From assembly GCF_000423425.1 (NCBI RefSeq), contig NZ_AUHY01000032.1, positions 1 through 32,288 of the forward strand: 32,288 bases of DNA, given 5' to 3'. The DNA is from Meiothermus rufus DSM 22234. Lineage in GTDB: Bacteria; Deinococcota; Deinococci; Deinococcales; Thermaceae. Below, in pieces: positions 1 through 32,288 of the stretch (the first letter of the stretch is position 1; each line of letters begins with the position of its first letter). The position numbers and the translations under genes are program-made. The notes beneath the pieces were generated by a model. The model saw only the letters and a list, made by a program, of their open reading frames with translations. It made no database searches and was not told the origin of the DNA.

Positions 1-95
1 CTCACATGGCCCTGGGGGGTCTTGCTCCCTTGGAGTATTTAGCTAAGATGCAGGAGGAGTCGGTTCCCCAGTCTCACATGTGTTGACCGATTACA
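1..95 (+). mobile_element. 3' end of insertion sequence, left copy
   Basis: The first 95 bases match, in reverse complement, the sequence ending at 31951 on the right side, with two substitutions seen (cac-atg versus cac-gtg, and aag versus atg). Similarity stops just after TGTTGACCGATTACA, so that is taken as the terminal inverted repeat (outer end TGTAATCGG). Ends of TGT...ACA type with an integrase-core transposase fit an IS481- or IS3-like element; the family is inferred. The other end lies outside the window. Confidence 0.8.
3..86 (+). CDS. IS transposase, C-terminal fragment (cut by window edge)
   Basis: The visible 27 codons encode the last residues of a DDE integrase-core transposase. 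They include the ALGGLAPLEYL segment that follows the catalytic core in IS481/IS3-type enzymes, and end in SHMC before TGA at 84-86. The right-hand copy gives the same residues with two changes (V to M and M to K). The gene is incomplete only because the window begins inside it, so whether this copy is intact cannot be judged. Confidence 0.75.
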   Translation, partial: HMALGGLAPLEYLAKMQEESVPQSHMC

Positions 96-100
96 CTGCA

Positions 101-145
101 TTGATTATGGGGCCATGTGGTGTCTATAATAAACGCACCGTTTAT
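101..145 (+). promoter_or_regulatory. Sigma-70-type promoter with overlapping operator-like palindrome
   Basis: TTGATT (101-106), an 18-base spacer and a perfect TATAAT (125-130) form a good housekeeping promoter, starting 5 bases after the IS end. The palindrome ATAAACG-cac-CGTTTAT (129-145) overlaps the -10 and the expected start point, which is a typical repressor position. It reads into the decayed gene at 158. No regulator gene is visible nearby. Confidence 0.5.
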
Positions 146-157
146 CAAGCTCTTGAG

Positions 158-433
158 ATGCGCGCCATGATGGACGCAAGTGAAAACAAAGCTAACCGCG
201 CTGGGCATTATATCCTTCAACCCGACACCCGGGCCGCGCTGCCGCCAACGGCCAGCGGGTGAAGGATCGTCTGTTCGACCACTCCATTGTCACTGGCTGG
301 GGATCACCCCTGCTGGCGCCGACAGGAGAATATTGGCTTGCTGCGAGAGATCGTCGGCCATGCCCGCAACCGCCGCTTTCGCTTCGAGCCCTACTTGCGG
401 TTGTTTGAGGATGCAGGGGAGGAGGCTGTATGA
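158..433 (+). pseudogene. Decayed gene of unknown function behind the left IS
   Basis: From ATG 158 frame 2 reads MRAMMDASENKANRAGHYIL and onward to about 240, where it meets a stop at 260-262. A protein-like stretch continues in frame 1 from about 247 (NGQRVKDRLFDHSIVTGWGS). Frame 2 then resumes from about 326 (ENIGLLREIVGHARN, RRFRFEPYLRLFEDAGEEAV) and ends at TGA 431-433. Two compensating frameshifts would join these into one protein of roughly 91 residues. I do not recognise the family. The three parts share a charged, ordered composition unlike the third frame, which is why I read this as a broken gene rather than noise. It lies directly under the 101-145 promoter. Confidence 0.35.
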
Positions 434-525
434 GCGCGCCTATAAAGCATGCGCAAATACCAGCATCCGGCATCCAGGATAGGTTCGTGCCTAGGGGCTG
501 CTGGCCTGGCGTACCAGGCCGGTGA
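430..525 (+). pseudogene. Truncated start of a second gene, translationally coupled (tentative)
   Basis: An ATG at 430-432 overlaps the TGA of the decayed gene (ATGA), the usual arrangement of coupled operon genes. The frame reads MSAPIKHAQIPASGIQDRF and then runs into the antisense of the tolC 3' end, stopping at 523-525. Only about the first 19 codons precede tolC, so if real this is the head of a gene cut off by a rearrangement near 485. The function is unknown and chance is quite possible. Confidence 0.2.
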
Positions 526-1531
526 AGTCCTGCCCGGCGGCTACAGAGAAAGCCGCCAGGGCCTTCCAGTAGTTGCCCATGGCCTGGGTCAGGCTGTACT
601 GAGCACTTTGCAGCGAGACCTGGTCGGCCTGGAGTTGCAAAGCCGAGATGGTGCCAGCCCGCAGGGCGGCTTGGCTTTGCTCCACCACTTTGCGGGCGTT
701 ATCCACGTTGGCCTGGGCCAGGGCGATGCTTTTATAGGCACTCTGGGCGGCCTGGTAGGCGTTGCTCAGGCTAGTCAGGGCGTTTTGCTGGGCGGTTTGC
801 AGGGCGCGCTGGTTGTTCTCCAGGTTGGTTTTGGCAGTGTTGAGCTGGACGGCGGGGGTGTAGTCGTTGTCGGCAAGCTTCACGTTGAGTTCGGCTAGCT
901 CCACCGCCTGCTGGGCCTGCAATACGCCGGGGAGCCGCTGGAAAAGGCCCTGGCGCAGGGCCTCGAGGTTGGCCTCCAGGGCCGGCGGGCTGGGTGGGGG
1001 GGCGATATTCACGTTGCCCAGGTCGCTCAGGCCCAGAAGGGTGGCCAGTTGTGCGGCCAGCACCGGGATTTGTGCCTGGGCGTTGGTCAGGGCTTGCCTC
1101 GAGCTGTCCAGGGTGGTCTGGGCCCGGGCCACGTCCAGCGCGGTGGCGTTGCCCGCAGCCAGACGGGCTCGAGCCACCTCCAGGTTGCGCTGGTTCAGGG
1201 CCACCTGGGCCTGGAAGAGGGCCAGGTTTTGCTGGGCCTCGTAGAGGCTAATGTAGGCGTTGACCACGCTCTGCATGACCGAAAGGCGGGTGGCCTCGAG
1301 GTTCACCTCGGCTAGCGTGGCATTTTGCCGGGCCTGGGTGAGGGACACGATCAGGGTGCTGGGGTCGGCCTCCAGGGCGGTGCGCTGCAGGATAGCATTC
1401 TGCAGGGTGGCCTGGGCGCTTTGCAGGCTGGGGCCCTGGCGGTAGGCCTGCGACAGGGCCTGCACCAGGGTCAGGTTGTTCTGGGCCAGGGCCAAGCCAA
1501 GCAAGAGGGTAAGGGCGAATAAGCGGTTCAT
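491..1531 (-). CDS. TolC-family outer-membrane efflux protein (second of a tandem pair)
   Basis: The product is 346 residues. It starts with a signal peptide (MNRLFALTLLLGLALAQ) and continues as long Ala/Gln/Leu-rich helical repeats with regular heptads, typical of outer-membrane efflux channels: trimers with a beta-barrel and a long periplasmic alpha-tunnel. At 346 residues it is shorter than usual for TolC (about 420-490), so some barrel or hairpin segments may be reduced. Its ATG overlaps the stop of the upstream tolC-like gene (ATGA, 1528-1531), and a GGGAGGAA ribosome site lies in the end of that gene, so the two are translationally coupled. Substrate unknown; it may pair with the upstream paralogue. 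Confidence 0.85.
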   Translation of the reverse strand: MNRLFALTLLLGLALAQNNLTLVQALSQAYRQGPSLQSAQATLQNAILQRTALEADPSTLIVSLTQARQNATLAEVNLEATRLSVMQSVVNAYISLYEAQQNLALFQAQVALNQRNLEVARARLAAGNATALDVARAQTTLDSSRQALTNAQAQIPVLAAQLATLLGLSDLGNVNIAPPPSPPALEANLEALRQGLFQRLPGVLQAQQAVELAELNVKLADNDYTPAVQLNTAKTNLENNQRALQTAQQNALTSLSNAYQAAQSAYKSIALAQANVDNARKVVEQSQAALRAGTISALQLQADQVSLQSAQYSLTQAMGNYWKALAAFSVAAGQDFTGLVRQASSP

Positions 1532-2856
1532 CGGGTTCCTCCCAAAGAAGCGGTCAGGTCGGTGCCGAGGGCGTTTTGCAGGGCCAAGGCGGCCAGCTGG
1601 GCCTGGATCAGGGCGGCCTCGAGGTTGCGCTGGGCCTGGAGCTGGGCCAGCTGGGCGGCCTGCACCTCCAGGCGGGTGCCGGTGCCAGCTTGGAGGCGGG
1701 CCTGGGCGGTGCGCAGGGTCTGGCTGGCCGAGTTCAAACCAGCCTGGGCTGCTGCGATGCTGGCCTTGGCGGTTTTCAGGTTTTGCAGCTTTTGTCGCAC
1801 ATCCAGCTCGGCAGCCCGGCGGGCGGTCTCGAGGGCCAGCTGGGCCGAGGCCAGAGCGGTCTGGGCGCTGGCGATGCGGCTGTCGCCTGCCGGCTCGAGG
1901 ATGGGCAGGCTCAGCGAAAGCCCCAGGCTCCAGCCCGCGGCCCCCAGGCTGCTGCCCTGCACCAGGGGAATGGCAGCGGAGAGCGAGGCCACGCCACTTT
2001 TGAAGTTGAGACCAGCCGCCAGGCTGGCCTCGGGGCTGCTGTATCCAGCGTTCAGGGTCGCGTTGGGGATGAGCCGCTCCCGCTGGGCGCTGGCTAGGTT
2101 GGCCTCGGCCTCCTGGAGCAAGGAAAGGCTGCGCTGTACATCGGGCCGCTGGGCTAGGGCTTTTTGCAGCAGGGCCTCGAGGTCTTCGCTGGGTAGCTCC
2201 GGCTCGCTGGGGGAGGTGCTGGGTGGGCCTAGGTCCTGCGGGCGGCGGCCCAGGGTGGCCGCCAGGGTTAGGCGGGCCAGCTCCAGTGCGCCCTGGGCGC
2301 TCAGCAAAGCCGAGCGGGCTGTGTCCAGGTTTTGCTGGGCGGTAAGCAGTTCGCTTAGGGTAGCGCTGCCGGCCTGGTTTTGTGCCCTGGCGACCTGTAG
2401 CTGCTGCTCGCGCAGGGCCAAGGTGGCCTGGGCAATCTCCAGGTCGGACTGGGCTAAGCGCAGGTTGAAGTACTGGTTGTGTAGGCTGAGGTACAGGTTG
2501 TTGCGGGCCTCGAGGCGGGTTAGGGCGGCCCGCTCCAAGGCCCGCTGGGCGCTTTGCACGGCATCGGCGCTACTCGACCAGGGCAGAACCCCCAGGCTGG
2601 CCGTAGCGGAAAGGCTCAGGTTGCTGCCGGTGTTCTCCCGCAGGGTGTAGTCGGCCCCGCCCGCGAGCTTGAGGCCCTGGGCGGCCAGGGCGGCCTCGAG
2701 CTGCCGCAGGGCGCTTTCGTAGTTCAGGTCGGCGCTTTTCCAGTCCAGGGTGCTGGGCAGGGCTTGCAGGGCCTGGGAGAGCTCGAGGGCCCCCTGGGCC
2801 AAAGCAGGAGGTGCCAGGGCAAGCAGGGTGGCTACGGTGGGAACCAGTCTCTTCAC
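1528..2856 (-). CDS. TolC-family outer-membrane efflux protein (first of a tandem pair)
   Basis: The product is 442 residues, a normal TolC length. It has an N-terminal signal peptide (MKRLVPTVATLLALAPPALA) and two repeats of long coiled-coil helices rich in Ala, Leu and Gln, as in outer-membrane efflux channels. The start is GTG at 2854-2856, supported by GGAGG at 2861-2865. Downstream it overlaps the shorter tolC-like gene by four bases. No membrane-fusion protein or inner-membrane pump is in the operon; the ABC-2 permease upstream (2945-3730, same strand, 88-base gap) is the only transporter part nearby. The specific substrate cannot be read from the sequence. Confidence 0.88.
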   Translation of the reverse strand: MKRLVPTVATLLALAPPALAQGALELSQALQALPSTLDWKSADLNYESALRQLEAALAAQGLKLAGGADYTLRENTGSNLSLSATASLGVLPWSSSADAVQSAQRALERAALTRLEARNNLYLSLHNQYFNLRLAQSDLEIAQATLALREQQLQVARAQNQAGSATLSELLTAQQNLDTARSALLSAQGALELARLTLAATLGRRPQDLGPPSTSPSEPELPSEDLEALLQKALAQRPDVQRSLSLLQEAEANLASAQRERLIPNATLNAGYSSPEASLAAGLNFKSGVASLSAAIPLVQGSSLGAAGWSLGLSLSLPILEPAGDSRIASAQTALASAQLALETARRAAELDVRQKLQNLKTAKASIAAAQAGLNSASQTLRTAQARLQAGTGTRLEVQAAQLAQLQAQRNLEAALIQAQLAALALQNALGTDLTASLGGTR

Positions 2857-2944
2857 GCTACCTCCACGGGGCTATCTTCGGCGTTCCTCGTGTATGGGTG
2901 TAGTACGGTGTGTGTAGGTTTGGTGAAGGCCGGGCGTTACAATT

Positions 2945-3730
2945 CTAAGCCCCCATACCGGAAAACTGCCGGAGCCCTTTGCGCCAGAGCCAGCGGTTGA
3001 GTACCCAGAATAGCGCAAACCAAACCCCCAGTACCAAGAAGCCTTGGCCCACCCCGACCGGCAGGGGCAGCCCGGCCAGCAAGGCCGCAGGAAAATACAC
3101 CAGATAGGGGAAAGGGGTTAAGAGGGCCAGGCTGCGCACCGCCTCGGGAAAGACCGAGAGCGGGGCAATTAGCCCCGATAGGAACAGGTACAGCATGAAC
3201 CATAGCTCTTCGATGGCGGCTCCCCGCTCGGTCCAGAAACAGAGCATAGCAAAGGTGTACTGCATTAAAAAGCGCAGCAAAAAGGCGGCCAGAGCGGCCA
3301 ATAGCCCCAGCGCAGCGCCTTCTATTTCCGGTACAAAGCGGGCCTGGGGATAGACCAGCAAAAAAAGGGCCACAATCAAAAGACCAAAGGGCAGCCGGGT
3401 CAGCCGCTCAGCCAGGTGCTGCATCAGGTGATCCCAAACCGGGTCAATGGGCTTCAGGAGCCTGAAGGAGAGTCGTCCCTGCACCACGTCGTCCTGGAAC
3501 TCCCAGATGACCCAGACGATGGTCAGCTGGCGCACCAGAAAGACGCACAGGAAGTAGCGGGCAAACTCAGAAGCGGAAAGGGCAAAATCGCCCCCGTTGG
3601 CGGCCTGGGTCCAGACCCCCATCAGAATCAGGGGTAGCATGGCCGAGAGCGACCACAGCACCACCTCGGCGCGGTATTCCAGGAAGTAGGCGTACCAGGC
3701 GGCGAGCAGAGCGCGGAGCTTACCAAGCAC
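2945..3730 (-). CDS. ABC-2 type transporter permease (DUF990-like)
   Basis: The product is 261 residues with about six hydrophobic segments. It resembles the DUF990/ABC-2 permeases, which normally occur as two different permeases plus an ATPase. Here neither partner is adjacent, so the gene is either an orphan subunit or works with components encoded elsewhere. The start is GTG (3728-3730). A TAAACT -10 element (3737-3742) sits 6 bases upstream, which fits a leaderless message and suggests its own promoter despite the short gap to uspA. The gap to the tolC pair is 88 bases, so co-transcription with them is possible. A role in export or drug efflux is inferred. Confidence 0.75.
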   Translation of the reverse strand: MLGKLRALLAAWYAYFLEYRAEVVLWSLSAMLPLILMGVWTQAANGGDFALSASEFARYFLCVFLVRQLTIVWVIWEFQDDVVQGRLSFRLLKPIDPVWDHLMQHLAERLTRLPFGLLIVALFLLVYPQARFVPEIEGAALGLLAALAAFLLRFLMQYTFAMLCFWTERGAAIEELWFMLYLFLSGLIAPLSVFPEAVRSLALLTPFPYLVYFPAALLAGLPLPVGVGQGFLVLGVWFALFWVLNRWLWRKGLRQFSGMGA

Positions 3731-3736
3731 CCTACC

Positions 3737-3742
3737 AGTTTA
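3737..3742 (-). promoter_or_regulatory. -10 element (TAAACT) for the ABC-2 permease
   Basis: On the minus strand TAAACT is followed by 6 bases and GTG. This matches the TANNNT spacing seen before many other starts in the window and implies leaderless transcription. No clear -35 is visible. Confidence 0.45.
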
Positions 3743-3750
3743 GGCACACT

Positions 3751-4185
3751 TTACTTGCAGCGCAGCACCAGCACCGGCTTGTCTGAGCGGTGCAGCACCG
3801 CCTCGGTCACTGAGCCCAGCATGAAGCGATCCAGCCCGCTGCGCCCGTGGGTGCCCATTACGATCAGGTCGTGTTCTTTGGCCTCGGCTAGAATGGCCTC
3901 CACCGGTCGGGCCTCCACCAGCTTGGTCTGGGCCTCCACCCCGGCGGTCTTGGCCAGATCACGGGCCTTGCTAAGGGCCTCGCTGCCCACCCGCTTCAGG
4001 TCTTCGATCAGCTCGAGGCCATAGGGCACGCTCTCGGGGCTGATCCACAGGCTCGAGCTAATGTTTTCCACCGCATACAAAAAGGTTACGCTGGCCCCCA
4101 TGTGCCTGGCCAGCTCGAGGCCTTCCGCAATGGCCTTCTGACTACAGGCACTGCCGTCGGTAGGCATCAGGATTTTCTTGTACAT
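3751..4185 (-). CDS. Universal stress protein UspA family
   Basis: The product is 144 residues, the normal single-domain size. It begins MYKKILMPTDGS, the first Usp strand with the ATP-contacting Asp, and carries the nucleotide-binding motif G-2x-G-9x-G-S as GTHGRSGLDRFMLGSVTEAV near the C-terminus. It is therefore probably an ATP-binding Usp, a cytoplasmic dimer produced under stress. The start is ATG with GGAGG just upstream. The next gene downstream (ABC-2 permease) starts 20 bases after its stop. Upstream, 4186-4337 is a divergent control region shared with pilT. Confidence 0.93.
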   Translation of the reverse strand: MYKKILMPTDGSACSQKAIAEGLELARHMGASVTFLYAVENISSSLWISPESVPYGLELIEDLKRVGSEALSKARDLAKTAGVEAQTKLVEARPVEAILAEAKEHDLIVMGTHGRSGLDRFMLGSVTEAVLHRSDKPVLVLRCK

Positions 4186-4249
4186 AGCGCCTCCTCGCTT
4201 TGCTCAAGTCTAATCTAGACCCTAAGGAGAGGGACGAAAGCCCCGGTCT

Positions 4250-4280
4250 ACGTAACGGCATGCTGCGACCACGTAACGCC
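4250..4280. promoter_or_regulatory. Pair of ACGTAACG direct repeats between uspA and pilT
   Basis: ACGTAACGGC (4250-4259) and ACGTAACGCC (4271-4280) are direct repeats exactly 21 bases apart, i.e. on the same face of the helix. They lie in the uspA-pilT divergent region, and a partial third copy (aACGTAACag, 4356-4365) is inside the start of pilT. This looks like a binding site for a dimeric or paired regulator; the protein is unknown. Confidence 0.3.
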
Positions 4281-4324
4281 CCCTAATCAGCGCGAAAAGT
4301 CGATAGAGAGGGGAAAAGGGCACG

Positions 4325-4330
4325 TACTCT
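4325..4330 (+). promoter_or_regulatory. -10 element (TACTCT) for pilT
   Basis: TACTCT is followed by 7 bases and the GTG start at 4338, the leaderless geometry repeated across the window. It supports GTG 4338 over the internal ATG at 4422. No good -35 hexamer is visible. Confidence 0.5.
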
Positions 4331-4337
4331 TTGTCAA

Positions 4338-5534
4338 GTGCAGATGCACCAAATTAACGTAACAGTAGAGGGTTCATTAAACCCCTGGGGTCTGATAGAG
4401 CCGTCCTACAATCGCCAGCGTATGACCTTCCCTGAGCTATTGGCGAACCTAGTGGCTAAAGGTGTATCCGATATTCACATCCACGCTGGGCTGCCCATGA
4501 TGGCTCGCCTGCACGGCAAGCTAAGCCCGGTGACCCAGAGCCCCCTCACCCCCCAGTACACTGCCGCGCTGGTAGACATGATGTGCAACGAGCGGCAGAA
4601 GGCTATTTTTGCCGAGCGGCAGCAGGTAGACCTAGCCTACTCGGTGCCGGGGGTAGCCCGCTTCCGGGTCAACCTGTTTATGCAGCGTGGCTCGGTGAGC
4701 TGCGTGATGCGGGTAGTTAACTCCGACGAAAGCAGGCTCAAAATCGTCTCACTGCCACAGGAGACCATCAACTATTTCCGCGATAAGGAAAAGGGTCTGG
4801 TGTTGGTCACCGGCCCCACCGGCTCGGGCAAGTCCACCACCCTAGCCCGCATCATTGACGAGATTAACCAGCACCACTCCAAGATGATCATTACCCTGGA
4901 GGACCCCATTGAGTACCTGCACCGGGCCAAAAAGTCCATCGTGGTACAGCGGGAGATCGGACAGGATGCCCCTAGTTTCAAGGACGGGCTGGTGGCGGCT
5001 ATGCGCCAAGACCCTGATGTCATCATGATCGGGGAGATCCGCGACCACGCTACCGCTGCAGCAGCCCTCGAGGCCGCCCAGACGGGCCACCTGGTCTTTT
5101 CCACCCTGCATACCCTCGACACCGTGCGCACCGTCAACCGCGTGCTTGACCTCTTCCCGCCGCACGAGCGAGAGGTAGCCCGCATCCTCTTTGCCGAGTC
5201 GCTGGTGGGGATTGTCTCACAGCGCCTATTGCCTGGTAAACAGGGGGGGCGGATCTGCGCAATGGAGATTCTCAAGGGTAATCTGCGCATCCGCGACCTG
5301 ATCAAAGACCCGAACCGCACCCATGAGATCTACGAGGCCCTCAAGGACTCCTCGCTGGATGGGATGCAGACCTTCGACGACCACCTGGCCGAACTCTATG
5401 CCCGCGACCAGATCGATCTGGAAACCGCCCTGGCCCATGCCACCAGCGCCCAGTATGTCAAGGTTAAAGCCCTGCAGATCAACGCTGCCCGCCAGACCCT
5501 CATCGACGAGGCTATAGCCCAGCAGGGCAACTGA
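4338..5534 (+). CDS. pilT: Type IV pilus retraction ATPase PilT-like
   Basis: The product is 398 residues. An N-terminal PAS-like region (ELLANLVAKGVSDIHIHAG) precedes the secretion-ATPase core. Walker A GPTGSGKST is at about residues 159-167, followed by the Asp box (ITLEDPIEYLH), Walker B (DPDVIMIGEIRD) and the His box (TGHLVFSTLHT). These define PilT-type hexameric ATPases that depolymerise type IV pili for twitching motility. The GTG start adds about 28 residues before the usual beginning (MTFPELL); the TACTCT element 7 bases upstream favours it. PilU-like paralogues cannot be excluded, since the C-terminal end (MQTFDDHLAELYARDQID) is divergent. No other pilus gene is adjacent. Confidence 0.88.
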   Translation: MQMHQINVTVEGSLNPWGLIEPSYNRQRMTFPELLANLVAKGVSDIHIHAGLPMMARLHGKLSPVTQSPLTPQYTAALVDMMCNERQKAIFAERQQVDLAYSVPGVARFRVNLFMQRGSVSCVMRVVNSDESRLKIVSLPQETINYFRDKEKGLVLVTGPTGSGKSTTLARIIDEINQHHSKMIITLEDPIEYLHRAKKSIVVQREIGQDAPSFKDGLVAAMRQDPDVIMIGEIRDHATAAAALEAAQTGHLVFSTLHTLDTVRTVNRVLDLFPPHEREVARILFAESLVGIVSQRLLPGKQGGRICAMEILKGNLRIRDLIKDPNRTHEIYEALKDSSLDGMQTFDDHLAELYARDQIDLETALAHATSAQYVKVKALQINAARQTLIDEAIAQQGN

Positions 5535-5572
5535 GCCTATAGGCCACAACCCCACCCCAGCCCAAGGCGGGT

Positions 5573-5578
5573 TAGACT
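5573..5578 (+). promoter_or_regulatory. -10 element (TAGACT) for the SpoU methyltransferase
   Basis: TAGACT is followed by 6 bases and ATG 5585, with no Shine-Dalgarno sequence between. This fits a leaderless transcript starting at or next to the ATG. Confidence 0.5.
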
Positions 5579-5584
5579 GGTTCT

Positions 5585-6301
5585 ATGCTGATTTACGGGC
5601 GCAACCCGGTCTTGGAGGCGCTGCGCGAGGGGCGGGTGGGTCAGGTCTGGGTGGCCCGGGGTGTGGAGAGCTGGCTTTTACGCGAACTAGAGCGGCTGGG
5701 GGTGGCCTACACGCTGGTGCCCCGCATCGAGCTGGACCAGATGGTGCGAACCACCCAGCACCAGGGGTTGGTGGCCGAGGTTGAAGAGCTTAGCTACGCC
5801 GATCCAGGGGCGCCTTTTGCCCTGGCTAAAAAGCGCAAAGAGCCGGTCTTACTGGTGGTGCTGGACGGCCTGACCGACCCGCGCAACTACGGGGCCATCA
5901 TCCGCAGCGCCTTTGCCCTGGGGGCCCATGGGGTAGTGAGCGAGGCCCGCCGCAGCGCGCCACTTTCTGCTTTGGTGGTAAAGGCCTCGGCGGGTACGGC
6001 GCAAAAAATCCCGCTGGTGCAGGTCAAGAACCTGCCGCGCTACCTAGAGGCCCTCAAGCAGCAAGGGGTGTGGGTCTATGGCACCAGCGGCAAGGCCAGC
6101 AAGACCATTGCCCAGCTCGACTACCAGCGCCCTTTGGCCATCGTCATCGGTTCCGAGGGCGAAGGCATGCGCCGTTTGGTGGCCGAGCACTGCGATGAGC
6201 TGGCCCGGATTCCCCTTGCCCCAGGGGCCGAGAGCCTGAACGCGGCGGTAGCGCTGGGGGTGGTGCTGTACCAGGTTGGGCTGGGGCGGGGCAAAATCTA
6301 G
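5585..6301 (+). CDS. rlmB: 23S rRNA 2'-O-methyltransferase, SpoU/TrmH (RlmB-like)
   Basis: The product is 238 residues. An N-terminal substrate-binding domain opens with MLIYGRNPVLEAL, as in RlmB/TrmH. The knotted SPOUT domain has its three motifs: DPRNYGAIIRSA near 98 (catalytic Arg), GSEGEGM near 189, and SLNAAVALGVVLY near 217 (AdoMet binding). The family uses AdoMet to methylate a guanosine 2'-OH in 23S rRNA; RlmB acts on G2251 in E. coli, but site specificity here is inferred. The ATG follows a TAGACT element. The stop overlaps that of the convergent mltG (CTAG, 6298-6301). Confidence 0.87.
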   Translation: MLIYGRNPVLEALREGRVGQVWVARGVESWLLRELERLGVAYTLVPRIELDQMVRTTQHQGLVAEVEELSYADPGAPFALAKKRKEPVLLVVLDGLTDPRNYGAIIRSAFALGAHGVVSEARRSAPLSALVVKASAGTAQKIPLVQVKNLPRYLEALKQQGVWVYGTSGKASKTIAQLDYQRPLAIVIGSEGEGMRRLVAEHCDELARIPLAPGAESLNAAVALGVVLYQVGLGRGKI

Positions 6302-7341
6302 CGGTAATACCTGGCCACGTCGCGTAGGTGGCTTTGGAAGTCCACGTTGAGGAACAACCGGCCCTGGGCGTGTAGGAAGTATAGGTACTTCTGGCCCCGC
6401 TCGTTGGTGCGCTGGGGGTTGAGCACCGCCCGCAGGGCCTCGGCCCCAGGGTTGCCGATGGGGCCAGGGGGTAGGCCACGCCGGGTGTAGCTGTTGTAGG
6501 GGGTGTCTTTTTCAAAATCGCCGGCCCGGCGGTCGAGTTCGTTCAGGCGCTTGCCCAGACCGTAAGCCACGGTGGGGTCGGCCTGGAGGGGCATCCCCAG
6601 CTCGAGCCGATTGAGAAAAACCCCGGCAATAAGGGGTTTTTCTGTAGCGTTGGCCGCCTCGGCCTGCACGATGGAGGCTAGGGTGACCCACTCGTGCACA
6701 TCGAGGCCGAGTTTTTCCAGGCGGCCTTTGGCCTCGGGGGTGAACTCCAAGGCCATGCGGCGGGTCATGGTGCGGAGGATGTCTTCGGCGCTAGCGTCGA
6801 GGGGGAATTCGTAGGTGGCGGGGAAGAGGTAGCCTTCCAGGGTGGGGCCTCTGGCCTCGGCAGGGCGCAGCTCAGCGGGAGGATTCTGCACCAGCTCTAG
6901 GAAACCGGGGCCGTCCAGGTTGTTCTCGCTCAGGCGCTGGGCTATCTCCACCGCCCGCCAGCCCTCAGGAAAGGTGATGCGCACCGTCAGAGGGCGGGAC
7001 ACATCGGTAAGGGCCAGGGCCACCGCCCTTAGCCCCTTGCCCTCCAGCCGGTAGTAGCCCGGGCGGAGCTTTTTATCCTGGCCGGAAAAGCGCAGATACA
7101 AGGCAAAAAGCGAGCCCGAGCGCACCAGCCCGGCCTCCTCGAGCAACCGTCCCACCGCCGCGGCCCCACTCCCTTTGGCGATGCGCACCTCAGCTTTGGC
7201 CCCGGTGGGGCCCATTAGGTAGAGGATGTAGCCCAGCATAGCCGCGAGCAGGAGGAACATCCCCAGCACCCCTCGCAGCACCCAGCGGTTGGGCGACTTG
7301 CCCGGTTCATCGGGGAGAGTGGGGGGCTTCAGCTCTTCCAT
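6298..7341 (-). CDS. mltG: Endolytic peptidoglycan transglycosylase MltG
   Basis: The product is 347 residues when started at ATG 7341 (MEELKPPTLPDEPG). A longer open frame runs upstream to 7779 but it only crosses ruvX. A single membrane helix (about 23-43) anchors a periplasmic YceG domain. The catalytic-Glu region reads LASIVQAEAANATEKP, followed by the conserved VFLNRLELGMPLQADPTVAYG and PGPIGNPG segments. MltG cleaves nascent glycan strands and limits their length. The gene is last in alaS-ruvX-mltG: its start lies 14 bases after the ruvX stop, and its own stop overlaps rlmB. Confidence 0.9.
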   Translation of the reverse strand: MEELKPPTLPDEPGKSPNRWVLRGVLGMFLLLAAMLGYILYLMGPTGAKAEVRIAKGSGAAAVGRLLEEAGLVRSGSLFALYLRFSGQDKKLRPGYYRLEGKGLRAVALALTDVSRPLTVRITFPEGWRAVEIAQRLSENNLDGPGFLELVQNPPAELRPAEARGPTLEGYLFPATYEFPLDASAEDILRTMTRRMALEFTPEAKGRLEKLGLDVHEWVTLASIVQAEAANATEKPLIAGVFLNRLELGMPLQADPTVAYGLGKRLNELDRRAGDFEKDTPYNSYTRRGLPPGPIGNPGAEALRAVLNPQRTNERGQKYLYFLHAQGRLFLNVDFQSHLRDVARYYR

Positions 7342-7355
7342 ACGACGCTTCTCTT

Positions 7356-7760
7356 TTATACCCCAGCCAGGTATGACTCCAGCAGGGCGATGGCCGCAGC
7401 CTCGTCCAGCCGGCCCTTCTCCTGGCGCACCCGCTTGGGGGCGTGGCGCAGGTGCTGTTGAGCCAGCCGGGTGGTGTAGCGCTCGTCTAGAAGCTCGACC
7501 CATAGCCCCCGTTGGCGCAGGGCCTCCACCAGAGCCAGTACCCGCCCGGCCTGGGTGCTGGGTTTGCCGTCGGTGCGCAGGGGAAGGCCCACCACCAGGC
7601 GCTCGGCCCCTTCTCGCTGGGCCAAGGCGACCAGGGCCTCGAGGTCGGCCTCGAGGTTCTTGCGCACCAGATAGCCCCGGCCAAAGGCCCAGGGTGAGCC
7701 GGTCTCGCCCACCGCCAGACCAATACGGGCCTCGCCGACATCCAAGGCCAGTACCTTCAT
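7356..7760 (-). CDS. ruvX: RuvX/YqgF, RNase H-fold nuclease (pre-16S rRNA / Holliday junction)
   Basis: The product is 134 residues. Its RNase H-like fold shows the family motifs: [15 protein letters not shown] at the N-terminus (catalytic Asp), [23 protein letters not shown], and the terminal [16 protein letters not shown] carrying the last acidic residue. Family members process the 5' end of 16S rRNA and have been assigned Holliday-junction resolvase activity; which dominates here cannot be told. The ATG is 41 bases downstream of the alaS stop, and mltG follows after 14 bases, consistent with one operon. Confidence 0.92.
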
Positions 7761-7801
7761 TCCGCCTATTATTCCGCAACGCCCGCTGGAGAAAATGAGG
7801 G

Positions 7802-10459
7802 CTAGGGGGTAGCCTGGGCCAAAGCCTCTGGCAAAGCGGCGAAGGCCTTATCTAAATCGAAACCGCCTCCCTGGGCCAAGGCCCCCCTGCCGCCCCCGCG
7901 CCCCCCGGCTTGGGCCGATAGCTGTTTCATCAGCACGCCCGCATCCAGCCCGCGCTCCAGGGCAGCCTTGCCGAGTTTGATGACCAGGTTCTGCCCCGAG
8001 CCCACCGCTACCAGGTCGGCTTTGTGTTTGTCCAGTAGCTCATCGGCGGCGTTACGCAAAGCCCCGGCCTCGAGGCCCTCCAGCCGCACCGTGAGGTAGC
8101 GCTGCCCGCCCACCTCCTTAATTAGCGGGGTACTCGCGCCTTGGAGCTGGGCCCGGGCCAGCTCGAGCTTGAGCCGCTCGACATCCTTCTCGCGAGCCCT
8201 AAGCTCCTCTTGCAGCTTTTCCACCCGCAGCGGCAGGGCCTCGGGGGAAACCCCCAGCTCGCGGGCCAGCCGGCCTACCCGCTCCAGGGTCTCCCGTACA
8301 AAGACCACCGCGGCGTTGCCGGTCAGGGCCTCGATGCGCCGCACCCCAGCGGCCACGGCCTCCTCGGCCACCACCACAAACGCGCCGATCTCACCGGTGC
8401 GCCGCACGTGGCAGCCGCCGCAAAGCTCCTTGGAGGTGACGTGGTCTACGCTGCCTTCCACGCTCACCACCCGTACCACATCGCCGTACTTCTCCCCGAA
8501 GAGGGCCATAGCCCCTTCCTTACGAGCCTCCTCCAGGGGCTTGTAGGTGTAGGTAACGGGAAAATCGGCCTGAATCCAGCGGTTGACCAGCAGCTCTACT
8601 CGAGCCAGGTCTTTGGGTGCGATGGGCTCGAACTGGCTGAAGTCGAAGCGCAGCCGATCCGGGCCCACATAGCTGCCTTTCTGCTGCACGTGCGGCCCCA
8701 GCACGGCCCGCAGTGCGGCGTGCAGCAGGTGGGTGGCGGTGTGGTTTTTCTCGGTGTCGCGCCGGTGGATGTCCACCAAAGCCCGCACCCCCGTGCCCGC
8801 TTTGAGGGTGCCCTCCTCGACCTGAGCCATGTGCAGATAGAGGCCATCGGGGTTTTTCTGGGTGGTGAAGACCTTAGCCCAACCGCCTTCCCACTCTAAA
8901 ATCCCCGAGTCGCCTACCTGGCCCCCGCCCTCGGCATAGAAGGGGGTTCGGTCGAGCACGACCTGCACCTCGGTGCCGGCGGGGGCCTCTTCCAGCAGCT
9001 CTCCTGCCAACAGCAGCTTGACCTGGGCCTGGGCTTCCAGGGTCTCGTAGCCCACGAACTGGGTTCCGCCATACTCGGCGGCCAGTGCGGCTAGGGCCTG
9101 GTGGGAACGCTGGAAAAGCTCCTTACTGAAGGCCGCTTTGGCCCGGGCCCGCTCCTGCTGCTCCTCCAGGGCCTTCTCGAAACCCTCGGTGTCTACCCGG
9201 ATGCCCCGCTCCCCGGCGATCTCGACGGTCAGGTCAAGAGGGAAGCCGTAGGTGTCGTAGAGGGTGAAGGCCTCCTGGCCGGAGAGGGTGTCGCCCGGCG
9301 CTAGGGGGGCCAGCATGGCCTCCAGCCGCTTGATGCCGCTTTCCAAGGTGCGCAGAAACTGCTCTTCCTCGATTCGGATTTGTTTTTGGATGGCCTCGAG
9401 GTTCTCCCTTAGCTCGGGGTAGACCCCACCCATCACCTCAGCCACTACCACGGCCAGCTTGTACATGAAGGGCTGGCGCAGGCCCAGCAGGTAGCCAAAG
9501 CGCACCGCCCGGCGCAGCAACCGGCGCACCACATAGCCTCGTCCGGTGTTGGAGAAGGCTACCCCATCGGCCAGGATGAAGCTTACCGCCCGGGTATGCT
9601 CGGCGATCACCCGGTGGGCCACCGAGCTGGGCCCTTCGTAGCTCACCCCGCTCAGCTCCACGATTTTTTGGATCAGGGGCACGAACTCGTCGGTTTCGTA
9701 GAAGTCGCGTACCCCCTGCAGCACCATGGCTACCCGGGAAAGCCCCATCCCAGTGTCGATGTTGGGCCGGGGCAGGGGTTCTAAGAGGCCGCCCTCCTTG
9801 CGGTCGTACTGGGGAAAGACCAGGTTCCACAGCTCCACAAAGCGGTTGGACTCGCGGGTGTGGTAGTAGTCGGCCCAGGTGTCCGAGCCGAACGCTGGGC
9901 CCCGGTCGTAGTAAATCTCGCTACAGGGGCCGCAGGGGCCGTTGGGGCCTTGGGTGGGCGCATTCTGTGGCCAGAAGTTTTCGTCGGCGTCGAAGCGGTG
10001 GATTCGCTCCGGTGGTACGCCTACCCGGGTCCAGTGCTCGAAAGCCTCGTCGTCGTCCTTGTAGATGGTCACGTAGATGCGATCGGGCTCGAGGCCTAGC
10101 CACTTTTTATCGGTCAGAAACTCCCAGGCCCACTCGATAGCCTCTTTTTTGAAGTAGTCGCCGAAGCTGAAGTTGCCCAGCATTTCGAAGACGGTCTGGT
10201 GGCGGTTGGTGCGGCCCACGTTCTCGATGTCGCCGGTGCGCACCGATTTCTGGCAGGTGGTGACCCGGTGCCACTCCCCCTCGTATCCGGGAAAGACGGG
10301 TTTTTTGCCCAGGAAGTAGGGCTTGAGGGGGGTCATGCCGGCGTTGATGAAGAGCAGGGTGGGGTCGTCCTGCGGCACCACGCTGAAGCTGGGCAGGCGC
10401 AGGTGTCCTTTAGACTGGAAGAACTGGAGGAACTTTTCGCGAATCTCGGCGGTCTTCAT
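7802..10459 (-). CDS. alaS: Alanyl-tRNA synthetase
   Basis: The product is 885 residues, full length for bacterial AlaRS, which charges tRNA-Ala and edits mischarged Ser/Gly. The class II catalytic domain opens with [20 protein letters not shown] and contains [19 protein letters not shown]. The editing domain has the metal ligands HTATH (573-577) and CGGCH (680-684). The C-terminal domain ends with the Gly-rich [15 protein letters not shown]. The ATG at 10457-10459 lies 8 bases after TATGCT on the minus strand, implying a leaderless message. It heads the operon with ruvX and mltG and diverges from the GMP-reductase-like gene. Confidence 0.97.
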
Positions 10460-10467
10460 CCCTAACC

Positions 10468-10473
10468 AGCATA
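10468..10473 (-). promoter_or_regulatory. -10 element (TATGCT) for alaS
   Basis: TATGCT on the minus strand lies 8 bases before the alaS ATG, with no ribosome site between. The -35 region is poor. Confidence 0.45.
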
Positions 10474-10506
10474 GCGCGCTTTCTGGCTTTTTTCTGCCCG
10501 AGGTGC

Positions 10507-10538
10507 TTTACACTTCTCTAGCCGGCTGGTTATAGAAT
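10507..10538 (+). promoter_or_regulatory. Promoter of the GMP-reductase-like gene
   Basis: TTTACA (10507-10512), an 18-base spacer and TATAGAAT (10531-10538) form a recognisable promoter. TAGAAT ends 8 bases before GTG 10547, again giving leaderless geometry. It is back to back with the alaS promoter. Confidence 0.5.
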
Positions 10539-10546
10539 ACAAAACC

Positions 10547-11660
10547 GTGAACTACGGGATTTTCGAGGAAATCGCCCAGGAAGCCCTGGAGCGCACCCAG
10601 GCCGATCTGGCCCGCTACCCTTATCCCCGCCTCGAGACCTACTACACCTTTGCCGACAAGACCATCGTGCCCACCTTTCTTACCCAGCCGGTCTCGCGCC
10701 GCCAGGTGGACACCCGCCAGTTGTTCTATACCCTGCGGGGCTCCCTCGAGCTTTTCCCCGCCTTTGGTGCCTCTATGCGCATGATGCGGGCCCGCTTCGC
10801 CCCGCGATGTGTGGGATCAGGGCCAAGGCGGGCTGCATATTCTGCCGCGGGTGGGGCTTTCCCAGGCGGAGCGCCTCCAGGACGTGCGCGACAGCGCCCC
10901 TGCGTTGGTGGGCGCGGCCTTGGGCACCAACGAGCCGGAGGAGTTTTTGGCCGAGCTTCTGGCGGAGCCCAATCTGGTCTTCGTTTCTATCGACATCGCC
11001 CATGGGGCCAATGCTGCGGTGCTGCCGGTGTTGCACAAAATCCGGGCGCTGGGCGTGGATAGTGGGGTCATCTTGGGCAATGTGGGTTCTATCGAGGGCT
11101 TCGCCTATGCCTACTGGCTGATGAAGCTCTCCGGATTCCGCCGCTTCATCCTCAAGGTAGGAGTGGGGCCGGGCTCGGTCTGCACTACCCGCATCAACAC
11201 CGGGGTAGGGGTGGGACAGCTTTCCCTTTTGGAGGAGATTCGCCGCTTCCAGGCCAGCGTGGGCTTACAAGACGCCCAAATCATCGCCGACGGAGGGGTC
11301 AACAGCGCTGGCGACTTCGTGAAGGCCTTGGTCTATGCCGATGGGGTGATGATGGGCAAGTTCTTTGCCTCGGGTAGCTTCGAGGACGAGGTGCTGCTGC
11401 GCCAGGACGGCGAGCTGGTGGGGGTGCTGCTGTATGGTATGGCCTCCACCCTGGTGACCGAGAAGCACAACTTCATCGAAGGCTCCTCCCAGACCCTGCG
11501 GGCCTTCCACCACACCGCCCAGGAGGCCATTGCCCGGCTGCGCGAGGGGTTGCAAAGCGCCATGACCTACGTCAACGCCACCAACCTGAGTGAGTTCCGC
11601 GGCAATGTGCGCTTCGCGCTAAACTCGGCGGCGGCCATCGCCGAGGCCGGGGTGCATTAG
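10547..11660 (+). pseudogene. GMP reductase / IMP dehydrogenase-family gene with one-base frameshift
   Basis: The reading frame is split. From GTG 10547 frame 2 encodes MNYGIFEEIAQEALERTQAD and onward to FGASMRMMRARFA. Frame 0 then continues from about 10800 with RDVWDQGQGGLHILPRVGLS to the stop at 11660. Removing one C from the CCCC run at 10800-10803 restores a continuous 370-residue protein. The TIM-barrel nucleotide motifs are present: SIDIAHGANA, GVILGNVGSIEGF, GVGPGSVCTTRINTGVGVGQ (catalytic Cys near 211) and IADGGVNSAGDFVKAL. These match GMPR/IMPDH enzymes without CBS domains, which interconvert GMP, IMP and XMP. All else is well preserved, so a recent mutation or a sequencing error is more likely than old decay. 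The final TAG overlaps the minus-strand ORF stop. Confidence 0.8.
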
Positions 11661-11911
11661 CCATCGGCCAGACCGTATATTTCCAGGTACCGCGCAACGC
11701 GAAGCTCGAGCGTTGGCAGGGGTGCAACCTCGCCGCAAACCCAGTCCAGGGTGTAGTTACGGCAGCGGCATGGAGGGTCGAGATGCTGGCGGGCCCAGCG
11801 GTTTTTGCAGTGCGGTATTCGGGCGCTACGCAGCAGGCCCCGCAAAGGGTGCATACCCGCTGCTAGAAGGTCGAAGGATGCGAGTTCATCGGGCTTGTTG
11901 CAACACCTCAC
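11657..11911 (-). CDS. Small Cys-rich protein of unknown function
   Basis: GTG at 11909-11911 opens an 84-residue frame: MRCCNKPDELASFDLLAAGM, then RIPHCKNRWARQHLDPPCRC, NYTLDWVCGEVAPL and a helical end. Four cysteines and a histidine in HCKNR...PCRC...WVC could bind metal. I do not recognise the family. Its start overlaps the end of the broken DinB gene in another frame. Its TAA shares TTAG with the convergent gene, the same four-base overlap seen at four other convergent pairs, which is mild support for it being real. The same frame is also open further upstream through part of dinB, so the true start is uncertain. Confidence 0.4.
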   Translation of the reverse strand: MRCCNKPDELASFDLLAAGMHPLRGLLRSARIPHCKNRWARQHLDPPCRCRNYTLDWVCGEVAPLPTLELRVARYLEIYGLADG

Positions 11912-12390
11912 GGATACGCCAGAAGGCCAGATAGAGGTGGTGGGCCTCGTGCACCAGGAAAAGCTCGAGCCACTCCCTAAGGGGCATTGGTCAGCGGCGC
12001 TGTGGATGCCGATGCGCCCCAACTGGGCCTCGCTCAGTGCCGCCACCTGTTGGTTGAGCTGGCCCCGCAGCCGTTTTAGCTCGTCCAGCACTTCCTCGGG
12101 GCTTCGCTCGACCGAGGCTAGATGCGCCGCACGCGGCGCAGTAAGGCCGGTTCGTGGTCGGGGCGCAACCGCTCGATCAGGGGGGCCTCTTCCCGCAGGA
12201 TGCGGGCCATGCGCTCCTGGGTGACCAAGGTGAAGTGGGCCAGGTGGGCGAAGTTTTCGTGGGCCGACCATTTGTCGGGCAGGCTGCGCCGGCGAAAAAC
12301 CACTGGGGTGGCCCAGCCAATAATCTGGGGTAGCCCGGCTAGGGAGAGTTCGAAGCGGGTCAGAAGGGGGTTGACCATGCCCCAGCCCAC
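11886..12390 (-). pseudogene. DinB-like metal-dependent protein, two frameshifts
   Basis: Three frames together spell one DinB/YfiT-like protein of about 168 residues. Frame one runs from 12390 (MGWGMVNPLLTRFELSLAGL ... PDKWSAHENFAHLAHFTLVT ... HEPALLRRVRR). Frame two picks up near 12125 (ASVERSPEEVLDELKRLRGQ ... SEAQLGRIGIHSA). Frame three picks up near 11990 (PMPLREWLELFLVHEAHHLY LAFWRIREVLQQAR) and stops at 11886. The His residues of AHENFAHLAH and HEAHH are the expected metal ligands of this four-helix fold. Two independent shifts within 150 bases suggest true loss of function. DinB-fold proteins are thiol-dependent or general metalloenzymes; the exact role is unknown. Confidence 0.65.
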
Positions 12391-12428
12391 AACCCCAGCC
12401 AGCCCCTAGTTTTTCCTGCTTTTGCGGG

Positions 12429-12434
12429 TATTCT
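12429..12434 (+). promoter_or_regulatory. -10 element (TATTCT) for the MacB-like permease
   Basis: TATTCT is followed by 7 bases (GGAGGGC) and GTG 12442. The GGAGGG is too close to the start to act as a normal ribosome site, so a leaderless start is the better reading. Confidence 0.4.
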
Positions 12435-12441
12435 GGAGGGC

Positions 12442-13581
12442 GTGGAAGTCTTGGCGCTGGTTTACCGCAACCTGCGGGCCCGGCCCATCCGCAGCATTCT
12501 AACCTTGCTGGGGATTGTGGTCGCGACGGCTTCGATGGTGCTTTTTCTTAGTTTTGGGGAGGGGCTGCGCAAGGCGTTGGGGGCTGAGCTGTCTAAGGTG
12601 GGGCCGGCCATTTTGGTCATCAGCGAGGGCAGCGAGGCCTTTGGGGCGGGCTACCCCGAGCTTCCCCCCGAGCTGCTGGGGCATATAAAAGCTTTAGCCC
12701 CTGAGCTAGGCATCACGCGGGCTATTCCCACCGCAGTTTTCGCCCGGGGGGGCTTCGACCCTGCCAGTAGCTTCATCTTCCAGGGCCTGCCCGCAGGGGT
12801 GACCGCCCAAGACCTTTACCCCAATGTTCGCCTGGCGGCGGGGAGGCTCGACCCTGGCCAGCAAGGGGCGGTGGTAGGGGGAGGGATTGCCGAGCGCAAC
12901 AACCTGGGGCTGGGCAAGACCCTGCGGCTTTCCCCCCAGGTCTCCCTCGAGGTGGTGGGGGTGCTCGAGCGCAGCGGAGGCCTCACCGATAGCTTCATCT
13001 ATGTGCCCATCACCGCTATTCAGACCATCTTGAATACCCAAAACTACAGTTCCATCCTGGTTTCCATCGGCCCCGACCAAAGCGCCGAGCGGGTGGCCCG
13101 GGCCCTCGAGGCCCGCTTAGAGGGCATCAAAGCTCAGACCACCGGCGACGTCATGCGCTTTGCCGAGCGGGCCGTGCGCATCTCCGACCTGGTGCGCTTT
13201 GGCATCAGTCTGGTGGCCCTGATTGTGGGGGGCTTGCTGGTGGCCAACACGGTGATGATGTCGGTTTATGAGCGCATCCGCGAGTTCGGCCTGATGCGTG
13301 CGCTGGGGGCCAAGCGCCGCTTTATCTTTGGCCTGGTGCTTCTAGAGGCCCTGCTCTTGGGTGTGGTGGGCGGGCTTTTGGGCCTGGGGCTGGGCCAGGC
13401 TGCCTCGGGGCTGGTCAACTGGTACACCCTGCGCGAGGTGGGCTTGGCCCTTTCGGCGGTGACTTTCCGCCTGGCCTCGTTCGCCCTTTTGGTGGCGGTG
13501 GTGCTGGGATTGTTGGCGGGCTTTTTGCCAGCCCGTACGGCCAGCCGCATCCGGGTGGTGGAAGCTTTGGGGAGGGTGTGA
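12442..13581 (+). CDS. ABC transporter permease, MacB/FtsX type
   Basis: The product is 379 residues with the MacB-type layout. There is one N-terminal helix ([20 protein letters not shown]), a large extracytoplasmic MacB_PCD domain (about 45-235), and a C-terminal FtsX domain with three helices, including [20 protein letters not shown]. The last segment ([18 protein letters not shown]) is the usual coupling region to the ATPase. Such proteins are mechanotransmitters that drive export of peptides, lipoproteins or antibiotics rather than forming a channel. The ATPase follows directly (stop and start share one A). No periplasmic adaptor is adjacent; the tolC pair lies about 10 kb away. Confidence 0.88.
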
Positions 13582-14267
13582 TGTTGGAGGCCCTCGACCT
13601 GCACAAGCACTACCACCAGGGCGAGATTGACGTGGTGGCGGTAAACCACTTCACCTACGCCTTTCCCCCAGGCCTTACCGCCATTGTGGGGCCTTCCGGC
13701 TCGGGTAAGACCACCCTGCTGAACCTGCTGGCCGGCTTCGACGTACCTAGCCGGGGCGAGGTGCGGCTGGATGGCCAGCCCCTCTCCCGCCTTTCCGAGG
13801 ACGCTCGCGCCGAGCTTAGGCTGCGCTACATGGGTTTTGTGTTTCAGCAGTGGAACCTGATCCCCACCCTCACGGCCCTGGAAAACGTGGCTTTTCCGCT
13901 AATGCTAGCGGGTGTAACTCCGAAAGAGCGCGTGAATAGGGCCCGGCACTTGCTGGAGACGGTGGGGCTGGGCCAACGGGCTGCTCACCTGCCCAGCAAG
14001 CTCTCCGGCGGCGAGCAGCAGCGGGTAGCCATCGCCCGCGCTTTGGCCCTGAACCCACCCATCCTGTTTGCCGACGAGCCGACCGGCAACCTGGACTCGG
14101 CCTCGGGGGCCCGGGTGGTGGATCTGCTGCTGCATCAGGCCCAGGAGGGCCGCACGGTCATTTTGGTGACGCACGACCTCGAGCTGGCCCGCAAGGCCGC
14201 GCGTATCCTGCACTTGCGCGATGGAAAGCTACTGCGGGTGGAGGAGGCTTCCCTTGAACGCGCCTGA
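13581..14267 (+). CDS. ABC transporter ATPase, MacB/LolD type
   Basis: The product is 228 residues when begun at ATG 13581, which has GGAGG five bases upstream; a GTG at 13578 is an alternative. It has Walker [10 protein letters not shown] near residue 36, a Q-loop ([12 protein letters not shown]), the signature [15 protein letters not shown] near 142, Walker B plus Glu [13 protein letters not shown] near 164, and the H-loop ILVTHD. These features place it in the LolD/MacB ATPase group that pairs with FtsX-type permeases, here the gene immediately upstream (TGATG junction). The DUF4256 gene starts inside its last codons. Confidence 0.93.
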
Positions 14268-14823
14268 GAACCCCTTGCTAACCCCACAGCAGAAAGCCGA
14301 ACTTTTGCGGGTTTTGCAGGCCCGCTTCGAGCAGAACACCGCGCGCCACCCTGGGCTTGGCTGGCCCCTGGTGCAGGCCCGGCTGGCGGCCCACCCCCAG
14401 AAGCTGGTGGCGCTGTTCCAGATGGAGGCCACCGGCGGCGAACCAGACGTGGTGGGCCACGATGCCCGCACCGGCGAGGTGATCTTTTTTGACTGCGCCC
14501 CCGAAAGCCCCAAAGGCCGCCGCAGCCTCTGCTACGACCGCGCCGCCCTGTTGGCCCGCAAGCAGGCCAAACCAGCCGGTTCTGCGGTGGAGATGGCGGC
14601 GGCCATGGGCATCGAGCTTTTGAGCGAGGAAGAGTATCTGGCCTTGCAGCAGCTCGGGGCCTTCGATACCAGAACCTCGAGCTGGCTTCGCACCCCCGAG
14701 GACATCCGCAAGCTGGGCGGGGCCATTTTTGGCGACCGGCGCTATGGCCGGGTGTTTGTCTACCACAACGGGGCCGAGTCGTACTATGCGGCCAGGGGCT
14801 TTCGCGGCTCGCTCAGGGTGTAA
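14254..14823 (+). CDS. DUF4256 family protein
   Basis: The product is 189 residues from TTG 14254, chosen because GGAGGAGG lies about 8 bases upstream. An ATG at 14221 would add 11 poorly conserved residues. The sequence has the landmarks of the DUF4256 family: [74 protein letters not shown] and a strongly conserved end [20 protein letters not shown]. The biochemical function of this soluble family is not established. It overlaps the end of the ABC ATPase gene by 14 bases and is probably co-transcribed. A hairpin at 14832-14846 follows. Confidence 0.88.
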
Positions 14824-14831
14824 AAACGACC

Positions 14832-14846
14832 CCGGCCCTGGGCCGG
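14832..14846 (-). terminator. Hairpin terminator of the tRNA-Leu gene
   Basis: CCGGCC-ctg-GGCCGG is a perfect six-pair stem with a three-base loop. On the minus strand it is followed by GGTCGTTTTT, so it can end the tRNA transcript. On the plus strand the following AGCAATTT is a weaker tail, but it may also stop the ABC/DUF4256 operon. Confidence 0.6.
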
Positions 14847-14853
14847 AGCAATT

Positions 14854-14940
14854 TGGTGCCGGGAGCGGGACTTGAACCCGCATGAGCTTGCGCTCGCTAC
14901 CCCCTCAAGATAGTGTGTCTACCAGTTCCACCATCCCGGC
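14854..14940 (-). tRNA. tRNA-Leu, anticodon GAG
   Basis: On the minus strand the 87 bases fold as a class II tRNA. The acceptor GCCGGGA pairs with TCCCGGC, followed by discriminator A and an encoded CCA. The D arm contains GGTGGAACTGGTAGAC. The anticodon stem CTATC/GGTAG encloses the seven-base loop TTGAGGG, anticodon GAG (codons CUC/CUU). The long variable arm AGCGAGCGCAAGCTC is typical of tRNA-Leu, and the T arm has GTTCAAGTC. Promoter and terminator flank it closely. Confidence 0.95.
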
Positions 14941-14951
14941 AGGCAAGCTCT

Positions 14952-14980
14952 AGGTTAGTGGCCTGCCCGTTCCTTGTCAA
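14952..14980 (-). promoter_or_regulatory. Promoter of tRNA-Leu
   Basis: On the minus strand TTGACA (14975-14980), a 17-base spacer and TAACCT (14952-14957) form a near-consensus sigma-70 promoter. It lies 11 bases before the mature tRNA 5' end. Confidence 0.75.
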
Positions 14981-15091
14981 GGACGACTAGGCCCCTCGTT
15001 ACTTTTCCCGTTACGCCCCCCCCAGGGGCCAAAAATGCGATAGCAAAGCCACGCGATTTTTCAAAAAAGCCCAACAAACCCCGCTCCAGAC

Positions 15092-15147
15092 GGCGTAACG
15101 CCGGTTTGTGCAAACCACGCATTCTGTTTTGCGCAAAATGGTATACT
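15092..15147 (+). promoter_or_regulatory. Three tandem palindromes and a TATACT -10 element
   Basis: Three perfect palindromes follow one another: GGCGTaACGCC (15092-15102), GGTTTGTGCAAACC (15103-15116) and TTTTGCGCAAAA (15127-15138). TATACT comes four bases later (15142-15147). No -35 hexamer is visible where one would be expected, so the palindromes look like activator or repressor sites of a regulated plus-strand promoter. What it transcribes is unclear; the first long gene downstream begins at 15476. Confidence 0.35.
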
Positions 15148-15280
15148 GCCCTTGTCGGTGGTTCCAACAGCGTAGCTTGACAAAGAGTTTTTGCGGTGAA
15201 TATCGCCAACCCCTGGACGAAAAAAATCCAAAAGTGGGGTTTTGTAAGCCACCATCGCAAAAAGCACCTTTTTTTGGGCA

Positions 15281-15307
15281 GTTATCCACAGGCACCCTGT
15301 GGATAAC
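15281..15307. repeat. 27-bp perfect palindrome of two inverted DnaA-box sequences
   Basis: The arms GTTATCCACAGG and CCTGTGGATAAC (12 bases each) flank CAC. Each arm contains TTATCCACA, the consensus DnaA box (15282-15290 and, inverted, 15298-15306). It is not followed by a T-tract in either direction, so it is not an ordinary terminator. No further exact box was found nearby and dnaA/dnaN are not in the window. Confidence 0.7.
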
Positions 15308-15371
15308 CGGCGGTTCTCATAAAACCCCCCATTGGGAGCGCTGTCCAGGACGGCGATTAACGGGGCATGCT

Positions 15372-15406
15372 GTCGCAAAACCATAGCCCCGCAAGGGGAT
15401 TGCAAC
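15372..15406 (+). CRISPR. Isolated CRISPR-repeat-like sequence (no array)
   Basis: Thirty-five bases begin GTCGCAAAACCAT, pass through the short stem CCCC-gcaa-GGGG and end GATTGCAAC. From memory, this closely resembles a Thermus thermophilus CRISPR repeat type that starts GTTGCAA and ends AGCCCCGTAAGGGGATTGCGAC-like; the last 22 bases differ at two positions. The terminal ATTGCAAC corresponds to the eight-base crRNA tag. No second copy lies within one spacer length on either side and there are no cas genes, so this is a lone or remnant repeat. Confidence 0.4.
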
Positions 15407-15412
15407 CCTCCC

Positions 15413-15440
15413 AGCCCACCGTGCGCAGGTGGGCTTTGTT
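15413..15440 (+). terminator. Terminator-like hairpin downstream of the CRISPR-like repeat
   Basis: AGCCCACC (15413-15420) pairs perfectly with GGTGGGCT (15428-15435) across a seven-base loop and is followed by TTGTT. It would end plus-strand transcripts coming from the 15142 promoter region. The U-tract is short, so it is only moderately convincing. Confidence 0.4.
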
Positions 15441-15475
15441 CGTGCATAATGCCGGATGTAGAACCAAGGCCCGCC

Positions 15476-16435
15476 ATGACCCCCAGCGCCAAAACCCAGC
15501 CATGCTTCGCCAAGGGCTTTTCTGGTTGGTGGCCTCCGCTTTGCCTGGCCTGGCTGGTGCTGCTGGCAGCCTGTGTACCGGCCCCGCCCCAGCCCGGTTT
15601 GCGGCCCGCGGGCAGCCCCGATGTGGTGGTGATCGGGTTTGCCGGGCGCTGCGCTTCCCTGCCGGTGGTGGGGGACGGCTGCAACCCCCCTTTCGATAAC
15701 TATGGCTACCTCGACGACCAGGTGTTTCCCCGTAGCCAAAGGCCCCGCCAGACGGCCCAGGCAGTGCTCGAGGCCTTCCGCAGGCTGGGGTACAGCGTGG
15801 AGTACTTCGATGCCTCAGCTTTTCTCTACGCCCACACCAGCGGTATCTCGCGCCAGCAGGAGCCAGGCTACCTCGAGGCGCAAGGCTACCTACGACGGGT
15901 GTACGCCTACTGGATGCGGGGCCTGCGCAACCCTACCCGGGTGGTGCTGCTGGCCCACTCCCACGGCACGGTCTGGGCTAGCCTGTTGGCCTGGAACCAC
16001 CCCGAGGTGCGCTTCGACTATGCCATTTACCTCGACGCCATCTGTAGCTTTTGGGATGCCGATAACATGCACAACAACCGCATCATCCAGGAGTACTACG
16101 ACCCCAGGGGGCTGCGCCGCCCCTTCCCCCTAAACGACGACGAAGCCGGCCAGCCCTGCAAGGCCCTTTGGGTGCCGGGCCTGTCGAACCGGCAAGACCT
16201 CAACGATGTGGTTCCGCCCAATGTGCGGCTAGGCCTCGAGGTGGTGAGCCGCCCCCCCCTCCACCTGCCCCCGCTCAACTTCATCCACGACGACGACCCC
16301 GACTACCGCCCCGATGGTTCGCGGGTGGGCCTGTTCCGCTTTCAGTCCGGCGAAGACCACAGCGGGGTCACCGCCCGCGACAGCGACGCCATGCAGTGGG
16401 TGGTAGGCCAGATTATGGCTTTGGGCCTGCCCTGA
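15476..16435 (+). CDS. Lipoprotein with alpha/beta-hydrolase-like fold
   Basis: The product is 319 residues from ATG 15476, with AAGG 7 bases upstream. An in-frame ATG at 15449 and a longer frame to 15332 are less likely. The N-terminus is a lipoprotein signal: CLAWLVLLAAC with the lipidated Cys at 33. A later segment VVLLAHSHGTVWASLLAW has a nucleophile-elbow-like AHSHG (Ser near 162), and DHSGV near the C-terminus could supply the catalytic His. I infer an envelope-anchored esterase or lipase-like enzyme; substrate unknown. The next gene is also a secreted hydrolase, starting 16 bases downstream from its own -10 element. Confidence 0.65.
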   Translation: MTPSAKTQPCFAKGFSGWWPPLCLAWLVLLAACVPAPPQPGLRPAGSPDVVVIGFAGRCASLPVVGDGCNPPFDNYGYLDDQVFPRSQRPRQTAQAVLEAFRRLGYSVEYFDASAFLYAHTSGISRQQEPGYLEAQGYLRRVYAYWMRGLRNPTRVVLLAHSHGTVWASLLAWNHPEVRFDYAIYLDAICSFWDADNMHNNRIIQEYYDPRGLRRPFPLNDDEAGQPCKALWVPGLSNRQDLNDVVPPNVRLGLEVVSRPPLHLPPLNFIHDDDPDYRPDGSRVGLFRFQSGEDHSGVTARDSDAMQWVVGQIMALGLP

Positions 16436-16439
16436 GGCG

Positions 16440-16445
16440 TAGACT
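16440..16445 (+). promoter_or_regulatory. -10 element (TAGACT) for the secreted hydrolase
   Basis: TAGACT is followed by 6 bases and GTG 16452, the same geometry and hexamer as before the SpoU methyltransferase gene. It indicates an own leaderless transcript although the upstream gene ends only 16 bases before. Confidence 0.45.
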
Positions 16446-16451
16446 CGGGGG

Positions 16452-17600
16452 GTGAAAATCCCTTTTGCAGTGCTTTTTCTCTCTGTTTGCGGTATAGTTC
16501 TGGCCCAGGAAGCCCCCATGAAGCGCCCCGATGCACCCCCCCTGGCTTTGCGCGGCAGCTTTGCGGTGGGGGTTCGAACCCTCTCGCTCGAGCCGGCCAG
16601 CCGCCCCAACCGCACCCTTACCGTTGAGGTCTGGTACCCCACACAGGCCCAAGGCGGCAATGCCCCCATAACCTACAATGCCCAGATAGGCCAGACCCCA
16701 GTGCAGATTCCTGGCCAAGCCCGGCGCGATGCCCCACCAGCCGTAGGCCGCTTTCCCCTGATCGTGGCCTCGCATGGCCAGCCGGGCACCCGCTTTCAGT
16801 TTGCCTACCTGAATGAACACCTGGCCAGTTGGGGGTTCGTGGTGGCCTCGCTCGACCACCCTGGTTCCACCTATCAGACCCTAACCCAGCCGAACTACAT
16901 CAGCAGCATTGTGGATAGGCCCCTGGACATCCTGTTCGCCATAGGTGCGCTGCCCCAGCAGGTGCCCAGCGCCGATGGCCAAAAGGTAGGGTTGCTGGGC
17001 TATAGCTACGGCGGATACAGCGTAATCAATGCGGCGGGCGCGGGGCTGGATGGCGCGGCTTTGGCGGAATACTGCCGGGCCAACAACAACGAGGGCCCCT
17101 GCTTTGCTCTGCCCTTTTTCGCCCAGCTCGAGGCCGTGCGGGGTCTCAGCATGGTTAAGCCCGACCCGCGCATCCAGGCGGTCTTTGCTATGGCTCCCTA
17201 TGGCCAGCCCTGGGTTGGAGCCCGCGCCTTGGCCAACTTGAAGGTGCCCTTGTTTGTGGCCGCAGGCGAGGCCGACGACGTGGCCACCTACCGGCGGGAC
17301 GCCTTGGCCTACTTCCGCCAGGCGGCCTCGAGCCACAAGTACCTCCTGACTTTGCAGGCCGCCCGGCACAACCCCTTTGTGGAATGCCCGCCCCAGGTGC
17401 GCGCCCGGGAAGAGGACTACTGGCGCTGCTGGGAGCCGGTATGGGATATGGAACGGGCCCACGACCTAGTGCGGCACTTTGCCACCGCTTTTTTCGCCCA
17501 CTTTTTGCAGGGCAGCCCCGAGGCGGGAAGGTTCTTGGACCCGGCTCTTCCTGGCTTCAAGCCGCGCACGGCCTTGGGCTTTAGGCTGGAGACGCCTTAG
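16452..17600 (+). CDS. Secreted alpha/beta hydrolase (PAF-acetylhydrolase/dienelactone hydrolase-like)
   Basis: The product is 382 residues. A signal peptide (MKIPFAVLFLSVCGIVLAQ) is followed by an N-terminal strand region ending in TLTVEVWYPT. The hydrolase core has the oxyanion region PLIVASHGQPG, the nucleophile elbow GYSYGG (Ser near 185), an acid candidate in FVAAGEADDVATYR, and a His in AARHNPF. The layout is that of the predicted dienelactone hydrolase / platelet-activating-factor acetylhydrolase group of secreted esterases. The start is GTG 16452 with TAGACT 6 bases before it. The stop overlaps the convergent methyltransferase stop (TTAG, 17597-17600). Confidence 0.8.
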   Translation: MKIPFAVLFLSVCGIVLAQEAPMKRPDAPPLALRGSFAVGVRTLSLEPASRPNRTLTVEVWYPTQAQGGNAPITYNAQIGQTPVQIPGQARRDAPPAVGRFPLIVASHGQPGTRFQFAYLNEHLASWGFVVASLDHPGSTYQTLTQPNYISSIVDRPLDILFAIGALPQQVPSADGQKVGLLGYSYGGYSVINAAGAGLDGAALAEYCRANNNEGPCFALPFFAQLEAVRGLSMVKPDPRIQAVFAMAPYGQPWVGARALANLKVPLFVAAGEADDVATYRRDALAYFRQAASSHKYLLTLQAARHNPFVECPPQVRAREEDYWRCWEPVWDMERAHDLVRHFATAFFAHFLQGSPEAGRFLDPALPGFKPRTALGFRLETP

Positions 17601-19405
17601 CTTTTCTGGCGGCGGGCCCGCAGGTACCGGGCGGCTTCGGCGAGGGATTTGACCTCTTTGGCCGAGAGGCCCAGGTGTTCTTGTAGCAAATGCGTGTCGG
17701 CCAGGCTTTGGGCCTCTTGAACCCGGCCTTGCCGCAGCAGGTGGTCGAGGACCTTGGCCAAGGCCTCGAGGTCGGCCTGGCCCATGTTTACCTTGGGCAG
17801 CACCAGCCGTTCAGCCTCGCTGGGCTCGAGTTTGAGCATACCCCCGCCCAGCGCACGCCCTTCGATCTCGGCGCTGAGCTGGGTCAGCGAGGTCTGGAAA
17901 AGCGCGGCCAGGGCCTTCGGGCTTAGCCGCGCTGTGGCCGAAGGCTGTAGATATACCCCATGCAGGCTGTTAGGGGCCACCGCGCCCAAGGGGTTGGCCA
18001 CCAGCCGGGGGGCTTGGTGGTTCATGTAGGTTAGGAAGGCCTCGGGGGCCTTAGGGCTCAGAGCGTACCAGGGCCGACGTTTGCGGCACTTGTAGGCCAG
18101 GGGCACCCCCTGGGCCTCGCCTTCGCGCAGGTAGCGGGCCAGGGTTGGCGGTGGTTCGGCCTCCTTGGGAATGCACAAGAGATACCCAGCCAGGCTGGCC
18201 ATGCAGGCCTCTTGCCAGTCGGTCTGGGTGAGCCATAGGCCCCGCAGCGCCCCAGCCCGCCACACTGCGGGCCTAAGGAAGGCTTCGGGTATGGCCCAGC
18301 GTTGGGCCTGGGCAGGGCTTAGGTGGAAAAAGGCGTTGTGCCCGGTAACGTAGCCGATGTCTACCCGGGCTACCTGGCCCAGCCGCCAGGAGGCCGCCGC
18401 CAGGCTGCGGTAGAGCTCCCTGGCGAGCCGCACCGTTCCCGGCGCAACGGGGGAGAGCCAGTACGCTGCCAGGCGGGCCTGGCCCGAGACTAGGGCTTTT
18501 AGATCCAGGGCCTGGGCCTTGGGGAACGATCCCCTATCGGGACGGGCTGCGCCCGTGCACCCGGGGGTGGGCCAAAAGGTTTCCAGCTCGGTTGTGTGCG
18601 CCAGCTCCTGCAGCCAGAACACGGCGGGTTCTTCCCCTGGAGACGATCCCCTATCGGGACGGGCTGCGCCCGTGCACCCGGAGGCCCGCCGCCCTTCCGC
18701 CAGCAACAGCAGCACTTCTTGCGATAGGTTGGGAAAGAGCCGCTCACGGCAAGCGATGAGGGTGACTTCGCGGAAGGCGCGGGCCAGGTACTCCAGCACA
18801 GGCCGGGCATAGGCCGCATGGGCCAGCTCGAGCGGTACCACCAGGGCCAGCCGCCCGCCAGGCTCGAGCCAGGCCGCGGCCTGCACTACAAAAGCCGCCC
18901 AGACGCTGGCCCGCCTATCGAGCTGCACCCCCTGCTGCTGGGCCAGGGCCAAAGCCCGCTCCCGCACGGCTTTGTCCAAGCGCTGGTAGCGGATAAATGG
19001 GGGGTTGCCGACCACACAGGAGAGCCGTACAGGCGGCTGAAAATGGAAAAAATCACCCTGGAAAAGGTGCTCTTTGCGGATAGCGAAATGCGTTGCCAGT
19101 ACCCGGACACTTTGCTGGTAGGTGGCGGGGTCGAGTTCTACCCCGAAAACCTGCGCTTCGGGGCTGCCCCCTAGCTGTTGTAGCCGCTCGCTGGCGGCAG
19201 CCAGAAAAACCCCTCCCCCAAAGGCGGGGTCGGCCAGGGTGTCGTGGGGCTTTCGCAGAGCCCAGCGCACCAAAAAGCGGGCCACAGCCGCATCGGTATA
19301 GTAGGCCCCTAGGGTTTTGGCGGCTTCCCCAGTGGGGCTAGGGGGGAGTTGGGCCCAGGGACGTTCGGGCTCGGCTGGTCCCGATAGGGAATCTTCCCAA
19401 GCCAT
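17597..19405 (-). CDS. N6-adenine DNA methyltransferase (TaqI/Eco57I-like), solitary
   Basis: The product is 602 residues. The N-terminus has LGAYYTDAAVARFLVRWAL, typical of this class, then the AdoMet motif I (DPAFGGGVFL, about 59-68) and the catalytic motif NPPF (134-137, GNPPFIRYQRL). The C-terminal half resembles a TaqI-like target-recognition domain (RPWYALSPKAPEAFL, NSLHGVYLQP). It should methylate adenine N6 at a specific DNA site; no restriction enzyme gene lies beside it, so it may be an orphan regulator or half of a lost system. Residues about 242-254 and 281-293 are two copies of one in-frame 39-base repeat encoding GCTGAARPDRGS, probably between the catalytic and recognition domains. 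The first residues (DSLSGP) match part of the same repeat inverted. Confidence 0.85.
   Translation of the reverse strand: MAWEDSLSGPAEPERPWAQLPPSPTGEAAKTLGAYYTDAAVARFLVRWALRKPHDTLADPAFGGGVFLAAASERLQQLGGSPEAQVFGVELDPATYQQSVRVLATHFAIRKEHLFQGDFFHFQPPVRLSCVVGNPPFIRYQRLDKAVRERALALAQQQGVQLDRRASVWAAFVVQAAAWLEPGGRLALVVPLELAHAAYARPVLEYLARAFREVTLIACRERLFPNLSQEVLLLLAEGRRASGCTGAARPDRGSSPGEEPAVFWLQELAHTTELETFWPTPGCTGAARPDRGSFPKAQALDLKALVSGQARLAAYWLSPVAPGTVRLARELYRSLAAASWRLGQVARVDIGYVTGHNAFFHLSPAQAQRWAIPEAFLRPAVWRAGALRGLWLTQTDWQEACMASLAGYLLCIPKEAEPPPTLARYLREGEAQGVPLAYKCRKRRPWYALSPKAPEAFLTYMNHQAPRLVANPLGAVAPNSLHGVYLQPSATARLSPKALAALFQTSLTQLSAEIEGRALGGGMLKLEPSEAERLVLPKVNMGQADLEALAKVLDHLLRQGRVQEAQSLADTHLLQEHLGLSAKEVKSLAEAARYLRARRQKS
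18526..18564 (+). repeat. 39-bp repeat, copy 1, inside the methyltransferase gene
   Basis: This copy begins ACGATCCCCTATCGGGAC, continues GGGCTGCGCCCGTGCACCCG and is identical to copy 2. It contains the perfect hairpin ACGGGC-tgc-GCCCGT. The length is 13 codons and it keeps the gene in frame (minus strand GCTGAARPDRGS). Confidence 0.9.
18643..18681 (+). repeat. 39-bp repeat, copy 2, inside the methyltransferase gene
   Basis: Identical to copy 1 over 39 bases, 117 bases away (exactly 3 x 39, same reading frame). The flanking sequences differ, so this is not a simple local duplication of the whole segment. Confidence 0.9.
19378..19393 (-). repeat. Partial inverted third copy of the 39-bp repeat
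   Basis: GTCCCGATAGGGAATC matches the reverse complement of the first part of the repeat (GATCCCCTATCGGGAC) at 15 of 16 positions. It falls at the very start of the same gene, encoding DSLSG. Being short, it could be coincidence. Confidence 0.4.
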
Positions 19406-19458
19406 GGCCTCGATGCTAAGCCGGGTGGGGGAAATCTACAAGCGGTGGGCCCACTTGG

Positions 19459-19464
19459 TACAAT
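19459..19464 (+). promoter_or_regulatory. -10 element (TACAAT) upstream of the azlCD operon
   Basis: TACAAT is followed by 7 bases and ATG 19472, the leaderless spacing. That ATG opens a short leader frame rather than azlC itself. No strong -35 is visible. Confidence 0.45.
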
Positions 19465-19471
19465 CGCTCCA

Positions 19472-19573
19472 ATGGAGCACGAGCCTAACAGAAAAGCAAA
19501 AACCAATGGATGGGTGCGCCCGCTTCAAGTCCCCTCGAGCCCGGAGCGAAGGTCGCTCAGCCCATGGCGCTAA
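19472..19573 (+). CDS. Possible leader peptide of the azlCD operon
   Basis: A 33-residue frame (MEHEPNRKAKTNGWVRPLQV and onward) starts 7 bases after TACAAT. It stops at 19571-19573, eight bases inside azlC if that gene starts at ATG 19564. The overlap would allow translation of azlC to depend on that of the leader. The peptide has two Trp and no cluster of Leu, Ile or Val codons, so classical branched-chain attenuation is not obvious. It may instead be a chance frame or a remnant of a longer azlC start. Confidence 0.3.
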   Translation: MEHEPNRKAKTNGWVRPLQVPSSPERRSLSPWR

Positions 19574-20280
19574 ACGCGCTACCCACCACCCCCCAGGCTG
19601 CCTTCTGGCGGGGGGTTCTGGCCTCGCTGCCGGTAGCGACGGGTATTGTACCCTTCGGTCTAATCACCGGGATTGCGGGAGTCAAGGCTGGACTGGGCGT
19701 CCTCGAGGTTACCCTGATGTCGGCCTTGGTTTTTGCTGGGGCGGCCCAGCTGGTGGCCTTGCAACTCATTGGGGCTGGGGCCTCGGTCTTCTTCGTATGG
19801 CTGGCCACGTTGGTGGTCAACCTGCGCTATCTGATGTATAGCAGTGCCTTGGCCAAGCCCCTGGAAGCCCTCTCCACGCGCATGAAGCTCCTGGCTGCTT
19901 TCCTGATGGTCGACCAGAACTTTGCCCTGGCCCTGAACCAGTATGGCGTGCTGGGCCCGCGCCTGACCCCCTGGTTTTACCTGGGGATTGGTGGGGTGTT
20001 GTGGCTGGGCTGGGTGGTCTGCACCTATTTGGGGGCCTGGTTGGGAGCCCGCCTGCCCGAGGCTTGGGCGCTGGATTTTGCGGTGCCTCTATGCTTTTTG
20101 GTGCTGCTGGTTCCAGCAGTACAGAGCCGCCCCAGCCTGGGGGCTGCTTTGGTGGGAGGGCTGGTCTCCACAGCCCTGATGGGCCTGCCTTATCGGGCTG
20201 GGCTGTTCATCGGCGCGGTGGCGGGTATTTGGGTGGGGGTGTGGTTGGAGCAGCGGGCTGCCGGGGGGGAGGGGCCATGA
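19564..20280 (+). CDS. azlC: AzlC family, branched-chain amino-acid exporter large subunit
   Basis: From ATG 19564 the protein is 238 residues, a normal AzlC length. It reads MALNALPTTPQAAFWRGVLA and then the conserved ATGIVPFGLITGIAG and FAGAAQLVALQLIG segments. About eight hydrophobic helices follow, with VVNLRYLMYSSAL and MVDQNFALAL typical of the family. AzlC and the small AzlD together export branched-chain amino acids (best shown for BrnFE in Corynebacterium). An in-frame ATG at 19510 would add 18 residues without a ribosome site. AzlD overlaps its stop (ATGA, 20277-20280). Confidence 0.9.
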   Translation: MALNALPTTPQAAFWRGVLASLPVATGIVPFGLITGIAGVKAGLGVLEVTLMSALVFAGAAQLVALQLIGAGASVFFVWLATLVVNLRYLMYSSALAKPLEALSTRMKLLAAFLMVDQNFALALNQYGVLGPRLTPWFYLGIGGVLWLGWVVCTYLGAWLGARLPEAWALDFAVPLCFLVLLVPAVQSRPSLGAALVGGLVSTALMGLPYRAGLFIGAVAGIWVGVWLEQRAAGGEGP

Positions 20281-20603
20281 GTGGGGTGGAGTTTTGGATA
20301 GTGCTTGGGGGTATGACCCTGATTGCCTTTGCCCTGCGGTATGTGCCCCTGGTTATGCTGGAGCGTTTCAACCTGCCACCCCACCTACAACAGGCCCTGC
20401 GCTACGTGCCAGCCGCTACCCTGGCCGGTTTGGTTTTTCCTGCCTTGCTGGCGCCCCAGGGCACCTGGGCCTTATCGCTGGAAAACGAACGCCTCCTGGC
20501 CGGCCTGGTTGCGCTCTGGGTGGCTTGGCGCTTTAAGCACATCCTGCTCACCCTGGGGGTGGGGATGTGTACCTTGTGGCTTTTGCAGTGGCTGGGGGTT
20601 TGA
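20277..20603 (+). CDS. azlD: AzlD family, branched-chain amino-acid exporter small subunit
   Basis: The product is 108 residues with three to four membrane helices. It begins MSGVEFWIVLGGMTLIAFAL and includes the family pattern RYVPLVMLERFNLPPHLQQA, then LRYVPAATLAGLVFPALL. It is the partner of AzlC in the inner membrane. The ATG overlaps the azlC TGA by four bases and GGGGGAGGGG lies just upstream, so the two are coupled. The EamA exporter gene begins two bases after its stop. Confidence 0.9.
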   Translation: MSGVEFWIVLGGMTLIAFALRYVPLVMLERFNLPPHLQQALRYVPAATLAGLVFPALLAPQGTWALSLENERLLAGLVALWVAWRFKHILLTLGVGMCTLWLLQWLGV

Positions 20604-20604
20604 G

Positions 20605-21486
20605 GTGCGGCTGGCTACCCTGGCGCCCTTCCTCTTTGTGCTGTTGTGGAGCACCGGCTTCATAGGGGCCAAGCTGGGGCTGCCCTATGCCGAACCCTTC
20701 ACCTTCTTGTGGCTACGGATGCTCCTGGTGGTGGGGTTGTTGACCGTGCTGGCCTGGTGGCTACGAGCCCCCTGGCCTCGAGGCTGGGCTTTGAAGCTGC
20801 ACCTGGGGGTGTCGGGCCTCTTGCTACACGCGGGCTATCTGGGCGGGGTGTTCTTTGCCATCTCGAGGGGGATGCCCGCGGGTCTTTCGGCCCTGATTGT
20901 GGGTTTGCAGCCCATTCTGACCGCGATTCTGGCGCAGTATCTGCTGCGCGAACGGGTGAGTGTCGGGCAGTGGGCCGGGCTTTTGCTGGGCTTTGGGGGG
21001 GTGGCCTTGGTGGTGCTCGACCCTAAGCGCCAGGGGCTAGCCGGGGGAGGAACCCTCGAGGCCTCGGCCTTTGTGGCGATTGGCCTGGCCCTACTCTGCA
21101 CTACCCTGGGCACCCTCTACCAGAAGCGCTTTGCCGCAGAGATGCCGCTGGTGGGGGGCACGGTGGTGCAGTACGTGGCGGCTGCGGGGGCCTTGTGGCT
21201 CCTGGCCCAGCTATTCGGTGAGCGCATGCAGATCCACTGGACACCGCAGTTTGTCTTTGCCCTGGCCTGGCTCAGCTTGGTGCTTTCCATAGGGGCCATC
21301 CTGCTGCTCATGTACCTGATCCGCCACAACTCGGCCAGCCGGGTGGCCAGCCTGTTCTACCTGGTGCCCCCTGCTACGGCTCTGGAAGCCTACCTGTTGT
21401 TTGGCGAGCGGCTGGGGTTGTGGTCTTTTCTGGGCCTAGCCCTGGCCGCACTGGGGGTGGCTTGGGTGGTGCGCTCTACTTCCTAG
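20605..21486 (+). CDS. EamA/DMT-superfamily exporter
   Basis: The product is 293 residues from GTG 20605, right after the azlD stop; a longer open frame to 20323 only crosses azlD. There are ten predicted membrane helices in two EamA repeats, opening with FLFVLLWSTGFIGAKLGL. The first repeat ends with ILAQYLLRERVSVGQW and the second with ALEAYLLFGERLGLWSFLG, the paired glycine-rich ends of this family. Members export amino acids or other metabolites. Sitting third in the operon with azlCD, amino-acid export is a reasonable guess. Its TAG overlaps the convergent sugar permease stop (CTAG, 21483-21486). Confidence 0.87.
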   Translation: MRLATLAPFLFVLLWSTGFIGAKLGLPYAEPFTFLWLRMLLVVGLLTVLAWWLRAPWPRGWALKLHLGVSGLLLHAGYLGGVFFAISRGMPAGLSALIVGLQPILTAILAQYLLRERVSVGQWAGLLLGFGGVALVVLDPKRQGLAGGGTLEASAFVAIGLALLCTTLGTLYQKRFAAEMPLVGGTVVQYVAAAGALWLLAQLFGERMQIHWTPQFVFALAWLSLVLSIGAILLLMYLIRHNSASRVASLFYLVPPATALEAYLLFGERLGLWSFLGLALAALGVAWVVRSTS

Positions 21487-22295
21487 CCCTTCACCCCGGT
21501 CAGCACCACCCCCTCGATAATCTGGCGCTGGAAGAACAAAAACACCAGCAGCACCGGCAGCACCGCCAGGCTGCTGGCGGCCATAATGAGGTTCCAGGCG
21601 GTGCCGGCCTCGCCGGAGAAAAGCGCTACCCCCACCGGAATGGTGCGCATCTGGGGGCTTTGCACCACCACCAAAGGCCACAGAAAGGCGTTCCAGTTGC
21701 CCAAAAAGGTGAAGATGCCCAGCGCAGCCAGCGCCGGGCGCACCAGCGGGAGGGCCACCCGCCAGAAGACCCCGAACTCGCTCAGGCCGTCGATCCGCCC
21801 GGCGTCCAGCAGGTCGGTGGGCAGGGTCTGGAAAAACTGCCGCATCAAAAAGACCCCGAAGGCGCTAATCAGGCCAGGGAACAAGAGGCCCCAGTAGGTA
21901 TCGGTCCAGCCGTAGGCGGTGCTCATCACATACCAGGGGATGACCAGCATCTCGGTGGGCACCATCAGGGTGGAGAGGATCAAGACGAAGACAAAGTTCC
22001 GACCGGGAAAGCGCAGCTTGGCCAGGGTATAGCCCACCAGGGCGTCGAAGAAGAGCACCGAAAGGGTGGTGAGCAGGGCTACCACCAGGCTGTTGAAGAA
22101 CCAGCGGGGAAACTGGGTTTTGAACAGCACCTCGCGGTAGTTCTCCAGGGTGGGGGCCTGGGGCCAGAACCTCAGGTCGAAAATCTCGGGGAAGGGCTTG
22201 AGCGAGGTGAGGAGCATCCAGACGAAGGGAAAAAACATCACCACGCTGCCCAATACCAGCAGGGCGTAGATGGAAAAGGTAACCAGATGCTTCAT
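21483..22295 (-). CDS. Carbohydrate ABC transporter permease, MalG type
   Basis: The product is 270 residues with six membrane helices. The start MKHLVTFSIYALLVLGSVVM is followed by FPFVWMLLTSLKP, common to MalG-type permeases. The cytoplasmic EAA loop that contacts the ATPase reads DAGRIDGLSEFGVFWRVALP. It forms the inner-membrane channel together with the MalF-type gene upstream; the two junction codons overlap by one base (TGATG). It is the third gene of binding protein - permease - permease. No ATPase gene is present, so a shared sugar ATPase encoded elsewhere is expected. Confidence 0.92.
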   Translation of the reverse strand: MKHLVTFSIYALLVLGSVVMFFPFVWMLLTSLKPFPEIFDLRFWPQAPTLENYREVLFKTQFPRWFFNSLVVALLTTLSVLFFDALVGYTLAKLRFPGRNFVFVLILSTLMVPTEMLVIPWYVMSTAYGWTDTYWGLLFPGLISAFGVFLMRQFFQTLPTDLLDAGRIDGLSEFGVFWRVALPLVRPALAALGIFTFLGNWNAFLWPLVVVQSPQMRTIPVGVALFSGEAGTAWNLIMAASSLAVLPVLLVFLFFQRQIIEGVVLTGVKG

Positions 22296-23212
22296 CAGTA
22301 CTCCACCCGCCGCGATAGAAGCCGCAGCTGCAAGAGCGTGATGACCAGAATCAGCACGAAGAGCAGCACCGTGATGGCTGCTGCGTAGCCCAGGTTGAGG
22401 CGCAGGAAGGCCTGTTGGTAGATGTAGAGGGCCAGGGTCATGGTCGAGCCCAAAGGCCCGCCCTGGTCGTTGAAGTTGAGGTTGACCACCTGGGTGAACA
22501 GCTGCAAAAAACCGATGGTGCCGATCACCGCCGAGAAGACCATCACCGGGTTCAAAAGCGGCAGGGTAATGTGGCGGAAAAGCTGCCAGGAGCTGGCCCC
22601 GTCGATGCGGGCGGCCTCGTAGTAGTCGCGGGGGATGTTTTGCAGGCCAGCCAGGAAGAGCACCACCTGGAAGCCCAGGTTTTGCCAGACCACCACCAGG
22701 GTTACGGTGGCTAGAGCCTGGGTGGGGCTGGTCAGGAAGGGTTGGGCTGGCAGGCCCAGCCAGCCCAGTATCTCGTTGACGATGCCAAAGTTGGGTGAGA
22801 GCATCCAGCTAAACACCCAGGCCACCGCGGCCGCCGGGGTAACGTAGGGGGCGAAGTAGATGGCCCTAAAGACATCGCGCCATCGGGTGATTGCGTTCAG
22901 CAGCAGGGCCACCAGAAGCCCCAGCACCAGCTGGGTCGGCACCCCCAGCAGGGTGTAGAGCACGGTGTTGCGCAGGGCCTGGCCCAGCCGGGGGTCTTGC
23001 AGCATCTCCTGGTAGTGCAGGGAACCCACGAACACCCGCTGGCCGGGGTCGGCGTGCCAGTTAAACAGCGAGAGCCACAAAGCCTGGAAGGCGGGCCAGA
23101 TGCGTATGAAGAGGAAAAAGGCCAGAGGGATGGCTAAAAAGGCCAGAGCCCACAGGGCCTCGCGGGTGGCCAGCGAGACCCTTCGGGGCCGGGTGGGGCT
23201 GGCTGGGCGCAT
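22295..23212 (-). CDS. Carbohydrate ABC transporter permease, MalF type
   Basis: The product is 305 residues with six membrane helices, the first near residues 20-40 (LAFLAIPLAFFLFIRIWPAF). The EAA loop is YYEAARIDGASSWQLFRHIT followed by LPLLNPV. The segment NWHADPGQRVFVGSLHYQEM is the usual periplasmic stretch after helix one. It pairs with the MalG-type permease to import a sugar or sugar oligomer delivered by the binding protein. The gene lies 6 bases downstream of the binding-protein stop, so they form one operon. The substrate cannot be read from the sequence. Confidence 0.92.
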   Translation of the reverse strand: MRPASPTRPRRVSLATREALWALAFLAIPLAFFLFIRIWPAFQALWLSLFNWHADPGQRVFVGSLHYQEMLQDPRLGQALRNTVLYTLLGVPTQLVLGLLVALLLNAITRWRDVFRAIYFAPYVTPAAAVAWVFSWMLSPNFGIVNEILGWLGLPAQPFLTSPTQALATVTLVVVWQNLGFQVVLFLAGLQNIPRDYYEAARIDGASSWQLFRHITLPLLNPVMVFSAVIGTIGFLQLFTQVVNLNFNDQGGPLGSTMTLALYIYQQAFLRLNLGYAAAITVLLFVLILVITLLQLRLLSRRVEY

Positions 23213-23218
23213 GAGGGC

Positions 23219-24472
23219 CTAGCGCCAGTCTTTCCAGAAGGCGTCCAAAAGCCGCTGCTCCTCGGCGGCGGCCATCCGCCACGACTCCGCCGGGTCTTTG
23301 TTTTCCAAAAGCACCCGGTTGATGGCATCGGTCATGACCTTGCGTTGGCCCAGCTCGTCCACGAAGGGGGTGGCCTTGGCGTAGGCCAGCGAGATGACAA
23401 AGGGGCCGTAGACCCGGTCTAAGGTGAGCTGGGGGTCTTTGATCAGGTCCTTGCGGGCCGGCAGCTCGCCCACTTTTTCCAGCCAGTAGCGCTGGGTTTC
23501 GCTCGAGGTCAGGAATTGCAGGAACTTAATGGAGGCCTCCCGCTTGGCCCCGGTGGCCAGGGGGGTCAGGCCGTGCAGCCAGAAGGAGCCGTAGTTAACC
23601 TTGCGGGCCCCGGCCCGCTCGTTGGGCAGCTCAGCCACGCCCCAGTTGAAGCGGGCCCCGTTGCGGATGGTGCCGATGGCAAATGAACCATCGATGATCA
23701 TCCCTACCCGGCCCGCGATGAAGGCATCACGATAGGCGTTATTACCGGGGAAGAACTGGTTGCCCAGGATGCCCACGTTGTGCTTGCGCATCCAGTCGGT
23801 GTAGAAGGTGAAGGCCCGCAGGCCCGCGGCATCGCCGTAGAGCACCCGCCGTCCGTCGTCGGAGTAGGGCCGCCCGCCAAACTGCCGCACCAGTACCTCC
23901 CGCACCAGGTGGTGGTCCTGGCCGTCGGGGGCCATGGCGTAGCCCAACTGGGTGTAGCGGTTGCCCTCCCGAACGGTCAGTTTGGCCGCGATGGCGATGA
24001 ACTCGTCCCAGGTTTTAGGGGGGGTACGGAAGCCGGCGGCGCTGAGCAGATCGCGGTTGTAGAACAGGGCCAGGGTGCGCACCGCGGTGGGCAGGCCATA
24101 GAGCCTGCCCCCCACCCTGGAGGCCTGGGCAATGGCGGCGAACTCGTTATCCAGCACCTTGGCGAGGTCTTCTGGCAAAGGCTGTAGGTAGCCGGCCTTG
24201 ACCCAGGTCGGCAACCAGCCGTAGAAGAGGTTGACCACATCCGGCCCCTGCCCCGCCGGGATGGCCGTGGCCACCTTTTGCTGGTAGGCATCGTAGGGGA
24301 AGGTTTCGTGCCGCACCCGGATGCCGGGGTTGGCCGCCTCGAAGCGCTTGATCAGTTCGTTGACGGCCTCCACCTTGCTACGGAAGTCGTACTGCCAGTA
24401 GGTGATGGTTACCGGGCTTTGCGCCCAGGCCAGGCCGAACAAAACCAGTAGCGGAACAAGAACTCTTAGCAT
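23219..24472 (-). CDS. Sugar ABC transporter substrate-binding protein (family 1)
   Basis: The product is 417 residues from ATG 24472, chosen because GGAGG lies 7-8 bases upstream; the open frame to 24583 is longer but lacks signals. A signal peptide (MLRVLVPLLVLFGLAWAQ) without a lipobox Cys indicates a soluble or otherwise anchored periplasmic protein. The mature part has the family 1 solute-binding pattern: TITYWQYDFRSKVEAVNELI, GPDVVNLFYGWLP, LYGLPTAVRTLALFYNRDLL and AFIAGRVGMIIDGSFAIG. It heads the operon with the two permeases. A perfect TATAAT upstream suggests it is well expressed. Confidence 0.92.
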   Translation of the reverse strand: MLRVLVPLLVLFGLAWAQSPVTITYWQYDFRSKVEAVNELIKRFEAANPGIRVRHETFPYDAYQQKVATAIPAGQGPDVVNLFYGWLPTWVKAGYLQPLPEDLAKVLDNEFAAIAQASRVGGRLYGLPTAVRTLALFYNRDLLSAAGFRTPPKTWDEFIAIAAKLTVREGNRYTQLGYAMAPDGQDHHLVREVLVRQFGGRPYSDDGRRVLYGDAAGLRAFTFYTDWMRKHNVGILGNQFFPGNNAYRDAFIAGRVGMIIDGSFAIGTIRNGARFNWGVAELPNERAGARKVNYGSFWLHGLTPLATGAKREASIKFLQFLTSSETQRYWLEKVGELPARKDLIKDPQLTLDRVYGPFVISLAYAKATPFVDELGQRKVMTDAINRVLLENKDPAESWRMAAAEEQRLLDAFWKDWR

Positions 24473-24508
24473 GGCGTGTCCTCCTCGGGGGGTAGCGGTT
24501 GTTTTTGG

Positions 24509-24514
24509 ATTATA
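24509..24514 (-). promoter_or_regulatory. -10 element (TATAAT) of the sugar ABC operon
   Basis: A perfect TATAAT on the minus strand lies 36 bases before ATG 24472, giving a short leader with a GGAGG ribosome site. This contrasts with the leaderless genes elsewhere in the window. The -35 is weak (TTCCTT at 24533-24538, 18-base spacer). Confidence 0.55.
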
Positions 24515-24551
24515 CGGCTCGTGCGGAGAGCGAAGGAAAGCCAGGAACAAT

Positions 24552-24980
24552 CTAGATGTCCAGCCCCTCGAGGGAGACCCCACCGTGGGCCACTAGCTCG
24601 ACCTTGCGCCCCTGCTCGCTGGGCAGAAGGCGAATTTCCAAGCTATCGGGGAAGACCTCGGGCCGTCCCCACTCGATGAGCACCAGCCGGGCCTCGGGCA
24701 GGTAGTCCTCCAGGCCCAGGTGGTATAGCTCGGCCTGGTCGGCCATGCGGTAGGCGTCGATGTGCACCAGCAGGCCGGCTGGGGTGGGGTACTCGTGAAT
24801 CAGGGTGTAGGTGGGGCTGGTCACCTCGCCGCTAAACCCCAGGGCCTGGGCAATGAACCGGACCAGGGTGGTCTTGCCCGCCCCCAAAGGCCCGGTGAGC
24901 AGCACCAGCGCCCCTTCGGGCAGGCTTTGTGCCAGCCGCTGGGCCAGGGCTTGGGTGTCCTCGAGGCTTTGCAGATACAC
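24552..24980 (-). CDS. tsaE: tRNA threonylcarbamoyladenosine biosynthesis ATPase TsaE
   Basis: The product is 142 residues, the normal TsaE/YjeE size. The P-loop GPLGAGKTTLVR begins at residue 30. The family motifs SPTYTLIHEYP, HIDAYRM and LVLIEWGRPEVFPD follow. TsaE supports TsaB-TsaD in forming t6A at position 37 of ANN-decoding tRNAs. The start is GTG (24978-24980) with TAAGCT 6 bases upstream, a leaderless arrangement. The gene ends 79 bases before the sugar binding-protein start; a separate TATAAT lies in that gap. Confidence 0.93.
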   Translation of the reverse strand: MYLQSLEDTQALAQRLAQSLPEGALVLLTGPLGAGKTTLVRFIAQALGFSGEVTSPTYTLIHEYPTPAGLLVHIDAYRMADQAELYHLGLEDYLPEARLVLIEWGRPEVFPDSLEIRLLPSEQGRKVELVAHGGVSLEGLDI

Positions 24981-24986
24981 CTGCCC

Positions 24987-24992
24987 AGCTTA
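24987..24992 (-). promoter_or_regulatory. -10 element (TAAGCT) for tsaE
   Basis: On the minus strand TAAGCT is followed by 6 bases and the GTG start. No Shine-Dalgarno sequence is present. It lies about 50 bases from the divergent MFS gene promoter region. Confidence 0.4.
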
Positions 24993-25056
24993 CCTAAAAG
25001 CACCGGTGGACTGGTACCCAATCGCATGGGGTTGAGGGTGGCATAATGGCCCGGTT

Positions 25057-26280
25057 ATGCCTTCCACCCGAACGGCCTCTATAACGTTCATTTTGATCTC
25101 CGTGCTTATCAACGTGATGGGGTTGGGGCTGGTTATCCCCGTGCTGCCCAAGCTGATCGAAACCCTGGCCGGCAGCACCGAGGCCGGAGCCCGGCTCAAC
25201 GGCCTCTTTTTCGCGGTTTATGCCCTGATGCAGTTCGCCTTTGGCCCCTTTCTGGGCCTCTTATCCGACCGCTATGGCCGTCGTCCGGTGCTGCTGGCTT
25301 CGCTGCTGGGCACCGGCATCGACTACCTGATTGCTGCCCTGACCCAGTCCATCTGGGTGCTCTTTTTGGCTCGAGTGGTGGCCGGGGCCCTGGGGGCCAG
25401 CCTTTCTACGGCCAACGCCTACATTGCCGACATCTCCCGGCCCGAGGAGCGGGCGCGCAACTTCGGCCTGATTGGGGCGACCTTCGGCATGGGTTTTGTC
25501 CTGGGGCCGGTGGTGGGGGGGGTTCTGGGCAACATCGACCTGCGGCTGCCCTTCTACTTTGCTGCCGGGCTGGCCTTTCTCAACTTCCTGTACGGCTACT
25601 TTGTGCTGCCCGAGTCGCTCAAGCCGGAAAACCGCAACTTCCAGGCCCGCTCCCTCAACCCCTTCGTGGCCCTGCGGGTTCTGGGCCAGACCCCTGTGCT
25701 GCGCGGCCTGACCTTTAGCCTCTCGCTCATCTTCCTGGCCTTTGGGGCCTTGCAAAGCGTCTGGGTGCTCTACACCGCCTATAAGTTTGGTTGGCAGCCT
25801 TTGGAGGTGGGCTTTTCTCTCTTTCTGGTGGGGCTGGGCGGGGTGGTGGTGCAGGCCGGCCTGGTCAGGCCGGTGGTGGCCCGGCTGGGCGAGCGCCGGG
25901 CGCTGGTGCTGGCCCAGATGGTGGGGATTTTTTCCTTTACCCTGTATGGCTTGGCCACCCAGGGCTGGATGATGTACGCCATCATCGCCCTGGCCGCCCT
26001 GAGCAACCTGGGCCAGCCTTTGGTGCAGTCCTTCCTGACCCGCGAGGTCTCGCCCCAGCAGCAAGGGGCCTTGCAAGGGGCATTGGCCGGGGTACAGAGC
26101 CTTACCGTGGCCGCTGGGGGGCTGCTGGGCGGGCTTTTATTCTCGCTGGTGGCTCGAGCGGGGCTTCCTTCCTGGCTGGTGGGCCTGCCCTTCTTCGCCG
26201 GGGCCATGCTGTATTTGCTGGCAGCGGCCAACACCTACCGGCTTTTCCGGCGCAATAGGGCCCCAGTGGCCGCCGACTAG
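25057..26280 (+). CDS. MFS efflux transporter, TetA/drug:H+ antiporter type
   Basis: The product is 407 residues with twelve predicted membrane helices. Helix one region [19 protein letters not shown] and the loop 2-3 motif [14 protein letters not shown] are typical of the TetA/multidrug drug:proton antiporters, as is the helix-5 region [16 protein letters not shown]. The substrate is not predictable from this. ATG 25057 follows a CATAAT sequence (25042-25047) by 9 bases, a weaker version of the leaderless -10 pattern. The gene diverges from tsaE. Its TAG overlaps the stop of the convergent macro-domain gene (CTAG, 26277-26280). Confidence 0.88.
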
Positions 26281-26765
26281 CCTCTGGCCAAGGCCTGCCG
26301 GATGGCTTCGGCATCGGCGGGGCTGTAGCCGTAGAGGGTGATCTCCAGGGTATCGGGGGCTTTCCGTAGCTCTGCCAACATGACCTCGAGCACGGCCCCA
26401 ACCGGCAGCCCTCCCACCCCGGTGCCCAGGAGGGGGAAGGCTACCCGCCGCAGGTTGTGCTGCAGGGCCAGGGCCAGCGCGGCTTTGGTGGCGCTCTGCA
26501 CGCTTTGCAAGGTGGCCGGCTGGTCCCCCAGGACTGCGGCGTGGATCACGTGGCGCACGGCAAGCTGCCCCGCCCCGGTCAGGGCGGCCTGGCCGACCTG
26601 GATGGGCCCGTGGCGGTCGCACTCCTCCTGGATGCTGGGGCCGCCTTTGCGCCGGATGGCCCCAGCCACCCCAGCCCCCAGAACCAGGTGGTTGTTGGCG
26701 GCGTTCACAATGGCATCGCCCACGAACTCGGTGATGTCGCCTTGGGCTACTTGGAGGCGGGCCAT
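26277..26765 (-). CDS. Macro-domain (ADP-ribose-binding) protein
   Basis: The product is 162 residues, essentially one macro domain. The ADP-ribose contacts are [20 protein letters not shown] (about 9-28) and the Gly-rich loop LGAGVAGAI (29-37). The later motif [13 protein letters not shown] is the usual phosphate-binding strand-loop. Such proteins bind or hydrolyse ADP-ribose, O-acetyl-ADP-ribose or ADP-ribosylated targets; no ADP-ribosyltransferase toxin is adjacent. The start is ATG 26763-26765, with TACAAT 6 bases upstream. Confidence 0.92.
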
Positions 26766-26771
26766 GGGGTC

Positions 26772-26777
26772 ATTGTA
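26772..26777 (-). promoter_or_regulatory. -10 element (TACAAT) for the macro-domain gene
   Basis: On the minus strand TACAAT is followed by 6 bases and ATG. It lies in the 22-base gap between the C45 peptidase stop and this gene, so the gene has its own leaderless promoter. Confidence 0.5.
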
Positions 26778-26787
26778 CGCCGGGGGG

Positions 26788-27876
26788 CTAAAGGCTGTAG
26801 CGGGTGTAAGGGTTCTCGTGCGGGGGGCCGTCGGAGACCCACATCTCCCGGGTGCCCAGGTTCATAATCACCGAGACGATGGTGCGGTAGGGCTCGCCCA
26901 GGGCGTACTCTTCCGCGCTGGCGGTACGGCAGACCGCATAGGGGGCCCCTTCGCGGTCGGAGAGGGCTGCCTGGAGGTCTTGCAGGCTGGGTTTTTTTAC
27001 CTGAGAGAGCCGCTTTTGCAGGCGTTCGGCCCGGTGCTGCGAGCGGTCGAGCCACTCGATCGGGGGTACCTCGATGCCGAAGCGCTCGGGGGCGATGTAG
27101 TGGTTGGCGTGCACCAGCCAGCGCGGGTCTTCCCAGCGGGCCACCCCCTGGGGTGAGACCTCGAGGTCCACCGCTTTATCCCCCTGGCCCAGCAGGAAGT
27201 TGCCCGACTGGGTGCGGGGGGGGGTTAGGATGGCAGCCTCGGCTTCGGCCAGGGTTTTCTGCCGTAGTGCTTGGTAGGTGCGCAGGTGGAAGGGCGGGCC
27301 CAGCTTAGCCCAGTCGTCGCCGAGCGAGACCAGCCCGTTGATGCACAGCCCCAGCCCGTGGTTGTTAAGACCCATCTTGCCGCCGAAGATGCCCGCCTCG
27401 GTAAAGGCCAGCACCTGGGTGCCGTCGGGCTCGGTGATGTGCTGCAGGGCCCCCTGTACCCCTTCCATCCAGTCCCAGTTCTGGCCCAGCCAGAGGTTCC
27501 CGTCGGCGCTTTCGCCGGGCATCAGGGCAAAGGCGGTGCAGCCGTTGGGGGCCTCGCGGCCTGGGTAGACCGCCTCCTGGCCGAACTGGTGGTAGACGAT
27601 CTCGTAGCGCACGTTGAGGGTGGCAATGTCGAGCAAAGGCTGGCCCGACCCTAAGGCGAGGCCCTCCAGGCCTTGCACATAGGCCGGGCTTTGCTGGCGC
27701 AGGGCCTCGAGGTAGCGTGCCCCCCGGGCGCGGGCCTCGCGGGGGGAGAGATGGCACTCCACCTCGAAGCGCTGAAAGTAGAGCTCTACGTTGTGGGCGA
27801 TGCGGTCGGAAAGGGCTTTTCCCTGGGCGAGGCCTTGGTCGTAGGGTGGGCCTTCAAGGCGCAGATAAGGCAACAT
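26788..27876 (-). CDS. C45-family autoproteolytic acyltransferase/hydrolase
   Basis: The product is 362 residues from ATG 27876; TATACT lies 7 bases upstream, which favours it over an in-frame start at 27894. The N-terminal part ([20 protein letters not shown]) and the NGCTAFAL site, with Cys near 113, match the Ntn-hydrolase C45 group. There the bond before that Cys is cut and Cys becomes the nucleophile. [12 protein letters not shown] and [20 protein letters not shown] are further family segments. Relatives include penicillin acyl-CoA:6-APA acyltransferase; most bacterial members have unknown amide substrates. It overlaps nothing but lies one base from the phosphatase stop. Confidence 0.85.
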
Positions 27877-27877
27877 C

Positions 27878-28675
27878 TCACCCAGTATAGGCAAGCGGAA
27901 AGACGAAACCGGGCCCCTTTTTCCACAGGGCCGGGTCGATGTTGTAGCAAAGCCCCTGGTTGTACTCGAGCGGGCCGCGCACCTCCTCCGGGGGGCAGCC
28001 CACCAGGGCGAAGATGGGGGTGTGGCCGTGAACCAGGCGACAGGCGCCCATCTGCTCTAAAAAAGCTTTGCTCAGGGAAAGCCCCCCACGGAGGAAGGCC
28101 AGCCGGTCGGCGAAGCCGTCAATCAACTGCTCCCAGGCCTCGAGGTTGTCGGTATGTAGTAGCTCGAGCAGGTTTTGGTTAATCTGCTCCAGGCTCTTTC
28201 CCCACTCCAGATAAAATAGGCTGTCGGCGTGCATTAGCAGGGTGTCGCCTACCTGGGCCAGTGCCGGTCGGCGGGCCAGCCAGGCCAGATGGGCCGGACT
28301 CAGGCGTTTGAAGTCGTGAACCCGGCCACCTACTCCCTGATCTTGCCAGAGTTCGTAGAAGGTGACGCGGTAGCCCTCACGCCTCGAGCGGGGCAGCTCT
28401 AGCTGACAAAAGCGGTGAGCTGCCAGAAGTAGCACATCGTGGTTGCCCAGAAGGGCCTGCACCCCACCCCCGGCAGCCTGGGCCTCGGCCTCGAGGCGCA
28501 TCAGCAGCTCAATAACCCCGATGCCGTCGGGGCCGCGGTCGGTATAGTCGCCCAGGAACCAGAGCTGGGCCTGGCCCCCGGTCCACTCGAGGGCTGGGCC
28601 AATAAACCCCTCGCGCTGCAAAAGCTGCACCAGGGCGTCCAGGCAGCCATGAACATCGCCAATCGCAAAGTGCAT
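27878..28675 (-). CDS. Calcineurin-like metallophosphatase (Ser/Thr phosphatase type)
   Basis: The product is 265 residues from ATG 28675. The metal-binding motifs are complete and in order: GDVHG (6-10), GDYTDRG (42-48), GNHD (77-80) and, late, HGHTP. This is the phosphoprotein phosphatase arrangement with two metal ions; targets could be proteins or small phosphoesters such as diadenosine polyphosphates. A TTG at 28681 would add two residues, but ATG lies 9 bases after TACTAT. The gene diverges from the chromate-transport pair through an overlapping promoter and ends within the C45 gene's promoter. Confidence 0.88.
   Translation of the reverse strand: MHFAIGDVHGCLDALVQLLQREGFIGPALEWTGGQAQLWFLGDYTDRGPDGIGVIELLMRLEAEAQAAGGGVQALLGNHDVLLLAAHRFCQLELPRSRREGYRVTFYELWQDQGVGGRVHDFKRLSPAHLAWLARRPALAQVGDTLLMHADSLFYLEWGKSLEQINQNLLELLHTDNLEAWEQLIDGFADRLAFLRGGLSLSKAFLEQMGACRLVHGHTPIFALVGCPPEEVRGPLEYNQGLCYNIDPALWKKGPGFVFPLAYTG
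27884..27889 (-). promoter_or_regulatory. -10 element (TATACT) for the C45 gene
   Basis: TATACT on the minus strand lies 7 bases before ATG 27876 and inside the last codons of the phosphatase gene. It fixes the start of the C45 protein and implies a leaderless message. Confidence 0.5.
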
Positions 28676-28691
28676 TGCCAATGCATAGTAT
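28671..28691. promoter_or_regulatory. Symmetric divergent promoter with 15-bp palindrome
   Basis: ATAGTAT (28685-28691) reads TACTAT on the minus strand and TAGTAT on the plus strand, so both divergent genes share one overlapping -10. Distances to the starts are 9 and 10 bases. The perfect palindrome TGCATTG-c-CAATGCA (28671-28685) abuts it and covers the phosphatase start codon, a likely operator. Confidence 0.5.
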
Positions 28692-28701
28692 CATCCGTAG
28701 C

Positions 28702-29274
28702 ATGAAAATTCCGCGCAGCAAGCTGTTCTGGGCCTTTTTGCAGGTGGGTCTGGTGGCCTTTGGCGGAGGCGGGCAGGCCCAGCTTTACCAGGCTATCGTG
28801 CGGCGGCGGGGTTGGATGGGGGAGCGGGAGTTCCTCGAGACTGCGGCACTGTGCCGCATCCTGCCGGGGCCGGTCTTCGCCAACACCGCCGCCCATATCG
28901 GCATGCGGCTGGGAGGGGTGGTAGGGGGGATACTGGCGTTGTTGGGGGTGCTAACCCCCGGGGCTTTGCTGATGTTTCTGCTGAGCTTTGCCTATTTCCG
29001 TTTTGGGGCCCGGCCTGGTTCACTGGCCGAGAGTGCCCTCGATGGGGTAGCTGCCGCGGCCATCGGACTGATTCTGGCCACCATGCTGCAGCAGGCCCCC
29101 TTGGCCTTAAACTCCCTCAAGGCAGGGGGGTTGGCCCTGGGGGTTTTCCTGACCTACGGCCTACTGCACTGGCCCTTGTTGCTGGTGCTGCTTTTGTTTG
29201 TGCCGCTAGGTATGGCCCTATACTGGCAGGAAGCCGCCGAAGCCTGGAGCCCGGAGGTGGGTTCGCGTGACTGA
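28702..29274 (+). CDS. Short-chain chromate transporter, N-terminal-type half (ChrA family)
   Basis: The product is 190 residues from ATG 28702; a TTG at 28675 would add nine residues but lies upstream of the -10. It carries one CHR domain: KLFWAFLQVGLVAFGGGGQA at the start and LPGPVFANTAAHIGMRLGG, with about five to six hydrophobic segments. Short-chain CHR proteins come as adjacent pairs with opposite topology that together replace one long ChrA; they export chromate, and sometimes sulfate or other oxyanions have been suggested. The second half overlaps by eight bases (29267-29274). Confidence 0.85.
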   Translation: MKIPRSKLFWAFLQVGLVAFGGGGQAQLYQAIVRRRGWMGEREFLETAALCRILPGPVFANTAAHIGMRLGGVVGGILALLGVLTPGALLMFLLSFAYFRFGARPGSLAESALDGVAAAAIGLILATMLQQAPLALNSLKAGGLALGVFLTYGLLHWPLLLVLLLFVPLGMALYWQEAAEAWSPEVGSRD

Positions 29275-29785
29275 GGTGCTCGAGGTCTTCCTGGCTTTTT
29301 TGCGCTTTGGCCTGCTGAGTTTTGGTGGGGGTATGGCCAACCTGCCCGAGATGGCCCGGGTCATCATCGGCAACGGCTGGGTTACGGGCCAGGCCTTTGC
29401 CGATGGTTTCGCCTTGGGGCAGTTTGTGCCGGGGCCCAACATGCTGGCGGTGGTGTTTTACGGTCTGAGTGCGGCTGGCCTGCCGGGCGCTTTGGCCGCC
29501 ATGCTGGGTATGTTTTTGCCTGGGGCGGTAGGGGCCATGTGGCTGGTGAAGGGCTGGGAATGGATGGCCAAGGCGCGCTGGAGCAGGGCGGTGCGTAAGG
29601 CCTTGGTACCCATCAGCATGGGCTTGAGCGCCAGCATGGTGCTGGTCTTGATCCAGCTCGGGGTGGACACCCTCTTCTGGGGTGGAGGGGTGCTGCTGGC
29701 CTGCTACTTGGTCTACCGCGGGGTGCCGGTGTGGGCGGTGATTGGCGGAGGAGCGCTCTTGGGGCTATGGGTAGGGTTGGTCTAA
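29267..29785 (+). CDS. Short-chain chromate transporter, C-terminal-type half (ChrA family)
   Basis: The product is 172 residues from GTG 29267. It has one CHR domain: VFLAFLRFGLLSFGGGMANL and the paired motif ALGQFVPGPNMLAVVFYG, which match the equivalent positions of the first half. About five hydrophobic segments follow. It is translated in a different frame, starting inside the end of the first gene, so the two are coupled and likely form a heteromer. It ends 30 bases before the convergent GNAT gene; no hairpin is obvious in that gap. Confidence 0.85.
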   Translation: MTEVLEVFLAFLRFGLLSFGGGMANLPEMARVIIGNGWVTGQAFADGFALGQFVPGPNMLAVVFYGLSAAGLPGALAAMLGMFLPGAVGAMWLVKGWEWMAKARWSRAVRKALVPISMGLSASMVLVLIQLGVDTLFWGGGVLLACYLVYRGVPVWAVIGGGALLGLWVGLV

Positions 29786-29815
29786 AAGCGCTCTTCGCAA
29801 GCAGGGCCCGCCTTC

Positions 29816-30778
29816 CTATTCTGCACCCAGCTTTTTAACCCAGTCGATCCAGGCGGGCTGCTTCACAAAGCCCAGGGCCTCGTTGATGGCCAGCATGGCG
29901 CGGTTGCCCACCTCGTTGCCGGTGCGGATTTCCCTGGCCCCGGTGGCTTTGGCCAGCGCAATGGCCCGCAGCTTGAGAGCCAGGGCCAGCCCTTTGCGGC
30001 GGTAGGCCCGGCGGGTTCCGGTAAGGCCGGTGTAGAGGTAGTCACCGTCGGTCTTCCAGAGGGTGCTCATGGCCACGTACTGTCCGCTGCGCTGGTCCAC
30101 CGCTACCAGATAGCCCTCGGGCCAGTAGTACCGGCTGCCGAAGACCCACCGGCAGTAGTCTTCAAAGGGCACCTCGCTGATGGCCTCGGGGCGCGGTACG
30201 TCGAGGCGGGCCTCGAGCCAGAGGTCGTAGGCTTTTTGCCGGTAATCTGGGTCGTCTTCCAGTTCCTTCAGGCTTTTGAGCGCGAACCCGGCGGCCTCTA
30301 CTGCCTCGATTTTTCCGGTGTAGGGAGTAAAATCGAAGCGCTGTACCTCGAGTCTCGACTCCCAGTAGCGCATCTTTTCCACAAAGCCCAGCTTTTTTAG
30401 CCAGACCAGGGCCCGGGCCTGGTCTTCCCGGGTGCTGCACAGAAGGGAGATGGGGTCGTAAGGCGCTAGCGCTTCCATAACCCGCTGGTACAACGCCTTG
30501 CCAATGCCCTGCCCCCGGAACTCCGGGTGCACCGTGATGCCTAGGGCGAACTTCTGCGGGTGGTACATGCCCTCGTGCTGGGTGTACTCGCCCACCCCCA
30601 CAATCCGCTGGTCTACCTCGGCCACAAAGCGTCCCCACCGTATCTCGGGGGCGTGGAGGTCGTTTTCCCGCAGCCGGGCTTCGCTATGCACCTCGTCGGG
30701 CCAGGCCGCGTTGAGCAATTGGGCAATGGCTGGGTAGTCGGTCTCTGCGAAGGGCCGTAAGTTGACCTTGAATGGCAT
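29816..30778 (-). CDS. Double GNAT-domain N-acetyltransferase
   Basis: The product is 320 residues with two GNAT domains. The first has the acetyl-CoA loop FRGQGIGKALYQRVMEAL. The second has RRAYRRKGLALALKLRAIAL followed by GAREIRTGNEVGNRAMLAIN and EALGFV. Tandem GNAT proteins of this type resemble the mycothiol-synthase architecture, but the acceptor substrate is unknown. The ATG has GAGGAAGG a few bases upstream and is 12 bases downstream of a paralogous gene, with which it forms an operon. The tandem pair probably arose by duplication. Confidence 0.87.
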   Translation of the reverse strand: MPFKVNLRPFAETDYPAIAQLLNAAWPDEVHSEARLRENDLHAPEIRWGRFVAEVDQRIVGVGEYTQHEGMYHPQKFALGITVHPEFRGQGIGKALYQRVMEALAPYDPISLLCSTREDQARALVWLKKLGFVEKMRYWESRLEVQRFDFTPYTGKIEAVEAAGFALKSLKELEDDPDYRQKAYDLWLEARLDVPRPEAISEVPFEDYCRWVFGSRYYWPEGYLVAVDQRSGQYVAMSTLWKTDGDYLYTGLTGTRRAYRRKGLALALKLRAIALAKATGAREIRTGNEVGNRAMLAINEALGFVKQPAWIDWVKKLGAE

Positions 30779-30790
30779 ACCTTCCTCGAT

Positions 30791-31735
30791 TCAATGTGGG
30801 CTAGGCACCGGGCTAAGGCGCAGAGCGACCGTGGCCGGCTCTTTTACGAACCCCAGGGCTTCGTTGATGGCCAGCATGGGCCGGTTGGCTTGGTGATTGG
30901 CGGTGCGGATATACCTTGCGCCATGGGCTTTGGCAAAGGCTGCGGCCCGCAGCTTGAGGGCCAGGGCCAGCCCTTTGCGGCGGTGGCTTCGCTTTACCCC
31001 AGTAAGGCCGGTTTGCAAAGTCTGGGGGCGGTGGGATCGGAACAACATGGTCAGGCCCACCATCTCCTGGCCCTCCAGGGCCAAAAAGAACCCCTCTGGG
31101 AGCAGGTTGGGGTCTTCCAGGCTGCGCTTTCGCCAAAGCTCGAAGGGCCAGGGGGTGATGGGCTCACGGGTGGGGACATCCTCCAGTAGCTCTAGCTCGA
31201 GGTGGTACAAAGCCCGCTGAAAGGCCTCCTCCTGCCAGGGGAGGGCAGCGAGGGGCTTCAGGACAATGCCCGGGGGCAGGGGGCGCTGCAGGAGGCCGGG
31301 GTCGAAGCGGGTTAGGTCCAGCACCGACACCCACTTGCGCTCTACCTCGGTAAAGCCCTGGGCCAGTAAAAAGCCAAACTCAGGCCAGTCCTCTCTAACC
31401 TGGGCCTGGAGTTCGCGGGGCTTTAGGGGGGCAACCCGCTCGAGCAAAAATGCCCACAACCGGGTGGCTAGGGCCTGGGCCTGGGGGTGCAGGTGGTAGC
31501 CCACCTCGAGGGCCCCTGGCTTGGGGTTGTGGTAGGGGGTGGCGTACTCCAACATTCCCACCACCTGGCCTTCCTGCTCCACCAGGAAGCGCTTTAGTAC
31601 CTCGTCTGGGGAGCGGGTCTGATCCAGGTGCTTTAGCTGGGCGATGTTCAGGGGGGCCTCGGGGTGGACGGCTTCACGGACACGGGCCAAGGCCCGATAG
31701 TCGGCAGGAGAAAAAGCAAAAGGGCGTATCTTCAC
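30791..31735 (-). CDS. Double GNAT-domain N-acetyltransferase (paralogue, first domain degenerate)
   Basis: The product is about 314 residues from GTG 31735, chosen because AGGAGG lies 5 bases upstream; TTG 31738 is too close to it. The C-terminal GNAT domain is almost the same as in the neighbouring gene: RSHRRKGLALALKLRAAAFA, then ARYIRTANHQANRPMLAINE. The N-terminal domain lacks the Q/R-x-x-G-x-G acetyl-CoA loop (YHLHPQAQALATRLWAFLLE instead), so it is probably structural or binds substrate only. It is the first gene of the pair. Confidence 0.83.
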   Translation of the reverse strand: MKIRPFAFSPADYRALARVREAVHPEAPLNIAQLKHLDQTRSPDEVLKRFLVEQEGQVVGMLEYATPYHNPKPGALEVGYHLHPQAQALATRLWAFLLERVAPLKPRELQAQVREDWPEFGFLLAQGFTEVERKWVSVLDLTRFDPGLLQRPLPPGIVLKPLAALPWQEEAFQRALYHLELELLEDVPTREPITPWPFELWRKRSLEDPNLLPEGFFLALEGQEMVGLTMLFRSHRPQTLQTGLTGVKRSHRRKGLALALKLRAAAFAKAHGARYIRTANHQANRPMLAINEALGFVKEPATVALRLSPVPSPH

Positions 31736-31803
31736 CAAATCCTCCTCTTGCTATGGCCTGGGTCATAGGAAAGGCCGGGAGGTTCGGGCGGGTATGGGAG
31801 GCT

Positions 31804-31881
31804 CTACGGCGTTGGCATAACCGCGGGGGGGCAGACCAGGGTCACCTGGGCGTTGGGCGGACAGTGAAGGGCGGCGGGCAT
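31804..31881 (-). CDS. Short ORF upstream of the GNAT pair (possible leader peptide)
   Basis: A 25-residue frame (MPAALHCPPNAQVTLVCPPA and five more) has a good ribosome site, GCAGGAGG about 7 bases before its ATG. It lies 35 bases downstream of a plausible promoter. It ends 68 bases before the GNAT start. The sequence is Pro-rich with two Cys and matches nothing I know. It could be a leader peptide or a remnant of a gene cut by the IS. Confidence 0.35.
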   Translation of the reverse strand: MPAALHCPPNAQVTLVCPPAVMPTP

Positions 31882-31915
31882 AGTTGGGCCTCCTGCGCAA
31901 TGGCCGTGAAATGGG

Positions 31916-31945
31916 AGTGTAGCACAGGGTCCTCTAACCCCACAA
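31916..31945 (-). promoter_or_regulatory. Promoter for the short ORF and GNAT pair
   Basis: On the minus strand TTGTGG (31940-31945), an 18-base spacer and TACACT (31916-31921) form a plausible promoter. The -35 begins 5 bases from the IS end at 31951, mirroring the left side where a promoter also starts right beside the IS. Confidence 0.4.
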
Positions 31946-31950
31946 GCCCA

Positions 31951-32288
31951 TGTAATCGGTCAACACATGTGAGACTGGGGAACCGACTCCTCCTGCATCA
32001 TAGCTAAATACTCCAAGGGAGCAAGACCCCCCAGGGCCACGTGAGGCCTTCGGCGGTTGTAGTGGTCCAGGGAGGCATCCAGCTCTGCCTGTAGCTCGCT
32101 GAGCCGGGGGGGCAGAGGCCGGGTATAGAGCTCCTCCCTAAAGGTCCGTTGCACCCGCTCCACGTGACCATTGAGTTTAGGACTCCTCGGCGGCAGCACA
32201 AACAAGGCAATCCCCAGAGCACAGCAGGCCTCCTCAAACTCGGCCATGAACTCGCTGCCCCCATCCACCTGGATGGCCCGGATGGGAA
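31951..32288 (-). mobile_element. 3' end of insertion sequence, right copy
   Basis: The element ends at TGTAATCGGTCAACA (31951-31965), identical to the left copy's end in inverted orientation. The shared sequence includes the transposase C-terminus. Both copies point their 3' ends into the window. The rest of this copy is beyond the window, so target duplications cannot be checked. Confidence 0.8.
31960..32288 (-). CDS. IS transposase, integrase core (partial, cut by window edge)
   Basis: About 108 residues are visible. The second catalytic Asp lies in IQVDGGSEFMAEFEE, and the catalytic Glu in LPPRSPKLNGHVERVQRTFR. The end YNRRRPHVALGGLAPLEYLA is typical of IS481/IS3-type DDE transposases. 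The N-terminal helix-turn-helix part lies outside the window. The frame is intact as far as seen, so this copy could be active. Its TGA overlaps the terminal inverted repeat. Confidence 0.88.
   Translation of the reverse strand, partial: PIRAIQVDGGSEFMAEFEEACCALGIALFVLPPRSPKLNGHVERVQRTFREELYTRPLPPRLSELQAELDASLDHYNRRRPHVALGGLAPLEYLAMMQEESVPQSHMC

Follow-up and report, generated by a model that had tools for sequence, protein, structure and literature searches.

A family of short, probably mobile hairpin units inserted in frame in genes of Meiothermus and two neighbouring Thermaceae genera

How does a gene come to carry the same small hairpin twice, in one and the same reading frame? The question is posed by a DNA methyltransferase gene of Meiothermus rufus DSM 22234, lying on a stretch of 32,288 nucleotides that was analysed at its full length (the window). 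Two direct repeats of 42 nt (18526-18567 and 18643-18684; identity 41/42) start 117 nt apart, fall in one frame of the methyltransferase ORF and are each read as GCTGAARPDRGS. Chance origin of this repeat is excluded, because its 25-nt core has two matches in the window as compared with 0 expected from 100 shuffles. The original prediction had described two 39-base copies, each with the hairpin ACGGGC-TGC-GCCCGT, and had likened them to the small palindromic elements that insert into Rickettsia genes; repeat, spacing, frame and hairpin all hold for both copies, but the putative mobile unit is 42 bp long (a 38-nt core plus 4), not 39. The partial inverted match claimed at the gene start is likewise there (33 nt, 79%), and is a weak copy of the same family, called by the covariance model R1 at 19377-19397 (-) with E=0.008; the conserved 5' arm is intact in it, its hairpin has decayed, and its gene-strand sequence is AGATTCCCTATCGGGAC. 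Elsewhere in the window, a 95-nt inverted repeat (98% complementary) lies near both contig ends, at 1-95 and 31951-32045, possibly as two IS fragments at an assembly break, and a 159-nt direct repeat (79% identical; 29845-30003 and 30826-30984, 981 nt apart) probably represents paralogous coding segments.

Table 1. The methyltransferase gene, its element copies and units at IS200/IS605-type loci (window positions, unless a locus or residues are named)
Feature	Position	Strand	Remarks
Eco57I-type N6-adenine DNA methyltransferase	17597..19405	(-)	602 aa ORF; NPPF intact, residues 134-137
Element copy 1, 38-nt core	18524..18561, repeat match to 18567	(+), antisense to gene	R1 E=5e-11
Copy 1 peptide	residues ~280-294		PGCTGAARPDRGSF; residues 279-293 pLDDT<50
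Copy 1 variable stem-loop	18542..18556	(+)	ACGGGC 18542-18547, loop TGC, GCCCGT 18551-18556; family covariation
Element copy 2, 38-nt core	18641..18678, repeat match to 18684	(+), antisense to gene	R1 E=4e-10
Copy 2 peptide	residues ~241-255		SGCTGAARPDRGSS; residues 244-257 pLDDT<50
Copy 2 variable stem-loop	18659..18673	(+)	ACGGGC 18659-18664, loop TGC, GCCCGT 18668-18673
Degenerate third copy	19360..19397	(-), sense to gene	N-terminal residues EDSLSGPAEPE, cf. DDPLSGRAAPVH of other copies
Units in IS200/IS605-type loci	L293 1936-1970, 3076-3113; L284 1936-1970, 3036-3073; L295 2972-3009; L281 1449-1486		

Are the two segments insertions, and where in the protein do they lie? The ORF matches the Pfam models N6_Mtase, Eco57I and M_Eco57I_C by HMM, and orthologues in 13 genomes of the same genus are 50-60% identical to it. 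In an alignment of the 14 sequences the NPPF catalytic motif is invariant, both repeat segments are missing from all 13 same-genus orthologues, and the part that separates them aligns without disturbance. Two separate insertions in the METHYLTRANSFERASE follow from this, and the alignment with relatives bears out the proposal that the segments are inserted. An AlphaFold2 model of the methyltransferase (14-sequence input, mean pLDDT 79.6) contains only five stretches of at least three residues with pLDDT below 50, namely residues 1-34, 244-257, 279-293, 321-323 and 439-448, and three of these five fall on the degenerate copy at the N-terminus and on the two inserts. Both inserts are therefore placed by the model in predicted-disordered loops, in agreement with the loop location that had been suggested for them. 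A PDB sequence search with the methyltransferase as query gave no match. The protein also has an extra 7-residue insertion, VAPGTVR (window about 18431-18457), which is present in 0/13 orthologues and is not derived from the element.

The exact 36-mer occurs in the 2.74-Mb genome of M. rufus only at the two methyltransferase copies, so that the refuting condition named in the original prediction, a 39-mer present only here, holds to the letter for the exact sequence; it fails when the hairpin sequence is allowed to vary, whereupon the family became visible and eight copies were found in this genome at E<=0.01, the degenerate one at the gene start being the weakest. R1, the covariance model behind these counts, was built from an alignment of 26 hand-picked units. 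The unit consensus runs from GGACGATCCCCTDTCGGG, an 18-nt conserved arm, through AC-variable stem-loop-GT to NCACC; the core measures 38 or 44 nt, the inserted block is the core plus 4 (42 or 48 bp), and the unit, which ends in GGACG and CACC, has no terminal inverted repeats. The arms of the stem change together between copies. When covariation was retested on units defined by their flanks only, which yielded 45 distinct 11-nt inserts, Watson-Crick pairing stood at 91% versus 67.5 +/- 2.0% with the arms shuffled (z 11.6), and the four inner pairs were all standard in 38/45 inserts, with 12 different left arms; longer stems also exist, in inserts of 12-18 nt. Rfam 15 covariance models gave no relevant match in six array or copy loci. 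Units also form head-to-tail arrays of 2-6. At one locus of sister genus g2 (L034 1490-1700, G002:C4), intergenic mosaic arrays hold several hairpin types, with a different palindrome, CCCCGCCTACCGGCGGCGAAGGAAGCG, inserted into one unit and TACGCCATACGCAAAACGC-like repeats adjoining.

How widely is the unit distributed? Its conserved 5' half recurs in Meiothermus and two sister genera, a reversed-pattern control matching far fewer. Seven other Meiothermus genomes have 8-42 copies by R1, and a further ten have 0-17; R1 also finds 45 and 153 in the genomes of g2 (which we take to be the M. silvanus lineage), 58 and 39 in those of g3, and none in eight genomes of g4 (presumably Thermus) and g5; the family is missing from two Meiothermus genomes (G010 and G011). 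Across the Deinococcota, 20/111 genomes and 3/31 genera match R1 at E<=0.001, and the other genera have no match. When 84,980 species were scanned for the exact gapped pattern, 47 stretches came up, all from Meiothermus or Calidithermus, and a match in IMG/VR (L277), at the edge of a phage-like contig, is probably a chance match under a looser pattern. In the open-licence literature we found no earlier description of Meiothermus repeats, of the unit sequence or of the peptide.

What does the unit do to a gene in which it lands? To find empty sites, the sequences on either side of in-gene copies were spliced together with the core left out, and 18 Meiothermus genomes were searched for the products. 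The matches were then aligned, the host genes being named by HMM (purC by sequence). The net insertion is 42 bp in nuoL, hpaB, mfd, an IS701 transposase gene and a DUF1156 gene, 48 bp in purC, a subtilase gene, pgm and a 1185-codon open frame, and 39 bp in thyA, so that its length is divisible by three in 10/10 empty-site comparisons. With a block length divisible by three, and with 5-6 of the 6 frames through the unit free of stops, a gene is lengthened by 13-16 residues and not disrupted. The IS701 transposase gene has the unit in both G016 copies and lacks it in 6/6 G017 copies. A decayed copy in thyA is common to G005 and G017, from which it follows that old inserts persist in frame; exactly the 13 residues of the thyA insert are missing from a solved thymidylate synthase. 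In the recJ gene of M. rufus (L100 906-2897, C12:38776) the unit sits between the OB and C-terminal domains; recJ of G020 (L128) has a unit at another position. A XerC/D-like recombinase (L102 2077-3081, from M. rufus contig C74; also L119 and L150) carries two units, one forming the start-codon context and one just before VVGKGDKERLVPL, in the same places in G000, G016 and G007. Such related units across genome and genus, inside and outside genes and with empty sites in relatives, answer to the Rickettsia-like elements that the original prediction had envisaged in Thermaceae genes. Sorting of 90 sites with a home-made codon score placed 23 unambiguously within one coding frame on both sides, 31 in non-coding sequence and 33 in an ambiguous group, with 3 frame-shifted; since the methyltransferase and purC sit in the ambiguous group, in-gene use is undercounted. 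Array periods are divisible by three in 31/38 cases in long open frames versus 10/24 elsewhere (p=0.002).

Several other origins for the segments can be weighed against these data. A local duplication or gene conversion confined to the methyltransferase would fit the presence of the exact 36-mer at these two genome sites alone and the identity of the two 36-nt cores, yet the stretch separating the copies can be aligned with orthologues in which both are missing, and other sites in the genome hold units with different hairpins; as a full explanation local duplication is already refuted by the genome-wide family, and we consider such a confined event extremely unlikely. Gene conversion may have homogenised the methyltransferase pair. 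The inference drawn earlier, that DNA identity implies recent insertion or gene conversion, was not demonstrated: identity of the pair alone does not imply either, because copies in another genome show just one difference from it across the 36-nt core. Might the segments be a conserved functional peptide motif rather than a DNA element, given that the same peptide appears twice in the methyltransferase? We regard this as the faintest of prospects, for a selected peptide is ruled out by the reading of copies in either orientation and in at least four frames, giving such unrelated peptides as DDPLSGRAAPVH, GRSPLGTGSASAP, TIPCRDGQSPCT, LGEQARQGSVPIGD and the methyltransferase one; moreover, about a third of the sites are non-coding, and the orthologues exist without the segments. 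The fixed insertion length and weakly repeated flanks could also be those of excision scars left by a larger transposon with this sequence at its ends, but scars would show neither compensating stem changes nor arrays of 2-6 units, and no larger element with such ends was seen in the loci examined, all of which makes this origin very improbable. Finally, integron attC sites, DNA-uptake sequences and CRISPR were set aside on general grounds, the units showing no conserved integrase-type core, a density far below that of uptake sequences and no spacers.

Could the units belong to the known GTAG- or CGTC-tagged REP superfamilies, moved by a RAYT/Y1 tyrosine transposase? REP elements are 20-40 bp stem-loops with stem variants and with intragenic copies, including in repair genes (PMC3733652), and the Thermaceae unit resembles them in size, hairpin, variable stems and repetition through the genome, as well as in its occurrence within genes and its preference for those of repair. 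Additionally, Y1_Tnp (HUH) genes occur in 15 of the 22 genomes that were searched, and the 1.5 kb on either side of 30 Y1_Tnp matches contain 12 strong copies, about 19-fold above expectation from the genome average by our own estimate. Against this reading, REPs have an unpaired GTAG/CGTC tag at the 5' stem base, while the unit has no GTAG tag, no 5' CGTC tag and a conserved, one-sided 18-nt arm; REPs are mostly head-head or tail-tail dimers, while the units are predominantly head-to-tail; and G016 (2 contigs, 18 copies) and G020 (24 copies) carry the unit with no Y1_Tnp match. None of the copies examined near Y1_Tnp is at an IS end; they occupy tnpA/tnpB frames or, next to these, the ORF of an IS701-type transposase, whereas in REPs of the GTAG type a linked RAYT is flanked by the repeats. 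Membership of the REP superfamilies seems unlikely to us. Y1_Tnp itself is a doubtful candidate for the mobiliser: units are enriched near it, but by presence and absence it is not required, and the copies examined near it lie within ORFs. IS200/IS605-type elements repeatedly carry units: tnpB has them close to its start and in its C-terminal tail (in two IS types), and tnpA has them at its end (Table 1). The tail of tnpB often overlaps the omega-RNA region.

How, then, does the family stand beside other described repeats? The RPEs of Rickettsia and WPEs of Wolbachia are small hairpin repeats found in frame in unrelated, often conserved genes and also between genes, with frames open through the element (PMC2229807, PMC10969869), and the Thermaceae units likewise lie in frame within unrelated conserved genes. 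RPEs, however, are 105-146 bp long, have terminal inverted repeats and belong to Alphaproteobacteria, whereas the Thermaceae unit has 42 or 48 bp, a one-sided conserved arm, a variable stem and arrays. Enterobacterial ERIC/RU and the Correia MITEs of Neisseria are miniature repeats that are fused to ORFs and can be in frame (PMC2229807), but they exceed 100 bp and have terminal inverted repeats, neither of which is true of the Thermaceae family; a classical MITE, derived from a DDE transposase, also has such repeats, along with a target-site duplication. The main text of PMC3733652, on REPs, does not mention Thermaceae. Because the length and inverted repeats of RPEs and the GTAG/CGTC tag are absent, we file the family with neither. 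Its architecture differs from those systems that could be compared, the RPEs being set apart by their published description. Judged by sequence, this is a real new family of miniature intragenic elements, which would work like Rickettsia palindromic elements and intragenic REPs.

We conclude that the segments are very probably miniature mobile elements, non-coding and non-autonomous, whose range is limited to Meiothermus and two neighbouring genera of the Thermaceae. The unit inserts in blocks of 42 or 48 bp and also multiplies in head-to-tail arrays. In the mechanism that we propose, a trans-acting enzyme would move it as a folded single strand, as in the REP/RAYT case, the stem could change by hairpin-templated repair, and copies landing in surface loops would survive selection. 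A free inner stem combined with a constant arm, a closing AC/GT pair and a CACC tail suggests that it is the folded strand that is recognised. Left and right flanking hexamers agree at 58% versus 47% by chance (shuffled; z 6), exact target duplication being rare at single sites; this agreement and the net length of core plus 4 suggest a short target repeat, albeit at sites that are imperfect and with some apparent singles that may adjoin missed units. More tentatively, and with doubt outweighing confidence, one might think of a distinct class of miniature element, in which a non-RAYT enzyme knows the folded strand by its constant arm and AC/GT pair, the inner stem is free, and fixed blocks of 14 or 16 codons write loops into the housekeeping proteins of a clade.

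Selfish palindromes that keep the reading frame are known from textbooks as a curiosity of the Rickettsiales. The Thermaceae family provides a second, probably unrelated and smaller example, in free-living bacteria, whose hosts also include essential genes and whose unit lengths, divisible by three, leave these genes working. For annotation, the inserts account for odd loops of 13-16 residues in proteins of Meiothermus and Calidithermus. Closely related genomes offer empty and filled sites in thyA, purC, nuoL, mfd, recJ and smc, and these sites permit tests of how the element moves, of the quantisation of its length and of the neutrality of the peptides that it adds.
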